Positions 1 to 64,000 of a stretch of DNA of 64,000 nucleotides are shown here, in pieces. The position numbers and the translations under genes are program-made. This stretch comes from Candidatus Gemmiger stercorigallinarum (lineage in GTDB: Bacteria; Bacillota; Clostridia; Oscillospirales; Ruminococcaceae). The notes under the pieces are model-generated. The model saw nothing but the letters and a program-made list of their open reading frames with translations, had not been told where the DNA came from and did not search any database. Location: the NCBI GenBank assembly GCA_019119495.1, contig DWWX01000020.1, forward strand, positions 183,738 to 247,737, read 5' to 3'. Numbering within the stretch: the stretch's first letter is position 1; the number at the start of each line of letters is the position of its first letter.

Positions 1-571
1 TGCGCAGCGAGACCACCGCGTCCTGCAAAAACTTGTTGGTGGTGGAGTTCTTGATGATGTTGTCCAGCTTGGTGCGGATGGAATCCTCGGTCTGGCGGAT
101 CTTGCGGCGCAGCTCCCGCAGCGTGGCGCTGGCAGTGTCGGCCATTTCCTCCGGCGAGAGGATGGACTCAGTGATCTGCCGCTCCAGCACAGGCTGGGGG
201 CTGAGGGCGAAAAATAAATCGTCCACCGGCAGCACATCGTGGTCAGAGACCCCGTACCACTTGCTTAACCCGTCAAAGTTGCGCAGGGTGGCGGCGACCT
301 CCAGCAGCTCGCCCATCGAGAGGATGCCGCCCTTGACCGCATGGGCGGCGATGCGGCGGGCGTCCGACACCGCGCCGAAGCGGGGACTGCCGTTTTTGAT
401 CAGCAGCGAGTTGACCGCGTCGGTCTGGGCAAGGGCCCACCGCTCGTCCTCCGGGGTCTGGCAGGGCTGGATGGCCTGCATCATCTCTTTTGTCTCGCGG
501 CAGGCGCACAGCTCGGTGGCGCGGGCAATGATCTTGTCCAGCTCCAATGTCGTTCGATATGAGATATCCAT
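1..571 (-). CDS. mutS2: Endonuclease MutS2, N-terminal part (cut by window edge)
   Basis: About 190 residues of the N-terminus are present; the rest lies left of the window. The protein starts MDISYRTTLELDKI and continues with the helical core and lever region typical of MutS2, including a run of charged coiled-coil-like sequence near residues 145-190 (LRRKIRQTEDSIRTKLDNII). MutS2 is a MutS homologue that lacks the mismatch-binding domain. It acts on recombination intermediates and on collided ribosomes in Firmicutes. The ATPase and Smr nuclease domains would be beyond the edge. An ATG further upstream is followed at once by a stop, so 571 is the start. It is the last visible gene of the era operon, 53 nt after recO. 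Confidence 0.85.
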   Translation of the reverse strand, partial: MDISYRTTLELDKIIARATELCACRETKEMMQAIQPCQTPEDERWALAQTDAVNSLLIKNGSPRFGAVSDARRIAAHAVKGGILSMGELLEVAATLRNFDGLSKWYGVSDHDVLPVDDLFFALSPQPVLERQITESILSPEEMADTASATLRELRRKIRQTEDSIRTKLDNIIKNSTTNKFLQDAVVSLR

Positions 572-624
572 AAATTTTGTTTACTCCATGGCAAAGGGCA
601 GCCGCAGCGGCCGGGCCGGCGCGC

Positions 625-1374
625 TTACAGCTCCCCCAGTGTTTTTAAGAAATCCAGGCTTTTCAGCCCCTGGCCCAGGTGGGCCAGCAGATACCGCTCG
701 CTGACGAAACCCAGCCGTTTCAGGCTTTGGGGCGTCAGCGTAAAGGCAAACAGTTTTTTGTCCTCCGCCAGGCAGATATGCCGCAGCGCGTACAGCGCCC
801 CTGCGTCCAGATTGGGCGTCCGGTTGAGGCGCCGGGCACAGTCGGCACAGAGCAGCGTGCCCTCGGCGGGGTCCAGGTAAAAATCGCCGCCGTCGTATCT
901 GCCGCAGGAGGCACAGGCCAGCAGCTGGGGCATATAGCCGGACAGCGTCATGGCCCGCAGCTCGTAGATAGCCTTGAGCTGGGGCAGCGGCCGCTTGCCC
1001 TCGCTGAGCATATACAGGCTGTTGAGCAGCAGGCGCAGATGCTCGGCCGACTCCGGCGGCGCGGGCGAAAGCGCCGCGGCCACCTCGGCCAGATACATGG
1101 CAAGCGCCATGCCCTCCACGCTTTGGGACAGGCCGTGGAAGCTGCGCTTGATCTGGGCCGAATCGATAAAATGGCTGGACCGCCCGGCGGTGATGACGAA
1201 CTCGGAGTAGCAGAACAGCCCGCAGGCGCTGAACAGCTTGTTTTTGGGCCGCAGGCTGCCGCGGGCCGAGGCCGACACCACGCCCAGGTCAGGGGTCAGC
1301 AGGGTCAGGATCTGGTCCGCCTCCCCCACTTTCACCTGGCGCAGCACAAGCCCCGTTGTCGCTGTCTGCTGCAT
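625..1374 (-). CDS. recO: DNA repair protein RecO
   Basis: A 249-residue protein starting MQQTATTGLVLRQVKVGEADQIL, the usual RecO beginning (OB-fold N-terminus with the GEADQIL motif). A four-cysteine zinc site follows at about residues 148-173 (CASC then CADC). RecO works with RecR to load RecA on SSB-coated single-stranded DNA. The reading frame is open for 52 codons upstream, but the start at 1374 is preceded by a GGGAGAGGA ribosome site and matches family length. It lies downstream of era and of a YqzL-like ORF that overlaps its first 86 nt, so translation is probably coupled. Confidence 0.95.
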   Translation of the reverse strand: MQQTATTGLVLRQVKVGEADQILTLLTPDLGVVSASARGSLRPKNKLFSACGLFCYSEFVITAGRSSHFIDSAQIKRSFHGLSQSVEGMALAMYLAEVAAALSPAPPESAEHLRLLLNSLYMLSEGKRPLPQLKAIYELRAMTLSGYMPQLLACASCGRYDGGDFYLDPAEGTLLCADCARRLNRTPNLDAGALYALRHICLAEDKKLFAFTLTPQSLKRLGFVSERYLLAHLGQGLKSLDFLKTLGEL

Positions 1375-1498
1375 AGCTGTCCTCTCCCGGCAGCGCGTTG
1401 GCGGCGCGCTGCTGCATTTTATAGTCCAAATAGTACCAGATATCGCCGGTTTCGGCAAATCGTTTCCATTGTTCGTCCGGGCTGCCCGGTCCGTGCAT
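1289..1498 (-). CDS. YqzL-like small protein overlapping recO
   Basis: A small ORF between era and recO, at the place where Bacillus carries yqzL. Its first residues include WKRFAETGDIWYYLDYK, which resembles the YqzL pattern (Trp, Phe, Thr-Gly-x-Ile, then Tyr-Leu-x-Tyr-Lys). After about 25 residues it becomes low-complexity and runs 86 nt into recO in another frame. An ATG at 1498 is used here; a GTG at 1507 in the same frame is an alternative, and an AAGGGG motif lies just upstream. The short N-terminal match plus synteny is the whole case. The function of YqzL is unknown. Confidence 0.55.
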   Translation of the reverse strand: MHGPGSPDEQWKRFAETGDIWYYLDYKMQQRAANALPGEDSYAADSDNGACAAPGESGGGGPDPDPADP

Positions 1499-1635
1499 CT
1501 CCGCCACCCCTTCCGCTTGTTGTGATACAACCCAGTGTAGCGCAGCCAGGCGGCAATGTTTGTCTGACTGGGGCGGCGGGAAAATTTTCCATCAACGCAC
1601 GGCGGAGGGCGGCATTGCGCCGGCAGAATAAGCGG

Positions 1636-2553
1636 TCAGGGTTTGGCAAATCCCAAATTGTCCAGCTGGCGCTCGTTGTCGCGCCAGCCTTCCCGCACTT
1701 TGACCCAGCATTGCAGGTTGACCTTTGTTCCCAGCAGCTCCTCGCAGTCCAGGCGGGCGGCGGTGGCGATCTTTTTCAGCATCTGGCCGCCTTTGCCGAT
1801 CACCATGCCCTTGTGGCTCTTTTTCTCGCAAGTGATGGCCACCGTGATGTCGATCAGGTCTTTGTCGGGGCGCTCCTTGAAAGAATCCACCGTCACGGCG
1901 ATGCCGTGGGGCACTTCCTCCCGCAGGAAAAGCAGCGCCTTTTCCCGCACCAGCTCGGCCACCAGTTCCTTCTCCGGCAGGTCGGTATAGGCGTCGTCGT
2001 CAAAATAGTGGGGGCCGGGGCTGCCGTAGGGGGCCAGAACGTCAAACAGCGCGTCGCAGCCGGTGCCGTCCATGGCCGAGAGGGTCAGCACCTTGTCAAA
2101 GACGCCGAACTCCTCCACCTGGCGGCGCCGCGCCTCCAGCGCGGCAAAATCGGAGAGCAGGTCCACCTTGTTGATGATCCCCACGGCTGGGCCGGCCTTT
2201 TTCAGCGCCTCGACCATTTTCAGCTCTGACTCGGTAAAATCGCCGGCAGGCTCAAACAGCATCAGCGTCACGTCCACGTCGGCCAGGCTGGCGGAGGCTG
2301 TCTGGGTCATGCGGGCGTCCAGCTTGTTGCGGGGCTTGTGGATGCCTGGGGTATCCATCAAGACAAACTGCACCGGCCCCTTTGTCACAATGCCCATAAT
2401 GCGGTTGCGGGTGGTCTGGGGCTTTTGGGTCACAATGGCGACTTTCTCCCCCACCAGACGGTTGGTCAGGCTGGATTTGCCCACATTGGGCCTGCCCACC
2501 AGCGCCACAAACACACTGCTGGTCCGGGCGGGCTCATTCGGTTTTGTCGTCAT
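1636..2553 (-). CDS. era: GTPase Era
   Basis: A 305-residue GTPase. The G1 loop is GRPNVGKSSL near residue 18, G3 is DTPG, G4 is NKVD, and a KH domain with the GKGG loop (VIGKGGQMLKKI) lies near residue 250. Era binds the 3' end of 16S rRNA and helps 30S subunit maturation at the membrane. The start at 2553 has a GGAGAG site; an in-frame start 15 codons earlier has poorer support. It overlaps the end of dgkA (2534) by 20 nt, as expected within an operon. Confidence 0.97.
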   Translation of the reverse strand: MTTKPNEPARTSSVFVALVGRPNVGKSSLTNRLVGEKVAIVTQKPQTTRNRIMGIVTKGPVQFVLMDTPGIHKPRNKLDARMTQTASASLADVDVTLMLFEPAGDFTESELKMVEALKKAGPAVGIINKVDLLSDFAALEARRRQVEEFGVFDKVLTLSAMDGTGCDALFDVLAPYGSPGPHYFDDDAYTDLPEKELVAELVREKALLFLREEVPHGIAVTVDSFKERPDKDLIDITVAITCEKKSHKGMVIGKGGQMLKKIATAARLDCEELLGTKVNLQCWVKVREGWRDNERQLDNLGFAKP

Positions 2554-3037
2554 GGGGCAAACTCTCCTTTTTGGGTGCCCCGCCAAAGCGGAACACAAAC
2601 AGATAGGTCAGGATCAGCGACACGGCAAGAACGATCCAATTCAGCGGGCTGGCGGTCAGGTTCGACCACAGCCTTGCCAGGCGCTCCGGCTGCAGAAACA
2701 AAAAGCCGCCCACGCACAATGCGCCCACGGCGCTCATCAAAACGGCGCCGGCGGCCATGTCCTTGGCGGCGCCGGCGCTCCACCAGTGGGTGGTGTCCGG
2801 CTTGTCCACCGCACGCTCCACCGCCGAGTTCATCAGCTCGGCCTGGATGACACAGAACACCGCCAGCGATACCAGCGCAAAACCGCCCGCATCCAGCCCG
2901 GCCAGCGCCGACGCCGCATAGGCGTAGGCGGCCGCGCACAGATGGAAGCGGACGTTGCGTTCTTCCCGGATGGCAAGGCGGATGCCGTTGTAGGCATAGA
3001 CGAAGCCCCGCCCAAAGCGTTTGAGTTCAGACTTCAT
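2534..3037 (-). CDS. dgkA: Diacylglycerol/undecaprenol kinase family protein
   Basis: A 167-residue membrane protein with three to four hydrophobic helices and the family signature around residues 65-80 (AELMNSAVERAVD; compare E-x-x-N-S/T-A-x-E). Gram-positive members mostly phosphorylate undecaprenol for cell-wall lipid recycling. It has a fourth hydrophobic segment at the C-terminus (residues 135-157), making it longer than the about 120-residue minimal form. It sits between ybeY (11-nt overlap) and era (20-nt overlap), the classical Firmicutes order. Confidence 0.9.
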   Translation of the reverse strand: MKSELKRFGRGFVYAYNGIRLAIREERNVRFHLCAAAYAYAASALAGLDAGGFALVSLAVFCVIQAELMNSAVERAVDKPDTTHWWSAGAAKDMAAGAVLMSAVGALCVGGFLFLQPERLARLWSNLTASPLNWIVLAVSLILTYLFVFRFGGAPKKESLPHDDKTE

Positions 3038-3527
3038 CGCTGGTATACGAAACGGTACGCGGCAGGCCCAGCTGCACCAGGACGGCTTCCTCCTTCTCGC
3101 GCATGCGCACGGCCTCCAGGCCGCTGGCCTCGTGGTCATAGCCCAGCAGGTGCAGCATCGAGTGGACGGTCAGGTAGGCGACCTCCCGCTGGAGCGAATG
3201 CCCGTACAGCTCGGCCTGCTCCATGGCGCGCTCCATCGAGATGACGATATCGCCCAAAATCTTGCAGCCGTTGTCCTCGTCGATGTCATAGACGCCGTTT
3301 TCCCCCATGGGGAAACTGAGAACATCGGTAGGCATGGGTTTGTTGCGGTACTGTGCGTTCAGCTCGGCAATGCGGGCGTTGTCCACAAACGTGACGCTGA
3401 TCTCGGCCGAGCCGTCAAATTTTTCGTATTCCAGCACGGCGTTGCAGCTGCGGCGGATCAAAATGCGCAGGCCGGACGGGATCTTGACCGTGTTCTGGGA
3501 GTTGGTGATCAAAACCTTGTTGGACAT
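3027..3527 (-). CDS. ybeY: Endoribonuclease YbeY (16S rRNA maturation)
   Basis: A 166-residue protein with the zinc-binding signature HSMLHLLGYDHE near residue 125 (H-x3-H-x5-H) that defines the UPF0054/YbeY family. YbeY acts in 16S rRNA 3'-end maturation and ribosome quality control. The start MSNKVLI at 3527 is chosen because the upstream extension in the same frame is shadow sequence from phoH. It follows phoH by 40 nt. Confidence 0.95.
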   Translation of the reverse strand: MSNKVLITNSQNTVKIPSGLRILIRRSCNAVLEYEKFDGSAEISVTFVDNARIAELNAQYRNKPMPTDVLSFPMGENGVYDIDEDNGCKILGDIVISMERAMEQAELYGHSLQREVAYLTVHSMLHLLGYDHEASGLEAVRMREKEEAVLVQLGLPRTVSYTSDEV

Positions 3528-3567
3528 AGGGGCGCTTCCTCCATTCTGGCGGCCGGGGCAGCCGCCG

Positions 3568-4584
3568 TCAATTTTCTGTATCCTGCTCCGGCTGCACCGC
3601 CTCTGCGGGGCCGGATCGTTCTGCTTTCTGCCTGCGGCGGGCGGCGGCCCGGTCGTAGGCTTTGATGATCTGCTGCACCAGACGGTGGCGGACCACGTCT
3701 TTCTCGGTAAAATACACCTGAGCGATGCCGTCGATGCCCCGCAGCACCCGCAAAGCATCCACCAGGCCGCTGCGGCTCTTGTCCGGCAGGTCGATCTGGG
3801 TCACGTCGCCGGTGACGACCACCTTGCTGCCGGCGCCCATGCGGGTCAAAAACATCTTCATCTGTTCGGGGCTGGTGTTCTGGGCTTCGTCCAGAATGAT
3901 AAAGGCGTCGTCCAGCGTGCGGCCGCGCATGTAGGCCAGCGGCGCAACCTCGATCATCTGCTTTTCGGTCAGCTTCTGGAAGGTCTCGGCGCCCAAAAGG
4001 TCAAACAGACCGTCGTACAGCGGGCGCAGATACGGGTCCACCTTGGTCTGCAGGTCGCCGGGCAGAAAGCCCAGCTTCTCGCCCGCTTCCACCGCAGGCC
4101 GGGTCAGGATGATGCGGCTGACCTCCTTGCTCTTGAACGCCTTGACCGCCATGGCGACCGCCAGGTAGGTCTTGCCGGTGCCGGCAGGCCCCACGCCGAA
4201 GGTGATGGCATGGCTGCGGATGGCGGCCAGATACTCTTTCTGGCCAAGGGTCTTGGGATGGATGGGCTTGCCCTTGGCGGTGACGGCGACAAAATCGTCG
4301 TTCAGCTCCTTCAGGCGCTTTTCCTCGCCGCCGCGGGCCAGGCTGATGCAGTAGCGCACCGTCTGTTCCTCCAGCGGGGTGTGGTTCTGCAAAAGCATCG
4401 CCATGCCGTCCACCGCGTGGATGGCGGCGTCCACGTCCTCCGGTTCGCCGGTAAACTTCAGCGTCGAGCCGCGGCAGACCGCCGTGACATGGAAAGCCTG
4501 CTCCAGCAGGCGGATATTCTCGTCCCGATTGCCGAAAATGGCGGCGGCCAGCTCGATGCTGTCCAGTTCGATCCCTTTTTCCAA
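3568..4584 (-). CDS. phoH: PhoH family ATPase
   Basis: About 338 residues with a Walker A motif GPAGTGKT near residue 132 and a Walker B DEAQN near residue 230. PhoH-like proteins are RNA/nucleotide-handling ATPases of unclear substrate and are syntenic with ybeY in Firmicutes. No ATG fits. A GGAGG motif lies 11 nt before a TTG at 4584 (MEKGIELDSIEL), which matches the family N-terminus. A TTG at 4602 overlaps that ribosome site and is less likely. The last 30 residues are a charged, variable tail. Confidence 0.9.
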   Translation of the reverse strand: MEKGIELDSIELAAAIFGNRDENIRLLEQAFHVTAVCRGSTLKFTGEPEDVDAAIHAVDGMAMLLQNHTPLEEQTVRYCISLARGGEEKRLKELNDDFVAVTAKGKPIHPKTLGQKEYLAAIRSHAITFGVGPAGTGKTYLAVAMAVKAFKSKEVSRIILTRPAVEAGEKLGFLPGDLQTKVDPYLRPLYDGLFDLLGAETFQKLTEKQMIEVAPLAYMRGRTLDDAFIILDEAQNTSPEQMKMFLTRMGAGSKVVVTGDVTQIDLPDKSRSGLVDALRVLRGIDGIAQVYFTEKDVVRHRLVQQIIKAYDRAAARRRQKAERSGPAEAVQPEQDTEN

Positions 4585-4687
4585 CAGGCAGACAACCTCC
4601 AAATATAGACATTACTATCTGAATTATAGCACAATTCTTGGCAAAAGAAACTGTGAATATTGCACAAAATTTTATAGGGCGTTGTTG

Positions 4688-5884
4688 TCATGCCTGCGGC
4701 GAGGGCGTTTCGGCCAGCGGCTGCATCGCACCGGGGCGGGCAATGTCGGCCCGGAACACAAACTCGGCGGTGCAGTACACCCCGCCGTCCCGCTGCACGC
4801 AGGCAAAGCTTTGCTGCTCGATCTCGGCGTCGGGATATTCCACCAGCAGCTGCTGCACACAGCTGCGCTTTGCCAGGGCCTCGGCGGCGGCCGGCGTGTA
4901 GGTCAGCTCCCGGTCGGCGCGCTCCATCTCCCACCGGATGTACAGGCAGCCGGGCAGGGCCAGTTGTCCCAGCGCAAGGGGCTGCCAGCTTTCGCTCCGG
5001 TCGGCCTCGGCAAAGGCGGCCTGGGACTCCTCCAGCGGCAAAGCGGCCCCCGGCAGGTACAGGGTCTGCTGCATGGCGCTGCGCCCGGTCAGGACGCTGA
5101 CAGTCTGGCGCAGCGGCTGCAGGGCGGTGAAGCTCCGCTGAACGCGGCCGGTCACGCTTCCGGAGGCGGACTGATACACCGGGTCGCCGTCGCGGTCGGC
5201 CCGCTGGGCGTTGGCCAGCAGCTGGCCTTTTGCCACATACTGCCCTGGCGCCGCCTGGGCAAAGCCGCTTGCCACCCGGACCGCCAGCACCTGGGCGTTG
5301 TCGCTGGCGTACAGGGCGGTCTCCGGCGTTGCGGTGCGGATCGACTGCCGCTCCATGGCGGTGGTCTCCACAAACAGACAGCCGCCGGCAAAGTTCAATC
5401 CCACCCAGCCGAACAGCTCCGGCTGGGCGGCCAGCTGCTGCCGGGCGGTCTGCAGCAGCTCCTCCGAAACGCGGGTGCCTTCCCGGATGCCGGTTCCGTC
5501 CAAAATCTGCCGCACCTGCCCGGCCCGGGCGGTATCCAGCGCGCCGAAATCGATGGTCCAGACAAAGCCGGAGAGAAACCGTACCAGCACCACAAACAAG
5601 AGCGCGCCCACCCAGACGCCGGGCCTTTGCCACAGCCGTTCCGCCAGCCGGCCCGGCCCGGTGCGCCGCAAAACCCGCAGCTGCAGGCCGCTGCGTTCCG
5701 CCAGCTGCCGCAGGCGGGCCAGATCACGCCCGGCCGCCGCCGCGCTGTAGCCGCTTTGCCCGGCGCAGCGGACGCGGCGCAGCCGCACGCCGGCCGCCGC
5801 CGCATCGCTCAAAAAGCGCCGGGCGTCCGGCCCTTCCACCAGAATGCGCAGCCGGTCGGCAGCCCAAAAGCGGCGTTCAGCCAT
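4688..5884 (-). CDS. yqfD: Sporulation protein YqfD
   Basis: A 398-residue protein with an N-terminal cytoplasmic domain (about residues 1-85), one membrane helix (about 90-110) and a long extracytoplasmic region, the YqfD layout. In Bacillus this gene is transcribed in the mother cell under sigma-E; its biochemical role is not known. It overlaps yqfC by 8 nt, and the pair is conserved next to phoH in spore formers. An ATG at 5884 has a GGGGTG site 6 nt upstream; a GTG at 5893 is possible. Confidence 0.88.
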   Translation of the reverse strand: MAERRFWAADRLRILVEGPDARRFLSDAAAAGVRLRRVRCAGQSGYSAAAAGRDLARLRQLAERSGLQLRVLRRTGPGRLAERLWQRPGVWVGALLFVVLVRFLSGFVWTIDFGALDTARAGQVRQILDGTGIREGTRVSEELLQTARQQLAAQPELFGWVGLNFAGGCLFVETTAMERQSIRTATPETALYASDNAQVLAVRVASGFAQAAPGQYVAKGQLLANAQRADRDGDPVYQSASGSVTGRVQRSFTALQPLRQTVSVLTGRSAMQQTLYLPGAALPLEESQAAFAEADRSESWQPLALGQLALPGCLYIRWEMERADRELTYTPAAAEALAKRSCVQQLLVEYPDAEIEQQSFACVQRDGGVYCTAEFVFRADIARPGAMQPLAETPSPQA

Positions 5885-6194
5885 TTGGCACACCCCATTT
5901 CCGGGTAAAGTCGATGCGCGTCACCCGGCCGGTCACGCTCAGCCGTTTGCCGGCCAGCGATTCTATCCCCAGGTCTGCGCCATACAATGTAATAACCGAC
6001 CGCCCCATATCCAGGCAGACGCGTTCGGGTGTGAACTCCAGCACGCGGCGGCAGCCGTCTGTCAGCACAGAGCCGCCGCGGATCTCCAGTTCCGGCAGGC
6101 GGTAAAAAGCGGCGTCCGGCTGGCCGAACAGCGATTTCAGGCCGGGCCGGGGCGGCTTGGCAGGCCGCGCGGCCCGCGGGCGGTATCGTTTCAT
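5877..6194 (-). CDS. yqfC: Sporulation protein YqfC (YabP/YqfC family)
   Basis: A 105-residue protein with a basic N-terminus (MKRYRPRAARPAKPP) followed by a beta-rich YabP-like domain (for example ELEIRGG near residue 41 and RVCLDMGRSVITLYG near residue 60). YqfC is a sigma-E-dependent sporulation protein whose partner is YqfD. AAGGGGG lies upstream of the ATG. It is the first gene of the minus-strand operon and is divergent from ylbJ, with 73 nt between them. Confidence 0.85.
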   Translation of the reverse strand: MKRYRPRAARPAKPPRPGLKSLFGQPDAAFYRLPELEIRGGSVLTDGCRRVLEFTPERVCLDMGRSVITLYGADLGIESLAGKRLSVTGRVTRIDFTRKWGVPNG

Positions 6195-6267
6195 GGCGGC
6201 GCCCCCTTTGCTGTGCTCGGCAGGATCGCACGATATACCCCAAATATATAGCACAGGAGGCCCAGTT

Positions 6268-7347
6268 ATGATAAACCGTTTTGTCCGCCGCCTCGTCCTG
6301 CCCGCCGCAGCGACCTGCACGCTGGCATTGCTCAGCCGCCCGCAGGCGGCCGCCGAGGGATTTGCCTCCGGGCTGCTGCTGTGTACCCGCAGCCTGCTGC
6401 CGGCGCTGTTCCCGTTCTTTGTGGTCAGCGCCCTTTTGACGGCCGCACCGGGCGCGGAGCTGCTGGCCCGGCCGCTGCGCCCGCTGGCAAGGGCCTGCGG
6501 GCTGACCGGCGCCGACGCGGCGCTGATGCTACTGCTGTCCTGGCTGGGCGGGTATGCGGTCTGCGCCCGGCTGGCCGGCGATGCGGTGCATGCCGGCCGC
6601 ATGGACCGGGACCAGGCGCAGCGTTTTTGGATCGTCGGCTGCTGTTCCGGCCCCGGTTTTGTCATCGGCTGCGTGGGCGGGCTGATGCTGGGCTCCGTGC
6701 GGCTGGGCGCGCTGCTGTACGGGCTGCAGCTGGCGGCCAATTTTGGCGCCGCCGCGGTCTTGAGCCTTGCCGGGCTGCTGCCCCGGACTGGCAGGCAGGC
6801 GCAGGCCTGTCCGCCGGCCGGCGGACAGGGTGACGCGGCTGAGCCGCCGCTGTCGCTGCCGGGGGCCATTGGCAACGCGGTGGACAGCAGCCTGACGGTG
6901 TGCGGGTGCGTGCTGTTTTTCCGGGTGATGGGCGCCGTGGCCGAGAGTTTCCTGCCCGAGGACGCGGCGGCCGCGGCCGTGCTGCGCGGACTGCTGGAGG
7001 TCACCGCAGGCTGCGACGCCTTTGCCGCCATGGGCGGCGGCGCTGCGCTGCGGGGCGTCTGCCTTTGTCTGAGCCTGCTGGGGCTTTCGGTCTTTGTGCA
7101 GCTGCGGGCGCTGGCAAAGCTGCCGCTGAGCCCCCTGCTTCTCTCCCGCGGGGTGCACGCGGTGGTTTTGCAGGGGCTGGTCCGGCTGTGCGCGCCGGCG
7201 CTGCCGGGCGAATGGGCGGCGTACAGCTCGTTGTCCCGGCGGGTGGTGACTGCCGCGCGGATGCCCCCGGACGCCGCGTTTCTGCTGCTGTGCTTCCTGT
7301 GCGCCGCGCTTTACAAAGCGGGCAGAAAACTTTATAATATGCGTTGA
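6268..7347 (+). CDS. ylbJ: Sporulation integral membrane protein YlbJ
   Basis: A 359-residue polytopic protein with about eight hydrophobic segments and the nucleoside-recognition (Gate) motifs of YlbJ/SpoVV-type proteins: SLLPALFPFFV near residue 43, LSWLGGYAV near residue 91 and a CCSGPGFV region near residue 130. YlbJ (SpoVV) helps move dipicolinic acid toward the forespore in Bacillus. An AGGAGG site lies 8 nt before the ATG. Divergent to yqfC, so both may respond to sigma-E, although I could not define a sigma-E promoter. Confidence 0.82.
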   Translation: MINRFVRRLVLPAAATCTLALLSRPQAAAEGFASGLLLCTRSLLPALFPFFVVSALLTAAPGAELLARPLRPLARACGLTGADAALMLLLSWLGGYAVCARLAGDAVHAGRMDRDQAQRFWIVGCCSGPGFVIGCVGGLMLGSVRLGALLYGLQLAANFGAAAVLSLAGLLPRTGRQAQACPPAGGQGDAAEPPLSLPGAIGNAVDSSLTVCGCVLFFRVMGAVAESFLPEDAAAAAVLRGLLEVTAGCDAFAAMGGGAALRGVCLCLSLLGLSVFVQLRALAKLPLSPLLLSRGVHAVVLQGLVRLCAPALPGEWAAYSSLSRRVVTAARMPPDAAFLLLCFLCAALYKAGRKLYNMR

Positions 7348-7387
7348 GGGCGGCCCCGGCGCGGCGGCTGCGCGGAGGTGAAGCGAG

Positions 7388-7606
7388 ATGTTCAAAAAAA
7401 AGCTGTACGGAAGTAAAATCGCCCCCGCTTGCTCATACTGTAAATACGGCGCACAGGCTGCCGACCGCAAGATGATCTACTGCCGCAGCCGCGGCGTTGT
7501 CTCGCCCTATTACAGCTGCCGCCGGTTCCAGTACGACCCGCTGATGCGGGTGCCCCGCCGCCGGGAACTGCCCCAGCTGGACCCGAAGGATTTCGTTTTG
7601 GACTGA
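7388..7606 (+). CDS. Small Cys-containing conserved hypothetical protein
   Basis: A 72-residue basic protein with four cysteines (CSYC near residue 16, one near 32 and one near 44) and a tail of charged and proline residues. The spacing suggests a small metal-binding fold, but it fits no named family that I recognise. GGAGGTG lies 8 nt upstream of the ATG. It sits 40 nt after ylbJ and 36 nt before the next membrane protein gene, probably in one transcript. Confidence 0.7.
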   Translation: MFKKKLYGSKIAPACSYCKYGAQAADRKMIYCRSRGVVSPYYSCRRFQYDPLMRVPRRRELPQLDPKDFVLD

Positions 7607-7642
7607 CCCCGCCCGCTGCCGGGAGAAGGAAACTGGAGAGTT

Positions 7643-8545
7643 ATGAAAAAGCCCCGCAAAAAGATTTCCCTGCATGCCGAGATCAATACCGCCGTTCAGA
7701 ACAAGCGTCTTGTGATGACGGTGTATTTTCTTTTGCGCCTTTCGGTGATTCTGGTGATGATCGCCCAGGTGTTCAACCGCAATTTTGAAAATGTGTTCCT
7801 CTGCGTGCTGACGCTGATCCTGTTCACCGTGCCGACCATCCTGGAGCGCCGCCTCAAGATCGACATCCCCAATACGCTGGAGATCATCATCCTGCTGTTC
7901 ATCTACGCAGCCGAAATTCTGGGCGAGATCCAGGCGTTCTATGTCTATATCCCAAACTGGGACACCATGCTGCACACGATGAACGGCTTTCTCTGCGCGG
8001 CCATCGGGTTTTCGCTGCTGGATATCCTGAACCGCAACGAGAAGGTCAAGTTCTCGCTCTCGCCACTGTACCTGGCCATTGTGGCCTTCTGCTTTTCCAT
8101 GACGGTGGGCGTGCTGTGGGAGTTCTTTGAGGCCGGCATGGACTACTTTTTCCTTTTGGATATGCAGAAGGATACCGTCATCAACAGCATCGGCAGCGTC
8201 ATGCTGGACCCCACCGGCGGCAACAAGGTGGTGCTTGTGCAGGACATCGTCGACGTGATCGTGGTACAGGCGGACGGGACCCGGACGGCGCTGGGCCTGG
8301 GCGGATACCTGGATACCGGCCTGTGGGATACCATGGAGGACCTGGGCGTCAACTTTATCGGCGCGCTGGCCTTCTCGGTCATTGGCTACTTTTATGTGCG
8401 AAGCCGCGGCAAGGGCCGCTTTGCCAGCCGCTTTATCCCGGTCATCGTCCCGGACAAAACACAGCCTGCCGCTCAGGCGCAGACCGGCCAGGCCGCAGAC
8501 GCCGCGGCCGCCTTGCCGCCGGAAAGCCCTCAGGGCCCGGTTTGA
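7643..8545 (+). CDS. Polytopic membrane protein, YjdF/DUF2238-like
   Basis: A 300-residue protein with about six hydrophobic segments between residues 25 and 250 and a disordered Ala/Pro/Gln-rich tail. The motifs WDTMLHTMNGF (about 110), GVLWEFFEAGMD (about 157) and DTMEDLGVNFIGA (about 228) look like the acidic/histidine membrane motifs of the YjdF (DUF2238) family; this assignment is from memory of the motif pattern. Function unknown. The ATG has an AGAAGG/GGAG region upstream. It is the last protein gene before tRNA-Thr. Confidence 0.6.
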   Translation: MKKPRKKISLHAEINTAVQNKRLVMTVYFLLRLSVILVMIAQVFNRNFENVFLCVLTLILFTVPTILERRLKIDIPNTLEIIILLFIYAAEILGEIQAFYVYIPNWDTMLHTMNGFLCAAIGFSLLDILNRNEKVKFSLSPLYLAIVAFCFSMTVGVLWEFFEAGMDYFFLLDMQKDTVINSIGSVMLDPTGGNKVVLVQDIVDVIVVQADGTRTALGLGGYLDTGLWDTMEDLGVNFIGALAFSVIGYFYVRSRGKGRFASRFIPVIVPDKTQPAAQAQTGQAADAAAALPPESPQGPV

Positions 8546-8580
8546 CAGTGCGCCGGCGCCGCCGGAGGGGGCTTTTGACA

Positions 8581-8680
8581 ATTTTTGCAGGCAGAGAGCC
8601 GGTTTGGGGCTTGACTTCCTGCAAAAATACGGTATACTATATTTTGCTGTGTCCACGGTCTGCGGCAGGCACAGCAAAAT
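8581..8680 (+). repeat. Two perfect 11-bp inverted repeats flanking the tRNA-Thr promoter
   Basis: The first repeat pairs 8581-8591 (ATTTTTGCAGG) with 8618-8628 and encloses the -35 element. The second pairs 8641-8651 (ATTTTGCTGTG) with 8670-8680 and ends directly at the mature 5' end of the tRNA. The first could be the terminator or attenuator of the upstream gene; the second could fold in the tRNA precursor leader. Confidence 0.6.
8611..8638 (+). promoter_or_regulatory. Promoter of tRNA-Thr
   Basis: TTGACT (8611-8616), a 16-nt spacer, then TATACT (8633-8638), close to the sigma-A consensus. Transcription would start about 35 nt before the tRNA. Confidence 0.75.
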
Positions 8681-8756
8681 GCTAGAATAGCTCAGCCGGT
8701 AGAGCAGCTGATTCGTAATCAGCAGGTCGCGTGTTCGAGTCACGTTTCTAGCTCCA
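8681..8756 (+). tRNA. tRNA-Thr (anticodon CGU)
   Basis: A 76-nt cloverleaf with encoded CCA. The acceptor stem GCTAGAA (8681-8687) pairs with TTCTAGC (8746-8752), and the anticodon stem GCTGA/TCAGC encloses a loop with CGT at 8714-8716, reading ACG. The T-arm GTTCGAGTC is present. It is transcribed alone, with a promoter just upstream and a terminator just downstream. Confidence 0.95.
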
Positions 8757-8760
8757 AAAA

Positions 8761-8808
8761 GGCCCGCGCATCCCGCCGTTCGTCCGGCATGGATGCGCGG
8801 GTCTTTTT
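8761..8808 (+). terminator. Rho-independent terminator of tRNA-Thr
   Basis: CCCGCGCATCC (8763-8773) pairs with GGATGCGCGGG (8791-8801), followed by TCTTTTTT. Confidence 0.85.
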
Positions 8809-8854
8809 TGTTTTGCATGCGGTTTCCGGGTGGCATTGGGCCTGGTTACGCCGC

Positions 8855-9745
8855 TCATTCCCCCTCGTCGGCGTCCTCTCTGGTCTGGCGCAGCGAATAC
8901 TGGCGGTACTGCTGGGGCGAAAGACCGGTGGCCTCCTTGAACACCCGGCGGAAATGCGCCACTGTGGAAAAGCCGGTGTCCGCCGCCACCTCGCTGATGC
9001 TGCGGCGCGTCTTTTCCAGCTGACGCTGGGCCGCCTTGACGCGCACGCCGTTGATGTACTCCACCAGGCTCAGATTGATCGTCCGCTTGAACAGGCGGCT
9101 TAAGTAGCAGGGGCTGATGTAAAACCGGGCGGCGATCTGCGGCAGGGTCAGCTTTTCGGCATAATGCTGCACCACATATCCCTGCACCTGGTCCACCAGG
9201 CAGTTGGTCACCCTGCCGCTGCCGCAGCCCAGCTCCCGCTGCAGCCGGCACTGTTTTTGCAGATAGAGCAAAAGCGTGCCCAAAAGCAGTTTTTTGGCCG
9301 CGCAGACCTGCCGGCCGGTATCGTCGGCCAGCGCCAGAAGCTGGCGCAGCAGGGCGTAGACGTAGTTTTGCTGCCGGGGCATCAGCGTGTGCAGCAGGTG
9401 ATTTTCTTTCTCGTTCAAAAAGCCGCAGAAATCCACGCCAGGGAAGCTGCGCGTCAGTTCCGCCAGGTACGCGGCGCTGAAATTGACCACGATCCGGCTG
9501 GAGGGGCCGTCCCCAATGGCGCCGGTCTTGTGGATCTGGTTTTCGCCGATCAGCACCACGCTGCCCGCGTGGACGATATAGGCCGAATCCTCGATAAAAT
9601 ACCGCCGTGTACCCTCGATCTCGTAGTAGATCTCGTATTTGTAGTGCAGGTGGAAACTGGGCATCTCGTAGGCGGTGGTGCGGTCGACCCGCTCGACGAG
9701 GAAATCCCCCACCGGGAGATAGACATACTCTTTCTCTTTTGGCAC
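8855..9745 (-). CDS. AraC-family transcriptional regulator
   Basis: A 296-residue regulator. The N-terminal cupin-like sensing domain (about 1-150) contains the HLHYKYEIYYEIEG segment typical of sugar-sensing AraC proteins. The C-terminal double helix-turn-helix (about 190-285) ends with the conserved RRVFKEATGLSPQQYR motif. It is a DNA-binding regulator of unknown target. The start is GTG at 9745 with AGGAGGCGG upstream. It is divergent from the PAS/GGDEF/EAL gene, which is one candidate target, but no carbohydrate genes adjoin it. Confidence 0.88.
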   Translation of the reverse strand: MPKEKEYVYLPVGDFLVERVDRTTAYEMPSFHLHYKYEIYYEIEGTRRYFIEDSAYIVHAGSVVLIGENQIHKTGAIGDGPSSRIVVNFSAAYLAELTRSFPGVDFCGFLNEKENHLLHTLMPRQQNYVYALLRQLLALADDTGRQVCAAKKLLLGTLLLYLQKQCRLQRELGCGSGRVTNCLVDQVQGYVVQHYAEKLTLPQIAARFYISPCYLSRLFKRTINLSLVEYINGVRVKAAQRQLEKTRRSISEVAADTGFSTVAHFRRVFKEATGLSPQQYRQYSLRQTREDADEGE

Positions 9746-9885
9746 GGCGAACCGCCTCCTTTTGCCTGATCATCGGCTTATCCGGTATCATCCTACCACA
9801 TTCCGGCGTGTTTTTCAAAGAGGGAAAGCCCTGCTGTCAGGGTCCACAAGATGCATGGCAAATTATTGGCGGATTTTCTGACGGA

Positions 9886-9914
9886 TTTACATGACAAGTG
9901 TCAAAAAATATGAT
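9886..9914 (+). promoter_or_regulatory. Promoter with palindrome in the spacer, upstream of the GGDEF/EAL gene
   Basis: TTTACA (9886-9891), a 17-nt spacer and TATGAT (9909-9914). The spacer holds TGACA-AG-TGTCA (9892-9903), a perfect 5-bp inverted repeat that could be an operator. Confidence 0.6.
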
Positions 9915-10001
9915 AGAATAAAGAAAAGTGTACGTTTGCGCGTTTCGCTGTGGTTGACGGCGAGGCAGCTGTGCCATACTGGCTGATACAAGGAGGTGGG
10001 T

Positions 10002-11669
10002 ATGATCGACCTGACACAGAAGGATTCCCTGCTGGATACCGAACTGTTTGATATGCTTTCCCAAAGTGCCACGGACGTGTATTTTTATGTCTGCGATTTT
10101 ACCGCCGGCCGTACCCGCTGGAGCGCCGGCGCCGTGGCCGAGTTTGAACTGCAGGACGAGTATATGGAAGCCTCGGACTGGATGTGGCTGTGCCGCATCC
10201 ACCCGGAGGATCAGGAAAAGTTTGTGCGGGATCTGGAGCACATGATGTCCGGCAAGAACGGCGATGTGCACCATTGCGAGTACCGTATCCGCAACCGGGC
10301 CGGTCAGTATGTGTGGATCCGCAGCCGCGGGGTGCTGCGCCGCGACCAAAACGGCGTGCCCACCTTTTTTGCCGCGGTGCTGCGCAACATGGGCCTGAAC
10401 CCCAAATACGACACCACCACCAACCTGTATACCGTACACGAGTTCCGCGCGCGTCTGTATGAGACGCTGGCCCGGCCGGACCAGGCAGGCGGCATCCTGC
10501 TGTTTGACATCGACGATTTCAGCCGGATCAACGGCAGCCACGACTACGCCTTTGGCAACCAGGTGCTGCGCGCCTTTGCCGAAAAGCTGCTGTCGCTGCA
10601 CCTGCCCGGCTTTTTGTTCCGCATGGACGGGGACAAGTTTGCCTACTGGATGGACGACGCCGAGCCAGAGGACCTGGAAACGGTGTTTGCCCGGTACAAC
10701 ACCGCCGCCGCGGAGCTGCTGGTGGGCGATGAGGAGATCCCCCTGGTTTTGACCGGCGGGTATGTGCTCTACCCTGCCGACGGCAACCGTGCCGAGGACC
10801 TGCACCGCCGGCTGGAGGTTGCCATGAACACGGCCAAGCACAGCGCCCCCGGCAGCCTGTGCGCCTACACCGCCGAAATGTACCGCGACGAACAGCGCAT
10901 CAACGCGCTGCGCAGCGCCATCCACCGCGCGGTGCTGCATGATTTTGAGGGATTTTCGCTGCAATACCAGCCGCAGATCTACACCCGCAGCGGCAAGTGC
11001 CCCGCCGCCGAGGCGATTTTGTGCTGGTCCGCCGCCGATCACCCGGACGTGACCCACGAGGAATTGATGGCGGCGCTGGAGGACAGCGGCGACATCCTGG
11101 CCGTGGGCCGCTGGGCGCTGGAGCAGGCGCTGCGCCAGGTCCGCATCTGGCAGCAGGTGGTGCCGGAGTTCGGCATCAGCATGGATATCAGCAGCCGGCA
11201 GATCATCCAAAAGGGCTTTTTGGAGATCGTCTGCCAGCTGGCGCAGGATTATGCCCTGCCGCCCAACACCCTCTGCCTGGAACTGAACAACGGCTGTTAC
11301 GCCGCGGGGGACCGGCATCTTTCGGACCTGACACGCATCCTGCGCAGCCACAACATCACGGTGGCGCTGGACGGCTTCTCGCCGGAGTGGTTCAGCGTAG
11401 AGATGCTGCGCAAGCTGAACCCCCGCTGGGTCAAACTGTCGTCCGACTTTGCCGGCGACGCCGAGGATGCCGTCAATCCCGCGCTGCCCGCTTTGCTGGC
11501 ATTGTTCCACCAGCTGGGGATCTATGTCTGCATCAAGGGGATCTCCACCCGGCCGCAGGCCGCCCTGGCCGCGCGGGCGGGCGCCGATTTTGTGCAGGGC
11601 CCCCTCTATGCCCGGCCGCTGGCAGCCGAAGCGTTTGTGGCCGAATATATCCAGCCGCAGCGGGCGTGA
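10002..11669 (+). CDS. PAS-GGDEF-EAL protein with degenerate catalytic motifs
   Basis: 555 residues in three parts: a PAS3-like sensor (about 10-125, ending with the RIRNRAGQYVWIRSRG pattern), a GGDEF domain (about 140-295) and an EAL domain (about 300-550). The GGDEF signature reads MDGDKF, so the catalytic Glu is Lys. The EAL signature reads EAILCW, and the downstream catalytic stretches are altered: LELNN for LE-x-TE, ALDGFS for the usual Asp-Asp-Phe-Gly, and IKGIST for the usual Ala-Glu-Gly-Val-Glu-Thr. These features suggest that neither c-di-GMP synthesis nor hydrolysis remains, and that the protein is a receptor or a scaffold. Start: AGGAGG 5 nt before the ATG. Confidence 0.85.
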   Translation: MIDLTQKDSLLDTELFDMLSQSATDVYFYVCDFTAGRTRWSAGAVAEFELQDEYMEASDWMWLCRIHPEDQEKFVRDLEHMMSGKNGDVHHCEYRIRNRAGQYVWIRSRGVLRRDQNGVPTFFAAVLRNMGLNPKYDTTTNLYTVHEFRARLYETLARPDQAGGILLFDIDDFSRINGSHDYAFGNQVLRAFAEKLLSLHLPGFLFRMDGDKFAYWMDDAEPEDLETVFARYNTAAAELLVGDEEIPLVLTGGYVLYPADGNRAEDLHRRLEVAMNTAKHSAPGSLCAYTAEMYRDEQRINALRSAIHRAVLHDFEGFSLQYQPQIYTRSGKCPAAEAILCWSAADHPDVTHEELMAALEDSGDILAVGRWALEQALRQVRIWQQVVPEFGISMDISSRQIIQKGFLEIVCQLAQDYALPPNTLCLELNNGCYAAGDRHLSDLTRILRSHNITVALDGFSPEWFSVEMLRKLNPRWVKLSSDFAGDAEDAVNPALPALLALFHQLGIYVCIKGISTRPQAALAARAGADFVQGPLYARPLAAEAFVAEYIQPQRA

Positions 11670-11727
11670 CCGCGCCTTGCCGGCTGTTTTGTCTGTTATG
11701 AAAGTTTAACAAAAGGAAGTTTCGCTT

Positions 11728-12531
11728 ATGCCGCCGTCCTCCCCTGTCTTGATCAGCGCCTGCATCGTGTCCTACTGTGACTACGAGGAGGTCTGTGCCG
11801 CCGTGCGCAGCATTTTGCAGCACACCCCCGGCCAGCTGGACCTGTATGTGGTGGACAACGCCAGCCCGGACGGCTGCGGCGCCCGCCTGGCCGGGACAGA
11901 CTTTGCCGACGGACGGGTGCAGGTGATCTGCCTGCCCCGGAATCTGGGGTTTGGCGGCGGCCACAACAGCGTGCTGCCCCGGCTGGAAAGCCAGGTGCAT
12001 TTTATCCTGAACCCGGATATTCTGGTTCAGGACGATATCCTCCACGATCTGGCCGGCTGGCTGCTGGACCACCCGGACATTGCCATGGCCACGCCGCAGC
12101 TTTATTTTCCGGACGGCCGCATCCAGCATCTGCCCCGGCGCAAACCCACCCCCTGGGCGCTGTTTGCGCGGCAGCTGGCCCCGAAACTGCCCGGCTCGGT
12201 GTTTGACAAAACCGACCGGCATTACACCATGCAGGACGAGGACCTGACGAAACCGCGGCCTATCGAGTTCTGCACCGGCAGCTTTATGGCAGTGCGCACC
12301 GAGGTGCTGCGCCAGATCGGCGGCTTTGACGAGAGCTATTTTATGTATGTGGAGGACGCCGACCTGACCCAGAAGGTGCTGCGCTGCGGCAGGGTCTATC
12401 TGGCGCCGCAGTTCCAGGCCGTCCACGCCTGGCACCGCGCCCCCATGCGGGACGCCGGCAAGTTCAAAATGCAGCTTGCCAGCATGATGCGCTATTTCAA
12501 AAAATGGGGCGCCGGGAAAGGAAACCTATAA
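11728..12531 (+). CDS. Family 2 glycosyltransferase (rhamnosyltransferase-like)
   Basis: A 267-residue GT2 enzyme: the N-terminal strand SACIVSYCDYEEV, the VVDNASPDG nucleotide-binding loop, RNLGFGGGHN, the DxD-like NPDI near residue 94, an acceptor-side FCTGSFMAVR and the FMYVEDADL motif near residue 207. These features are those of WbbL/RfbF-type transferases that add sugar to cell-surface polysaccharide from a nucleotide sugar. AAGGAAG precedes the ATG. It stands alone between the GGDEF/EAL gene and a terminator, so its pathway is not shown. Confidence 0.85.
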   Translation: MPPSSPVLISACIVSYCDYEEVCAAVRSILQHTPGQLDLYVVDNASPDGCGARLAGTDFADGRVQVICLPRNLGFGGGHNSVLPRLESQVHFILNPDILVQDDILHDLAGWLLDHPDIAMATPQLYFPDGRIQHLPRRKPTPWALFARQLAPKLPGSVFDKTDRHYTMQDEDLTKPRPIEFCTGSFMAVRTEVLRQIGGFDESYFMYVEDADLTQKVLRCGRVYLAPQFQAVHAWHRAPMRDAGKFKMQLASMMRYFKKWGAGKGNL

Positions 12532-12537
12532 AGCCTG

Positions 12538-12580
12538 ACAGCAGGCGCGGGGCAAAAACAGCGCCCGCGCCTGCTGTTTT
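12538..12580 (+). terminator. Terminator of the GT2 gene
   Basis: A perfect 14-bp stem (12538-12551 with 12564-12577, ACAGCAGGCGCGGG) followed by TTTTG. Confidence 0.85.
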
Positions 12581-12614
12581 GTTCGCCGTCCGCTTTTTGT
12601 ACAAGGAGGTCCCC

Positions 12615-13025
12615 ATGCACCCCTGTGAGCTTGTCCGCCGGTTTTATGAAATCGTCGTATCGCAGCACCTTTTGGAGCAGCTGCCGGAATACCTTTCTTC
12701 GGACTGTATGGTGCGCGACGGCGAACGGCTGGTCCCGGCAGGGATCGACGGCATGGCCGAACATCTGACCGCACTGCGCCGCACCTACCCCGACTACACC
12801 ATGCGCATCACGCGCCAGTTTACCGATGGCGAATATGTGATCTCAGAGTTTGTGATGCGCGGCACCCACGGCGGCCTGTGGCTGGGCATCCAGCCCACCG
12901 GGCGGGTGCTGGAATTTAACGGCGTGGATATCGACCGGGTCAGAGACGGCAGGATCATTGAGCACGGCGGCGCGGTCAACACCTTCGAAACGCTGTGGCA
13001 GCAGGGGCTGATCGGGCCGCGGTGA
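12615..13025 (+). CDS. SnoaL-like (NTF2-fold) protein
   Basis: A 136-residue protein with the cone-shaped SnoaL/NTF2 fold pattern: N-terminal helix CELVRRFYEIVV, DGMAEHLTALRRTYPDYTMRI near residue 50, then strands ending with GVDIDRVRDGRIIEHGG near residue 104. The family holds polyketide cyclases and many small enzymes or binding proteins of unknown substrate. AAGGAGG lies 5 nt before the ATG. It follows the GT2 terminator and is a separate unit. Confidence 0.75.
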   Translation: MHPCELVRRFYEIVVSQHLLEQLPEYLSSDCMVRDGERLVPAGIDGMAEHLTALRRTYPDYTMRITRQFTDGEYVISEFVMRGTHGGLWLGIQPTGRVLEFNGVDIDRVRDGRIIEHGGAVNTFETLWQQGLIGPR

Positions 13026-13056
13026 GGATTTTGCCGCAAAACCGCCGGCCTGTATC

Positions 13057-13085
13057 TTGTTTTTCGCCTTTGGGTCTGTTACACT
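13057..13085 (+). promoter_or_regulatory. Probable promoter of fhs
   Basis: TTGTTT (13057-13062), a 17-nt spacer and TACACT (13080-13085), about 60 nt before the fhs start. Confidence 0.5.
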
Positions 13086-13147
13086 GATATTGTTTGTATG
13101 TTTGCCGGATTTTGTTTTGCTGTGCACATCAGGAGGTATGTTTGGAA

Positions 13148-14809
13148 ATGCTGACGGATATTGAGATCGCCCAGGCGGCAAAAATGCTGCCCATTACCGA
13201 GATCGCGGCCAAGGTCGGGCTGACTGCCGATGAGATCATCCCCTACGGCAAGTACAAGGCCAAGATCGACCACAAGCTGATCCGCTCTGACAAGCCGGAC
13301 GGCAAGCTGATTTTGGTCACTGCCATCAGCCCCACCCCGGCCGGCGAGGGCAAGACCACCACCAGCGTCGGCCTGGCCGATGCGATGAACGCCCTTGGCA
13401 AAAAGACGATGCTCTGCCTGCGGGAGCCTTCTCTCGGCCCGGTGTTCGGCATGAAAGGCGGCGCGGCCGGCGGCGGCTATGCCCAGGTGGTGCCCATGGA
13501 GGACATCAACCTGCACTTTACCGGCGACATCCACGCCATCGGCGCGGCCAACAACCTGCTGGCCGCCATGATCGACAACTCCATCCAGCAGGGCAATCCG
13601 CTGAACATCGACCCCCGCCGCGTCACCTGGAAACGCTGCATGGACATCAACGACCGACAGCTGCGCTTTATCGTGGACGGCCTGGGCGGCAAGGTCAACG
13701 GCACCCCGCGGGAGGACGGGTTTGACATCACCGTCGCCAGCGAGATCATGGCAGTCTTCTGCCTGGCCACCGACCTGAAGGACCTGAAGGAGCGGCTGTC
13801 CCGCATTGTCTGCGCCTATACCTACGACAACAAGCCGGTCACCGCAGGCGACTTGGGCGCGGCCGGCGCCATGACCGCCCTGCTGAAAGACGCCATTGAC
13901 CCCAACCTGGTCCAGACGCTGGAAAACAACCCTGCCATCATCCACGGCGGCCCCTTTGCCAACATCGCCCACGGCTGCAACAGCGTCATGGCCACAAAGC
14001 TCAGCCTCAAGCTGGCGGACTATGTGGTCACCGAGGCGGGCTTCGGCGCGGATCTGGGCGCCGAGAAGTTTTTGGACATCAAGTGCCGCATGGCCGGCCT
14101 GAACCCCGACGCAGTGGTCATTGTGGCTACGGTGCGCGCTCTCAAGCACCACGGCGGCTGCGCCAAAGCCGACCTGAACACCCCCGACGCCGGGCTGGTG
14201 CGCAAGGGCGCCGCCAACCTGGCCCGCCATATCCAGAACATGAAAGACCAGTTCGGCCTGCCGGTCTGCGTGGCCATCAACGCGTTCCCCACCGACACTG
14301 CTGAGGAGATGGACGCGGTGCGCGCCATCTGCGCCGAAGCCGGTGTGCCCTGCGCCCTGTCCGAGGTGTTCGCCAAGGGCGGCGCGGGCGGCAAAGAGTT
14401 GGCCGAGACGGTGCTGTCCATCCTGGAGCACAAGCCCATCCGGTTCACCTACAGCCTGGACCAGAGCCTGGAGGAGAAGATCGAGGCGGTCGCCAAAAAG
14501 ATCTACCGTGCCGATGGGGTCGAATTTTCCGCTGCTGCCAAAAAATCGTTGGCGCAGTATGCCGAGATGGGCTATGGCAGGCTGCCGGTCTGCATTGCCA
14601 AAACGCAGTATTCGTTCAGCGATGACGCCAAGCTGCTGGCCGCACCGGAGCACTTTACCATGCATGTGCGGGAAGTCCGCCTGTCCGCCGGCGCCGGCTT
14701 TGTGGTGGTCATCTGCGGCGCCATTATGACCATGCCCGGCCTGCCCCGCCATCCGGCCGCCATGGACATCGACTGCGACGAGAACGGCCGCATCACCGGT
14801 CTGTTCTGA
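13148..14809 (+). CDS. fhs: Formate-tetrahydrofolate ligase
   Basis: A 553-residue enzyme, normal for the family. The P-loop-like motif [11 protein letters not shown] lies near residue 60, and the family signatures [20 protein letters not shown] (about 97) and the C-terminal [10 protein letters not shown] follow. It makes 10-formyl-THF from formate, THF and ATP in one-carbon metabolism and, in acetogens, in the Wood-Ljungdahl methyl branch. AGGAGG at 13131-13136 serves either ATG 13148 or TTG 13142 in the same frame. It is a monocistronic unit with its own promoter and terminator. Confidence 0.97.
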
Positions 14810-14856
14810 TACGGGGCAGGGCTTCCCTGCCGGCCGCGATCTCAAAAAAAAAATAG

Positions 14857-14912
14857 CTCCCGGCGTTTTGCCGGCCACGGCAGTGTGGCTGACAGAACAC
14901 CGGGAGTTTTCT
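14857..14912. terminator. Bidirectional terminator between fhs and the PsiE-like gene
   Basis: CTCCCGGCGTT (14857-14867) pairs with AACACCGGGAG (14896-14906). A T run follows on the plus strand and a long A run precedes it, which serves the minus strand. Confidence 0.75.
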
Positions 14913-15023
14913 TCTCTGTTCATTTTTGAAGGCGGACGCAATATGGCCAGGGCGGGAGCAGCCGCCCCCCTGGGCGTCCGTCCGCCGGCAGAAGCCTGCA
15001 AAGAGCGGACTTTTGGGGGGCTG

Positions 15024-15632
15024 TTACAGTGCGTCCGCCGTTTCGGCGCTTTCCGAGGCGGCGGGTGCCGGATCGGCAGGCGGTTTTGCGGCGGCTTCCT
15101 GCACGGGAGAATCCTTCGACTCTCTGACTTTGATAGGCTTTGTTTTGCCAAACACATGGGCCACGTCCTCGGCCATCTCGCCGCCCGGAAGGGTGGCGCC
15201 GAAGGACGGCACAAAGAAGAACTTGCGGATCACAAAAATCAGACCGATGGACGCCACGCCCACCAGGCTTTCGATCGCCGTGCCGTGGCCCAGGATCATG
15301 TTGCGGGCAATGGCGTACAAAAGCACTTCCAGCGCGCTGCCGGGGCTGTGCTTGGCCAGCATCTTGATGAACTCAATGCCGATCACCAGGTTAAAGGCGT
15401 GCTCCAAAAAGGTCTGGAAGGCGTCGGTGCTGCCGTTGGCCCACAGTGTCATCATCTCTTGGGCCACCGGGATGGCGCTGAGAAGCAGCCCGGCCAGAAC
15501 CAGCACCGAGATGATCACTTCAAGAAAACTGGCCAGCTCAGACACCTGGTCCCGCAAAGCATATTTGAGCCGTTCCTCGTAGCGGTGGAGCTGAGGGCGG
15601 GTCAGTCGGCGTTTCTGGGGGGATTCGTTCAT
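15024..15632 (-). CDS. PsiE-like membrane protein
   Basis: A 202-residue protein with four hydrophobic segments (about 36-60, 78-98, 105-118 and 125-142) and an Ala/Pro/Glu-rich cytoplasmic tail. The segment FLEHAFNLVIGIEFIKML and the topology resemble the phosphate-starvation-inducible PsiE family, whose function is unknown; the match is by pattern only. AAAGGATGG precedes the ATG. The tail after residue 160 is low complexity. Confidence 0.55.
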   Translation of the reverse strand: MNESPQKRRLTRPQLHRYEERLKYALRDQVSELASFLEVIISVLVLAGLLLSAIPVAQEMMTLWANGSTDAFQTFLEHAFNLVIGIEFIKMLAKHSPGSALEVLLYAIARNMILGHGTAIESLVGVASIGLIFVIRKFFFVPSFGATLPGGEMAEDVAHVFGKTKPIKVRESKDSPVQEAAAKPPADPAPAASESAETADAL

Positions 15633-15760
15633 GGGGCACCATCCTTTATTCCGTGGTTTGCTAAGCAGCAGAGGCTATCCATACAAAAATTATAACAGCA
15701 AAAGCATATTTTGTGCAAGTGGCGCACTGCCATCAGGAAGAAAAACCTGCAAAGCAGCGC

Positions 15761-15801
15761 AAAAGCCGGAGGGGCCGCCCTGTGTGGGCGGCCCCTCCGG
15801 C
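15761..15801 (-). terminator. Strong terminator of the HPr-like gene
   Basis: A perfect 16-bp stem, 15765-15780 with 15786-15801, and a 5-nt loop, followed on the minus strand by TTTTG. Confidence 0.85.
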
Positions 15802-15831
15802 TTCTGTATTCGGTTTCGGAATCGTTCTGTT

Positions 15832-16053
15832 TCAGTGGTTCAGAGAGTCAACGATGCTGTCCAGGTCGCTCTCATTATCGCAGACGATCTTGACCGGCTG
15901 GCTGAAATCCAGGCTCATCAGGCCAAGGATGCTCTTGGCGTCCGCGATGCTGCCCTTGATATCATGCACGCCAACTTCGTTGTGGCATTTGATTGCGGCA
16001 GCAACGATCCCCTGCACTTCGGTGAAGTTGGAAATCTTAACTTGCCTTACCAT
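15832..16053 (-). CDS. HPr-like protein lacking the active-site histidine
   Basis: A 73-residue HPr-fold protein. The regulatory-site region is conserved (AKSILGLMSL near residue 40, which contains the equivalent of Ser46), but the segment that should carry His15 reads EVQGIVAAAIK and has no histidine. It therefore could not pass phosphate from enzyme I to PTS components, and may instead act like Crh, a catabolite co-regulator, or as a structural protein. GGAGGG lies upstream of the ATG. It is a monocistronic gene with its own promoter and a very strong terminator. Confidence 0.8.
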   Translation of the reverse strand: MVRQVKISNFTEVQGIVAAAIKCHNEVGVHDIKGSIADAKSILGLMSLDFSQPVKIVCDNESDLDSIVDSLNH

Positions 16054-16127
16054 AATAACTTTCCCTCCATTATTCCCATACGGGGCGGTGCGGCCGATGC
16101 CGCACGCGATAACTTCCCGCAAGGGGC

Positions 16128-16156
16128 ATTATACCATAAGGGTCGCCGGACAAAAG
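16128..16156 (-). promoter_or_regulatory. Promoter of the HPr-like gene
   Basis: TATAAT (16128-16133 on the plus strand) preceded by TGG (extended -10), with a weak CTTTTG 17 nt upstream. The leader is about 70 nt. I see nothing else in the remaining 200 nt up to tex. Confidence 0.65.
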
Positions 16157-16359
16157 CGATATTATCCCGCTCCGTATCAAATTCCCCGTTTTGTACAATG
16201 TACACAAATTCAGGATGGCAATTTTGGAACCTCAAACAAAAAGTACATCCTTGTTGTTTTTGTCAACTTCTATATTTTGGAAAATCGGAACGCAGATACA
16301 GGACAATCGGGCTGCAATTTGTCGATCAACACCGGATTTTGCAGCCGGCGGCCAGCCGG

Positions 16360-18552
16360 TCAGACAGTGCCCGGCTGGGGCACGCCTTTCATGGTCAGGG
16401 CAATGCGCTTCTTTTTTCCGTCGACGCTCAGCACCCGGACGCGGACCACGTCGCCCACCTTCAGCACATCGCGCGGGTGTTTGATGAAACGGTCGGAGAT
16501 CTGGGAGATATGCACCAGGCCGTCCTGGTGTACGCCGATGTCCACAAAAGCGCCGAAGTCGATGACGTTTCGCACGGTGCCGGTCAGCTCCATGCCCTCT
16601 TTCAGGTCCTCCAGCCCCATCACGTCGCTGCGCAGAAGCGGCTTGGGCAGGCTGTCGCGCACATCGCGGCCGGGCTTTTTCAGTTCGGCAACAATATCGC
16701 GCAGGGTGGGTTCGCCCACACCCAGCTGGGCGCACAGGCCGGGCGCGCCCAGCTGCGCCACGCGGGCGTCCAGCTCCGCCATGGCCGGCGTGCCGATGTC
16801 CGCCGCCTTGTAGCCGCAGGCCTGCAGCAGCGCTTTGGCCGCCGGGTAGCTTTCCGGATGGACGGCGGTCTCGTCCAGCTTGTTTTTGGCGCCGGGCAGG
16901 CGCAGGAAGCCTGCGCACTGCTCAAAGGCCTTTGGCCCCAGCCCCTTGACCTTTTTCAGCTCGGTGCGGCTGGCAAAGGGGCCTTCGGTCTCCCGGCGGG
17001 CCACAATGTTTTTGGCGGTGGCGGCGGTGATGCCCGCCACCCGGCGCAAAAGCGGCGCCGAGGCGGTGTTCAGGTCGACGCCCACCGAGTTGACGCAGTC
17101 CTCCACCACGCCGTCCAGCGTCTCGTTCAGCCGCTTTTGGGGCATGTCGTGCTGGTACTGGCCCACGCCCACCGCCTTGGGGTCGATCTTGACCAGCTCG
17201 GCCAGGGGGTCCTGCAGACGCCGGGCGATGGACACCGCGCTGCGCAGGTTGACGTCAAACTGGGGGAATTCCTCCGCCGCCAGCTTGGAGGCCGAGTAAA
17301 CACTGGCCCCCGCCTCGCTGACGACCATGTACTGCAGGTGCAGCCCATCGCTCTCGGCCAGCTCGCGGATGACGTCGGCGGCAAACTGCTCGGTCTCGCG
17401 GCCGGCAGTGCCGTTGCCGATGGCCAGCACCTCCACATGGTTCTGCCGGATCATCCGCTTGACGGCGGCCTTGGCCTGGTCCACCTTTTTGAATTCCGGC
17501 ACCGGGTAGACGACGCCGGTGTCCAGCACACGGCCGGTGGCGTCCACCACCGCCACCTTGCAGCCCATGCGGTAGCCGGGGTCCAGCCCCATGACCACCT
17601 TGCCGCGGATGGGCGGCTGCATCAAAAGCTGGCGCAGGTTATCGCCAAACACCTGAATGGCACCCTCGGCGGCCTTGTCGGAAAGCTCGCCCCGCAGTTC
17701 GGTCTCCAGGCTGGGGTGGATCAGCCGCTTGTAGGCGTCCAGCGCGGCAGCCTCCACAATGGCGGCGCTGGGGCCGCCGGCGCGGCGGACAAACAGCTTG
17801 GCCGCGATGGCCGCTGCCCGGTCGGATTCCACCTGGATGGATACCTTCAAAAAGCCTTCCCGCTCGCCCCGGTCCAGCGCCAGGATGCGGTGGCCGGGGA
17901 GCTTGGAGACAGGCTCGGTGTAATCGTAATACTGGGCGTAGACGCTGTCCTCCTCTTTGGCTTTGACGCTGTGCACCAGGCCGAAGGCCCGGTAAAAACG
18001 GCGCAGCTCCGCCCGGCAGCGGGCGTCGTCAGAGATCTGCTCGGCCAGGATGTCCTGCGCGCCGGCCAGGGCGGCGGCCGCGTCGGGGACCTCGTCGTTT
18101 GTGTATTTGGCAGCTTCCGCCGCCGGGTCAAAGCCGGAATTTTGCCGCAGGACCGCGTCCGCCAGCGGCTGCAGGCCGCGGGCGCGGGCAATGCTGGCGC
18201 GGGTCTTGCGCTTGGGCTTGTAGGGGCGGTAGAGGTCCTCCACCTCGGCCAGCGTTTTGGCCGCGGCAATGCTGGCCTGCAGTTCCGGCGTCATGGCGTT
18301 CTGCTCGGTGATGCTGCGGCTGACTTCCTCCTTGCGGGCGTCCAGGCCGCGCAGGTAGTCCAGCCGCTCGCCCAGGCGGCGCAGCACCTGGTCGTCCATC
18401 GAGCCGGTGGCCTCCTTGCGGTAGCGGGCGATGAAGGGGATGGTGTTGCCCTCGTCGATCAGTTTTACGGCGCCCTCCACGTACCGGGGAGCCAGCTCAA
18501 ACTCCTGGGCAAGCTGGGAAATATGGGGGTTGGGGGTCGTGGTCTCGCTCAT
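16360..18552 (-). CDS. tex: Tex-family S1 RNA-binding protein
   Basis: A 730-residue protein with the Tex layout: N-terminal helical region, YqgF-homologous nuclease-like domain (about residues 320-450, VVMGLDPGYRMGCKVAV), helix-hairpin-helix domain (about 490-560, SVGVDLNTASAPLLRRVAGI) and a C-terminal S1 domain (about 650-720, GTVRNVIDFGAFVDIGVHQDG). Tex binds nucleic acid and affects transcription and toxin expression in several pathogens. It starts within an ATGA overlap with yfhO. GAGGAGAAACC precedes the ATG. Confidence 0.95.
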   Translation of the reverse strand: MSETTTPNPHISQLAQEFELAPRYVEGAVKLIDEGNTIPFIARYRKEATGSMDDQVLRRLGERLDYLRGLDARKEEVSRSITEQNAMTPELQASIAAAKTLAEVEDLYRPYKPKRKTRASIARARGLQPLADAVLRQNSGFDPAAEAAKYTNDEVPDAAAALAGAQDILAEQISDDARCRAELRRFYRAFGLVHSVKAKEEDSVYAQYYDYTEPVSKLPGHRILALDRGEREGFLKVSIQVESDRAAAIAAKLFVRRAGGPSAAIVEAAALDAYKRLIHPSLETELRGELSDKAAEGAIQVFGDNLRQLLMQPPIRGKVVMGLDPGYRMGCKVAVVDATGRVLDTGVVYPVPEFKKVDQAKAAVKRMIRQNHVEVLAIGNGTAGRETEQFAADVIRELAESDGLHLQYMVVSEAGASVYSASKLAAEEFPQFDVNLRSAVSIARRLQDPLAELVKIDPKAVGVGQYQHDMPQKRLNETLDGVVEDCVNSVGVDLNTASAPLLRRVAGITAATAKNIVARRETEGPFASRTELKKVKGLGPKAFEQCAGFLRLPGAKNKLDETAVHPESYPAAKALLQACGYKAADIGTPAMAELDARVAQLGAPGLCAQLGVGEPTLRDIVAELKKPGRDVRDSLPKPLLRSDVMGLEDLKEGMELTGTVRNVIDFGAFVDIGVHQDGLVHISQISDRFIKHPRDVLKVGDVVRVRVLSVDGKKKRIALTMKGVPQPGTV

Positions 18553-21053
18553 GGTTTCTCCTCGTTTTCGGTCAGCCGGATCTCTCCGGTGGGAAGGTCG
18601 GTGTTCGGGTGTTCCGCAGGCGGCTCCCCTGCCCCGCCGTCATCCGGCACATCGGGCCGGGACGGGCCGGGCTGCGGCTCGACGTCCAAAATCGGCTCCG
18701 GCGCGGCGGGGACCGCCGCGGGCGCCGCGTGTTGTTTGCCGCGGCGCAGCCAGAGCAAATACAGCGCATAGGCCGCCAGCCCCGTCAGAGTGACGGCAAG
18801 GCCGACGTCCAGGCCGGGCGTTCGGTAGGTAAAGACGATCTCGGCATGGCCGGCGGGCACGCGCACCGCCATCAGGCCGTTGTCCACCTTCTCGATCCGG
18901 GCGGCCTGGCCGTTGACGGTGGCGGTAAAGCCGTCGTCGTAAGGGACGCTGAAAAAGACCAGCTGGTCGGAATCGTAATCGGTCACCGCGGTAAAACCGG
19001 TGCGGGTGGCCGTGAACTCCGTAACGCCCGCGGCGCGTCGGTCGCTGCAGTCCTGCACGTAATCGTCGTATCCCCGGTCAGCCAGGGAAGTGTCCGGCAG
19101 GGGCGAAAGGATATCCGAATAGCGGGCGATCTGCTCCTCGTCCAGCAGCACGGCGCGCATCAGGATGTTGCCGCGCTCCTCCTCCGGCACCGACTCGAAC
19201 TGCTCCTGCGTGATGTAATACCGGTAGGCAAAGCCCATGGGAACGTAGTTGTCGTTTTCGTAGATCTGGTAGCTGCCCACCTCGTCCGCCAGGGTCCAGC
19301 CTTCCAGGGCCAGCTCCTGCCAGTTGTTCAGTTCGTCCAGCGGCACCAGGGTGTAGCGCACGCTCAGCAGCCCGCGCAGGGCGTACAGCTCAAAATCCGG
19401 CTTGGAGTTGACGTCGCGGGTCACGCCCACGGTGGGGTAAAACTCCAGGATGTGCGGCGCCACGGTGGAGTGGAAGAACTGGATGCAGCTTTTGTCCAGC
19501 CAGATGCCCATGTTGTTGTAGCAGTTGTAAGCGTCCAGGCGGTAAAAACTGTCCGACGGCAGCGCGGCGTTGACGTCGCCGGCCTCGTTGTAGGTCTGCT
19601 GGACAAAGTCGGCGTCGTTGTACCACTGGGCGTACTTGGCGATGGAGATATGTACGGTGCCGTACAGCCAGCTGAAGCCCATGACCGCCGCCAGCAGAAT
19701 CGGGAAATAATGCCGCGTATGGCGGAAGAACCGCACGATGACGGCAAACAGCACCACGCCCAGCACGCTGATGCCGAAGATGGCCCAGAACCGCGCCTGG
19801 TTGTCCACCACGCCCAGCACAAAGTCGCCGTCCTCGTCCTGATTAGGCACCAGCGCAAAAGCCGCCGCCGACAGCGTAAAGAGCGCCACCAGCCGGTTTG
19901 CGCCCCAGAGGTTGGCGGTCTCGTCCTGCAGGGCCATGGCCGATGCGCCGCACAGGACCAGGATGGCCATATAGTACCAGCGGGCATAGTAGCTGGAATT
20001 GAGGGCATAAAAGGCGCTGTTGAGTACCGGCACCATGGCGCAGACCAGGCTGATCTTCAAGATCAGCGTAAAGGGGTGCCGCCGGCGCTTGCGGCAGAAC
20101 GCCAGCCCCGCCGCAATGCCCACCACCGGCAGGTAAACGGACATGCTGGTCCACTTGATCACCCCGCCGCTGAACAGATCGGTCAGGTAGGGGGCGTCCG
20201 GCATCAGGAACATGCTGTACAAAATGGACAGATACTGCTGCGAGTTGCCGTACACCAGATAGCCGTACCCGGTAAAGGGGTCGATGGTGCGGGGGTTCTG
20301 CAAAAGCGACAGCACGGTGGGCACCAGCAAAAGCGCCCCCGCCGCGCAGCCGATGACCGTTTCCAGCGCCAGCGTGCCAAACCGTTTGAGGGTGATGTGA
20401 TACTTGCGCGCCGCGCACATGCAGATAAAGTACAGCACCAGGAACACCGCCTGCCCGGCAAAGAAAAAGTAGTTGTTCAGCAGGCAGACCGCCACGCACA
20501 GCGGAAAGACGCCGCGCCGGCCGTCGATGGCGGTGTTGTCCAGCGCCGTCAGCAGATACGGGAAGATGGCCGGCGCATCCAGAAAGAAATAGAAAAAGAT
20601 ATTGTAGACGTTGAACCCGCAGAACGCATACAGGATGCCGCACAGCATGGCCATGCGGTCGTCCTTGGACCAGCGGCGGATCCACAGGTAGGCGCCGCTG
20701 CCGGCCACCGCAAATTTCAGGCAGAGCATGGGCGCCATCAGCCAGGGGATCCAGCGCGACGGCAGAAGGATGGTCAGCCAGAAAAACGGGCTGCCCAGCG
20801 AGTAATAAGAGTAAGCGTTGACAAAGCCACTGCCCAGATCGGTGGCCCAGCTGAACGTGCCCCCCTGCTTGACAAAGTCGTTGGTGTAGGCATAGAACGG
20901 GATCATCTGGTCGTTGAAGTCGCCGGCATAATGGAAAAAGTCGCCGTTTAGCCCGTCGATGATGCAGTGGGGCGCAAACAGCGCGGCGGCCAGCGCCAGG
21001 CAGAGCAGAAAGGTCCGTCCGTAGCGGCATTTTTGCTTTTGAAGGCTTACCAT
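18549..21053 (-). CDS. yfhO: YfhO-family membrane glycosyltransferase-like protein
   Basis: An 834-residue polytopic protein. About 12 hydrophobic helices span residues 15-500. A large extracytoplasmic domain follows (about 500-770), then one more helix (about 775-795) and an acidic Pro-rich tail. The motif DFNDQMIPFYAY near residue 45 and the LGSGF region match the YfhO family; YfhO in Bacillus adds sugars to lipoteichoic acid. Family members use lipid-linked sugars on the outer face. Its last codon overlaps the tex start by 4 nt, so tex may be translationally coupled to it. Confidence 0.88.
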   Translation of the reverse strand: MVSLQKQKCRYGRTFLLCLALAAALFAPHCIIDGLNGDFFHYAGDFNDQMIPFYAYTNDFVKQGGTFSWATDLGSGFVNAYSYYSLGSPFFWLTILLPSRWIPWLMAPMLCLKFAVAGSGAYLWIRRWSKDDRMAMLCGILYAFCGFNVYNIFFYFFLDAPAIFPYLLTALDNTAIDGRRGVFPLCVAVCLLNNYFFFAGQAVFLVLYFICMCAARKYHITLKRFGTLALETVIGCAAGALLLVPTVLSLLQNPRTIDPFTGYGYLVYGNSQQYLSILYSMFLMPDAPYLTDLFSGGVIKWTSMSVYLPVVGIAAGLAFCRKRRRHPFTLILKISLVCAMVPVLNSAFYALNSSYYARWYYMAILVLCGASAMALQDETANLWGANRLVALFTLSAAAFALVPNQDEDGDFVLGVVDNQARFWAIFGISVLGVVLFAVIVRFFRHTRHYFPILLAAVMGFSWLYGTVHISIAKYAQWYNDADFVQQTYNEAGDVNAALPSDSFYRLDAYNCYNNMGIWLDKSCIQFFHSTVAPHILEFYPTVGVTRDVNSKPDFELYALRGLLSVRYTLVPLDELNNWQELALEGWTLADEVGSYQIYENDNYVPMGFAYRYYITQEQFESVPEEERGNILMRAVLLDEEQIARYSDILSPLPDTSLADRGYDDYVQDCSDRRAAGVTEFTATRTGFTAVTDYDSDQLVFFSVPYDDGFTATVNGQAARIEKVDNGLMAVRVPAGHAEIVFTYRTPGLDVGLAVTLTGLAAYALYLLWLRRGKQHAAPAAVPAAPEPILDVEPQPGPSRPDVPDDGGAGEPPAEHPNTDLPTGEIRLTENEEKP

Positions 21054-21154
21054 ATGCTGTCCTCGTGCCGGCAGATGCTGCCGGGAATTTGGTCCAAGAA
21101 AGTCTGTGGAAGTACGGAAATTGGGCTGCCAAATGGTTTTCGCGTTTGGGGTTG

Positions 21155-21168
21155 TGTGGTATACTAAG
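21155..21168 (+). promoter_or_regulatory. Extended -10 promoter of the YfbR-like gene
   Basis: TGTGGTATACTAAG with TG-x-TATACT and no good -35. The same 14 nt occur again at 22921-22934. Confidence 0.6.
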
Positions 21169-21241
21169 ATAGATCCGTGCCGTGCGCTGCCGCGCGGCGC
21201 CTGTTACCGGTACAGACGGAAAAGAAAGGACCCTGTTACAG

Positions 21242-21847
21242 ATGGCCAAGACCTATCCCTTCAACGCGCTGCTGGGACGGATGAAGTACATCACCCGCTG
21301 GAGCCTGATGCACAACTCCCGCCCGGAATCCCTGAGCGAGCACACGGCGGACACCGCGCTGATCGCGCATATGCTCTGCCGCATCGCCCTGCACTGCACC
21401 GGCACCGGGGCGGGCATCCGCCCCGACACGGTGGCCACAGCAGCATTATACCACGATGCGCCCGAAATTTTAACCGGAGATATGCCGACGCCGGTAAAAT
21501 ACAAAAACGACGCCCTGCGCACCGCCTACAAGGCCGTGGAGGCCGAGAGCGCCCGCGCCATGGCCAGCCTGCTGCCGGAGGAGCTGGCGGCCGGGACGGC
21601 GCAATACCTGACCGGCGGCGTGCTGAACGACGCCGAGCGCAAGCTGCTGAAGGCCGCCGACCGGCTTTCGGCACTGATCAAGTGTATCGAGGAAGGCCAG
21701 AGCGGAAACCGGGAGTTCGAGGCCGCCCGCGCCCAGCAGGAAGCCGCCCTGCACGCCATGGACTGCCCGGAGGCGGAATACTTTATGGAACACATGCTGC
21801 CCTGCTACACCCAGAACCTGGACGAACTGACCCGCGGCCGGTTCTGA
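21242..21847 (+). CDS. HD-domain 5'-deoxynucleotidase (YfbR-like)
   Basis: A 201-residue HD phosphohydrolase. Metal ligands are visible in RPESLSEHTADTALIAH (His near 33) and LYHDAPEIL (His-Asp near 66-67), followed by a third helix with AADRLSALIKC (Asp near 140). YfbR-type enzymes remove phosphate from deoxynucleoside 5'-monophosphates. The start at 21242 (MAKTYPFNAL) has AAAGGA upstream; an ORF start 20 codons earlier is not supported by a ribosome site. It converges on dus with a 16-nt gap. Confidence 0.85.
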   Translation: MAKTYPFNALLGRMKYITRWSLMHNSRPESLSEHTADTALIAHMLCRIALHCTGTGAGIRPDTVATAALYHDAPEILTGDMPTPVKYKNDALRTAYKAVEAESARAMASLLPEELAAGTAQYLTGGVLNDAERKLLKAADRLSALIKCIEEGQSGNREFEAARAQQEAALHAMDCPEAEYFMEHMLPCYTQNLDELTRGRF

Positions 21848-21863
21848 CCGCGCCGGCCGCAGT

Positions 21864-22838
21864 TTAGTCCTGCGCCCGGTAGACGGCCTCGATCAGCCGG
21901 TCCACGTCCTCAAAATGGCTTAAGGTGGAGCAGGCCCGGCGCAAAGCCGCCGCGCCCCGCAGGCCCCGCATATAGTGGATGGCCTGGCTGCGGGCCTGGG
22001 GCATGGCGGTCCATTCACCCTTGCGCTCGCACATGTCGTAGATCTGCGCCCGCAGGGTGGCCATTCGCTTTTGCAGCGTGGGCGGCGCGGGGGCGGGTTC
22101 GCCGGCCAGGGCGGCCTTGATCTCGTCAAACAGCCAGGGGTTGCCCAGCGCGCCCCGGCCCACCATGACCGCGTCGCAGCCGGTCTCCCGCAGCATGGCC
22201 AGGGCGTCGGCGGCCGAGTTGACGTCGCCGTTGCCCACCACCGGGATGGACACCGCCTGTTTGACCGCTTTGATAACGCCGGGGTCGATGGGCGGGATGT
22301 ACATCTGCTCCCGCGTGCGGCCGTGCACCGTGACCAGCGCCGCGCCGTTTTCCTGGCACTGTTTTGCCACCTCCACCGCGGTGATGTGGTCCGCGTCCCA
22401 GCCGGCGCGCATCTTTACGGTAACGGGCGTATCCCCTGCCGCGTCCACCGCGGCGCGCACCATGCGGCCGCAAAGCTGTGGGTCCAGCATCAGCTTGCTG
22501 CCCGCCCCGCCGCCGGTGATCTTGGGGGCCGGGCACCCCATGTTGATGTCGATGAGATCAAAGGCCAGCCCCTTGCCCCGAATGATGCGGATGGCTTCGG
22601 CCAGGGTATCCGGCTCATTGCCGAACAGCTGCACGGCGTAGATGCCGTGGGGGTCCGGGTCCCGCAAAAGCGCCACGCTTTTCTGGTCGCCGTAGGTGAT
22701 GGCCTTGGCGCTTGCCATCTCGCTTACGGTATATGCCGCGCCGTGGTCCGCCATCAGGTGGCGGCATGCCGCGTCGGTAAAGCCTGCCATCGGCGCAAAC
22801 ACCGCCCCTTGGGGGATCTCCAGCTTGCCAATGCGCAT
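21864..22838 (-). CDS. dus: tRNA-dihydrouridine synthase (DusB-like)
   Basis: A 324-residue TIM-barrel flavoenzyme. The family signatures are APMAGFTDAACR near residue 15, DINMGCPAPKI near residue 97 (catalytic Cys), KMRAGW, HGRTREQMY near residue 170 and GNGDVNS near residue 202. It reduces uridine to dihydrouridine in the tRNA D-loop using NADPH and FMN. AAAGGAG precedes the ATG. It is divergent from the methyltransferase gene and has its own extended -10 promoter. Confidence 0.95.
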   Translation of the reverse strand: MRIGKLEIPQGAVFAPMAGFTDAACRHLMADHGAAYTVSEMASAKAITYGDQKSVALLRDPDPHGIYAVQLFGNEPDTLAEAIRIIRGKGLAFDLIDINMGCPAPKITGGGAGSKLMLDPQLCGRMVRAAVDAAGDTPVTVKMRAGWDADHITAVEVAKQCQENGAALVTVHGRTREQMYIPPIDPGVIKAVKQAVSIPVVGNGDVNSAADALAMLRETGCDAVMVGRGALGNPWLFDEIKAALAGEPAPAPPTLQKRMATLRAQIYDMCERKGEWTAMPQARSQAIHYMRGLRGAAALRRACSTLSHFEDVDRLIEAVYRAQD

Positions 22839-22889
22839 TGCGCACGCTCCTTTCGTGGTTATTGCTTGATTGGCTCACAAAGCGGTTTT

Positions 22890-22900
22890 ATTGTACCACA
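22890..22900 (-). promoter_or_regulatory. Extended -10 promoter of dus
   Basis: On the minus strand TGTGGTACAAT, with TG-x-TACAAT. It is back-to-back with the plus-strand promoter at 22921. Confidence 0.6.
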
Positions 22901-22920
22901 TTGCGCACGGCGTGGCAATT

Positions 22921-22934
22921 TGTGGTATACTAAG
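22921..22934 (+). promoter_or_regulatory. Extended -10 promoter of the methyltransferase gene
   Basis: TGTGGTATACTAAG, identical to 21155-21168. Confidence 0.6.
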
Positions 22935-22999
22935 TTGTCAAAGTGCTCAAGCAAAGCGATTTTCTCTGCCGCTTTGCTTTGTTGAGAAAGGAACGCGCC

Positions 23000-23785
23000 A
23001 TGCAGGACCCGAATATCGACCACGGCGTCCGCTTTGACTGGGGCCGCGCCTCGGCAGACTATGCCCGTTACCGGGACATTTACCCGCCCGCCTTTTACGA
23101 CGCCCTGATCTCCCGCGGGCTGTGCACAGCCGGGCAGCGGGTATTGGACCTGGGCACCGGCACCGGTGTTCTGCCCAGGGCGCTGTACCGTTATGGCGCG
23201 GGCTTCACCGGCGTGGACGCCGCCCCGGCGCAGATCGAGCAGGCAAAGCGCCTGGCCGCCCAGAGCGGCATGGACATCCGCTTTTTCTGTGCAAGGGCGG
23301 AGGACTGCCGCTTTCCCGAAGGCTCGTTTGACGCGGTCACGGCCTGCCAGTGCTTTGTCTACTTTGACCACGCCGCACTGGCGCCGCTGCTGCACCGCTG
23401 GCTGCGCCCCGGCGGGCGGTTTGCCGTGCTGTACATGGCCTGGCTGCCCGGCGAGGACGAGATCGCCGCACGCAGCGAGGAACTGATCCTGCGCTGCAAC
23501 CCTGCCTGGACCGGCTGCGGCGAGACCCGCCGCCCCATTGCCATCCCGCCCGACTACGACGGATATTTTGTGCGGGAAACGCAGCAGGTGTTTGACCTGC
23601 CGGTACATTTCAGCCGGAAAAGCTGGCACGGGCGCATCCGCGCCTGCCGGGGCGTGGGCGCGTCGCTGGACAGCGGCGCCCTTGCCCGGTTCGACGCCGA
23701 GCACCGCGCGCTGCTGGCACGCACGGCGCCGCCGGAATTTGATGTGCTCCACTACGCCGCCGTGACCATCCTGCGGCGGGCTTAG
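23000..23785 (+). CDS. SAM-dependent methyltransferase (class I)
   Basis: A 261-residue protein with the Rossmann SAM-binding motif VLDLGTGTGVLPRAL near residue 48, the acidic ribose-binding loop FTGVDAAPAQ and motif II SFDAVTACQCFVYFD near residue 110. The substrate is unknown: the C-terminal part (about 170-260) is not diagnostic. AGAAAGGAA precedes the ATG. It is flanked by a 12-bp perfect hairpin at 23795-23821 and by polA. Confidence 0.85.
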   Translation: MQDPNIDHGVRFDWGRASADYARYRDIYPPAFYDALISRGLCTAGQRVLDLGTGTGVLPRALYRYGAGFTGVDAAPAQIEQAKRLAAQSGMDIRFFCARAEDCRFPEGSFDAVTACQCFVYFDHAALAPLLHRWLRPGGRFAVLYMAWLPGEDEIAARSEELILRCNPAWTGCGETRRPIAIPPDYDGYFVRETQQVFDLPVHFSRKSWHGRIRACRGVGASLDSGALARFDAEHRALLARTAPPEFDVLHYAAVTILRRA

Positions 23786-23794
23786 CGGCCGCTC

Positions 23795-23821
23795 CAGCGT
23801 GTCGAGAAACTCGACACGCTG
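23795..23821. repeat. 12-bp perfect palindrome with AAA loop
   Basis: CAGCGTGTCGAG (23795-23806), AAA, then CTCGACACGCTG (23810-23821). It is not followed by a T run on either strand, so it is a weak terminator at best. It may be an intergenic palindromic repeat. Confidence 0.7.
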
Positions 23822-23909
23822 CAAAGTGGGCAACAGCCGCGCATGGCTGCGCTTTTCTCTTTCTGTCCCTTCCAATCCATTTTAGACTTTATCCATCGGA
23901 GGCCACAAC

Positions 23910-26432
23910 ATGAAATTACTTGTCCTGGACGGCAACAGCCTGGTCAACCGCGCGTTCTTCGGCATCAAGGTGCTGACGACCAAGGACGGCCGATACACCA
24001 ACGCCATCTACGGGTTCCAGAACATCCTGCTCAACCTGCTTTCGGCCCACAAGCCGGACGCCGTCGCCATCGCCTGGGACGAGAAGGCCCCCACCTTCCG
24101 CCATAACGCCTACGACGGCTACAAGGCCACCCGCCACGGCATGCCGCAGGAACTGGCCGAGCAGATGCCGGTGCTGAAACAACTGCTGGCCGATCTGGGC
24201 TTTGCCCAGGTCAGCAAGGCGGGCTGGGAGGCCGACGATATCCTGGGCACGCTGGCCGCCGCCAATGAGGCGCAGGGCGGCGCCACCCTGCTGGCCACCG
24301 GCGACCGGGACAGTTTGCAGCTGGTGGACAAAGCCACCACCGTGCTGCTGGCCACCAACCGGGAAACGCTGACGATGGACGAGGATGCCATCCGCGAAAA
24401 ATACGGCGTGACCCCGCCCCAGCTGATCGAAGTCAAAAGCCTGATGGGCGACAGTTCCGACAACATCCCCGGCGTGGCGGGCATTGGCGAAAAGACGGCG
24501 CTTTCGCTTGTGCAGAAATTCGGCAGCCTGGCAGGCGTTTACGAGAACATCGACGACAAGGCCATCAAGCCCAAGCAGCGCGAAAACCTGCTGAACCACC
24601 GGCAGGAGGCCGAGATGAGCCGCATGCTGGGAACCATCCGAAAGGACGCGCCCATCGAGACCGACCCCGCCGCCTACGCCCGCACCGCCGGCGACCCGGC
24701 GGACGCCGCCCAGCTGCTGGCCGACCTGGAGATGCACAAGCTGGCCGAACGCTGGGGCCTGGACGAGACCGCTGCCCAGCCGGAAACGCCGCTGGCCGAG
24801 GTGGAGGCCCAGCCCCTGCCGCTGGCTTTTGACGGCCGGTATTTTGTGGCGCAGGTTGCCGCAAAGGACGGCAGCGGTGCCTGGTACGCGGTGCAGACGC
24901 AGCCGGAACCGGCTGTCTTTTGCCTGGACGACGCGCTGCTGCCCGCTTTGCTGGACAGCGGCGCCGAGGTGTGGGCCTTTGACGCAAAGCCTTTGTACCG
25001 CAAAGCCCTGGCCGCCGGCGGCGTGGGCAGGGCCATCCGCTTTGACGGCAAGCTGGCTGCCTACCTGCTGAACCCTTCCGCCAGCAAATACGAGGTCGCG
25101 CCGCTGGCCGCCGAGTACGGCGTCCGCCCGGCGTTTGCCTGCGCCGAGTTTGCCGACGCCGGTGTGCTGGCCCCGCTGCTGGAAACGCTGCGCCGGAAAC
25201 TGGACGAACAGGGTATGGCTGCGCTGCACGATGCGATGGAGTTGCCGCTGGCCCGCGTGCTGGCGGACATGGAGCGCATCGGCTTTGCAGTGGACGCTGA
25301 GGGCATCCGCCGGTTCGGCGTGGAGCTGAAGGAGGAGCTGGAAGCCCTGCTGGCCCGCATCTATGACGAGGTGGGTTACACCTTTAACCTGAACAGCCCC
25401 AAGCAGCTGGGCGAGGCGCTGTTTGACAAGCTGGGTCTGCCGCCCCGCAAAAAGACCAAAAGCGGCTATTCCACCGACGCCGAAACACTGGAGAGCCTGC
25501 GCCCTTACAGCCCGGTGGTGGACGACATTTTGAAATACCGCACCTACCAAAAGCTGAACTCCACCTATGCGGAGGGGCTTTTGAAGGCCATCGGGCCGGA
25601 TGGGCGCATCCATTCGACGTTTATCCAGACCGAGGCCCGCACCGGGCGCATCAGCTCCACCGAGCCCAATTTGCAGAACATCCCCATCCGCACCGAGCTG
25701 GGCAGCCGGCTGCGGGGTTACTTTGTGGCGGACGGCGGCCGCACGCTGGTGGACGCCGATTACAGCCAGATCGAGCTGCGCATTTTGGCGCACATCACCG
25801 GCGACGAGGCCATGCAGCACGCCTTCCAGAGCGGGGCGGACATCCACCGCTCCACCGCCGCCAAGATCTACGGCATCCCCCAGGAGGCCGTCACCCACGA
25901 GCTGCGCACTTCGGCCAAGGCGATCAACTTCGGCATCATGTACGGCAAGGGGGCCTTCTCGCTCAGCCGCGACCTGGGCGTTTCGGTCAAGGAGGCGGAG
26001 GCCTTCCTGAAAACCTACCTGAACACCTTCCCCAAGGTGGACGGCTACATGAAGGACTGCATCGCCCACGCCAGGGAAAACGGTTACGTTTCCACCCTGT
26101 TCGGCCGCCGGAGGCCGCTGCCGGAGCTGGCAAGCTCCAACTTCCAGGTGCGGGCCAGCGGCGAGCGGATGGCCCGCAACACCCCCATCCAGGGCACCGC
26201 GGCGGACATCATCAAGCTGGCGATGGTCCACGTCTGGCAGAGCCTGCGGGACGAGGGGCTGCAGGCCCGCCTGCTGTTGCAGGTACACGACGAGCTGATC
26301 GTGGAGGCCCCCGCCGGCGAGGTGGAGCGGGTCAAGGCGCTTTTGAAGGAGAAGATGGAGCAGGTGGTGCGCTACTCGGTGCCGCTGACCGTCGATGTGG
26401 GCACCGGCAAGACCTGGCTGGAAGCGCATTGA
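23910..26432 (+). CDS. polA: DNA polymerase I
   Basis: 840 residues. The 5'-3' exonuclease domain (about 1-290) has LLATGDRDSLQLV and GDSSDNIPGVAGIGEKTA. The middle domain keeps the 3'-5' exonuclease fold, but the usual Asp-x-Glu metal motif is absent, as in other Gram-positive PolA, so no proofreading is expected. The polymerase domain has DADYSQIELR near residue 615, the O-helix RTSAKAINFGIMYG (about 668) and VHDELIVEAP near residue 792. It fills gaps in repair and removes Okazaki primers. CGGAGG precedes the ATG. Confidence 0.98.
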   Translation: MKLLVLDGNSLVNRAFFGIKVLTTKDGRYTNAIYGFQNILLNLLSAHKPDAVAIAWDEKAPTFRHNAYDGYKATRHGMPQELAEQMPVLKQLLADLGFAQVSKAGWEADDILGTLAAANEAQGGATLLATGDRDSLQLVDKATTVLLATNRETLTMDEDAIREKYGVTPPQLIEVKSLMGDSSDNIPGVAGIGEKTALSLVQKFGSLAGVYENIDDKAIKPKQRENLLNHRQEAEMSRMLGTIRKDAPIETDPAAYARTAGDPADAAQLLADLEMHKLAERWGLDETAAQPETPLAEVEAQPLPLAFDGRYFVAQVAAKDGSGAWYAVQTQPEPAVFCLDDALLPALLDSGAEVWAFDAKPLYRKALAAGGVGRAIRFDGKLAAYLLNPSASKYEVAPLAAEYGVRPAFACAEFADAGVLAPLLETLRRKLDEQGMAALHDAMELPLARVLADMERIGFAVDAEGIRRFGVELKEELEALLARIYDEVGYTFNLNSPKQLGEALFDKLGLPPRKKTKSGYSTDAETLESLRPYSPVVDDILKYRTYQKLNSTYAEGLLKAIGPDGRIHSTFIQTEARTGRISSTEPNLQNIPIRTELGSRLRGYFVADGGRTLVDADYSQIELRILAHITGDEAMQHAFQSGADIHRSTAAKIYGIPQEAVTHELRTSAKAINFGIMYGKGAFSLSRDLGVSVKEAEAFLKTYLNTFPKVDGYMKDCIAHARENGYVSTLFGRRRPLPELASSNFQVRASGERMARNTPIQGTAADIIKLAMVHVWQSLRDEGLQARLLLQVHDELIVEAPAGEVERVKALLKEKMEQVVRYSVPLTVDVGTGKTWLEAH

Positions 26433-26479
26433 GAAGCGGACATTCGGCCGCGGGGGATGGCGAGAATGGGCAAAGCAAC

Positions 26480-26505
26480 AACATTCCATGCCGCGAATGT
26501 TTTTT
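26480..26505 (+). terminator. Probable terminator of polA
   Basis: AACATTC (26480-26486) pairs with GAATGTT (26495-26501) and is followed by TTTT. The remaining stretch to tsaD (26506-26739) has no gene that I can support. Confidence 0.55.
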
Positions 26506-26739
26506 CCCGGCAAGCAGACCAGCTTTCCAGCCATGCAAGGCAAATCGAGCCATGTAAAGTATTGCCGCTTTGCGAGTCATCCTGGCCTCTTTAGCAAAAA
26601 GGCCCGCCCTGCCGCGGCGCCTCTTTTGCCTGCATCGGAAGACCGTGCAGAACGCAGGCCCCCCCATGGAAAGACGGCACAGCAAACACAACAAAAACAG
26701 TCGTGCCCGCGGGCACAGAGTGGTTGGTGAAAGAGACAG

Positions 26740-27747
26740 ATGTATATTTTGGGAATCGAATCGACCTGCGACGAGACGGCGGCCGCCATCGTGCAGGACG
26801 GCCGGACGCTGGTCTCCAATGTGATCAGCACCAGCGTCAAGGAGCAGGCGCTGTACGGCGGCGTGGTGCCGGAGATCGCCAGCCGCCGCCATATCGAATA
26901 TATCAGCCCCACGGTGGAGAAAGCCCTGGCCGACGCCAACATGACCATGGCCGACGTGGACGCGGTGGCCGTGACCTTTGCGCCGGGGCTGATCGGCGCG
27001 GTGCTGGTGGGGGTCAACTTTGCCAAGGGGCTGGCCTACGCCAGCGGCAAGCCGCTGGTGCCGGTGCACCATCTGCGGGGGCACATTGCCGCCAATTATC
27101 TGACCGACCCGGAACTGGAACCGCCGTTTCTCTGCCTGGTGGCCAGCGGCGGGCACAGCCATATCGTGATGGTGGAGGATTGGTGCCGCTACAAGGTGCT
27201 GGGCCGCACGGTGGACGACGCCGCCGGCGAGGCCTTTGACAAGGTGGCGCGCACGCTGGGCCTGCCCTACCCCGGCGGCCCCAGCGTATCCGCGGCCGCC
27301 AGAACCGGAGACCCCCACGCCTACCGCCTGCCCACGCCCCACGTGGAAGGCAAATACAATGTGAGTTTTTCCGGCCTGAAAACCGCCGTCATCAACGAGG
27401 TGCACAACGCCCGGCAGAAAGGGCTGGAGATCAGCGTGCCGGACATGGCCGCCAGCTTCCAGGAGCGCATCGCCCAGATTTTGGCCAAAAAACTGCTGGC
27501 CGCCGCGGCGGATACCGGCGCAAAAACCGTCTGCCTGGCGGGCGGCGTGGCCGCCAACGGCCGGCTGCGCCAGCTGGTGAACGACGGCGTGCAGAAACTG
27601 GGCGCCAAAGTGTATCTGCCGGAGCTGAAATACTGCGGCGACAACGGCGCCATGATCGCCGCGCAGGGGTATTACGAGTATCGGGACGGCAACCTCGCCG
27701 GCCTGACGCTCAACGGCCTGCCCACCCTGCCGATCGATTACCGGTAA
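26740..27747 (+). CDS. tsaD: tRNA N6-adenosine threonylcarbamoyltransferase
   Basis: 335 residues. GIESTCDETAAAIV near residue 5 and the metal-binding VHHLRGHIAANYL near residue 107 (two His of the H-x3-H site) mark the Kae1/TsaD family; CLVASGGHSHIV and the C-terminal CLAGGVAANGRLR and CGDNGAMIA follow. It transfers threonylcarbamoyl to A37 of ANN-decoding tRNAs together with TsaB/TsaE, which are not in this window. It precedes the cat-like gene, whose leader begins about 40 nt after the stop. Confidence 0.97.
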   Translation: MYILGIESTCDETAAAIVQDGRTLVSNVISTSVKEQALYGGVVPEIASRRHIEYISPTVEKALADANMTMADVDAVAVTFAPGLIGAVLVGVNFAKGLAYASGKPLVPVHHLRGHIAANYLTDPELEPPFLCLVASGGHSHIVMVEDWCRYKVLGRTVDDAAGEAFDKVARTLGLPYPGGPSVSAAARTGDPHAYRLPTPHVEGKYNVSFSGLKTAVINEVHNARQKGLEISVPDMAASFQERIAQILAKKLLAAAADTGAKTVCLAGGVAANGRLRQLVNDGVQKLGAKVYLPELKYCGDNGAMIAAQGYYEYRDGNLAGLTLNGLPTLPIDYR

Positions 27748-27800
27748 GCGGTTTTCCGCTTGATCTCTTCGATTCTCACATTCTGAAAGGCGGTGACTGG

Positions 27801-27839
27801 ATGAAACGCGGCCTTGACTTTGCTCCATGCAAGGCTTGA
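27801..27839 (+). CDS. Putative 12-residue leader peptide of the cat-like gene
   Basis: A short ORF reading MKRGLDFAPCKA, with an AAAGGCGGTG ribosome site 5-14 nt upstream of the ATG. Its last third overlaps the first arm of the leader hairpins, the arrangement known for leader peptides of inducible cat and erm genes, where a stalled ribosome changes the folding. The peptide sequence is not one that I recognise; the argument is position and structure. Confidence 0.5.
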   Translation: MKRGLDFAPCKA

Positions 27840-27917
27840 TGGAACAAACTTGTATGGAGCATGTACAGGATTCCATTCCGGACAGCCTTGCATTTTGAGA
27901 CTGCAAATGCAAAGGAG
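27821..27917 (+). promoter_or_regulatory. Attenuator-like leader with competing hairpins
   Basis: Three pairings are possible. (A) 27821-27833 with 27849-27861, 13 bp with one G-U. (B) 27827-27836 (ATGCAAGGCT) with 27884-27893, 10 bp, which excludes A. (C) 27888-27895 (TTGCATTT) with 27905-27912, 8 bp, extendable so that it pairs part of the AAAGGAG ribosome site at 27911-27917 and excludes B. A plus C would close the cat-like ribosome site; B would open it. Confidence 0.65.
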
Positions 27918-27924
27918 AACAGAA

Positions 27925-28578
27925 ATGGAATATCATTTTACCAAGATCGACCTTAACCGCTGGTCCAGAGGGAAACTGTTTTGCACCTACATTGACCATA
28001 TGCGCATCGTCATGAGCCTTACGGTCGAATTGGATGTGACGCATCTGCTGGAGCTTTCCAAAGCCAATGGGCTGAAGTTTTATCCCTGTATGATCTGGGC
28101 GGTGTCAAAAATTATAAATGCCCACGACGAGTTCAAATACGGTTGGGGTTCTGACGGCGGTTTGATCCGATGGGATTTCGTCTCCCCTTCCTACGCAGAC
28201 TTCCACAAGGAGGACGAATCCTTCACCAAGCTTGTGACCGGATATTCGCCCGATCTGTTGGATTTCCACGCACGCTTTCTGGCAGACAGAAAATCGTACA
28301 GAGACTGCCGCGGCTTTGCCGAACGCCAGCCGCCCAACTTTTTTGATGTATCCTGCCTGCCCTGGGTCCGCTACCAGCACTTTGACGTCCATGTTTTCGA
28401 CGAGGGGACGTTTTTGGCGCCGGTTGTCACGTGGGGAAAATACACGCCGGAACACGGCAGGTATCAAATGCCGGTCAGCATGAACATCCACCACGCTGTG
28501 GCGGACGGGTTCCATTTGTCCCGATTTTTTATCGAGCTTCAGGAGCTTGTCCAGGCTTTCCCCTGCGCACAAATCTGA
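27925..28578 (+). CDS. Chloramphenicol acetyltransferase (CatA-type)
   Basis: A 217-residue CatA-like protein, normal family length. The residues that match CAT catalytic positions are all present: His190 in HHAVADGFH (CAT His195), Asp194 (Asp199), Ser143 in VSCLPW (Ser148) and Thr169 in VTWGKY (Thr174), with the same spacing between them. The CAT core motifs KFYPCMIWAVSKIIN and FLAPVVTWGKY are also visible. The expected activity is acetyl-CoA-dependent O-acetylation of chloramphenicol or a related alcohol; the true substrate is not shown. Its base and codon usage is clearly less G+C-rich than its neighbours, a sign of transfer. It is preceded by an attenuator-like leader. Confidence 0.82.
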   Translation: MEYHFTKIDLNRWSRGKLFCTYIDHMRIVMSLTVELDVTHLLELSKANGLKFYPCMIWAVSKIINAHDEFKYGWGSDGGLIRWDFVSPSYADFHKEDESFTKLVTGYSPDLLDFHARFLADRKSYRDCRGFAERQPPNFFDVSCLPWVRYQHFDVHVFDEGTFLAPVVTWGKYTPEHGRYQMPVSMNIHHAVADGFHLSRFFIELQELVQAFPCAQI

Positions 28579-28592
28579 CAAGGGGTCTTTTT

Positions 28593-29114
28593 ATGAACGG
28601 CTTTCTTTTGCTGGTCCCCTTTTTCCTGATCCGTTTCGGGCTGATGGCCCGGCTTGACCATGCTTCGCTGGCCCGTGCCGCCCATTTTGCGCCGATGCGG
28701 GGCGGGGAGCGGGCGGCGTATCTTGTGTATCAGCTGGCAAACGCCGGCATTCTGCTGTATCCGCTGTTTCTGACGGTGCCGGCGGAGCTTAGCTGGCCGA
28801 CAGCCGCGGGTGCGGCGCTGTATCTGGGCGGGCTGGCGCTGTGCTCCGCTTCCGTCATCTGCTTTGCCCGGCCGGACGCCCGCGGGCTGAACCGAAACGG
28901 CGTCTACCGCTATTCCCGCAATCCCATGTATTTGGCGTATTTTCTTTGCTTTGCCGGCATGGCAGTGCTGACCCGCTCCTGGGGGCTGCTCGCCCTGGTT
29001 CTGGTGTTTCAGGTCTGCGCCCACCGGGTCATCCTGGCCGAGGAGCGGGAATGCCTGGCGCGGTTCGGCGAACCGTACCGGCAATACATAGAACAGGTGC
29101 GGCGTTACCTGTAA
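28593..29114 (+). CDS. Isoprenylcysteine carboxyl methyltransferase-like protein
   Basis: A 173-residue membrane protein with four to five hydrophobic helices and the C-terminal ICMT/PEMT motif near residue 108: NGVYRYSRNPMYLAYFL, then a Glu-rich end (LAEERECLARFGEPYRQYIEQVRRYL). Bacterial members are often called methyltransferases of unknown substrate; some act on phospholipids. AAGGGG precedes the ATG, 14 nt after the cat-like stop, so they form one unit. Unlike the cat-like gene it has the high-G+C codon usage of the genome. Confidence 0.75.
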   Translation: MNGFLLLVPFFLIRFGLMARLDHASLARAAHFAPMRGGERAAYLVYQLANAGILLYPLFLTVPAELSWPTAAGAALYLGGLALCSASVICFARPDARGLNRNGVYRYSRNPMYLAYFLCFAGMAVLTRSWGLLALVLVFQVCAHRVILAEERECLARFGEPYRQYIEQVRRYL

Positions 29115-29133
29115 ATCTTTTCTTTTTATATGG

Positions 29134-29178
29134 GATCCCCCGGTTTGGGCGCAGGAAAGGCCCGGACCGGGGATTTTT
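29134..29178 (+). terminator. Terminator after the cat-like / ICMT-like unit
   Basis: 29135-29150 pairs with 29160-29174 (with one bulged C and two G-U pairs) and is followed by TTTTT. Confidence 0.7.
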
Positions 29179-29327
29179 GCTGCCATAAGGCGTTTCCCGG
29201 CGGTTTGGGCAACCTTTGGTCAGCACTTGCTTTCCCGCATTTTTTCCGCCGGCATCGAATACACTGGAACAGCCGGCGGATCGATCCTTTGCCGGCTGCC
29301 TGGCCGCGGCGAAGGGAGGTGCGGTGC

Positions 29328-30197
29328 TTGAAAACGGTCATCTATCTGGATGTACTGCTGCTGGTCAACTTTCTGGCCGGATACTTTCTGCTGATGGCGG
29401 CGGGGCTTCTGTCCGGCTGTGCGGCCCGGCAGCTTCGGCTGCTTGCGGGGGCCGGGCTGGCGGCGCTCTCGGCGCTTGTCTTGTTCGCGCCGGAACTGCC
29501 CTATCCGGCGCAGATCCTGTACAAACTGGGCACCGGTGCGGCGGTGGTCTGGGCGGCGTTCAGCTTCCGGGGCATCCGGCGGTTTTTGTGCGCCGTATTC
29601 TGGTACGCCACGCTCAACCTGCTGCTGGCCGGGCTGGCGCTTTTGGTCATCACGCAGACGGGCGCGCCCTTTGTCGAGACAAACAACCTGGCGGTCTATC
29701 TGCGCGTCTCGCCGCTGGTGCTGCTGGCGCTGGCGGGGGTCTGCTGCCTGGCGGTGGAGCTGGCCCTGCGGTTTTTGGGCCGGGCCGAACCGCCGGCCGA
29801 AACCATCGGCGTGGAGCTGGAGCTGTGCGGCGCCAAGGTCTGCCTGCGGGCGGCGCTGGACACCGGCTGCCATCTGAAAGATCCCATCACCTGCCTGCCG
29901 GTTCTGCTGGTCAGCTACCCGGACGCCGAGACCCGCCTGCCACAGCCGCTGCGGGAATTTTTGGACGCCTGGTTTGGCGGCGACCCGCCCGCCGAGCCGC
30001 CGGATGGGCTGCCGCTGCGGCTGATCCCCTGCACCACCGCCGAGCAGGCGGCGCTGCTGCCGGGGTTTGCGGTGGGGCGCATCGGGCTGATCTCGCCCCG
30101 CGGGGTGATGCCGCTGGACCGCACGGCGGTGGCGTTTTCCCGCCAGAGCTTCGGCAGCGAAAAATGCGAGGCCCTGTACGGGTCGGATTTCCTGTAA
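29328..30197 (+). CDS. spoIIGA: Sigma-E processing peptidase SpoIIGA
   Basis: A 289-residue protein with about five N-terminal membrane helices (residues 1-155) and a C-terminal aspartic-protease-like domain whose catalytic motif is ALDTGCHLKDP near residue 178. SpoIIGA cleaves pro-sigma-E in the mother cell after septation. The start is TTG at 29328, 7 nt after AGGGAGGTG; there is no ATG that fits. It is directly followed by sigE, its substrate, as in all endospore formers. Confidence 0.9.
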   Translation: MKTVIYLDVLLLVNFLAGYFLLMAAGLLSGCAARQLRLLAGAGLAALSALVLFAPELPYPAQILYKLGTGAAVVWAAFSFRGIRRFLCAVFWYATLNLLLAGLALLVITQTGAPFVETNNLAVYLRVSPLVLLALAGVCCLAVELALRFLGRAEPPAETIGVELELCGAKVCLRAALDTGCHLKDPITCLPVLLVSYPDAETRLPQPLREFLDAWFGGDPPAEPPDGLPLRLIPCTTAEQAALLPGFAVGRIGLISPRGVMPLDRTAVAFSRQSFGSEKCEALYGSDFL

Positions 30198-30331
30198 AAG
30201 GGCTGCGGCCATGAAAATGTAACTGCGCCGGAACTACTCAAAAAGGTCCAGCGCATGACAGCCCCGCCCCTGCCGGGCTTTTGTACATAGATCCGTCCCG
30301 ACACTGTCCACTGGAAAAGGAGGTTTCCGCC

Positions 30332-31042
30332 ATGACCATCGCCCAGGTAAAGGAACGCATCGGCCGGTTTCTTTTGCAGGTTTCCGCCCCGCAGACGCTG
30401 CACTACATCAACGGCCCCGATACCCTGCCGCCGCCGCTCTCGCCGGAGGAAGAACGGGAGGTCTTTGCGGCGCTGGCCGCCGGCAGCCCGGACGCCCGCG
30501 ACCGGCTGATCACACATAACCTGCGGCTGGTGGTGTACATTGCCAAAAAGTTCGAAAGTTCCACCGCCGGCATCGAGGACATGATCTCCATCGGCACCAT
30601 CGGGCTGATCAAGGCGGTAAACACCTTTGAGCCGGACAAGAACATCAAGCTGGCCACCTACGCCAGCCGCTGCATCGAAAACGAGATCCTGATGTATCTG
30701 CGCAAAGGCTCCAACCGGCGGCAGGACGCCAGCATTGACGAGCCGCTGAACACCGATTCCGACGGCAACGAACTGCTGCTGGTGGATGTGCTGGTCAGCG
30801 AGGATGCCCAGGTGGGCGAGGAGCTGGAGCGAGGCGCCGAGCGCGCCGCGCTGCGCCGGGCCGTTGACCGGCTTGCCCCGCGGGAACGGCAGATCATGGA
30901 GCTGCGCTTTGGCCTGTACGGCGGCACCGAGCATACCCAGAAGGAGGTTGCCGACATCATCGGCATCTCGCAGAGTTATATCTCACGGCTGGAAAAGCGC
31001 ATCATCAAGCGGCTGCGGCGGGAGCTGGAAGCCGCGGTGTAA
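30332..31042 (+). CDS. sigE: RNA polymerase sporulation sigma factor SigE
   Basis: A 236-residue sigma-70 family factor. The N-terminal pro-sequence (about 1-28, [17 protein letters not shown]) is amphipathic as in pro-sigma-E. Region 2 contains [16 protein letters not shown] and [12 protein letters not shown], and region 4 contains [14 protein letters not shown]. It directs early mother-cell transcription, including the yqfC/yqfD and ylbJ loci elsewhere in this window. AAAAGGAGG precedes the ATG. Confidence 0.95.
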
Positions 31043-31060
31043 CGGCTGCATACGGCGGCA

Positions 31061-31105
31061 CAGGCCCCCGGCGCAGGGGAGCGTATCCCCTGCGCCGGGG
31101 GCCTG
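31061..31105. terminator. Terminator of sigE, perhaps bidirectional
   Basis: A perfect 20-bp stem: 31061-31080 with 31086-31105, loop GCGTA, followed by GCTTTG. It converges with the minus-strand gene at 31125. Confidence 0.8.
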
Positions 31106-31124
31106 GCTTTGTCCGAGCGTTTGC

Positions 31125-31664
31125 TCAGCGTTTCATCTTGCCGGAAGTCCCGGTGACAAATTCGGTCGAGATGCCGCCCATCACATTCATCTCCGCGCCG
31201 GGGGCGAACACGGCAAAATCGAAGCCGTCCTGCGTCCAGGTAAAAATGGATTCCCGCCCCGGAGACTGGCTCAGCGTCACATCCACATCCCCTACCGGGA
31301 AGATGCCAACGCTCTCATACTCGTAGTCCCGGTAGCGAGCGGGCAGGTTCAGCGTCCCTGTCGGGGCGGCCCGCAGGGTCACGTCGTCGCTGTGCGCCAC
31401 CGAGAATTCCACCTCCGCCACGCCGTCGTCCACCAGCCAGTAGCGGGTGGGCGTCAGGGTGTCGGTATCCGGCAGGCCGTCCAGCCGGAAGTCCCGGTAG
31501 CCCAGGTAGTCCGGCGTCTCGTACTCCACATAGGTTTCCCGTCCGTCAGGCCGGGGCGTATTCCGTGGGCCGCGGTTTATCACTACCAGCACGACCGCCA
31601 GCCCGGCCGTGGATGCGGCAAATACTGCTGTCAAAATGACCCAGATGGATTGTTCCATAACCAT
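31125..31664 (-). CDS. Membrane-anchored hypothetical protein between sigE and sigG
   Basis: A 179-residue protein with one N-terminal membrane helix (about 7-29) and an acidic extracytoplasmic part rich in Tyr, Asp and Thr with beta-type sequence (for example RYWLVDDGVAEVEFSVAHS near residue 73). It is unknown to me. AGGAGG lies upstream and serves an ATG at 31664 or, with better spacing, one at 31658. It lies on the strand opposite to the sigE/sigG genes and shares their terminator. Confidence 0.65.
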   Translation of the reverse strand: MVMEQSIWVILTAVFAASTAGLAVVLVVINRGPRNTPRPDGRETYVEYETPDYLGYRDFRLDGLPDTDTLTPTRYWLVDDGVAEVEFSVAHSDDVTLRAAPTGTLNLPARYRDYEYESVGIFPVGDVDVTLSQSPGRESIFTWTQDGFDFAVFAPGAEMNVMGGISTEFVTGTSGKMKR

Positions 31665-31782
31665 CCCCCCTCCTGCGCTATCCTATGCCGGCAGCCGTGC
31701 GGTCGTGCCACGGTTTCCAAAATTTGTATTGTCTGCCCCGGAGGTTTTGGGCCCATACTCCTGTCACAGGAGGATGGCGAAG

Positions 31783-32562
31783 ATGTATGCAGGAAAAGTA
31801 GAGATCTGCGGTGTAAACACCGCGCAGCTTCCCGTTTTGAGCGAGAAACAAAAGACCGCGCTGCTGGCGGCCGCCCATGCGGGGGACGCCGACGCACGGC
31901 AGCAGATGATCCAGGGCAACCTGCGCCTGGTGCTGAGCGTGGTGCAGAAATTTGCCGGCCGGGGCGAGAATCTGGACGATCTGTTCCAGGTGGGGTGCAT
32001 CGGGCTGATCAAGGCGATCGACCACTTTGACCCGGCACAGAACGTGCGCTTTTCCACCTACGGCGTGCCGATGATCGTGGGCGAGATCCGCCGCTTTCTG
32101 CGGGATAACAACGCTGTGCGGGTCAGCCGCTCCATCCGCGACCTGGCCTACAAGTCGATGCAGGCGAGAGAGGCATTGCAGCAAAAAGGCGGCCGGGAAC
32201 CCCATATCGCGGAGATCGCCGAGTATGTGGGCGCGGCGCCGGAGAACGTAGCCATGGCGCTGGAGTCGGTGGTGGAGCCGGCCAGCCTGTACGAGCCGGC
32301 CTACTCGGACGGCGAGGACAGCGTTGCCATCATGGACCAGGTCAACGAGGGCAGCAGCGAGGAAAGCTGGATCAGCGATATCATGTTCCGGGACACCGTG
32401 CGTGCGCTGACCCCGCGGGAAAAAAAGATCATCTCTCTGCGGTATCTGGCCGGCAAAACCCAGATGCAGGTCGCCAGAGAGATCGGCATCAGCCAGGCAC
32501 AGGTCAGCCGGCTGGAGAAAAATGCGCTGCGCCGCATCAAAGAGGAGATCTCGGCCGGGTAA
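31783..32562 (+). CDS. sigG: RNA polymerase sporulation sigma factor SigG
   Basis: A 259-residue factor starting MYAGKVEICGVNTAQLPVLS, the typical sigma-G N-terminus (KVEICGV). Region 2 (about 60-130) has NLDDLFQVGCIGLIKAIDHFD and FSTYGVPMIVGEIRRFLRD; region 4 has GISQAQVSRLEKNALRRIKEE. It directs late forespore transcription. AGGAGG at 31768-31773 fits the ATG at 31783, 9 nt away; the in-frame ATG at 31774 touches it. It is the second sigma factor of the block, separated from sigE by the minus-strand gene. Confidence 0.95.
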   Translation: MYAGKVEICGVNTAQLPVLSEKQKTALLAAAHAGDADARQQMIQGNLRLVLSVVQKFAGRGENLDDLFQVGCIGLIKAIDHFDPAQNVRFSTYGVPMIVGEIRRFLRDNNAVRVSRSIRDLAYKSMQAREALQQKGGREPHIAEIAEYVGAAPENVAMALESVVEPASLYEPAYSDGEDSVAIMDQVNEGSSEESWISDIMFRDTVRALTPREKKIISLRYLAGKTQMQVAREIGISQAQVSRLEKNALRRIKEEISAG

Positions 32563-32593
32563 GGCCGGGCGGCAGCGCATCGGCACAGAAAAC

Positions 32594-32638
32594 AGGCAGG
32601 CCGCGAGGAATCTACCCGCGGCCTGCCTGCACTTTTTT
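32594..32638 (+). terminator. Terminator of sigG
   Basis: AGGCAGGCCGCG (32594-32605) pairs with 32617-32628 and is followed by GCACTTTTTT. Confidence 0.85.
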
Positions 32639-32647
32639 GTGGTTCTG

Positions 32648-33403
32648 TTATTGTTCCGGCTTTTTGGCGTCGGTCTCGCTGCGGGAGGTTTCCCCGGCCT
32701 GACCTGCCTCCTGCTGCGGGTGCTGACGTGCCGCCTGCTGCTGGCGGCGGCGCTGCTGCTCCCGCTTGCGCTGCTGCAGCGCCGCACGCAGGTCAGGCAG
32801 CTGTATGCCGCAGCGTTCCAGCGCCCGGTTAAAGGACTTTTTGTTTTTGTACAGGATTCCGGTAATGCCCAGGTTATAGGCAGCCTGGGCGTTTGCGCGG
32901 CTGTCGTCCACAAAGATGGATTCCTCGTAGACCAGATGGTATTTCTGCATCAGCAGGGTGTAGATCTTGGGGTCCGGTTTGTTCACGTGGACGTCGCAGG
33001 AAGCGATGCCGCCGTCGAACAGCGGGAAAAATTCCCGCTCCCGGATATGCTCCATCGTGTCGGCAGCGATGTTGGACAGATAATACAGGTGATAGCCGGC
33101 CAGTTTCAGCTGCATCATCGTCTTGACGGTGGAGCGTTTGGTATGCAGGATCTTTTCCCACTCGTCAATGACGGTCTGCACCTCAAAAGTGCGGCCCACC
33201 TGGGCGGCGTTTTCCAGCATGATACGGTTGGCCGCCGCACGGGTGATCAGCCCGGCGTCCAGGTCCTCCCACTCTTTGCTGCCGAAGGTCAGGTCATAAA
33301 CCGCGTCCTCGGCCGTTTTGTTCATAAAATAGTCCAGCAGAAAATCGCGGGGGTTGAAGTCGATGACGACCCCGCCCAAATCGAAGATGATATTTTTATA
33401 CAT
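32648..33403 (-). CDS. HAD-superfamily hydrolase
   Basis: 251 residues. HAD motif I is IIFDLGGVVIDF near residue 4 (the first Asp is the nucleophile), motif II is YYLSNIA near residue 106, Lys in KPDPKIY near 141 and motif IV EESIFVDDSRANA near 158. The enzyme body ends about residue 200 and is followed by a Gln/Arg-rich basic tail of about 40 residues (QQRKREQQRRRQQQAARQ), which is unusual. It is probably a phosphatase or dehalogenase-like enzyme of unknown substrate. The start MYKNIIF at 33403 has GGAGG 11 nt upstream. Confidence 0.85.
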   Translation of the reverse strand: MYKNIIFDLGGVVIDFNPRDFLLDYFMNKTAEDAVYDLTFGSKEWEDLDAGLITRAAANRIMLENAAQVGRTFEVQTVIDEWEKILHTKRSTVKTMMQLKLAGYHLYYLSNIAADTMEHIREREFFPLFDGGIASCDVHVNKPDPKIYTLLMQKYHLVYEESIFVDDSRANAQAAYNLGITGILYKNKKSFNRALERCGIQLPDLRAALQQRKREQQRRRQQQAARQHPQQEAGQAGETSRSETDAKKPEQ

Positions 33404-33498
33404 AACGGGATCAGCCTCCGTGCCGGGATTGCCCTTGTCCTGCGCCCACCTGTGGCCGAAACGCCGGCGAGCACATTTCTTCAAAACATTACCCTGCC

Positions 33499-33527
33499 AT
33501 TATACACGAAAATCCGTCCGCTGTCAC
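33499..33527 (-). promoter_or_regulatory. Promoter of the HAD gene
   Basis: On the minus strand GTGACA (33522-33527), a 17-nt spacer and TATAAT (33499-33504). Confidence 0.65.
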
Positions 33528-33621
33528 CTGCGGCGGTGGAACAAATTGCCCCCTGCGTCATATATTGTACCAGGCACTGCGCAGGGCGCAGCGTTCCGCA
33601 GTCAAGAGAGAGGTGACCGCC

Positions 33622-33894
33622 GTGACGCTCCACGATTTGAAATGCAAGGACGTGATCCAGTTCAAAACCGGCGAAAACCTGGGCCGCATCGACGATGTGC
33701 GCTTTGACGAGGTCAGCGCCCAGCTGCAGGGGGTGGTGCTGCACGGGCGGCGGCACCTGTTCGGCCTGCTGGGCCGGGACGACGACTTGGAGATCGCCTG
33801 GAAGGACATCAAGAGCATCGGCCTGGACGTGGTGATGGTGGACGCCCCGGAAGCCGCTGCCCGCCCGCCAAAGCGTTCGCTTTTCGGTTTTTAG
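33622..33894 (+). CDS. YlmC/YmxH-family sporulation protein
   Basis: A 90-residue PRC-barrel-like protein: TLHDLKCKDVIQFKTGENLG followed by RIDDVRFDEVSAQLQGVVL and a C-terminal IAWKDIKSIGLDVVMVD. This is the pattern of the YlmC/YmxH family, small proteins found next to sigma-G or sigma-E loci in spore formers; their function is unclear. GTG at 33622 is the start, with AGAGAGGTG upstream. A HAD gene on the other strand separates it from sigG. Confidence 0.75.
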   Translation: MTLHDLKCKDVIQFKTGENLGRIDDVRFDEVSAQLQGVVLHGRRHLFGLLGRDDDLEIAWKDIKSIGLDVVMVDAPEAAARPPKRSLFGF

Positions 33895-33918
33895 CCCCGG
33901 AAACCGCCAATGAAACAG

Positions 33919-33951
33919 AAAATGCCTGCCGGCTTTTCCGGCAGGCATTTT
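33919..33951. terminator. Bidirectional terminator between ylmC-like gene and tsf
   Basis: A perfect 14-bp stem: AAAATGCCTGCCGG (33919-33932) with 33938-33951. The A/T ends suit both directions. Confidence 0.85.
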
Positions 33952-33973
33952 GTGATTGCGTTATAGGGTCGGC

Positions 33974-34891
33974 TCAGCCCTTGATGGCAGCGGCGACCTC
34001 GGCAGCGAAGTCCTCGCTGCGCTTCTCCAGGCCCTCGCCCTTGACGTAGTGGGTGTACTCGGCGATCTTGATGTCGCCGCCCAGCTCCTTGGCGGTGGCA
34101 GCCACGTACTTGCTCACGTCCATGCTGCCGTCCTTGATGAAGGCCTGATCCATCAGGCAGGACTCCTTGTAGAACTTGCCCAGTTTGCCGATGGCCATCT
34201 TCTCTTTGATGGCGTCGGGCTTGCCGGCAGTCTTGGGATCGTTGGCCATCTGGGCCAGGACGATCTCCTTCTCCTTGTTCAGCACGTCGGCGGGGACCTG
34301 CTCGCGGTTCAGGTAGCTGGGGTTGGCCGCAGCGATCTGCATGGCGATGTCCTTGCCGAAAGCGGCGAACTCCGGCTTGGCGGCGACCTCGTCGCTGGTC
34401 TCGAACTTAACGATAACGCCGTGGGTGCCGCCGCCGTGGACGTAGGCGGCGCAGTGGCCCTCGTAACGGGCAAAGCGGCGGACCTTGATGTTCTCCTTGA
34501 TGACCAGGATCAGGGCCTTCAGGGCGTCGTCAACGGTGCCCTCGCCCATCTTGCAGGACATCAGAGCGTCCAGGTCGGCGGGGTTCTCGTCCGCAACGAC
34601 CTTGGCCAGCTGCTTGGTGAAATCAACGAACTTGTCGTTCTTGGCAACAAAGTCGGTCTCGGCATTGACCTCGACGACGACGGCGCAGTTGTCGTAAGCG
34701 ACAGCGTAGACCATGCCCTCGGCGGCGATGCGGCCGGCCTTCTTGGAAGCGGTGGCCAGACCCTGCTCGCGCAGGATCTCCACAGCCTTGGCAAAGTCGC
34801 CGTCCGCCTGGGTCAGAGCCTTCTTGCACTCCATCATGCCGCAGTCGGTCTGGCGGCGCAGTTCCATAACGTCTTTTGCAGAAATAGCCAT
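33974..34891 (-). CDS. tsf: Elongation factor Ts
   Basis: 305 residues. The N-terminal UBA-like domain contains LRRQTDCGMMECKKAL (family signature, variant of TGAGMMDCKKAL), and the core has AETDFVAKND near residue 82 and the C-terminal dimerisation part. It is the guanine nucleotide exchange factor for EF-Tu. It follows rpsB by 57 nt as in nearly all bacteria. Confidence 0.98.
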   Translation of the reverse strand: MAISAKDVMELRRQTDCGMMECKKALTQADGDFAKAVEILREQGLATASKKAGRIAAEGMVYAVAYDNCAVVVEVNAETDFVAKNDKFVDFTKQLAKVVADENPADLDALMSCKMGEGTVDDALKALILVIKENIKVRRFARYEGHCAAYVHGGGTHGVIVKFETSDEVAAKPEFAAFGKDIAMQIAAANPSYLNREQVPADVLNKEKEIVLAQMANDPKTAGKPDAIKEKMAIGKLGKFYKESCLMDQAFIKDGSMDVSKYVAATAKELGGDIKIAEYTHYVKGEGLEKRSEDFAAEVAAAIKG

Positions 34892-34948
34892 ACTGTTTGT
34901 CCTTTCCGTTTCAAAAGTTCATGTGGATCGCGTTGGGGCGGGGATGGC

Positions 34949-35680
34949 TCAGGCCTCGGCCTGCTCCTGGGCGGGGGCCTCCTCGGCGTTGTCCTGGACG
35001 CCCTGCTTGCCCTCCAGGGCAGCGTCGGCCATGGCGCCGGAGATCAGCTTGACAGCGCGGATGGCGTCGTCGTTGCCGGGGATGACGTAATCGATCTCGT
35101 CGGGATCGCAGTTGGTATCGACAATGGCGATGATGGGGATGTGCAGCTTGCGGGCCTCGGCCACAGCGATGCGCTCCTTGTGGGGGTCAACGATGAACAT
35201 GGCCTTGGGCAGACCCTTCATGTTCTTGACGCCGCCCAGGTACTTCTCCAGCTTGGACATCTCCAGCTCCAGCTTGACAACTTCCTTCTTGGGCAGCAGG
35301 TCAAAGGTGCCGTCCTCCTGCATGGTCTTCAGCTGGTCCATGCGGTCGATGCGCTTGCGGATGGTGCGGAAGTTGGTCAGCATGCCGCCCAGCCAGCGGG
35401 CGTTGACGTAGTGCATGCCGCAGCGGTTGGCCTCGTCACGGATGGACTCCTGCGCCTGCTTCTTGGTGCCGACGAACAGGATGTCGCCGCCGTTGGCGAC
35501 GGTCTCGCGGACAAAGTTGTAGGCCTCGTCCAGCTTCTTCACGGTCTTCTGCAGGTCGATGATGTAGATGCCGTTGCGCTCGGTGAAGATGTACTTCGCC
35601 ATCTTGGGGTTCCAGCGGCGGGTCTGGTGGCCGAAGTGGACACCGGCCTCGAGAAGCTGTTTCATGGATACGACTGCCAT
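34949..35680 (-). CDS. rpsB: 30S ribosomal protein S2
   Basis: 243 residues starting [27 protein letters not shown]. The signature blocks [30 protein letters not shown] and [12 protein letters not shown] are present; the C-terminal Ala/Glu-rich tail is variable. The in-frame ORF continues 91 codons upstream but runs through the promoter, so the start is 35680 (GGAGG upstream). It is transcribed with tsf from a strong promoter. Confidence 0.98.
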
Positions 35681-35800
35681 AGTGATTTTCCTCCAATATG
35701 ATTTAGTTTTACCCTCCGCACCGCGTGATCGTTTCCTAACCCGTTCCCAAAACGGAAAAAGGCACAAAAAAACAACGCAATGCGTGTGTATTGCCGTAAT

Positions 35801-35829
35801 ATAATAGCACAAGGTTTTGGGGATTGCAA
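35801..35829 (-). promoter_or_regulatory. rpsB-tsf promoter
   Basis: On the minus strand TTGCAA (35824-35829), a 17-nt spacer and TATTAT (35801-35806). It leaves a leader of about 115 nt before rpsB, long enough for an S2 autoregulatory element; I could not draw one. Confidence 0.75.
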
Positions 35830-35942
35830 GGGGATTTTGCTGCAAATCTGCACTTTTTTGCCGGGCTCTCTGTATTGGGACGGGTCCGCGGCGGTTTTGG
35901 CGGGCCCGCTCCCCCGCTTCGACGTTCTTCCCGGCACAGCAG

Positions 35943-35974
35943 ACCCCCGGCACGGGACATACCGCGCCGGGGGT
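35943..35974 (-). terminator. Possible terminator of the CPBP operon
   Basis: ACCCCCGGC (35943-35951) pairs with 35966-35974. No clear T run follows, so it may be weak. Confidence 0.45.
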
Positions 35975-35997
35975 ATTGTTGGCTTTGGGGGCGGATG

Positions 35998-37032
35998 TTA
36001 TTCCGCAGCTTCCTCCCCTGCCGGCGCGTCGGCGTCAGGCAGCGGCTGGCGGCGGGCAAACACCTTGCTTGCAAAGAACGGCAGGTGCAGGATGCCCAAA
36101 AATACCAGCGAGAAGGCCACGTCAGGCCAGGTGTAGACGTTGTTCTGGAAGGTCAGGTCCGGGACAAAGACCAGGCCCAGGTTGTTGTTGATGAAGTGCA
36201 TGAGGACGGCCACCCAGATGTTGCCGGTCTTCATGTAGCCCCAGGCCATGACGACGCCGTAGCAGATGCAGCAGCCGACCTGGGCGGCAATGCTTTGCAG
36301 CGGGGTGTCGGGCGCGTAGTAGAACAGGTTCAGCGGCAGATGCCACAGGCCCCAGATCACGCCCAGCAGCACCACGCCCAGCCGGTTGCCGAACTTTGCC
36401 TGCATGTGCGGCTGCAGATAGTAGCGCCAGCCGTATTCCTCGCCAAAGAAGCAGAGGAAGCTGAGGAAGAAGTTGAGGATGACGTTGACCAGCATGATAT
36501 AGGGCACCGGCGTGGCCAGATACTCCAGGTACTCGCCCTGGGTGCCGGTGAGGAACGCCGGCACAAAGATGCGCAGCACATACAGCCCTGCAAAAGCCAG
36601 GCTGCCGATGACGACGCCCTTTGTGCTGCCCTTGCGCCAGCCGATGCCGTAGGCGGCGCGCTTGGGATGCTTGGTCAGCGCCAGCCCCACCCAGGCGGCA
36701 ATGCTGCCGCCCATGACGATAAAGTTGCTGATCAGCAGCCAGGGCAGCTGCGGCGCGGCTACCGACGCAATGGCGGATACCACCATGACCGCGGTGATCA
36801 GCAGGTAAAGCACAAAGAAACCGCGGGGGAGGTCCGGGTCGGCGCGGCGGGTGACCAGGTACCCCAGCATGACGCCCGCCGCCGGGTACATCATCTGCGC
36901 CAGCGGAAAAACGTTCACATCCGCGCCGGAAGCATAGCCAAAATACAGCGGGATGCCCATGAGATACGTCAGGCCAAAGGCAATGATCAAAAACAGCACC
37001 ATACGGGTGCGGGATGCGCTTTTTGCGTTCAT
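35998..37032 (-). CDS. CPBP-family intramembrane metalloprotease
   Basis: 344 residues with about eight hydrophobic helices. The three CPBP (CaaX protease/Abi) motifs are EEYGWR within [14 protein letters not shown] (about 200), WGLWHLP (about 228) and HFINNN near the C-terminus (about 285). The catalytic Glu-Glu and the two His are therefore present. Family members process peptides or give self-immunity to bacteriocins. It is the last gene of a three-gene operon and overlaps the preceding gene by ATGA. Confidence 0.85.
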
Positions 37033-37475
37033 TTTTCGTCCTCCTCGGATTCTTCTGAAATGTCGTCCAGTGTTTTGCGCCGCTTTTTGTAAACGGCCGA
37101 GGCCGCCTGCAGCGCGGCGAACGCCAGCACCCAGGTAAAGGCCGCCGTGATGACCGCGCCGGGCAGGTAATCATAGTTCATCGCGCCGGCGATGGCCGCC
37201 GCGATCAGCGCCGTCATGGCGTTGGCGCCTGCTGTGGGCTGAAAGGTGCGGTCCCATAGCCCGGACCAGAGATTGGCCGCCAGCATGACCGCCGACGTTC
37301 CCACCAGCAGGATGCCCTCCGGCAGGTACTGGGCCAGCGGCGCGTCCTGCGCCGCCTGCACCACGATGGAAACCACCAGCCCGCCGTACAGCACCCAATA
37401 ACCGTAATGCTCGATCTTGAGCTGCTTGATCTCCTGCATCTCGTCCAGCTTGCTGCGCTTGAAGATGGAATTCAT
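37029..37475 (-). CDS. Small membrane protein of the XRE-CPBP operon
   Basis: A 148-residue protein with an N-terminal cytoplasmic stretch (KRSKLDEMQEIKQLKIEHYGY) and four hydrophobic helices, ending in an acidic tail ([12 protein letters not shown]). It resembles the DUF6773-type proteins that occur next to XRE regulators in Firmicutes; this is a pattern judgement. It overlaps both neighbours by ATGA, so the three genes are translated together. Confidence 0.65.
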   Translation of the reverse strand: MNSIFKRSKLDEMQEIKQLKIEHYGYWVLYGGLVVSIVVQAAQDAPLAQYLPEGILLVGTSAVMLAANLWSGLWDRTFQPTAGANAMTALIAAAIAGAMNYDYLPGAVITAAFTWVLAFAALQAASAVYKKRRKTLDDISEESEEDEK

Positions 37476-37681
37476 TCCGGTTCGTCCTCCTCCCAGAACA
37501 GTTCGTCCAAAGATTTGCCCAGCACCCGGCAGATGGCACGGCACAGGCGGATGGTGGGGTTGTACTCGCCTTTCTCGATCGCGTGGATCGTCTGGCGCGA
37601 GACCCCCACCGCCGCGGCAAGGTCCCCCTGCGTCATGTCCTTCTCAGCACGGGCGGCTTTCAGCTTCAGGTTCTTTGCCAT
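37472..37681 (-). CDS. XRE-family (Cro/CI) small transcriptional regulator
   Basis: 69 residues consisting of one helix-turn-helix domain: LKAARAEKDMTQGDLAAAVGVSRQTIHAIEKGEYNPTIRLC, followed by a short acidic end. Regulators of this size (YozG type) usually repress their own operon with a membrane protein. GGAGGTGG precedes the ATG at 37681. It is the first gene of the operon. Confidence 0.88.
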   Translation of the reverse strand: MAKNLKLKAARAEKDMTQGDLAAAVGVSRQTIHAIEKGEYNPTIRLCRAICRVLGKSLDELFWEEDEPE

Positions 37682-37704
37682 CGGGCCACCTCCGTTCTGG
37701 ATAC

Positions 37705-37733
37705 AGAATAGCACACGCATTCCATATTGTCAA
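37705..37733 (-). promoter_or_regulatory. Consensus promoter of the XRE-CPBP operon
   Basis: On the minus strand TTGACA (37728-37733), a 17-nt spacer and TATTCT (37705-37710). AAGTGATATATACTTG just upstream is a short imperfect palindrome that could bind the XRE protein. Confidence 0.8.
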
Positions 37734-37819
37734 GTATATATCACTTTTTTATCTTATGACTTTACTTTTTGTCGCCCGGCTTTGTTTGGAAATTCTCCGG
37801 CCGCCATGCCCCGGCGCAG

Positions 37820-37849
37820 TTGCGGCTGAGGGTCGGACTGTGTTATGAT
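37820..37849 (+). promoter_or_regulatory. Probable nadE promoter
   Basis: TTGCGG (37820-37825), 18 nt, then TATGAT (37844-37849) with an upstream TG (extended -10). Confidence 0.5.
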
Positions 37850-37934
37850 ACTAATATAAATACGAAAAAAGATGCGGCCCCCGCCGGGCGTGCTCCGACA
37901 GGGTCAAAACGCTGATATAAAGGATGGCTTTGCT

Positions 37935-39869
37935 ATGAAAGACGGATTTCTTGCGGTACGCGCGGCCTCGCCTGCGCTGCGCGTGGCCGACTGCGAATAC
38001 AACACCGCCCAGATCCTGGCCGCCATGGAGGACGCCGGCCGGGCGGGCGTCCGGCTGCTGTGCCTGCCGGAACTCTGCCTGACCGGCTACACCTGCGGCG
38101 ACCTGTTTTTGCAGGCCGCATTGCTCCGCGGCGCCGAGGCGGGCCTGCGCGAGCTGCTGCGCGCCTCGCAGGAGCATGACATGGTGGTGCTGGCCGGGCT
38201 GCCTGTGACGGTGGACGGCAAGCTGTACAACTGCGCGGCGGCGCTGGCCCGCGGCAGGCTGCTGGGCCTGGTGCCCAAGACCTGGCTGCCCAATTACAGC
38301 GAATTTTACGAGCTGCGCCACTTTTCCCCCGGCCCCGCCGAGGTGCAGGAGCTGACCTTTGCCGGGCAGCGGACGCTGTTTGGCTCCCGCCTGCTGTTTG
38401 CCTGCCGCCAGATGGAAAGCTTTGTGCTGGGCGTGGAGCTGTGCGAGGATCTGTGGGCGCCGGTGCCGCCCAGCTGCGGGCTGGCGCTGGCGGGGGCCAC
38501 CGTCATTGCCAACCTTTCGGCCAGCGACGAGACCATCGGCAAGGCGGACTACCGCCGCCAGCTGGTCTGCGGCCAGAGCGCCCGGCTGCTGTGCGGCTAC
38601 CTGTACGCCGACGCCGGCCACGGCGAGAGCACCACCGACATGGTGTTTGCCGCCCATGATTTGATCGCCGAAAACGGCACGCTGCTTTGCGAGACCGGCC
38701 CCTTTGGCGGCAGCGCTGCCGAGACCCAGCTGGATCTGGACCGGATGCTGCGCGAGCGCATCCGCAGCACCAGCTTCCAGCCCCGGCCGGAGGGCTATAC
38801 CCGCGTGGACTTTGACCTGGAACCGGCCGAGGTCCGCCTGACCCGCCCGGTCTCCCCCGCTCCCTTTGTGCCGCAGGACACCGCCGACCGCGCCGACCGC
38901 TGCGAGACCATCCTGCGCATCCAGGCCGAGGGCCTTGCCAGCCGTATGGAGCACACCCATGCCAAGTGCGCGGTGGTGGGCATCTCCGGCGGGCTGGACT
39001 CCTGCCTGGCGCTGCTGGCGGCGGTGCGGGCCTGCCGGCTGCTGGGCGTGCCGGCGGATACCATCCACGCCATCACCATGCCCTGCTTTGGCACCAGCAG
39101 GCGCACCCGGCAAAACGCCGAGACACTGTGCGCCGCGCTGGGGGTGCGCTTTGCCGAGATCAACATCACCGCCACGGTGCAGAGCCATTTTGCCGACATC
39201 GGCCAGGACCCCGGCTGCTACGATGTGACCTTTGAGAACTGCCAGGCCCGCGTGCGCACGCTGGAACTGATGGACTGCGCCAACAAAAACGGCGGCTTTG
39301 TCATCGGCACCGGCGATTTGAGCGAGCTGGCGCTGGGCTGGGCCACCTACAACGGCGACCACATGAGCATGTACGGAGTCAACGCCGGCGTGCCCAAAAC
39401 GCTGGTGCGCCACATTGTGCGGTATGCGGCCGACAGCGCCGGCAGCGAAACGCTGCGCCGGGTGCTTTTGGATATTCTGGACACGCCGGTCAGCCCGGAA
39501 CTGCTGCCCGCCGCCAAGGACGGCAGTTTCAGCCAGCAGACCGAGCAGCTGGTCGGCCCCTACGAGCTGCACGACTTTTATCTGTATTACGTGCTGCGGT
39601 TCGGGTTCGGCCCAGCCAAGATCTACCGGCTTGCCCGCGCGGCTTTCGCCGGACGGTACAGCGACGAGGTGCTTTTGTACTGGCTGCGCAGCTTTTACCG
39701 CCGGTTCTTTGCCCAGCAGTTCAAGCGCAGCTGCCTGCCGGACGGCCCCAAGGTCGGCTCGGTCACGCTGTCCCCCCGCGCCGACTGGCGCATGCCCAGC
39801 GACGCCAGCAGCGCGCTGTGGCTGAAGGAGCTGGAAGGGTTGGACGCTTGCGGCGGCCCGGCAGAATAA
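37935..39869 (+). CDS. nadE: Glutamine-dependent NAD+ synthetase
   Basis: A 644-residue two-domain enzyme. The N-terminal nitrilase-like glutaminase has the catalytic triad Glu (LPELCLTGY, about 46), Lys (VPKTWLPNY, about 115) and Cys (VELCEDLW, about 176). The C-terminal synthetase has the SGGLDS P-loop near residue 355, and GTGDLSELALGWATYNGDHM near residue 458. It makes NAD+ from deamido-NAD+, ATP and glutamine. AAAGGATGG precedes the ATG. It ends at a terminator and converges with the sugar transferase. Confidence 0.96.
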   Translation: MKDGFLAVRAASPALRVADCEYNTAQILAAMEDAGRAGVRLLCLPELCLTGYTCGDLFLQAALLRGAEAGLRELLRASQEHDMVVLAGLPVTVDGKLYNCAAALARGRLLGLVPKTWLPNYSEFYELRHFSPGPAEVQELTFAGQRTLFGSRLLFACRQMESFVLGVELCEDLWAPVPPSCGLALAGATVIANLSASDETIGKADYRRQLVCGQSARLLCGYLYADAGHGESTTDMVFAAHDLIAENGTLLCETGPFGGSAAETQLDLDRMLRERIRSTSFQPRPEGYTRVDFDLEPAEVRLTRPVSPAPFVPQDTADRADRCETILRIQAEGLASRMEHTHAKCAVVGISGGLDSCLALLAAVRACRLLGVPADTIHAITMPCFGTSRRTRQNAETLCAALGVRFAEINITATVQSHFADIGQDPGCYDVTFENCQARVRTLELMDCANKNGGFVIGTGDLSELALGWATYNGDHMSMYGVNAGVPKTLVRHIVRYAADSAGSETLRRVLLDILDTPVSPELLPAAKDGSFSQQTEQLVGPYELHDFYLYYVLRFGFGPAKIYRLARAAFAGRYSDEVLLYWLRSFYRRFFAQQFKRSCLPDGPKVGSVTLSPRADWRMPSDASSALWLKELEGLDACGGPAE

Positions 39870-39893
39870 ATCCGGTCTGAAAACGCAAAACAG

Positions 39894-39929
39894 AGAGCGA
39901 GGCCCCGCAGCCTGGGACCTCGCTCTTTT
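39894..39929 (+). terminator. Terminator of nadE
   Basis: AGAGCGAGG (39894-39902) pairs with CCTCGCTCT (39918-39926), followed by TTTTG. Confidence 0.8.
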
Positions 39930-39974
39930 GTACTTTTCCTAATTATCCGTAAAAATAAAGCAATTGCAAGCGGC

Positions 39975-41420
39975 TTACTCTGCGCCGGTCCGCTTGATGA
40001 CCACGGCGATGGTCTTGAACAGCAGCTTGACGTCCAGTTTCAGCGACCAGTTGTCGATATACCAGACGTCCAGCTTGACGACCTCCTCAAAATCCTGGAT
40101 GTCGCTGCGGCCGCTGACCTGCCACACGCCGGTAATGCCCGGTTTCATCGAAAGCCGGCGCTTGTGGTGGCTCTGGTACTGCTCGTACTCGTCCAGCGTG
40201 GGCGGGCGGGTGCCCACCAGGCTCATCTGGCCGCGCAGCACGTTCCAGAACTGGGGCAGTTCATCGATGGAAGTGCGGCGGATAAAACGCCCCACTTTGG
40301 TGATGCGGGGGTCGTCGTCCATCTTGAACATATAGCCCTGCATCTTGTTTTTGCACAGCAGTTCCTTTTTGCGGGCCTCGGCGTCCTGGTACATGCTGCG
40401 CAGCTTGTAGATATAAAAGACGCGGCCGTTGAGCCCCACCCGCTTCTGCTTGAAAAACAGCGGGCCGCGGGATTCCAGCTTGAGCGGGATGGCCACCACC
40501 GCGATAACAGGCACCGAGAGGATCAGCCCCACAATGCTGCCGGCGATGTCCATGCAGCGTTTGATGATCAGGTCGGCGGTTTTGTGAACGGTTGGGGCAA
40601 TGGTCACCAGCGGCACGCCGCACAGCTCCTCAATGCCGCCCTGCAGGTGCGGGGCCAGCACATCCTTCCGGTTTTTGGGCAGGAAACGCTCCAGCGCGGG
40701 GACATTCAGATGGATGGTCAGGCCCATGCTTTCCATCTCTTCCAGATAGGGCATCAGGGATTCGCCGGTGGCATAGGGCAGGTTGATATAGACCTCGTCC
40801 AGCGGCTCGCGGCGCAGCCATTCCATAAAATCGTCAAAACTGGCCTTGACCGGGATGGACTCGATCCGTTCGGGCACATGGGGGCCGGCGTCCACCAGCG
40901 CCACGCCAACGATGCGCTGGCTCCAGTTTTCCCGCAGGCCGGCCAGGAACTCCGGCGCCCGGTCCTGGGTGGTGACAACCCCCACCAGCGAGGCCATGCT
41001 GCCCTTGTAAAACTTGCGGCTCAAATAGCGTTTCAGCCACATGCGCAGCACAAACAGGCAGACCAGGTTGCCGCCCACCACGCCGACATAAAGATACCGC
41101 GATTCCAGCAGCGGCGCCTTGGTGATCAGCAGAAACACCGCCAGCGCGGCGGCAAACAGCCCGTCCACCCGCACACAGTCCAAAAACTCCTGCCGGGCGG
41201 TGCGCCGGACGATGTTCTGCGCGCTTTCGGCCACCAGAAACACCAGCAGGAACACCAGCAGCAGGATCAGCACAAATTGCAGGATATCCTCGCCGGAATA
41301 TTCCAGGATCACGCCGAGCACCCCGTCCAGCAGCAGCCATGAGATCACGGTGCTGAGCACAAGGCTGGCAAGGTCCACCGCAAACACCATCGCGTATTGC
41401 AGCTTCTCTCTTTTTACCAT
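39975..41420 (-). CDS. Polyprenyl-phosphate sugar-1-phosphate transferase (WbaP/WcaJ type)
   Basis: 481 residues. Four hydrophobic helices (about 15-125), a central nucleotide-binding-like domain (about 150-270) and the C-terminal bacterial sugar transferase domain starting with KRCMDIAGSIVGLI, with KQKRVGLNGRVFYIYKLRSM near 362 and VGTRPPTLDEYEQY near 418. It would load the first sugar onto undecaprenyl phosphate for a surface polysaccharide. The start at 41420 has only a weak GGGGAG site upstream. No other polysaccharide genes adjoin it directly. Confidence 0.88.
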   Translation of the reverse strand: MVKREKLQYAMVFAVDLASLVLSTVISWLLLDGVLGVILEYSGEDILQFVLILLLVFLLVFLVAESAQNIVRRTARQEFLDCVRVDGLFAAALAVFLLITKAPLLESRYLYVGVVGGNLVCLFVLRMWLKRYLSRKFYKGSMASLVGVVTTQDRAPEFLAGLRENWSQRIVGVALVDAGPHVPERIESIPVKASFDDFMEWLRREPLDEVYINLPYATGESLMPYLEEMESMGLTIHLNVPALERFLPKNRKDVLAPHLQGGIEELCGVPLVTIAPTVHKTADLIIKRCMDIAGSIVGLILSVPVIAVVAIPLKLESRGPLFFKQKRVGLNGRVFYIYKLRSMYQDAEARKKELLCKNKMQGYMFKMDDDPRITKVGRFIRRTSIDELPQFWNVLRGQMSLVGTRPPTLDEYEQYQSHHKRRLSMKPGITGVWQVSGRSDIQDFEEVVKLDVWYIDNWSLKLDVKLLFKTIAVVIKRTGAE

Positions 41421-41609
41421 GTTGGATCGAACTCCCCGTTGCGGAAATCTATTCAAACCGCGCCAAACCGCGCTGCGCGCAAGGCCGGCGCCGGCACATT
41501 CCTGCCACGGGCGGCCGGGGGCCGCCCGCATTTCTATATATCATACCATGTTGGGGGCGCAAATAGCAATGCCTGCACGGCCGGATGTGACCCGCCGTTT
41601 GCCGGGGCC

Positions 41610-42059
41610 CTATCCGGAAAAGGCGCCGTCGAACACCTCGCCCTCGATCCGGCAGATATCCGCCAGCGGGATCTGGCTGCCGTCGGTCAGGCACAGCAGC
41701 CCGCTTTCCAGGTCGACACGGCGCACCCGGCCCTCCACGGTGACGTAGGCGCCGCCTTCCTTGGCAGGGTCCGGCTCAAAGCAGACAAGCCGCACCAGCG
41801 GACGGCTGCTCTGTTCGCGGCACAGCACCGCCACGCGGCGGTTCAAAAGCGCCTGCGTTTCCTCGTCCAGCACCGCACGGGCATCCGTCAGGCGGGCGGT
41901 CTCGGCGATGGCGTCGCCGTAGCCGGTCAGCGCCGCAAACGGCGAAAACTGGGCGGCGCGGTCCTGCATGGCCATGGGCCGGTGCCGGGCCGAGACATGG
42001 CGCGGCAGGTCGATGATATCGTCATAGCGGCGGGGGTCCTGATCGTCTGTGCCGTGCAT
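41610..42059 (-). CDS. YolD-like protein
   Basis: A 149-residue protein starting MHGTDDQDPRRYDDIIDLPRHVSARHRPM, with AMQDRAAQFSPFAALTGYGDAIAET near residue 30, the diagnostic YolD-like stretch. YolD proteins occur beside Y-family polymerases (UvrX) in Firmicutes and act in the same mutagenic response. Its stop is 83 nt downstream of the UvrX gene stop region, in the same direction, so the two are one transcript. The start at 42059 has AGGAACGG near it. Confidence 0.8.
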   Translation of the reverse strand: MHGTDDQDPRRYDDIIDLPRHVSARHRPMAMQDRAAQFSPFAALTGYGDAIAETARLTDARAVLDEETQALLNRRVAVLCREQSSRPLVRLVCFEPDPAKEGGAYVTVEGRVRRVDLESGLLCLTDGSQIPLADICRIEGEVFDGAFSG

Positions 42060-42142
42060 GGCCGTTCCTGCCTTTCCTTGCAAATGCGCCCCGGCGGGGA
42101 CCGGAATCCGTCAAAAATGCCGGGACTGTTATCATGTACCCG

Positions 42143-43684
42143 TTAAGCCTTGTGCCCGCCGATGGTGTTGTTGCGCTCCTGCGCCGTGGCGCCTTCCTGC
42201 AGGTCCATCCCTTTTAGGATCGCGTTTTTGCCGTACTTTTTCTGGATGTCCAGCATGGCGTGCTGGATGTTCTTTTCCCGGTCCTCGGCCTGGCGCTCGG
42301 CTTCCTCGCGGCGCTGCTCCGCCGCATAGTCGGTGAACAGATCCAGCTGGCAGGCTGCGGCGGCCTCCCGCCGGGCAGCGGCTGCCTCGGCCTCCACATG
42401 GCAGGCGGTCAGGTTCAGCCGCCGCACCAGCAGCGCCGGGTCCACCACCCTGTCGTACAAAGCCAGCACCGCGTCCACGATCCGCCGGGTGGAGGAACTG
42501 GCGCGGGGCAGGTTGGCCGTGCCGTGGGCGTGTTTGGGCACCGGGCGTCCGTAGCGGTCGGATGCGACCTGGCCGCGGTAGGCGCTGCGCCGGGCAGGGT
42601 CGGTCAGGTTTTCGCGGTCATAGCCGACGGTCAGGACCAGCTGGCTGGTCACCAGCCCCTTGTCCACCAGACCGAGCACCAGGCTTTCGGCCATCTCCCG
42701 CACCACCAGGCGGGCTTTGTCCGCCGTGTAGGGGCAGGGCAGGATCTGCCCGCTGCCCACGCTGCTGCTTTGGGGCCGGTACGCCTTGATGTCCGCGATG
42801 GTGCATGGCTCCCAGCCCCAGGCATGGTCGATGAGAAGCTCGGCATTGACACCGAACAGGCGGTAGAGCAGTTCCTCGTTGTAGACCTCGCCGGGACGTC
42901 CCAGCGAACAGCGGGCAATGTCCCCCATGGTATACAGTCCGTGGTCCTCCAGCTTTTTGGCATAACCGTGCCCCACCCGCCAGAAGTCCGTCAGCGGCCG
43001 GTGGGTCCACAGCGTGCGGCGGTAGGACTGCTCGTCCAGCCGGGCAATGCGCACACCGTCGGCGTCGGGCTGCACATGCTTGGCGCCGATGTCCATCGCC
43101 ACCTTGCACAGGTACAGGTTGCTGCCCAGGCCCGCCGCCGCGGTCAGGCCGGTGGTTTTGAGCACGTCCGTGATCATCGTCTTGACTAACTGCCGCGGGG
43201 ACATATCGTAGGTTTTCAGGTAACCGGTCAGGTCGATGAACACCTCGTCGATGGAGTAGACATGGATATCCTCCGGCGCGATATACTTGAGATAGACGTT
43301 GTACACCTGGGTGCTGCGCCGGATGTAATGGGCCATGCGCGGCGGGGCAACAATATAGTCCACCGCCAGCGACGGGTTTTGCGCCAGCTCCCCGGCAAAG
43401 CAGGAACTGCCCGCCAGGGTGCGGCCGGGCGCGTCCCGTTTGCGCCGGGCATTGACCTGGGCCACCTTCTGCACCACCTCGAACAGGCGCGGGCGGCCGG
43501 GGAGGCCGCAGGCTTTCAGGCTGGGTGAGACCGCCAGGCAGATGGTCTTTTCGGTGCGGGAGGCATCGGCCACCACCAGGTTGGTGGCAAGGGGGTCCAG
43601 TCCCCGCTCGATACACTCTACCGAGGCGTAGAAGGATTTCAGGTCGATGGCCGCGTAAACGCGCTGCTTTGCGTTTTCCTGCAT
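42143..43684 (-). CDS. Y-family error-prone DNA polymerase (UvrX/DinB type)
   Basis: 513 residues. The palm has YAAIDLKSFYASVEC near residue 10 (first catalytic Asp) and YSIDEVFIDLTGY near residue 140 (Asp-Glu). A helix-hairpin-helix/thumb and a little-finger domain follow, and a CQLDLF peptide near residue 450 fits the sliding-clamp-binding consensus QL-x-LF. A charged C-terminal extension of about 60 residues (RREEAERQAEDREKN) follows. It copies past lesions, usually SOS-induced and often plasmid or phage linked. AAGGGGG precedes the ATG. The YolD partner is downstream. Confidence 0.9.
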   Translation of the reverse strand: MQENAKQRVYAAIDLKSFYASVECIERGLDPLATNLVVADASRTEKTICLAVSPSLKACGLPGRPRLFEVVQKVAQVNARRKRDAPGRTLAGSSCFAGELAQNPSLAVDYIVAPPRMAHYIRRSTQVYNVYLKYIAPEDIHVYSIDEVFIDLTGYLKTYDMSPRQLVKTMITDVLKTTGLTAAAGLGSNLYLCKVAMDIGAKHVQPDADGVRIARLDEQSYRRTLWTHRPLTDFWRVGHGYAKKLEDHGLYTMGDIARCSLGRPGEVYNEELLYRLFGVNAELLIDHAWGWEPCTIADIKAYRPQSSSVGSGQILPCPYTADKARLVVREMAESLVLGLVDKGLVTSQLVLTVGYDRENLTDPARRSAYRGQVASDRYGRPVPKHAHGTANLPRASSSTRRIVDAVLALYDRVVDPALLVRRLNLTACHVEAEAAAARREAAAACQLDLFTDYAAEQRREEAERQAEDREKNIQHAMLDIQKKYGKNAILKGMDLQEGATAQERNNTIGGHKA

Positions 43685-43724
43685 CGATATGCCCCCTTCC
43701 CTGCGCACGGTCTTTCTGCCTTTT

Positions 43725-43753
43725 ATCATATACCATTTCCCGGCAAAAGGCAA
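43725..43753 (-). promoter_or_regulatory. Promoter of the UvrX-YolD pair
   Basis: On the minus strand TTGCCT (43748-43753), 17 nt, TATGAT (43725-43730). I found no LexA box of the Gram-positive type (GAAC-N4-GTTC) nearby. Confidence 0.6.
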
Positions 43754-43869
43754 AGAGGAAAAGGGCGCCTTCCCGCCGATGCGGGGCCGGCCGGTCCAGC
43801 GGTACGGCGCGCAGTGTCTCTTTTTGACACAGTGCCTTTTTTGTCTATACAGGGGCAGCGATCTGTGAA

Positions 43870-43898
43870 TTGAGTGCTGCGGCCAAATCCGCTAGAAT
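43870..43898 (+). promoter_or_regulatory. Promoter of the GT8 gene
   Basis: TTGAGT (43870-43875), 17 nt, TAGAAT (43893-43898). A second possible promoter lies upstream (TTGACA 43824-43829 and TATACA 43846-43851). These fill the 326-nt gap between UvrX and the GT8 gene. Confidence 0.6.
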
Positions 43899-44010
43899 AA
43901 AATTGCAGTACCGCACAGCCGGAAAAGCCCCCTGCCTGTGTGCCGCCCGTCCCTCTGCTTTTGGCGGGCAGGCAGGCCCCGACCCGCCGGAGAAGGAGTT
44001 TTGCAGTAAA

Positions 44011-44892
44011 ATGAAAGACGCGATCGATCTGCTTGTCAGCCTGGACCAAAATTATCTGCCCCAGCTGCGGGTCATGCTGACCTCGGTTTATCTGAATGAT
44101 CCCGGCACGCCCTGCCGGGTATACCTGCTGCACAGCGGCATCCCCGCCCCCGTGCTGGAGCAGCTGCGGCAGGAGCTTGCCCGGCTGGATTTTACGCTGC
44201 ATCCCATCCCGGTGGACGACGCACTGTTTCAGGACGCGCCGGTGATGCAGCAGTACCCCAAAGAGATGTATTACCGCCTGCTGGCCGGCCAGCTGCTTCC
44301 GGAAGAACTGGACCGGGTGCTGTACCTGGACCCGGATATCCTGGTGATCAACTCGCTGCAGCCGCTGTGGCAGGCGGACATGGAGGGCTGCCTGTTTGCC
44401 GCGGCCGCCCACACCGGCCTGACCGAGCTGGCCAACAATGTTAATCGGCTGCGCCTGGGCACCGAGCAGAACTATTACAATTCCGGCGTGCTGCTGATCG
44501 ACCTGGCACGCTGCCGGCAGGAGATCGTGCCGGAGGACATTTTTGCCTTTGTCCGCGCCCACGGCCCGGAACTGCTGCTGCCCGACCAGGATATCCTGAA
44601 CGCCATGTACGCCGACCGCATCCTGGCGCTGGATGACGTGATTTGGAATTACGACGCCCGGAATTACCGGAACTATCTGATGCGCAGCTACGGCGAAGCC
44701 GACCTGCCCTGGGTGACGGCGCACACGGCGATCCTGCATTTCTGCGGCCGGGAAAAGCCCTGGAAACCGCACTACCGCCGCCGGTTCGGCGTTTTGTACC
44801 TGCACTATATGCAGCTGACGGCGCGGCTGCTGGCACCGGACGAAGCCGGCCTGCCCGACGCCCCCGACTTTGACCAAACGGAAACCGCATAA
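44011..44892 (+). CDS. Family 8 glycosyltransferase
   Basis: 293 residues. The N-terminal DLLVSLDQNYLPQLRVMLTSVYLN, the DxD motif in LYLDPDILVI near residue 105, and GTEQNYYNSGVLLIDLARCR near residue 150 mark GT8 (lipopolysaccharide galactosyl/glucosyl transferase type). HFCGREKPWK near the C-terminus supplies the last metal ligand region. It would add hexose to a surface glycan from a nucleotide sugar. AAGGAG lies 13 nt before the ATG, wider than usual. Confidence 0.88.
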   Translation: MKDAIDLLVSLDQNYLPQLRVMLTSVYLNDPGTPCRVYLLHSGIPAPVLEQLRQELARLDFTLHPIPVDDALFQDAPVMQQYPKEMYYRLLAGQLLPEELDRVLYLDPDILVINSLQPLWQADMEGCLFAAAAHTGLTELANNVNRLRLGTEQNYYNSGVLLIDLARCRQEIVPEDIFAFVRAHGPELLLPDQDILNAMYADRILALDDVIWNYDARNYRNYLMRSYGEADLPWVTAHTAILHFCGREKPWKPHYRRRFGVLYLHYMQLTARLLAPDEAGLPDAPDFDQTETA

Positions 44893-44938
44893 CGCCCTGC
44901 CGCAGTTTGGGGGGATGAACGGCCGAAAAAAGAGAGGG

Positions 44939-45451
44939 TCAGTATTCGATGCCCTCCCTGGCAGGGACGCCCTGCTCAAACGGGTGGCGGTGGCAGCGCA
45001 TCTCGGTGCTGTAATCGGCGGCCTGGCGCATCCAGGGGGCCGGGTCGCGGCCGGTCAGCACCGCCTCGCATCCGATGGGGCGTTCCAGCACCGCCTGCCG
45101 CAGCAGGTCCCGGTCCACGGTATCCAGCGTCCACGCGGCGCAGGCCTCGTCCAAAACCAGCAAATCGCAGGGGGAAGCCAGCGCCCGGCGCAGCAGCTCC
45201 GTCTGCTGGATGCGCGCTGCGGCCTTTTCCTCCGGCGTCATCTGGAACACAAATTTGCTGTCCTCCATTTCCGAAAAGACGGCCGCGCCCAGGCGGCGCA
45301 GCGGGGCCAGCTCGTGGCTTGAACCATCCTTCAAAAACTGTACAAAGGTGACCCGGCGGCCGCAGCCCAGTGCGCGCACGGCAAGGCCGACGGCTGCGGT
45401 GGTCTTGCCCTTCCCCTCACCCCAGTACAGATGCAGCAGTCCTTTTTCCAT
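44939..45451 (-). CDS. Cob(I)yrinic acid a,c-diamide adenosyltransferase (CobO/BtuR)
   Basis: A 170-residue enzyme with the P-loop WGEGKGKTTAAVG near residue 10, a Walker B-like LLVLDEACAAW near residue 95 and the R-D-P segment TGRDPAPWM near 135. It adds the adenosyl group to cobalt in cobamide synthesis or salvage. AAGGAG lies 7 nt before the ATG. It stands alone downstream of tRNA-Ala. Confidence 0.88.
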   Translation of the reverse strand: MEKGLLHLYWGEGKGKTTAAVGLAVRALGCGRRVTFVQFLKDGSSHELAPLRRLGAAVFSEMEDSKFVFQMTPEEKAAARIQQTELLRRALASPCDLLVLDEACAAWTLDTVDRDLLRQAVLERPIGCEAVLTGRDPAPWMRQAADYSTEMRCHRHPFEQGVPAREGIEY

Positions 45452-45510
45452 CGGAAGTCTCCTTGACCCGGGCGGTATGCAGCGCCGCCCGTTATTTGTA
45501 TGCAGAAAGC

Positions 45511-45546
45511 GAAAAGCCGCCAGAACCTTCGTTCCAGCGGCTTTTC
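45511..45546 (-). terminator. Terminator of tRNA-Ala
   Basis: GAAAAGCCGC (45511-45520) pairs with GCGGCTTTTC (45537-45546); an inner GAAC/GTTC stem extends it. T-rich on the minus strand. Confidence 0.7.
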
Positions 45547-45548
45547 GT

Positions 45549-45624
<76 letters not shown>

Positions 45625-45669
45625 ATGTTGTTGTCTTGGGGAGGTCTCTGTCTCCCGGCGACGTGTTTT

Positions 45670-45697
45670 ATTATAGCACAGGTTGGGCAAAAGTCAA
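45670..45697 (-). promoter_or_regulatory. Promoter of tRNA-Ala
   Basis: On the minus strand TTGACT (45692-45697), 16 nt, TATAAT (45670-45675). Confidence 0.8.
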
Positions 45698-45873
45698 CAC
45701 TTTTTTTGAATTTTTTTGATTTTTTCGAAGGGCACTCCGATTTCTTCGCTGTTTCGTTCTATTTTCAAAAATAAGATCCCGTGTGCAGGGGCGGAACAGG
45801 AAAAAAGCCGAAAAAAGTGTTAGCTGGCAGCCGATGCTGAGTACAGGCCGCCTTCTATATATCTGCCGCCCCC

Positions 45874-45902
45874 TTGACACGGCGGGAAGGAGCTGGTATA
45901 CT
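45874..45902 (+). promoter_or_regulatory. Near-consensus promoter of the structured leader
   Basis: TTGACA (45874-45879), 17 nt, TATACT (45897-45902), with an upstream TG. It is one of the best promoters in the window. Confidence 0.85.
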
Positions 45903-46089
45903 TAATTTGTAGTTAGCTTACGCTAATCGCAAGGCTTTGCTCTGGTTCGTATTGGCGGGTGTTTGCAGCACCCGCCATATACGTATCCAAACAGGCAGGC
46001 AATATCCTCATCCCGGCCGGCTCGGCCTACCGCCGTATGCTGCTTGACCGGGATCCAAAATACCGCCAACCGATAAGGAGGGCGATCTT
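45903..46089 (+). ncRNA. Structured 5' leader or small RNA
   Basis: About 180 nt between the strong promoter and the small membrane protein gene. It can form TTAGC-TTAC-GCTAA (45913-45926), a long hairpin 45949-45961 with 45969-45982 (8 G-C-rich pairs continued by four more past a one-base bulge), and ATCCCGG (46010-46016) with CCGGGAT (46048-46054). It holds the AAGGAGG site of the next gene at its end. I do not recognise it as a known riboswitch; 6S RNA is an alternative. Confidence 0.5.
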
Positions 46090-46440
46090 ATGCAGCCTGC
46101 CGCGCTTGCTGTGATCCTGCTGGCATCGCTGGGCACCGCCGGCCTGCTGGTTTTTCGGAGCCGCCTTCTGCGGCGGCTTGCGGTCACCGGCCGCGGGGAC
46201 GGCGGCCAAACGCCTGCGGGGTATCCCTTCTGTGCCGTCCTGCTGCTGGACCCGCCCGGCGACGGGGACGCCGCCCGGCTGGAGCAGGCGCTGAACCGCC
46301 TGGACGGCGTCCGTGCCCGCGTGGAGCTCGGCGGCCGCCGCGCGGTCGTTTACACCCGCCGCCCGCCGGACCGCCGGCTGCTGACCCGCACCGCCGAGGA
46401 CGCCCGCTGCCGGGTGGCGCGGTATACCCGCACGGCGTGA
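46090..46440 (+). CDS. Small membrane-anchored protein with HMA-like domain
   Basis: 116 residues: one N-terminal membrane helix (about 4-22), an Arg-rich cytoplasmic stretch, then about 70 residues that fit a beta-alpha-beta-beta-alpha-beta heavy-metal-associated (HMA) type fold (FCAVLLLD, then LEQALNRLDGVRARVEL, RRAVVYTRR, LLTRTAEDARCRVARYT). The metal-binding CxxC is missing. The fold is an inference from the pattern. AAGGAGG lies 7 nt before the ATG. It is expressed from a strong promoter through a structured leader. Confidence 0.65.
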   Translation: MQPAALAVILLASLGTAGLLVFRSRLLRRLAVTGRGDGGQTPAGYPFCAVLLLDPPGDGDAARLEQALNRLDGVRARVELGGRRAVVYTRRPPDRRLLTRTAEDARCRVARYTRTA

Positions 46441-46552
46441 CTGGCACGGCCGCCGATTTTTGTATCGGTCCTGCATATCCGCCCCAGGCCATCGTCAAAA
46501 TCCATCCGGATCTGTTTGTCTTTCTTTATAATAGGGATAATAGGGTTTCCCA

Positions 46553-46597
46553 GGCAAAGCCCCGACGGTCTTACGCGCCGGGGCTTTGCCGTTTTTT
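46553..46597 (+). terminator. Terminator after the small membrane protein
   Basis: GGCAAAGCCCCG (46553-46564) pairs with 46579-46590 and is followed by GTTTTTT. It overlaps the end of the histidine kinase gene on the other strand. Confidence 0.8.
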
Positions 46598-47522
46598 ATC
46601 TGCCCTCTCCCCCGCCGCCGGCCGGGTCCGGTTCCGCGTCGGCGGGGCGCAGCCGCAGCAGGATGGTCAGCAGGTCGCCGTCCAGCACCGCGTCCACCGT
46701 GCCGCCCATGGCCTCGGTCAGCTGGCGGACGATGGACAGCCCCAGCCCGGCCCCGCCGCCGCTGCGGGCAGCATCGGCCCGCCAGAACCGGTCGAACAGA
46801 TGCTCTACCTGAAGTTTGGCCGGGTCAGGCACCCGGTTGGTCAGGTGCAGCGCGTCGGCGGTCTGGGTAATCTCCAGCGTACCGCTGCCGTGGCGGGCGG
46901 CGTTCAAGATCAGGTTGCGCAATACCCGCGCCAGCGCCTCCGGGTCAGCCAGGACCCGCGCCCCCTGCCGGGGAAAGTCCAGCCGGGGCGCAACGCCCGC
47001 CTGCTCCAGCTGGGGGTACAGCGCGGCCAGCGCGTCGCACACGGCGGGATACAGGGCGGTGGGGCGGCACTGTGCCGGGCGGGGGTCGGCGGTCAGGCGG
47101 GTGTACAGAAACAGCTCGTCCAGCAGCTGCTGCAGGTCCTGGAGCCGGCGCTGGACGGTGCCCAGGTACTCCGCGCGCCGGGCCGGGTCGTCGGTCTGGC
47201 GCAGCAGTTCCAGGTAGCCGGCCGCCCCGGTCAGCGGGGTGCGGATGTCGTGCGAGACCGCCGCCATGGTATATTGCAGCTCCCGCCCGGCCCGCTGCGC
47301 CTCCACCGCCTGGTCCCGGCTCTGCCGCAGCCGCGCGTTGATGGCCCGGCACAGCCGCAGCGAGTCCGGCGACTGCACGCCGGCCGAAAGCTCGGCGTTG
47401 CTGTCCGGCGGCAATTCCTCCAGCTGCCTGGCCCAGGCGGCGCACTGGGCGTGCCAGAGCAGGCGCTCGATGACCAGGGCGGCGCAGACAAGCGCAAGCA
47501 GAACGGTGACAGCCAACAGCAT
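46596..47522 (-). CDS. Sensor histidine kinase
   Basis: 308 residues with one N-terminal membrane helix (about 2-18) and almost no extracellular sensor, as in intramembrane-sensing kinases. The H-box is VSHDIRTPLTGAAGY near residue 89, the N-box NLILNAARHGSG near 205 and the G-box GGGAGLGLSIV near 258. It is the last gene of the response regulator/ABC block. GGAGGG 7 nt upstream supports the ATG at 47522; the ATG at 47537 lies on top of its ribosome site. Confidence 0.92.
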   Translation of the reverse strand: MLLAVTVLLALVCAALVIERLLWHAQCAAWARQLEELPPDSNAELSAGVQSPDSLRLCRAINARLRQSRDQAVEAQRAGRELQYTMAAVSHDIRTPLTGAAGYLELLRQTDDPARRAEYLGTVQRRLQDLQQLLDELFLYTRLTADPRPAQCRPTALYPAVCDALAALYPQLEQAGVAPRLDFPRQGARVLADPEALARVLRNLILNAARHGSGTLEITQTADALHLTNRVPDPAKLQVEHLFDRFWRADAARSGGGAGLGLSIVRQLTEAMGGTVDAVLDGDLLTILLRLRPADAEPDPAGGGGEGR

Positions 47523-47568
47523 GGCGGGTCCCTCCATTTCCTTTTTGCGGGTAAGGCGTTGCGGGCGG

Positions 47569-48369
47569 TCAGGCGGCGTCCCGCTTTTTCAGCACAAGCA
47601 GGCTGAGCAGCGCATACACCGCCACCCAGGCCAGCGAGACAACCGCCACCGCGACGAACCGGGGCAGGTCAAAGGCGATGGGCACCAGGCTGTTGGCCCG
47701 GTACAGCGTAAAGTCCATAAGGTTAAAGGGCAGATGGAACACGCCCCAGAAACCGTCCAGAGACGCCTGCAGCAGGCAGACGCCCAGCAGCACCGCCACC
47801 AGCTGTGCCACGCCCTCGCGCCGGAACAGCAGCGCCGCAAAGCTGCCCAGCATGGCAAAGCCCCAGCAGACCAGCCATTTCAGAAAAACAAACTGGGCAA
47901 CGTCCTGCGGCGCGTCCAGGCGGACCGGCAGGCCGAACAGCCTGCCGAACGCCAGCATCCCCGCCACATACAGCACGACCACGGCCAGCGCCGCGATGCC
48001 GCAGCTGACACAGCGGGCCGCCACATAGCGGCCGCGGCGGGCGTGGACGGCAAAAATATTTTTGGCAAAGCCGGACGTCAGCTCCGCCGCGCCAAACAGC
48101 GCCATGACCCCGGCGCTGAGCATGGTCGCAAACTGTCCGTCGTCCACAAGCTCCAAAAGCGTCATCTGTTGGAACTGTTCGGCCTGGGCATAGTCCCCGG
48201 CGGTGATCTCCGCCCCCTGGCCGGCCATGGCGGACAGCATTTGCGGGCTTGCCACCAGGCTCATGGCAAAGCAGACAAACAGCAAAACCAGCAGCTCCGT
48301 CAGCACAGCGGTGCGCATCTCGCCGCCGTGCGTCAGGCGGCGGCAGTCCATCCGCAGCAAAGATAGCAT
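47569..48369 (-). CDS. ABC-2 type transporter permease of the BcrA-like exporter
   Basis: 266 residues with about six hydrophobic segments, an N-terminal MLSLLRMDCRRLTHGGEMRT and FLKWLVCWGFAMLGSFAALLF near residue 162. It resembles the permeases of lantibiotic/bacitracin export systems, where the substrate is a peptide antibiotic. AGAGAGGGG lies 9 nt upstream of the ATG. Just upstream on the same strand is a degenerate copy of the same family (48468-48580). Confidence 0.78.
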   Translation of the reverse strand: MLSLLRMDCRRLTHGGEMRTAVLTELLVLLFVCFAMSLVASPQMLSAMAGQGAEITAGDYAQAEQFQQMTLLELVDDGQFATMLSAGVMALFGAAELTSGFAKNIFAVHARRGRYVAARCVSCGIAALAVVVLYVAGMLAFGRLFGLPVRLDAPQDVAQFVFLKWLVCWGFAMLGSFAALLFRREGVAQLVAVLLGVCLLQASLDGFWGVFHLPFNLMDFTLYRANSLVPIAFDLPRFVAVAVVSLAWVAVYALLSLLVLKKRDAA

Positions 48370-48467
48370 GATGGATGTTCCCCTCTCTTTCTCTTTTCGT
48401 CAGGGCGGCGCGGCAAAAGCGCCCGCCGCCCGGTCTGTGTTCTTCTTTCCGTATTTTTCGCAAGCCG

Positions 48468-48580
48468 CGGCGCGGCAAAAATCATCATGGCGCCGAACGC
48501 CCAGCAGACCAGCCACTTCAAAAAAGACCACTGCAGCCTCGCGCCAGGCGGCGGCAGTCCATGCGAAACAGCTCAGGCAT
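48468..48580 (-). pseudogene. Remnant of a second permease
   Basis: An ATG at 48580 overlaps the ABC gene stop and reads MPELFRMDCRRLARG, matching the intact permease N-terminus (MLSLLRMDCRRLTHG), then stops after 20 codons. In another frame, 48524-48470 reads FLKWLVCWAF and GAMMIFAAP, matching FLKWLVCWGF and FA near residue 162 of the intact copy. The intervening 145 residues are deleted and the C-terminus is gone. It is a decayed duplicate. Confidence 0.78.
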
Positions 48581-49493
48581 GGTCCTGCCCTCCCATCAGG
48601 TCCAGAAAGTAGTCCTCCAGCTCCTGCCGGTGCAGCGAGACCGCCTGCACCGCGATGCCCGCGCCGGTCAATGCGGCGGTGACGGCGGCCGGGTCGGCCT
48701 GCCGCAGAATGTGCAGCTCCCCTTCCGGCAGGACCTCGTACTCCCGTATCCCCAGCGCCTGCTCCAGCACCACGGCGGCGCGGCGGGCGCCCTCCTGGCC
48801 GTTTACCCGGACCAGCAGGTAGTCGCGGCATTTCTTTTGCAGTTCCGCGGCGCTGAGCTCGGCGGCCATGCGGCCGTTCTGCAGGATGCCGTAATGGGTC
48901 GAGATCTTTTCCAGCTCGCCCAGAATATGGGAGCTGACCACGATGGTGACGCCGTTTTCCCGGTTGAGCCGCAGCAGCAGCGCCCGCAGCTGCAGGATGC
49001 CTTCCGGGTCCAGGCCGTTGAGCGGCTCGTCCAGCAAAAGCAGGTCGGGGCTGCCCAGCAGCGCCAGCGCGATGCCCAGGCGGCGTTTCATGCCCATGGA
49101 ATATTTCTTGACCTTTTTGCCGCCCGCCGTGCCCAGCCCCACCAGGCCCAGCATCTCGTCGGCGCGGCGCTTTTCATCGGTCAGGCCCATGGCGACGGCT
49201 TTCAGGATCAGGTTTTCCCGCCCGGACAGGGTGGGATAGGCGCCGGTCTCCTCGATCAGCGCGCCCACCCGGCGGCGGGCCAGGTCGTCGTCCACCGGCT
49301 TGTCAAACAGCCGGATCTCGCCCGATGTGGGGTACGCCAGGCCGCAGAGCATTTTCAGCGTGGTGGATTTTCCTGAACCGTTGCGGCCGATAAACCCGTA
49401 GATTGCCCCTTTGGGCACGTGCATCTCCAGATAGTCCACCGCCGGCAGCCTGCCATAGCTCTTGCACAGCGAAGCAGTGCGTATCACATCCAT
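48573..49493 (-). CDS. ABC transporter ATP-binding protein (BcrA-like)
   Basis: 306 residues. Walker A is GRNGSGKST near residue 36, the signature is YSMGMKRRLGIALALL near 130 and Walker B is LLLLDEPLNGLDP near 150. The ~95-residue C-terminal extension (VRVNGQEGARRAAVVLEQ onward) is typical of bacitracin/lantibiotic exporter ATPases. AAAAGGAGG precedes the ATG. The response regulator, its operator, this ATPase, a permease remnant, the permease and the kinase form a detection-and-defence unit. Confidence 0.88.
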   Translation of the reverse strand: MDVIRTASLCKSYGRLPAVDYLEMHVPKGAIYGFIGRNGSGKSTTLKMLCGLAYPTSGEIRLFDKPVDDDLARRRVGALIEETGAYPTLSGRENLILKAVAMGLTDEKRRADEMLGLVGLGTAGGKKVKKYSMGMKRRLGIALALLGSPDLLLLDEPLNGLDPEGILQLRALLLRLNRENGVTIVVSSHILGELEKISTHYGILQNGRMAAELSAAELQKKCRDYLLVRVNGQEGARRAAVVLEQALGIREYEVLPEGELHILRQADPAAVTAALTGAGIAVQAVSLHRQELEDYFLDLMGGQDHA

Positions 49494-49544
49494 GTAGGTT
49501 CCTCCTTTTTGCGGGGGCGTATGGCCGCCCCCTGTGATGCCCCT

Positions 49545-49602
49545 ATTATCGCCGGCAAATGCTAAGGAAATGGCCAGAAAAAGTTAAAGAAAGGATAAAG
49601 AA
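49545..49602 (-). promoter_or_regulatory. Candidate response-regulator binding site and promoter of the ABC genes
   Basis: On the minus strand TTCTTTA occurs twice, 11 bp apart (49596-49602 and 49585-49591), an OmpR-type direct repeat. The -35 position (49568-49573) is poor, and GATAAT at 49545-49550 serves as -10. A direct repeat just upstream of a weak -35 is the layout of an activated promoter. Confidence 0.55.
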
Positions 49603-49629
49603 GCGTGCCGGAACGACGCGCTTCTTTAT
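49595..49629 (-). terminator. Terminator of the response regulator gene
   Basis: ATAAAGAAGCG (49595-49605) pairs with CGCTTCTTTAT (49619-49629). T-rich sequence follows on the minus strand. It separates the regulator from the ABC genes. Confidence 0.6.
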
Positions 49630-49665
49630 TTGCGGGTATTGCAAAAAAATGCGGCAGCGCGCGGC

Positions 49666-50337
49666 TTATGCCTTCAGCTTGAAGCCGATGCCCCACACCG
49701 TCTCGATGCCCTCGTCGGCGCCGGCGGCGCGGAGCTTGGCACGCAGGTTGCTGATGTGGACGTTGATGGTCTTGTCCTCCACAAAATAATCCTGCTGCCA
49801 GACCTGCTCGTAGATCTCCTGCCGGGTGAACACCTTGGCGGGGCGGGCGGCCAGCAGGGCAGCGATGTCAAACTCATGGGCGGTCAGCGGCACCGGCCGC
49901 CCGGCGGCGGTCAGCACGCGGGCGTCCAGGTCAATGGCCCAGTTTTTGTAGGTCAGCCGGTGCACCGGCATGGCGGCGCCGGCGTGGCGCAGCTGCACCT
50001 GGATGCGCGCCCACAGCTCCTCCAGCGCAAAGGGCTTGGTCAGGTAGTCGTCGGCGCCCTGGTCCAGCAGTTCCACCTTGTCGGAAAGCCCCGTCCGGGC
50101 CGACAGCACGATCACCGGTGCAGGCAGCTCGGCGCGCAGGGCGGCGATCAGCTGCTGCCCGGTCATGCCCGGCAGCATCAGGTCCGCCACCACCAGATCG
50201 GGCTGGTGCGCCCGCCACTGCAGCGCACCCTCGGTGCCGGAAAACGCCTGCACGCAGCTGCAGCCCCGCGCGGTAAGGTATTCCGCCACCGCGTTGTTGA
50301 TATCGGCGTCATCCTCGACGATCAGGATCTTTGTCAT
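49666..50337 (-). CDS. OmpR-family response regulator
   Basis: 223 residues. The receiver has the acidic pair in EDDADINNAV, phospho-acceptor Asp in VVADLMLPGMTG near 52 and Lys in YLTKPFALEE near 100. The C-terminal winged helix has VLTAAGRPVPLTAHEFDI and TINVHISNLRAKL. AAAGGAG precedes the ATG. It is the cognate partner of the kinase at 46596 (inferred from neighbourhood) and would act on the direct repeat at 49585-49602. Confidence 0.93.
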   Translation of the reverse strand: MTKILIVEDDADINNAVAEYLTARGCSCVQAFSGTEGALQWRAHQPDLVVADLMLPGMTGQQLIAALRAELPAPVIVLSARTGLSDKVELLDQGADDYLTKPFALEELWARIQVQLRHAGAAMPVHRLTYKNWAIDLDARVLTAAGRPVPLTAHEFDIAALLAARPAKVFTRQEIYEQVWQQDYFVEDKTINVHISNLRAKLRAAGADEGIETVWGIGFKLKA

Positions 50338-50480
50338 CGGTAAGCTCCTTTCCCCAAAAAGGCGGGCGCAGCGCCCGCAATGGCTCCATTATAGTACACT
50401 GCCCGGCCCCGCGCAATGCGGCGGCCGGAGGGTTTTGGCTCGCAGGCGGCGGGCAGGAGCAAATTTTACCGGCCGGGGGC

Positions 50481-50529
50481 TTGACAATCGGGCTGATTCG
50501 TGTATTATTGTATTAGATGATTAATACAA
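50481..50529 (+). promoter_or_regulatory. Promoter and operator of the GntR-ABC operon
   Basis: TTGACA (50481-50486), 16 nt, TATTAT (50503-50508). Immediately after lies a perfect 8-bp inverted repeat, TTGTATTA (50508-50515), 6 nt, TAATACAA (50522-50529), placed to block RNA polymerase. It fits a GntR (YtrA-type) dimer. Confidence 0.8.
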
Positions 50530-50571
50530 GCACACAATTTGATCCGATACCCCAGGAAAGGAGGGGTCCCC

Positions 50572-50955
50572 ATGCAGTGGAACATCACAGCCGGGCGGCC
50601 GGTGTACCTGCAGCTGATCGAGCAGATCGAGCTGGCCATCGTCACGGGCGAGTACCCCGCCGGCAGCCGCATCCCGCCGGTGCGGGAGCTGGCGGCCCAG
50701 GCAGGCGTCAACCCCAACACGATGCAGCGGGCCTTGCAGGAGCTGGAAAGCCGCGGCCTGCTGCAGGCCCAGCGCACGGCCGGGCGCATCGTGACCGCCG
50801 ACGCCACCACCCTGCAGGCGCTGCGCACCCGGCGCGCCCTGGCCCGCGCGCAGACGTTTTTGCAGGAGATGCAGGCCCTGGGCTGCACCCGCGCCGAGGT
50901 GGACGACCTGCTGGCGCAGGCCGCCCGCAATCTGCCCCCAAAGGAGGAAGCATAA
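50572..50955 (+). CDS. GntR-family regulator (YtrA type)
   Basis: 127 residues with the YtrA layout: an N-terminal winged helix (GRPVYLQLIEQIELAIVTGEYPAGSRIPPVRELAAQAGVNPNTMQRAL) and a short C-terminal helical part without a large effector domain. YtrA-type regulators repress ABC operons that respond to cell-wall-active antibiotics. GGAGGGG precedes the ATG. It overlaps the ATPase gene by 1 nt (TAATG). Confidence 0.9.
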   Translation: MQWNITAGRPVYLQLIEQIELAIVTGEYPAGSRIPPVRELAAQAGVNPNTMQRALQELESRGLLQAQRTAGRIVTADATTLQALRTRRALARAQTFLQEMQALGCTRAEVDDLLAQAARNLPPKEEA

Positions 50956-51650
50956 TGGAAAAGATTTTAGAGACCTTTCATTTAAGCAAGCGGTACGGCG
51001 CCCGGTGGGCGCTGCAGGATCTGAGCCTGGGTTTGGAGCCGGGGCGGCTGATCGGGCTTTTGGGCCCCAACGGCAGCGGCAAGACAACGCTGATCAAGCT
51101 GGCGGCCGGCCTGCTGACGCCCACCGCCGGCCAGGTGCAGATCGGCGGGCAGGCCCCCGGCCCCGCCACCAAAAAGATGACGGCCTACCTGCCCGACCGG
51201 ATGGCCCTGCCCACCGAGTTCCGCGCCGACGACGCGGTGGCCTTTTACCGGGACTTCTTTCCCGATTTTGATGCCGCCAAGGCATCCGAGATGCTGGCTG
51301 ACCTGAAGCTGGACAGCAGGCAGCGCATCGGCGCCATGAGCAAAGGCACCCAGGAGAAAGTACAGCTTTGCCTGACCATGAGCCGCGCGGCCAGGCTGTA
51401 CCTGCTGGACGAGCCGCTGGGCGGCGTGGACCCGGCCGCGCGGGAGTATATCCTGCAGACCATCCTGCGCAATTACAGCGAGGACGCGGCGGTGCTGCTG
51501 TCGACCCACCTGGTGGGCGACATCGAGAAGGTGCTGGACGAGGTGGTGTTCCTGCGCGAAGGCCGCCTGATGGCCCACACCGCCGTGGACGCCCTGCGGG
51601 AGGAGCAGGGCATGAGCGTGGACGAATATTTCCGGGAGGTGTTTCGCTGA
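50955..51650 (+). CDS. ABC transporter ATP-binding protein (YtrB-like)
   Basis: 231 residues. Walker A is GPNGSGKTTLIKL near residue 36, the signature position reads MSKGTQEKVQLCLTMS near 122 (variant of LSGGQ), and Walker B is LYLLDEPLGGVDP near 146. The ATPase lacks the long C-terminal domain seen in BcrA. It is part of a GntR-ABC operon; its partners are the next two permeases. AAGGAGG precedes the ATG. Confidence 0.9.
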   Translation: MEKILETFHLSKRYGARWALQDLSLGLEPGRLIGLLGPNGSGKTTLIKLAAGLLTPTAGQVQIGGQAPGPATKKMTAYLPDRMALPTEFRADDAVAFYRDFFPDFDAAKASEMLADLKLDSRQRIGAMSKGTQEKVQLCLTMSRAARLYLLDEPLGGVDPAAREYILQTILRNYSEDAAVLLSTHLVGDIEKVLDEVVFLREGRLMAHTAVDALREEQGMSVDEYFREVFR

Positions 51651-52420
51651 TGGCAAAACTGATGCGGTACGAGGCAAGGGCCGACCTGCGGTTGCTTTTG
51701 CCGGTCTATGCGGCCTGCCTGACGCTGGGGGTGCTGTCCTGCCTGCTCCGCCTGCTCCCCGACGCCGGCGGCGACACGCTTTGGCAGCTGGCGATGGCGG
51801 CAGTCTGCACGCTGCTGCTTGGCGCGGCCGTCACCGCCCAGATCGCCGCGCTGGCTGCCGGGCCGGCCGTCAGCCTGATCCGCTTTTACCGGACACTGGG
51901 GACGCGGGGGCACTTTTTCTTCTCGCTGCCGCTGCTGCCCTCGCAGATGCTGGGCGCGCATCTTGTGCTTGCGCTGGCATGGACCGCAGCCGGGGCGCTG
52001 CTGGTGTATGCCCTGTTCCTGCTGGGCATGCCGCTGTTCGCCGGTCTGAACGGGGATCTCTATTCCGGGCAGCGGCCGCTGCCCGACCTGCTTGCGCTGC
52101 TGGCGCTGATGCTGCTGTTTGCCGCCATGCTCTACCTCTGCTTTTGCCTGGCGGCGGCCGTCTCCACCCGGCTGGGCCATATCCGCCTGCCCATGACGGC
52201 GGCGCTGCTGTTCTGTTTTGTTCTGGCCGCCGGTGCGGCGTTCCTTTTCCTGATGGCGGCAGTCGGGCGGTTCGGCGTCTCTGCGCTGCCTTCCGGCGGT
52301 GCGCCCGGCCTGCCCTTCTGCACCATGCTGGGGCACTGCGCGGTGCCGCTGCTGCTGGTGGATGCCGGGCTGTGGGGCCTTTGCTGCCGGCAGCTTGGCC
52401 CCCGGCTGGAACTTGCCTGA
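51650..52420 (+). CDS. ABC-2 type permease, first subunit
   Basis: 256 residues with about six hydrophobic helices. It starts MAKLMRYEARADLRLLLPVYA, a cytosolic N-terminus that resembles that of the second permease (KLMKYDLRAMGRVLLPVWA), which suggests that the two are paralogues. The start codon overlaps the ATPase stop (TGATG). GGGAGG lies upstream. No family name recognised beyond YtrC/YtrD-like permeases; the substrate is unknown. Confidence 0.8.
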   Translation: MAKLMRYEARADLRLLLPVYAACLTLGVLSCLLRLLPDAGGDTLWQLAMAAVCTLLLGAAVTAQIAALAAGPAVSLIRFYRTLGTRGHFFFSLPLLPSQMLGAHLVLALAWTAAGALLVYALFLLGMPLFAGLNGDLYSGQRPLPDLLALLALMLLFAAMLYLCFCLAAAVSTRLGHIRLPMTAALLFCFVLAAGAAFLFLMAAVGRFGVSALPSGGAPGLPFCTMLGHCAVPLLLVDAGLWGLCCRQLGPRLELA

Positions 52421-52443
52421 GATGCTGAAAGGAGGAAACCCGT

Positions 52444-53265
52444 ATGCTGCGCAAACTGATGAAATATGACCTGCGGGCCATGGGACGGGTGCTGCTGCCG
52501 GTGTGGGCGGGGGCGGTGCTGCTGGCCCTGGTCATGCTGGGTCTGCAATTTTTGCCCACATGGTTCCCTGCCCTGCTGACCGGCAGCTACCGGATGACGC
52601 TTTCGCTTTTGTACAGCCTGACCATACTTGCCGTGGTCTTAGCGGTGACCATTGTGTGCGTGGTGGTCAACCTGCTGCGCACCTACGGGATGCTGGGACA
52701 GTCGGCCTACCTGATGTTCAGCCTGCCGGCGACCACCGGCCAGCTGATGCTCTCCCGCTTTTTGTGCGCCGTAGGCTCCACCGCGGTCAGCATGGGGCTG
52801 ACGGTGGGGCTGCTGGCCGCGCTGACTGCGACGGCGCCTGCGGTCCAGCTCCACGCAAACGGCAGCGACATCCTGATTTTGCCCGTTGGCGAGACCGCGC
52901 CCGCCTTTTGGGGGCTGTTTGTGCTTTTGTGCGCCGGCCTGTGCTTTGCCTACACCGTGGTGCTTGCCTGTGTGGCCATCGGCGGGCAGTGGCCGCAGCA
53001 GCGGCTGGGCGCCACCGTGGTCTGCTATCTGGGCCTGAGCTACGGGCAGGGCATTCTCTCCTTCGCGCTGATATTCGGCCTGTTTTTGGCTGCGGAGGTG
53101 GGCGGACGCGACCTGGTGACCCAGTTCAGCGCCTGGATGAGCCGGCACCTTTACACCGGCATCGGGCTTTTTGCCTGCGGCCTGGCCTTGCTTTTCGCCC
53201 TGCTTGGTGGTATCCTGTGGGTAGTCGCCCACCGGCTGCTGAGCCGGCGGCTGAACCTGGCCTGA
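52444..53265 (+). CDS. ABC-2 type permease, second subunit
   Basis: 273 residues with about six hydrophobic helices and the N-terminal LRKLMKYDLRAMGRVLLPVW shared with the first permease. LMFSLPATTGQLMLSRFL near residue 95 corresponds to SLPLLPSQMLGAHLVL in the partner, a repeated ABC-2 feature. AAAGGAGG lies upstream of the ATG. It is the last gene of the GntR-ABC operon. Confidence 0.8.
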   Translation: MLRKLMKYDLRAMGRVLLPVWAGAVLLALVMLGLQFLPTWFPALLTGSYRMTLSLLYSLTILAVVLAVTIVCVVVNLLRTYGMLGQSAYLMFSLPATTGQLMLSRFLCAVGSTAVSMGLTVGLLAALTATAPAVQLHANGSDILILPVGETAPAFWGLFVLLCAGLCFAYTVVLACVAIGGQWPQQRLGATVVCYLGLSYGQGILSFALIFGLFLAAEVGGRDLVTQFSAWMSRHLYTGIGLFACGLALLFALLGGILWVVAHRLLSRRLNLA

Positions 53266-53344
53266 CGTCCGCCGGAGGGCGGCGTCTCTGCCCGGATCGT
53301 CTGTGCTCCCCGCCCCGCGCGGGGGAACCCAAAGGAGGACTACG

Positions 53345-53557
53345 ATGCAACAACGCCAATATGTCTGCCCCAAATGCGGCTGCACCGAATACGAGGCCGA
53401 TCAGCTGCAGGCCACCGGAGGCAACTTTGCCAAGCTGTTTGACGTGCAGAACAAGAAATTTGTGACCGTAAGCTGCTGCAGCTGCGGTTATACCGAGCTG
53501 TACCGCCAGACCGGCGGCGAAGGCTGGGATGTGCTGGACTTTTTTATGGGCAATTGA
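53345..53557 (+). CDS. Zinc-ribbon protein
   Basis: A 70-residue protein with two knuckles: CPKCGCTEYEAD near residue 8 and CCSCGYTELY near 44. It resembles the small zinc-ribbon nucleic-acid-binding-like proteins common in Firmicutes; no function is known. AAAGGAGG lies upstream. It is about 80 nt after the second permease and may be transcribed from the same operon. Confidence 0.75.
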   Translation: MQQRQYVCPKCGCTEYEADQLQATGGNFAKLFDVQNKKFVTVSCCSCGYTELYRQTGGEGWDVLDFFMGN

Positions 53558-53590
53558 TTTTTTGCTTTCCCCTGCCCCGCGCTTTGCGTT

Positions 53591-53619
53591 TTGCATTGCG
53601 CGGGGCAATCTGGTATAAT
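53591..53619 (+). promoter_or_regulatory. Promoter of coaX
   Basis: TTGCAT (53591-53596), 17 nt, TATAAT (53614-53619) with upstream TG (extended -10). Confidence 0.75.
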
Positions 53620-53702
53620 GCCGGAATAGAGCACTTTTAGCGGCCCGCGGCGTAAAACCGGCGGGCCGCGGAAATCCAACACAGAAAGCAGGGCGTTTGC
53701 AT

Positions 53703-54473
53703 ATGCTGCTGGCCGTGGACATCGGCAATACCAATATCTGTATCGGCGTTTTGGAGGGCGACGAGGTCCGCTCCACCACCCGCATGGTCACCCGGCCCCG
53801 CTGCACGGCGGACGAGTACACCGCCGAGCTGAAATTTCTTTTGCGGCGCATCGGGGTGACCCCCGCCGATGCACAGGGCGTGATCGTGTGCAGCGTGGTG
53901 CCGGGGCTGACCCGGCAGCTGGCTGACGCCTGCCGCCGCCTGACCGGCCGCGACGCCATGCTGGTGAGCGTGGCGCTGGACACCGGCCTGACCATGGATG
54001 TGGACACCCCGGAACGGGTGGGCCAGGACCGCCTGGCCGATGCGGCGGCCGCGGCGGCGCGCTATCCCCTGCCCTGCATGACCGTCGACCTGGGCACCGC
54101 CACCACCTACAACGTGATCGGCGAGGGCGGGGTGTTTTTGGGCGGGTTCATCGTGCCGGGGGTGCAGACCAGTTTGCGGGCCATCAGTGCCGGCACGGCC
54201 CAGCTGCCGCCCATCGCGCCCGAAACGCCCGGCGAGCTGATCGGCAAAAATACCGTAGCCTGCCTGAACAACGGCGCCATGTTTGGCACTGCGGCCATGC
54301 TGGACGGCCTGGCCGACCGGGTGGAAGCCCAGCTGGGCCGGCCGCTGACGGTGGTGGCCACCGGCGGGCTGGCACCCTATATCCTGCCCTGCTGCAAGCG
54401 CCTGGTCCACTACGACGCCGACCTGCTGTTCCACGGGCTGGCGCTTTTGTACCGGAAAAATCAAAAGCACTGA
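53703..54473 (+). CDS. coaX: Type III pantothenate kinase
   Basis: 256 residues. The phosphate-binding loop LLAVDIGNTNICIGVLEGD near residue 3 and VDLGTATTYNVI near 129 are the ASKHA motifs, with catalytic Asp in CSVVPGL and DTPERVGQDRLAD near 100. It phosphorylates pantothenate at the start of CoA synthesis. ATG at 53703 is used; the ribosome site is weak. It ends at a perfect hairpin that also serves the BMP gene. Confidence 0.95.
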   Translation: MLLAVDIGNTNICIGVLEGDEVRSTTRMVTRPRCTADEYTAELKFLLRRIGVTPADAQGVIVCSVVPGLTRQLADACRRLTGRDAMLVSVALDTGLTMDVDTPERVGQDRLADAAAAAARYPLPCMTVDLGTATTYNVIGEGGVFLGGFIVPGVQTSLRAISAGTAQLPPIAPETPGELIGKNTVACLNNGAMFGTAAMLDGLADRVEAQLGRPLTVVATGGLAPYILPCCKRLVHYDADLLFHGLALLYRKNQKH

Positions 54474-54551
54474 ACCGCCGCCCGCTTTCCCCGACAGTTT
54501 TGGCTTTTGCAGAAAAAGTTCGGCCGCTTTCGGCTGAACCGGCAGATGCAA

Positions 54552-54585
54552 AAATGGCGTTCCCGCCAAGGCGGGAACGCCATTT
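54552..54585. terminator. Bidirectional terminator between coaX and the BMP gene
   Basis: A perfect 16-bp stem: AAATGGCGTTCCCGCC (54552-54567) with 54570-54585, loop AA. A/T-rich ends suit both directions. Confidence 0.85.
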
Positions 54586-54629
54586 CTTTGTTTGATTTCA
54601 GCTCGTCAAACCCGATAAGCCGGCTGGGA

Positions 54630-55802
54630 TCAGCCCTCGTAGCTCACGGTGATGGCGCTGACAGCGGGAGTGACGTTCTGGTCGAAGCTGTCATCCACAA
54701 CCAGGGTGCCGTCGACGATCTCCTGGAACAGGGTGTCGTACTGCTCCTGGGTGAAGGTGGTGAACTGAGAAGTCTCCATCGGCAGACCGACGCAGTCCTC
54801 GGCAGCGCCCAGAACGGACTGCTGGCCGGCGTAAACCTCGCTCCAGGTCCAGTCGTTGGCCATGCAGTCGGTCAGAGCGACGTTGACGGAGTTGGCCAGG
54901 GCCTTCATGGCAGAGGTGACGACGAAATCGCCCAGGTTGGACTGGTCGACGTCAACGCCGATCATCTTGCCGTTGTTGGTCTCGGCCGCAGCCGCGCAGG
55001 AGTTGCCGACCTGACCGCCGCAGGCAAAGACGACTTCGGTGCCGGTGCTGTACCAGCTGTCCATGGTGCTGACGATCTCGTCGCTGGCCTCGAAGGTGCC
55101 GGAGTACCAGTAGCGGATGTTGACGCCCTCGACGCCCAGCTCGGTGGCGGCAGCCTCAGCGCCCTGCACAAAGCCGTAGCCGTAGCGGATAACGGCAGGC
55201 ACAGCCATGCCGCCCAGGAAGCCCAGCTGTGTGTAGCCGTCAGCCACAGCAGCGTAGCCGGCCAGGTAGCCGGCCTGCTCCTCTTTGTAGGTGATCAGAG
55301 CGGTGTTGGTGGTGACGTACTCGCTGACATCGGCATCGTCGCCGGCGCCGGCAGCGCCCTTCATGTCATCGGTGGAAACGTCCAGCGCCAGGAAGGCGAT
55401 GTCGGGATAGCGGCTCTGCACGTCGTACAGGGTGCTGGCAAACAGGTAGCCGGCCATAACAACGACCTGAGCACCGTCGTTCACAGCGTTGTCCACCTGC
55501 TCGATACGGGCAGCGTCAGAGTCCTCGGTGGGACGGTAATAGTTGGCGGCCAGGCCGTTGGCCTCGCAGAAATCCTGCACGCCCTGCCAGGTGTACTGGT
55601 TGAAAGACTGGTCGTCGATGTTGCCAACGTCGGTGACGAAAGCGATATCGGTAACAGCATCGGTCTCGGTGTTGGAAGCCTCGCTGGTCGCGCCCGAAGT
55701 GGTGGACGAGGCATCAGACGCAGCCGAGGAGGTGTCGCCGGAACAGGCAGCCAGAGACAGCGCCATGCAGCCGGCCATGATCAAAGCAAGAATCTTCTTC
55801 AT
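54630..55802 (-). CDS. BMP-family nucleoside-binding lipoprotein
   Basis: A 390-residue exported lipoprotein: signal peptide with lipobox LSLAAC (Cys near 20), a Ser/Thr/Ala-rich linker, then the Bmp/PnrA fold (DIAFVTDVGNIDDQSFNQYTWQG near 50, with EEQAGYLAGYAA near 180 and GVDVDQSNL near 290). It would bind purine nucleosides for an ABC importer; no importer genes are nearby. GGAG precedes the ATG. A diverged paralogue lies directly upstream. Confidence 0.88.
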   Translation of the reverse strand: MKKILALIMAGCMALSLAACSGDTSSAASDASSTTSGATSEASNTETDAVTDIAFVTDVGNIDDQSFNQYTWQGVQDFCEANGLAANYYRPTEDSDAARIEQVDNAVNDGAQVVVMAGYLFASTLYDVQSRYPDIAFLALDVSTDDMKGAAGAGDDADVSEYVTTNTALITYKEEQAGYLAGYAAVADGYTQLGFLGGMAVPAVIRYGYGFVQGAEAAATELGVEGVNIRYWYSGTFEASDEIVSTMDSWYSTGTEVVFACGGQVGNSCAAAAETNNGKMIGVDVDQSNLGDFVVTSAMKALANSVNVALTDCMANDWTWSEVYAGQQSVLGAAEDCVGLPMETSQFTTFTQEQYDTLFQEIVDGTLVVDDSFDQNVTPAVSAITVSYEG

Positions 55803-55862
55803 GGTTTGCTCTCCTTTTTGTTGGGTTGCGCAGGGGCTCGGCGCCCCTGCCATACAAGAAAA

Positions 55863-55891
55863 AGTATAGACCATCCCGTCGGATTTTGCAA
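55863..55891 (-). promoter_or_regulatory. Promoter of the BMP gene
   Basis: On the minus strand TTGCAA (55886-55891), 17 nt, TATACT (55863-55868). Confidence 0.8.
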
Positions 55892-55976
55892 TGAAAATGG
55901 GCATTACAAAACCATAACAATCTTGACATCGTTTTTACACAAAGCGCCGGCAGGCAAAATTTCCGGCGTTTGTCCG

Positions 55977-57134
55977 TCAGTTTTGGTAGTCGTATGTCAC
56001 GTTGGACATCTGCGGCATCACGTCGGGGTCAGGGTCGGAATACCGCTCCACCCGCAGCGAACCGCTGACCAGGCGGTCATACACGTCAGCGTAAGCCTCC
56101 TGGCTGAAGTTCAAGAAAGACCACTGGGCCGTTGCCAGCCCCAGCGCCCCGACCGACACGCCAAGCCGCTCGCTCTGGCCGGCCTGTTCCTCGTCCCAGC
56201 CGGCACCGTCGGCGTAAAAAGCGTACAGCTGCTGCTGTACCACCGTCGAGAACCGCTTGACTGCCGAACCAATGACGGTGCTACCCAGCGATGACTGATC
56301 CCAATCCGCGGCAACCACCCGGCCGCCGCTTTCCCCCGCCGCGTCCACGGCGCTCTGCGCCATGGCGCCGCCGGCGGCAAAAACCAGCTGGGTGCCCTCG
56401 GCGTACCAGCTGCTCATGCGGGCCGCGATGTCCTCCGACGCCTCGTACTGGCCGCTGTACCAGATCTTGACCGTCACTTCCACGCCGTTGCGCTCGGCCG
56501 CAGCCTGCGCACCCTGCAGAAAGCCGGTGGAGTACCGCACGATGCCGGGCAGCTGATCCGCGCCCAGAAAGCCCAGGCTGGTATAGTTGTCCGAAACCGC
56601 CGCATAGCCGGCCAGATAGCCGGCCTGCTCCTCGCTGAACAGCACACAGTGGACGTTGGCGGCGGTGGAATAGCTGGCATAGTCGGCGCTGTGCGGCTCG
56701 CCGTCCAGCATCAGGTAGCTGACGGTGGGATAGTTGTTCTGCAGCTCATACAGCGGGTTTTCCATATCCGCGCCGGCGCAGACCACCAGTTCCGCACTCT
56801 CGGCTGCCTGACGCAGGGCTTCCTGGTTGGCCTCGGTGCCCTCGCCCTCCGCGGTGAACAGCTGGGCGGTAAACCCGAAATTTTCGCAGAAATCCTGCAC
56901 CCCCTGCCACAGCAGGGCGTTCACGCCGGTCTCGGCGCCGGTGCTGTTGACCGCCAGCGCGATGGTCGCACCGGCGTCGGGCAAAGGCTCTGCGTCTGCC
57001 GCAGGCAGCAGCAGATAGCTGCCGTCATCCTGCAAAGCCAGCGAAGTCTCGTCCTGGGTCTGCTGCCCGTCGGCGCAGGCGCACAGGCCGGCCAGCATCC
57101 CCGCACACAGTGCCAGGGAGATCCATTTTTTCAT
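55977..57134 (-). CDS. Diverged BMP-family lipoprotein
   Basis: A 385-residue paralogue of the preceding gene: signal peptide MKKWISLALCAGMLAGLCACAD with a likely lipid-modified Cys, then ALLWQGVQDFCENFGF, EEQAGYLAGYAA and WDQSSLG motifs in the same order as its partner. Asp in the substrate pocket (DIGxxDDxSF, here AVNSTGAETGVNALLWQG) is lost, so it probably binds a different ligand. TTG-ATG at the start; ATG 57134 used with AAGGAG 12 nt upstream. It has its own promoter. Confidence 0.8.
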   Translation of the reverse strand: MKKWISLALCAGMLAGLCACADGQQTQDETSLALQDDGSYLLLPAADAEPLPDAGATIALAVNSTGAETGVNALLWQGVQDFCENFGFTAQLFTAEGEGTEANQEALRQAAESAELVVCAGADMENPLYELQNNYPTVSYLMLDGEPHSADYASYSTAANVHCVLFSEEQAGYLAGYAAVSDNYTSLGFLGADQLPGIVRYSTGFLQGAQAAAERNGVEVTVKIWYSGQYEASEDIAARMSSWYAEGTQLVFAAGGAMAQSAVDAAGESGGRVVAADWDQSSLGSTVIGSAVKRFSTVVQQQLYAFYADGAGWDEEQAGQSERLGVSVGALGLATAQWSFLNFSQEAYADVYDRLVSGSLRVERYSDPDPDVMPQMSNVTYDYQN

Positions 57135-57208
57135 CAAAGGTATAACTCCTTAACGGATAAAATAATCAGATAGCTTGCCGCCGCTCCCCCTGCGGGAGCG
57201 GCCCAACC

Positions 57209-57237
57209 AGTATGACGGATGGGCCGCGGTTTGTCAA
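57209..57237 (-). promoter_or_regulatory. Promoter of the diverged BMP gene
   Basis: On the minus strand TTGACA (57232-57237), 17 nt, CATACT (57209-57214). GCCGCTCCC (57180-57188) and GGGAGCGGC (57194-57202) form a hairpin at the start of the leader. Confidence 0.75.
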
Positions 57238-57248
57238 GCCGGCAGGGG

Positions 57249-57662
57249 TCAGTGTTCCACGTTGGCCGGGCCGAAGCCCAGCGGCAGCAGCCGGCCCAGC
57301 GTCAGTTCCTGGTAATCCTCCTCGCTTTTGGCAAGAATGACCCGCAGGCCATTGCCGCCGAACTCGAACAGCGCCTGCCGGCAGACGCCGCAGGGGCTGG
57401 TGGGCAGGGTGTTGACCTTGCCCTCCATGCTGCCCACAATGGCGATGGCGTCGAACTCCCGCTCCCCCGCGCTGACCGCAGCCGCCAGGGCGGCCCGCTC
57501 GGCGCAGATGGTGGGCGAAAAGGAGGCGTTTTCGATATTGCAGCCGGTGAACACCCTGCCCGACCGCGTCAGCAGCGCGGCCCCCACCTTGAAATGGGAA
57601 TAGGGTGTGTAGGCCCGCTCCCGCACCGCAAAAGCGGCGCGGATCAGCTCGCGGTCGGTCAT
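57249..57662 (-). CDS. cdd: Cytidine deaminase
   Basis: 137 residues. The zinc/proton-shuttle motif is CAERAALAAA near residue 52 (Cys-Ala-Glu) with the second knuckle PCGVCRQ near 90. It converts cytidine and deoxycytidine to uridine forms. The start overlaps the deoD stop by 1 nt (TGATG). It is downstream of deoD, in a nucleoside-salvage unit. Confidence 0.95.
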   Translation of the reverse strand: MTDRELIRAAFAVRERAYTPYSHFKVGAALLTRSGRVFTGCNIENASFSPTICAERAALAAAVSAGEREFDAIAIVGSMEGKVNTLPTSPCGVCRQALFEFGGNGLRVILAKSEEDYQELTLGRLLPLGFGPANVEH

Positions 57663-58381
57663 CACAGCTGCACCCCCAGGGCGACTTTCATCATGGCGGT
57701 AAAGCTGGTCTGGCGCTGCTCAGCCGTGGTGATCTCCGGCGAGACAAAGCTATCCGAGATGGTCAGCAGGCAGGCGGCGCGCTTGCCCAGCACCTTGGCG
57801 TTGTGGAACAGCGCAAAGCTCTCCATCTCCACGGCCAGGCAGCCCTTTTCGTCCCGCAGGCGCTCCCAATAGGCGGGTTTGGCGTCGGAGGGCTGGCGGT
57901 AGAACACGTCACTGGAATGAATGTTGCCCTCGATCAGGGGGATCCCCTGCGCGGCGGCGCTGGCGCGCAGCGCGTCGTTCAGCTCGGCCGAAGGCAGCTG
58001 GAGGTCGTCCGTATCGCCCGACTGGGTCAAAGCAAAGCTGCTCTCCGAGTAGGCGCCGGTTGCCAGCACCACGTCGAACAGTTTGGCCTTGTCGGTGTAG
58101 GAGCCGGCCGAACCGATGCGGATGATGTTCTCGACGCCGTACTGGCTGTACAGCTCATAAGAATAGATGCCGATGGAGGGCATGCCCATGCCGCTGCCCA
58201 TCACGCTGACGGGCCGGCCCTGGTAAGTGCCCGTATACCCCAGCATGCCGCGCACGTCGGTGACCAGGCGGGGGTTTTCCAAAAATGTATCGGCAATGAA
58301 CTTGGCGCGCAGCGGATCGCCGGGCATCAGCACGGTGGGGGCAAAGTCGCCTTTTTCGGCGCGGTTATGAGGGGTAGACAT
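57662..58381 (-). CDS. deoD: Purine-nucleoside phosphorylase DeoD-type
   Basis: 239 residues starting MSTPHNRAEKGDFAPTVLMPGDPLRAKFIAD, with GMGMPSIGIYSYEL near 65 and the catalytic Asp in TISDSFVSPEIT near 205. It splits purine nucleosides to base and ribose-1-phosphate. AGGAGAGGA lies upstream of the ATG. It is cotranscribed with cdd from an extended -10 promoter. Confidence 0.95.
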   Translation of the reverse strand: MSTPHNRAEKGDFAPTVLMPGDPLRAKFIADTFLENPRLVTDVRGMLGYTGTYQGRPVSVMGSGMGMPSIGIYSYELYSQYGVENIIRIGSAGSYTDKAKLFDVVLATGAYSESSFALTQSGDTDDLQLPSAELNDALRASAAAQGIPLIEGNIHSSDVFYRQPSDAKPAYWERLRDEKGCLAVEMESFALFHNAKVLGKRAACLLTISDSFVSPEITTAEQRQTSFTAMMKVALGVQL

Positions 58382-58449
58382 CAAACATCCTCTCCTTTTC
58401 CTGTTGCAGTCTTTTCCCGCCCCGGCAGGCGGGGCGGCGTTGTATATTC

Positions 58450-58460
58450 AGTATACCACA
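58450..58460 (-). promoter_or_regulatory. Extended -10 promoter of deoD-cdd
   Basis: On the minus strand TGTGGTATACT with no clear -35. The same 11 nt lead the YfbR-like and methyltransferase promoters. Confidence 0.6.
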
Positions 58461-58473
58461 ATTTGCTTATTTA

Positions 58474-58482
58474 TGGTAAACT
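58474..58482 (+). promoter_or_regulatory. Possible promoter of the radical SAM gene
   Basis: TGGTAAACT (TG-x-TAAACT), divergent to the deoD promoter. Confidence 0.4.
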
Positions 58483-58550
58483 GAGTAAAAGATTTCCGCC
58501 CCTTCCTTGGAATTTTCACCTTTGCCGATGCCGAAAAGGAGATGCCCGCC

Positions 58551-59465
58551 ATGCAGCTGCCCACCCAATGCCGACTTTGCCCGCGCCAGTGCGGCGCCAA
58601 CCGCGCCGCCGGCGAGACGGGGCGCTGCGGCGCCGGCGATACCCTGCTGGTGGCCCGCGCCGCGCTGCATCACTGGGAGGAGCCCTGCCTGAGCGGCCCG
58701 CCCGACGCCGCGACCGGCAGCGGGACGGTGTTTTTTACCGGATGCCCGCTGGGCTGCTGCTACTGCCAGAATTACGCCATCAGCCAGCAGGGGCTGGGCA
58801 AGGCCATCGACGCGGCGCGGCTGGAGGAGATTTTTCTGGAACTGCAGGCCAAAGGCGCCCGGAACCTGAATCTGGTCACCGCCACCCAGTGGCTGCCCTG
58901 GGTGCTTCCGGCGCTGCGCGGCGCCAGAGCGCGGGGGCTGCATATCCCGGTGGTGTACAACACCGGCGGTTATGAGCGGACGGAGACGGTGCGGGCGCTG
59001 GCCGGCTATGTGGATATCTGGCTGGCAGATTTGAAGTATGCCGGCGCCGAACCGGGCGCGGCGTTTTCCGGCGCGGCGGATTACAATCCCGTTGCGCTGG
59101 CGGCCATCCGGCAGATGCTGGCACAGACCGGCGCGCCCCGCTTTGACGGCGAGGGCTACCTGCAGCGCGGGGTCATCCTGCGGCATCTGGTGCTGCCCGG
59201 CCAGGTGCAGGACTCGCTTGCCGTGGTGCGGCAGATGGCCGCCCTGCGCAGAGAGACCGGCGTGCCGTTTTTGTCCAGCTTTATGTCTCAGTTCACCCCT
59301 TTTTACCATGCCGCCCGGCATGGGCTGGGCCGCCGTGTGACGACCTACGAGTACCGCCGGGTGGTGGACGCCGCCGTCGATGCCGGCCTGACCGAAGGGT
59401 ATATGCAGCAGAAAAGCAGTGCCAGAGAGGAATACACCCCGCCCTTTGACCTGGAAGGGGTGTGA
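58551..59465 (+). CDS. Radical SAM protein (PflA/AMMECR-linked type)
   Basis: 304 residues. N-terminal Cys cluster CRLCPRQCGANR, then the radical SAM iron-sulphur motif CPLGCCYCQN near residue 68 (Cys-x3-Cys-x2-Cys), GGYERTETV near 140, and a C-terminal MSQFTPFYHA near 250. Family members are often labelled pyruvate formate-lyase activating-like; the substrate is unknown. AAGGAG lies 10 nt before ATG 58551; the ATG at 58542 is too close. It stands alone. Confidence 0.85.
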   Translation: MQLPTQCRLCPRQCGANRAAGETGRCGAGDTLLVARAALHHWEEPCLSGPPDAATGSGTVFFTGCPLGCCYCQNYAISQQGLGKAIDAARLEEIFLELQAKGARNLNLVTATQWLPWVLPALRGARARGLHIPVVYNTGGYERTETVRALAGYVDIWLADLKYAGAEPGAAFSGAADYNPVALAAIRQMLAQTGAPRFDGEGYLQRGVILRHLVLPGQVQDSLAVVRQMAALRRETGVPFLSSFMSQFTPFYHAARHGLGRRVTTYEYRRVVDAAVDAGLTEGYMQQKSSAREEYTPPFDLEGV

Positions 59466-59623
59466 CGCCCCCTGCCCGCCGCCCCGGCCGCGCTTGATTT
59501 TACGGTGCATTTCGTTTACAATTTTCTGAAAGGCGCTTGTTCTGCCTTGTTCCGCAGCGACGCCCATCAAAAAGCCAAACGGCAGGCCCCGGCCCGCCTG
59601 CATTTTCAGGAGGATTTTTCCCC

Positions 59624-61045
59624 ATGTCCAACGCCGCAAAACACCGCCGCACCGCCTTTTTTCTGCTGGCCGGCGCGGTGTTCGCACTGATGCTTCTGTT
59701 CAACTGCCTGACGCCCTATATCGCCGATGACTTCACATTTGCCTATGCCTTTGACACCGGCCTGCGCCTGATCAGCCTGCCGCAGCTGATCCAGAGCCTG
59801 GCGTACCACTACATGGAATGGACCGGCCGGGTCGTGGTAAAGTTTTTTGCCCAGGGCTTTACCATGCTGCCCAAGATCGTGTTCAACTTGTGCAACGCCG
59901 CCGCCTATCTGGGGCTGGGGCTGGTGATCTATCGCCTGGCCCTGGGGCGGCGCAGCGGCCGGTATGATCTGGCGGCCTTTGTGCTGATCGAGGCTTCCCT
60001 GTGGGAGATCAGCCCCGCTTTCGGCCAGACCAATTTGTGGATGTGCGGCTCCTGCAATTATCTGTGGGCGACGCTGGGCTGCCTGGCGTTTTTGCTGCCC
60101 TGGCGGTATTACCTGCAAAAGCCGTTTGTCTCCGGGCGCGGCATGGCGGCAGGCATGGCCGTGGCCGGTCTTTTTGCCGGCTGGCTGAGCGAAAACACCA
60201 GCGCCGGGCTGCTGGTCTGCCTGGTGCTCTGCGTGGCGTTTTTGCTGTGGCAGAAACAGAAAGTCCCCGCCTGGATGCTCACTGGGCTGGCCGGCGCGCT
60301 GGCGGGGTTTGCCATCCTGATCGCCGCGCCGGGCAATTACAACCGCGCCAATGATTTTGTGGATACTTCGTCGTTCCTGACCAAGTACGCGGTACGGTTT
60401 TTTAACTGCCTGAATATGCTGTGGGACAACGCCCTGCCGCTGCTGCTGGCGTTTGCCGCGCTGTATCTGCTGCTGTGGCTGCAAAAACCGGGCCGTGCGG
60501 CGCTTGCCTGGCCGGTGATCCTGCTGCTGGGCGGGCTGGGAGCAAACTTTGCCATGATCCTGAGTCCCTTCTATTACGACCGTTCCTCCCACGGCGTGTT
60601 CAGCCTGCTGACCGCCGCCTGCGCCGCCTGCCTGGTGCAGCTGGACGGCGCAAGACTGAAAAAGCTGGTTGCCGTGGCCGCGGCCTGCGTCTCGGTGGTG
60701 TGCGTGTTCGACCTGTTTGCCGCCGGCTACGACATTGCCAGCTACTGGATGATGTACCGCACCCGCGAGGATCTGATCGTCGCCGAGGCCGCCGAAACGG
60801 AAGGCGCCGCCATTACGACCTACGGCATTGAGCCCTACACCCGGTGGTGCGGCGCTTACGGGCTGCCCGATATCCGGGAAAGCGGCGAGGATTCCATCGG
60901 GCTGGCGCGCTCCAAATGGTACGGCGTGGCAGACCTGACCGCCGACGAGGTGCACACCTACCCCTTCCCCGGCCACACCAATGCCGCCTACGAGGCAGGG
61001 CTGGAGACAGACAGCACCGAAGCGTCCGAATCCGCGGCGGGCTGA
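59624..61045 (+). CDS. Polytopic membrane protein, DUF6056-like
   Basis: 473 residues with about ten hydrophobic helices (15-400), the pattern LTPYIADDFTFAYAF near residue 29 (Asp-Asp after the first helix) and an extracytoplasmic C-terminal part (about 400-473). The Asp-Asp motif and topology resemble GT-C glycosyltransferase-like proteins (DUF6056). Function unknown. AGGAGG lies 10 nt before the ATG. It ends at a hairpin shared with aroF. Confidence 0.7.
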   Translation: MSNAAKHRRTAFFLLAGAVFALMLLFNCLTPYIADDFTFAYAFDTGLRLISLPQLIQSLAYHYMEWTGRVVVKFFAQGFTMLPKIVFNLCNAAAYLGLGLVIYRLALGRRSGRYDLAAFVLIEASLWEISPAFGQTNLWMCGSCNYLWATLGCLAFLLPWRYYLQKPFVSGRGMAAGMAVAGLFAGWLSENTSAGLLVCLVLCVAFLLWQKQKVPAWMLTGLAGALAGFAILIAAPGNYNRANDFVDTSSFLTKYAVRFFNCLNMLWDNALPLLLAFAALYLLLWLQKPGRAALAWPVILLLGGLGANFAMILSPFYYDRSSHGVFSLLTAACAACLVQLDGARLKKLVAVAAACVSVVCVFDLFAAGYDIASYWMMYRTREDLIVAEAAETEGAAITTYGIEPYTRWCGAYGLPDIRESGEDSIGLARSKWYGVADLTADEVHTYPFPGHTNAAYEAGLETDSTEASESAAG

Positions 61046-61101
61046 CGCCTGCCGGACCTGCACGGCGTTTGCCGGCAAACAGTCCATGCCCCTGTACGTC
61101 A

Positions 61102-61137
61102 AAACAGCCGCCCGGTTTTCCTGCCAGGCGGCTGTTT
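61102..61137. terminator. Terminator between the membrane protein and DAHP synthase genes
   Basis: AAACAGCCGCC (61102-61112) pairs with GGCGGCTGTTT (61127-61137); TTTT on the minus side. Confidence 0.65.
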
Positions 61138-61226
61138 GCTGTGTTGTGGGTTTTACCGGGCGTGCTTTTCCGTGCAGCGGCGGCTGCCGGCGGCGGGTTT
61201 GCCGCCGCCGGGCAAGACGGAACCGG

Positions 61227-62255
61227 TCAGCACTGTTCCGCGATGTCGTACAGCAGGCGCTCGGAGGCGTCCCAGCCCAGGCAGGGGTCGGTGATGGACT
61301 TGCCGTAGATATGCTCGGACACATCCTGGCGGCCGGGCTCGATGTAACTTTCGATCATCACGCCCTTGACCAGTTTGCGCAGTTCCGGCGAGAGGCTGCG
61401 GTTGTGCAGCACCTCCTTGACGATGCGCACCTGCTCCTCGTACTGCTTGTTGGAGTTGGAGTGGTTGGAGTCGATGATGACCGCCGGGTTCTGCAGGCCC
61501 ATCTTGTTGTACATTTCCAAAAGCAGCTTCAGGTCCTCGTAGTGGTAGTTGGGCTGGCTGACGCCCCGCTTGTTGACGCCGCCGCGCAGGATGGCGTGGG
61601 CCAGCGGGTTGCCGGAGGTCTCCACCTCGCAGCCGGCGTAGGCGTAATGCTGGGGATGCTGCGCCGCATAGATGGAGTTGAGCATGACCGAAAAGTCGCC
61701 GCTGGTGGGGTTTTTCATGCCGGTGGGCACGTCAAAGCCGCTGGCGGTCTGACGGTGATGCTGGTCCTCCACCGAGCGGGCGCCGATAGCCACGTAGGAA
61801 AGCAGATCCTCCACATAGCCCCAGTTTTCCGGGTAGAGCATCTCGTCGGCGGCAGGCAGGCCGAACTCCTCAATGGCACGCATCTGCATATGGCGGATGG
61901 TGATCAGGCCGTTCACCAGATCCGGGCACTCCTCTGGGTCAGGCTGGAAGGCGATGCCCTTGTAGCCGTCGCCGTTGGTGCGGGGCTTGTAGGTATAGAT
62001 GCGGGGCACGATCTCGATGCGGTCCTTGACCTTTTCCTGCACGCGGGTCAGGCGGCTGATGTAGTCGCAGACAGCCTCCTCGTTGTCCGCCGAGCAGGGT
62101 CCGATAATGACCATGAACTTGTCCGACTTGCCGGTGATGATATCCCGCAGGGCCTCATCCTTGCGGCGTTTGATCTCGCGCCCGCGCTCCGACAGCGGGT
62201 ACTGGGCGCGGATCTCGGCAGGCGTCGGCAGCCTTTTCAGATAATTAAAACTCAT
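61227..62255 (-). CDS. 3-deoxy-7-phosphoheptulonate synthase (AroG type)
   Basis: 342 residues, class I AroFGH form: VIIGPCSADNEEA near residue 52, PRTNGDGYKG near 94, PTSGDFSVM and NPLAHAILRGG near 215, and IDSNHSNSNKQ near 263. It condenses PEP and erythrose-4-phosphate in the first step of aromatic amino acid synthesis. AAGGGG lies 9 nt before the ATG. It is monocistronic with a good promoter and a roughly 100-nt leader; I found no T-box. Confidence 0.95.
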   Translation of the reverse strand: MSFNYLKRLPTPAEIRAQYPLSERGREIKRRKDEALRDIITGKSDKFMVIIGPCSADNEEAVCDYISRLTRVQEKVKDRIEIVPRIYTYKPRTNGDGYKGIAFQPDPEECPDLVNGLITIRHMQMRAIEEFGLPAADEMLYPENWGYVEDLLSYVAIGARSVEDQHHRQTASGFDVPTGMKNPTSGDFSVMLNSIYAAQHPQHYAYAGCEVETSGNPLAHAILRGGVNKRGVSQPNYHYEDLKLLLEMYNKMGLQNPAVIIDSNHSNSNKQYEEQVRIVKEVLHNRSLSPELRKLVKGVMIESYIEPGRQDVSEHIYGKSITDPCLGWDASERLLYDIAEQC

Positions 62256-62361
62256 TGGAAACAACCCCTTCTGCTCTCATTCCCGGTTCTCTCCATGCAG
62301 GCGGGCAGCGTGCGCCCGCGGCAAACTGTATATTTATGCACATGCATGTAGGCCGATTACT

Positions 62362-62391
62362 ATAATATATCCTGTCGATGCAAAATGTCAA
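62362..62391 (-). promoter_or_regulatory. Promoter of the DAHP synthase gene
   Basis: On the minus strand TTGACA (62386-62391), 18 nt, TATTAT (62362-62367). Nothing else is seen in the 170-nt gap to the SirTM gene. Confidence 0.75.
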
Positions 62392-62421
62392 CCGGCGGGC
62401 AAAAAGGGGCGGTATCCACCT

Positions 62422-63291
62422 TTAACCGGGCAGCGCGTGCAGCACGTCGCCGATGTCCCCGCGGATGCAGATGGACTGACGCTCGATCTCGCCGGGGCAG
62501 GCGGCCTCGCTGCAGTTGATGCAGGCATAGGTGGCCTGCGGGTTTTGGAAGGTCATCTGCCAGAAGGGATATTTGATGATGACCGGGGTGTTATACCCCA
62601 CCCCCAGCTCCAGGCACAGCACTTTGCCGCGCCGGTGGCGGCGGACAAAATCGTTATACCGCCCGGACGCCTGCTGCCAGCCCGCATCCTCCACAAAGCG
62701 GTCGTTGGCGCGCAGGTTGGTGGTCAGCGGCCGGCCGCAGTTGGGGCAGCGGGGCACCAGCCCGGCGGGGACCCGCATGTCCTTCTGTTCGGCTACCATG
62801 CGGCGGATCAGGGCCTCGTTGTCCCAGGTCTGTCGGCAGCAGGGCCGGGAGCATTGCAGCAGCCCGTAGTCGCCCTGGGTGTAAAACAGGCGGTGTTTGT
62901 CAAAGCCGGCTTTCTGGAAACAGTGGTCCACGTTGGTGGTCAGCACAAAATAGTCCTTTCCGTCCAGCAGCCGCAGCAGGTCCTTATATACCGGCCTGGG
63001 CGCGTCCAGATAGCGGTTGATATAGATATACCGGCTCCAGTAGGCCCAGTATTCCTCCGGCGTCTGGTAGGGGTAAAAGCCGCCGGTGTACATGTCCCGG
63101 AACCCGTACTTTTCGGCAAAGTCGGAAAAATACTGCCGGAACCGTTCGCCGTCGTAGGTGAAGCCGGCGGAAGTGGAAAGCCCCGCCCCGGAGCCCACCA
63201 GGATGGCGTCGGCGCTGTCAATGGCCTGCCGCAGCCGCTCCAGGCTGGAGGAGGGCTTGGTAGAGTTCCCGGTCCGTATCCTTGAAAACAT
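62422..63291 (-). CDS. Macrodomain-linked sirtuin (SirTM, protein ADP-ribosyltransferase)
   Basis: A 289-residue sirtuin-fold protein. NAD-binding GSGAGLSTSAGF near residue 32, TTNVDHCF near 120, and a zinc ribbon with CSRPCCRQ and CPNCGRP. The canonical catalytic His is replaced: the segment reads FYTQGDYG, with Gln in the His position, as in SirTM enzymes, which ADP-ribosylate rather than deacylate. An ATG at 63291 has GGAGG 9 nt upstream inside the macrodomain gene, and the two genes overlap by 74 nt. In Staphylococcus and Streptococcus the partners are a lipoylated GcvH-like carrier and an LplA-type ligase; these are not in the window. Confidence 0.85.
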   Translation of the reverse strand: MFSRIRTGNSTKPSSSLERLRQAIDSADAILVGSGAGLSTSAGFTYDGERFRQYFSDFAEKYGFRDMYTGGFYPYQTPEEYWAYWSRYIYINRYLDAPRPVYKDLLRLLDGKDYFVLTTNVDHCFQKAGFDKHRLFYTQGDYGLLQCSRPCCRQTWDNEALIRRMVAEQKDMRVPAGLVPRCPNCGRPLTTNLRANDRFVEDAGWQQASGRYNDFVRRHRRGKVLCLELGVGYNTPVIIKYPFWQMTFQNPQATYACINCSEAACPGEIERQSICIRGDIGDVLHALPG

Positions 63292-64000
63292 TGAAAACGA
63301 CCTCCATACTGCTTTGGGTCCGGCGCCGGTACTGCCGCACGGCATCCACGGCGATCTGCGCGGCGCGGCGGCCGGGAAAATGGAACTCTCCGGTAGAGAT
63401 GCAGCAGAACGCCACGCTGTGCAGCCCGTTTGCCTCTGCCAGCTCCAGGCAGCTGCGGTAGCAGCAGGCCAGCAGCCGCTCGTCCGTTGGGGTCACGCGG
63501 CCATGCACGACGGGCCCCACCGTATGCAGCACATACCGGCAGGGCAGGTTGTAGGCCGGGGTGATTTTGGCCCGGCCGGTGGGTTCCTCATGGCCCTGGC
63601 GCTCCATCTGGCGGGCGCACTCCAGCCGCAGCTGCACCCCGGCAAAGGTGTGGATGGCATTGTCGATGCAGCCATGGTTGGGGCAAAAACAGCCCAGCAT
63701 CCGGCTGTTGGCGGCGTTTACGATGGCGTCGCACCGCAGCGTGGTGATGTCCCCCTGCCACAGGTACAGCCCCGGCTGCACCGGCGCAAGGTCCGACAAG
63801 TCGGTGACGCCCTTGCGTCGGGTCTCCTGCTGCAGGTAGGCGTTCTGCACGGCGAGAAATTCCTGCGAAGCGGGCATGGGCGGGCGGATGTTGAACAGCG
63901 CGCGCAGCAGCTGCTTTTGTTCGGCTTCCCCTTCGGGGATGGGCATGGCTTGCAGCCGGGGCTGTTCGGTGCGCTCCTGCAGCAGCGCACCGATCAGCCA
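63218..64000 (-). CDS. Zinc-type macrodomain protein (start beyond window)
   Basis: 260 codons are open to the window edge, so the true start lies outside; the ATG at 63946 is probably internal, because an upstream helical stretch typical of the family (WLIGALLQERTEQPRLQAMPIPEGE) reads in frame. The macrodomain signature is GDITTLRCDAIVNAANSRM, followed by GCFCPNHGCIDNAIH (Cys, His, Cys zinc site) and GPVVHGRVTPTDERLL. It would remove or bind ADP-ribose placed by SirTM. It is the upstream gene of the pair. Confidence 0.88.
   Translation of the reverse strand, partial: WLIGALLQERTEQPRLQAMPIPEGEAEQKQLLRALFNIRPPMPASQEFLAVQNAYLQQETRRKGVTDLSDLAPVQPGLYLWQGDITTLRCDAIVNAANSRMLGCFCPNHGCIDNAIHTFAGVQLRLECARQMERQGHEEPTGRAKITPAYNLPCRYVLHTVGPVVHGRVTPTDERLLACCYRSCLELAEANGLHSVAFCCISTGEFHFPGRRAAQIAVDAVRQYRRRTQSSMEVVFNVFKDTDRELYQALLQPGAAAAGH

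Follow-up and report, generated by a model that had tools for sequence, protein, structure and literature searches.

The window, a stretch of 64,000 nucleotides from Candidatus Gemmiger stercorigallinarum, carries on its forward strand at 27925–28578 a gene for a CAT-family acetyltransferase of 217 amino acids (Pfam CAT, 6.4e-57). Against the NCBIfam CatA model the protein scores 202 bits, below the equivalog cut-off of 270. Its best-scoring solved relatives are CAT III, with which the motif HHAVADGFH aligns; we take HHAVADG to be the HHxxxDG motif of type A chloramphenicol acetyltransferases, so that the Pfam CAT domain and the type A motif are both present. Upstream on the same strand, at 27801–27839 (ATG at 27801, stop codon at 27837–27839), is a leader open reading frame (ORF) of 12 codons, MKRGLDFAPCKA followed by a stop. 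It has its own ribosome site, AAAGGCGGTG, at 27786–27795, which differs by one base from the AGGAGGTG type common among relatives; GGGAGGTG-like sequences stand at the same place there. A short ORF with its own ribosome site and a cat-like gene behind it had been called in the original prediction, and both are found as described. No promoter was recognised on the forward strand.

The leader ATG is 53 nt from the preceding gene, which from its sequence we take to be tsaD, and a spoIIGA-like gene follows at 29130–30197 (NCBIfam SpoIIGA, 93 bits; cut-off 209.55). In L115 and L116, the closest relatives examined within the genus, the tsaD-like protein is 96% and 92% identical and is followed directly by a spoIIGA-like homologue; at 26740–30197 of the window the leader, the CAT gene and a methyltransferase-like gene lie between the two. 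In ten further relatives with a locus (L117–L126) neither a CAT nor a spoIIGA-like gene was found in the stretch fetched, and a thirteenth relative matched but yielded no locus. No CAT of more than 40% identity over most of its length was present in the other genomes among 35 of the genus, the sole near-match covering 32 residues at 50% identity. Given this setting and the lack of a close CAT relative in the genus, the leader and the CAT gene look to have been acquired together. The methyltransferase-like gene (28593–29114, 173 amino acids) weakly matches isoprenylcysteine methyltransferase (36.9 bits; cut-off 160). It starts 14 nt past cat and may be co-transcribed with it, and it was found neither in the loci of the nearest relatives nor in the flanks of the other CATs searched.

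Helices of the leader RNA

Three mutually exclusive pairings had been proposed for the leader, and all are present exactly as proposed. Segment 1 (27821–27836) pairs through TGCTCCATGCAAG (27821–27833) with segment 2 (27849–27861) to give helix A (1:2). Its distal part, ATGCAAGGCT (27827–27836), is the exact reverse complement of 27884–27893 within segment 3 (27884–27895), giving helix C (1:3). Helix D (3:4) joins 27886–27895 of segment 3 to segment 4, with TTGCATTT (27888–27895) being the exact reverse complement of 27905–27912; this 3' arm adjoins the cat ribosome site AAAGGAG at 27911–27917, and segment 4 and the site together occupy 27905–27917. A fourth helix, B (27838–27844 with 27871–27877), was absent from the original list. 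It stacks on 1:3, its 3' arm lying within the 1:3 helix; in the window 27871–27877 can alternatively pair with the cat start region. The fold of 27786–27935 (150 nt), suggested as a check on the pairings, has an energy of -50.1 kcal/mol and is far better than those of shuffled sequences (-34.8 kcal/mol; z -4.4, 0 of 200 as good).

In a swap test, the own arms of each helix were compared with arms exchanged between 13 sequences with a leader of the window type (class 1, below) over 2000 permutations. Permutations as good as the own arms numbered seven for helix A and none for B (z -7.7), C or D. For the control pairing 2:3 in the 13 class 1 CAT leaders, 1513 of 2000 were as good (z -0.1; energies of -6.84 for own, -7.06 for swapped and -6.77 for shuffled arms), and the control 1:4 was likewise negative (1999 of 2000). 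Two unexpected pairings emerged: 2:4 (66 of 2000) and the loop of helix A with segment 3 (122 of 2000). The erm layout requires segments 2 and 3 to pair in the induced state. Since 2:3 fails the swap test and segment 3 pairs alternatively with segment 1, the erm logic is absent, and the proposal of a four-segment layout such as cat and erm genes use finds no support in these leaders.

In an alignment of the 13 class 1 rows (A1), helices A, B and D together have 13 pairs changed on both sides, compared with a shuffled mean of 4.7 (0 of 500). C with B has seven (shuffled mean 3.3; 6 of 500), its further pair types not rising above shuffles (79 of 500). Column pair 53:101, which belongs to helix C and not to A, B or D, is CG in five sequences, UA in four, UG in two, GC in one and another combination in one. 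Paired cells amount to 96.8% for A, 93.0% for D and, in a fixed alignment, 73.0% for B, a low count owing to register shifts between sequences. The window therefore holds a conserved attenuator-like leader that has four helices, A, B, C and D, with covariation, and the cat ribosome site lies in D. The original reading of an attenuator-like leader, with its own ORF and exclusive hairpins before a CAT-family gene, is upheld, covariation in homologous leaders having been one of its chosen touchstones.

On a mixed alignment RNAalifold retained helix A alone, an outcome that differing positions of B, C and D in the CAT and MFS types may explain. An Rfam search of 27500–28200 at a lax threshold gave four matches, all below gathering ('uup', 16.1 against 36.8 bits), which we take as chance; in ten leader-bearing loci the single Rfam match was a THF riboswitch in L014, apart from the leader. 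No terminator-like site was found on the forward strand at 27786–27924, the sole one on that strand, at 28503–28521, lying within cat.

Leaders before CAT, MFS and Vat-type genes

CAT relatives came from a scan of genome contigs (28 loci), from family, order and class searches at strict limits and from one plasmid. They comprise 40 distinct CATs including that of the window; six further loci duplicate one of these in the protein and 1400 upstream bases. Leader classes were assigned by eye on the upstream DNA, which for L028 is off the contig, so that 39 CATs were judged: 13 have a class 1 leader, nine a class 2 leader and 17 no leader, the last also without a covariance-model match upstream. 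The short ORF, for which retention in relatives had been expected, is thus kept in 22 of the 39 and unseen in 17, and the expectation that the same leader would precede cat-like genes elsewhere holds for the 13 distinct class 1 leaders, that of the window included. The genus also has twelve CAT loci of more remote kinship (L002–L013), none of which gave a model match, and phage records and viral contigs contained no CAT relative at the limits used.

Class 1 is the 12-codon leader of the window type, with peptides such as MKLGIDGAPCKA, MKLCIAVSPCRA and MKRGLDAAPCEA. Its records include Faecalibacterium, Flavonifractor, Dysosmobacter and one Clostridioides difficile; L018, a MAG labelled Synergistaceae, may reflect transfer or mis-binning. 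The length of 12 codons is constant in all 13 leaders, while their DNA is divergent (mean column identity 69%). The frame of cat itself is open from a TTG at 27814 and is listed by the ORF program as 254 amino acids, from which one might suppose that the leader region encodes an N-terminal extension of the enzyme. The frame is open for 81–123 nt upstream in six of the 12 other class 1 CATs, but it is closed within 33 nt in the remaining six and the distances from leader to cat occur in all three frames. We find such an extension scarcely credible.

Class 2 is a short leader the end of which pairs with the ribosome site in a two-arm hairpin, with peptides such as MKIGIVSAF, MHIGLVSTF and MKRGLDEAF. 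The peptide start is similar to that of class 1 in eight of the nine; L048 has eight codons and a different start, and L046 begins with GTG. Model R2 (below) recognises class 2 weakly (E 0.36 for L029, 0.2 for L031), so it is the peptide that speaks for kinship between the two classes. In a tree of 37 CATs the leader classes are clustered (eight changes, against a shuffled mean of 16.6; 0 of 200 as low), and with its deep forks open the tree accommodates a single leader origin or several. The CAT protein and 1400 upstream bases are identical in L043 and L051, from genomes of different families, which suggests either recent transfer or mis-binning. The CAT frame has an in-frame stop after residue 80 in L027/L044 and near the start in L031, each behind an intact-looking leader.

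At E <= 0.01 covariance model R1 found matches in 40 of the 394 genomes drawn from the order, the genome of the window included. The best 30 of these 40 matches were taken as loci, four of them being CAT; among the ten weakest, G401 is the class 2 CAT of L055. Model R2 at E <= 0.001 matched 17 of 245 genomes of the class and three of 229 of the phylum, again with the own genome included. Monoglobus pectinilyticus and Subdoligranulum variabile (leaders in L112 and L113) are cultured carriers. The 44 non-CAT loci (26 from the order, 12 from the class, two from the phylum, two viral contigs and two plasmid-labelled records) have one MFS family downstream on the same strand in 41 cases, counting one stub and L073, in which the leader start was unread. 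The two plasmid-labelled records were retrieved with the MFS protein as query, and the unbiased count is therefore 39 of 42. The notion of a cat-specific leader was not borne out: most of the non-CAT copies precede an MFS pump, and the genes behind the leaders belong mostly to resistance-like families. Behind the leader there is an S33-hydrolase-like gene in L063 and a gene with a weak ceramidase match, under the cut-off, in L068; in L075 the MFS gene was not found behind it. In L107 the greater part of the MFS gene seems to have been lost, the leader being followed by no more than its final 59 residues.

The MFS protein is a distant relative of Mef (MefC 101 and 124 bits for the two proteins scanned; cut-off 870), and the leader peptides of this type approximate to M-x-L-[CA]-I-x-x-A-[PL]-C-K-V. 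In 18 leaders of other genes A, C with B, and D each gave 0 of 2000 in the swap test; C and B merge there into a single long helix. The same leaders give 45 of 2000 (z -2.0; weak, not nil) for segment 2 with the 3' stretch. This value, a general resemblance and the Mef relative behind most non-CAT copies might be held to indicate an attenuator of the erm type, in which stalling on segment 1 frees 2 for 3, or of the mef(E) type, in which a terminator is relieved. Against this, the 2:3 pairing is absent from the class 1 CAT leaders, the leader has no terminator-like site, and the peptide is unlike the MTASMRLR given for mef(E) in PMC4335068. We judge both types to be very improbable here.

In MFS-type leaders (for example L064) the GCTCC of segment 1 is complementary to the GGAGC of the gene's ribosome site. 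The 1:4 pairing has a z of -9.2 against shuffles in such leaders, yet 425 of 2000 permutations are as good; it could be a second mode of site closure. A scan of viral contigs with the leader pattern gave four matches, two of which were confirmed by R2 (L108 and L111). In these the leader and MFS gene are at the contig edge and phage-like genes, recognised by eye, are on the contig; a phage-borne system was considered and set aside, and we read them as prophage neighbours.

A third form accompanies other acetyltransferases. In L030, L032, L035 and L040 a second leader is found just behind the class 2 CAT (R2, E 0.0097–0.4), its peptide (MKLCIVFAGIVLKK, MKRCIVFAGTVLLK and alike) preceding an acetyltransferase of the Vat/CatB type (NCBIfam Vat_ABCDEFH, 245 and 255 bits for the two proteins scanned; cut-off 300). 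Second leaders in L016, behind a class 1 CAT, and in L028 read VKRCIAATDIVK and VKRCIVITDIVK, and the gene that follows looks, by its sequence, to be of the Vat/CatB kind. In these class 3 leaders the arm CCGGAATAG (CCGATATAG in L016 and L028, CCGGAACAG in L035) begins in codon 8 and pairs with its complement over the gene start, and all six Vat-type leaders combine a similar peptide start with this third hairpin form. The CAT and Vat/CatB-type genes are in tandem, each with a leader, in L016, L030, L032, L035 and L040; in L028 the second gene of the tandem has its own leader. A peptide pattern drawn up post hoc has 47 matches in 1.2 Mb (both strands), all at such leaders, a number that is no frequency since the loci were chosen for these genes and several overlap.

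Among 46 distinct 12-codon leaders, residue 3, which is outside the paired arm, is L in 32, residue 4 is C, A or G in 42 and residue 5 is I or L in 35; K at residue 2 is limited to 23 of them. At residue 8 Ala is found in 41 and Ser in two; L027 and L057 have P and F there. A codon comparison places the highest variation of leader codons 3 and 4 at their third positions. Nucleotide 16 of the 12-codon leaders, the first base of codon 6, is nearly always G (entropy 0.15) and falls outside the four helices of the model.

Ribosome position and the predicted switch

The ribosome was modelled with a footprint of 14 nt upstream and 15 nt downstream of the first P-site base, and a fold was computed for each codon. 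In transcripts cut after segment 3, with codon 4 in the P site, all 13 CAT leaders form 1:3 and no 1:2 (mean pairs in 1:3 and 1:2 of 9.4 and 0.0, compared with 5.4 and 4.6 without a ribosome). Without a ribosome 1:2 is ahead in five of the 13 and 1:3 in seven, with one tie; the window has 12 pairs of 1:2 and none of 1:3. In cut transcripts of other genes 1:3 outweighs 1:2 without a ribosome in 21 of 22. As 1:3 is so often ahead without a ribosome, the OFF state would depend on the order in which the helices fold. Which codon is favoured varies with the edge of the footprint, being 5 at +13, 4 at +15 and 3–4 at +17.

In a walk along full-length leaders the ribosome site is most open at codon 4–5 in 41 of 53 leaders, compared with 53 of 265 shuffles. 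Mean openness of the real leaders is 0.29 without a ribosome, 0.44 at codon 4, 0.47 at codon 5 and 0.32 at codon 9 and beyond. Openness is higher in shuffled leaders at all positions (0.46–0.52, with 0.46 lacking a ribosome and 0.52 at codon 5), so that a ribosome at codon 5 brings the real leaders roughly to the level of unstructured sequence and no further. The mean at codon 5 is modest, 0.60 for CAT leaders and 0.42 for others. Openness above 0.6 is reached by five of 13 CAT leaders at codon 4 and six of 13 at codon 5, and by six of 40 other-gene leaders at each of these codons; without a ribosome it is reached by none. Five leaders (L070, L099, L103, L104 and L106) hardly respond, and in L080 and L082 the arm is one codon later and the peak is at codon 6. 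The first arm begins at leader nucleotide 22–23 in the 12-codon leaders, in class 2 except L048 and in class 3; among 22 leaders of other genes the start is at nucleotide 22 in 15, 19 in four and 25 in three. This arm start coincides with the predicted reach of the ribosome front with codon 4–5 in the P site under the +15 footprint.

In all nine class 2 leaders the site is 0.00–0.01 open without a ribosome and 0.57–0.90 open with codon 5 in the P site; it opens from codon 3–5 and then stays open, codon 9 included. The start region in all six class 3 leaders is 0.08–0.17 open without a ribosome and 0.35–0.51 open at codon 5 and later, the ribosome site itself never being well closed (0.56–0.83 without a ribosome). 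Since classes 2 and 3 are open at later codons too, codon 5 is not singled out in them.

It might be argued that the hairpins merely set mRNA stability or a low basal translation and that the short ORF is incidental. Such a view can point to the 17 of 39 distinct CATs without a leader and to the BLOSUM similarity of codons 2–7, which at 0.85 in frame barely exceeds the 0.75 of one shifted frame (0.23 in the second) and, taken alone, is a weak sign of selection at the peptide level. However, the length, start and ribosome site of the ORF are kept across CAT, MFS and Vat-type genes despite different hairpins, and the opening of the site is concentrated at one place. We therefore consider an incidental ORF highly unlikely.

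Similar mini-genes before several kinds of resistance-like gene in gut Clostridia, some of them with different switches, look like a shared antibiotic sensor that is read via the ribosome. We think it probable that the window leader is a translational attenuator that reads the position of the ribosome on the leader, for which we infer stalling, an inducer and induction. Without a ribosome on the leader, helix A would form first, leaving segment 3 free for segment 4 and the site closed. A ribosome reaching the stop codon would cover segment 1, 3:4 would form and the site would be closed again. A drug-induced stall at about codon 4–5 would cover GCTCC, the first half of segment 1, and leave ATGCAAGGCT free to capture segment 3 in a helix C stacked on B before transcription reaches segment 4; the site would then open. 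The signal for drug-dependent stalling would be the nascent peptide, which most often reads M-K-x-[CGA]-[IL]. Comparable signals would be combined with two simpler hairpins ahead of other CAT genes and of Vat-type genes, and with the same three-way switch ahead of Mef-like MFS pumps. Our best reading is that these peptides form a new family, stalling in response to a drug and coupled to three or more RNA switches.

The drugs modified by CAT and Vat enzymes have their binding site in the peptidyl transferase centre. From these targets, and from the tandem genes with a leader each, the likely inducer is a peptidyl transferase centre antibiotic (a phenicol, streptogramin A or similar).

A different stall position, codon 9, has also to be weighed. 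According to PMC8987054, stalling by chloramphenicol and linezolid favours Ala, then Ser or Thr, in the penultimate position. Ala8 would suit such a stall with codon 9 in the P site: residue 8 is Ala or Ser in 43 of 46 12-codon leaders, A or T is there in all nine class 2 leaders (residue 7 in the eight-codon L048) and all six of class 3, and the class 2 site is also open with the ribosome at codon 9. In the walk, however, a ribosome at codon 9 covers segment 1 wholly and leaves class 1 closed to much the same degree as when no ribosome is present (0.36 and 0.36, respectively, for CAT; 0.31 and 0.26 for others), so that class 1 would have to act without 1:3 capture, for example by mRNA protection or an unmodelled fold. 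In every class residue 8 starts the paired arm and is hence also constrained by the RNA, for which reason a peptide cause and an RNA cause look alike in the sequence. A stall at codon 9 strikes us as rather unlikely.

We propose more tentatively, as a serious possibility, that M-K-[LR]-[CG]-[IL] serves as a portable sensor of drugs, coupled to three or more RNA switches before CAT, Vat-type and MFS genes, the three-way form acting as a band-pass reader. If so, the sensor would be the protein counterpart of a riboswitch aptamer, and the three-way form would be ON only during a stall at codon 4–5 and OFF without a ribosome or with a completed leader.

Comparison with known attenuators

Most of what is known of inducible resistance leaders comes from individual genes of staphylococci, streptococci and Bacillus. 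Examples are given in PMC5418344. In gut bacteria, where the present leader precedes several types of gene, resistance is usually judged by genes alone; the leader offers a hint, from sequence only, of antibiotic-inducible control. It also marks the clade of MFS pumps as probably drug-related and makes one stalling peptide comparable across three RNA switches. Titles and abstract beginnings in the open-access literature contained no description of the leader, which is weak evidence of absence, and the available portion of PMC10219788, on a tool for upstream ORFs, mentions neither MFS nor Clostridi-.

Known cat leaders use one hairpin, and in cat-86 and the staphylococcal cat genes the ribosome stalls near codons 5–6, with the hairpin at the end of the leader. 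The window leader resembles these in its short ORF with a ribosome site of its own before a CAT gene, the site of which is predicted to be closed in RNA. In contrast to cat-86, the partner of the cat site in the window is segment 3, which lies beyond the end of the leader ORF, and in place of a hairpin from ORF to site there is the 1:2/1:3/3:4 switch with helix B. A single hairpin of the kind generally described for cat-86 is thus absent from the window and is found in the class 2 CATs, the leaders of which have the simple shape of that type. PMC4191407 cites cat-86, and 'cat' appears in Table 1 of PMC5418344.

In the ermC type a stall on the leader ORF leads to an alternative structure that exposes the gene's ribosome site, as set out in PMC5418344. 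The mechanism proposed for the window would share this stall-driven exposure, and the leader has 1:2 and 3:4 hairpins with the ribosome site in 3:4. It differs from ermC in the absence of 2:3 from class 1 CAT leaders and in the modelled position of the stalled ribosome, which leaves half of segment 1 uncovered. The mef(E)/msr(D) leader, MTASMRLR, is alike in preceding an MFS pump of the Mef kind; attenuation there is transcriptional, with a terminator (PMC4335068), whereas here the peptide is different, the pump is only a distant Mef relative and there is no intrinsic terminator between leader and gene. The attenuators of the phenicol exporters fexA and cmlA are likewise listed in Table 1 of PMC5418344.

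Attenuation of resistance genes by ribosome stalling is a known kind of control. What appears to be new is the family of peptides, the layout 1:2/1:3/3:4 and the use of one peptide start over three RNA forms and several types of gene.
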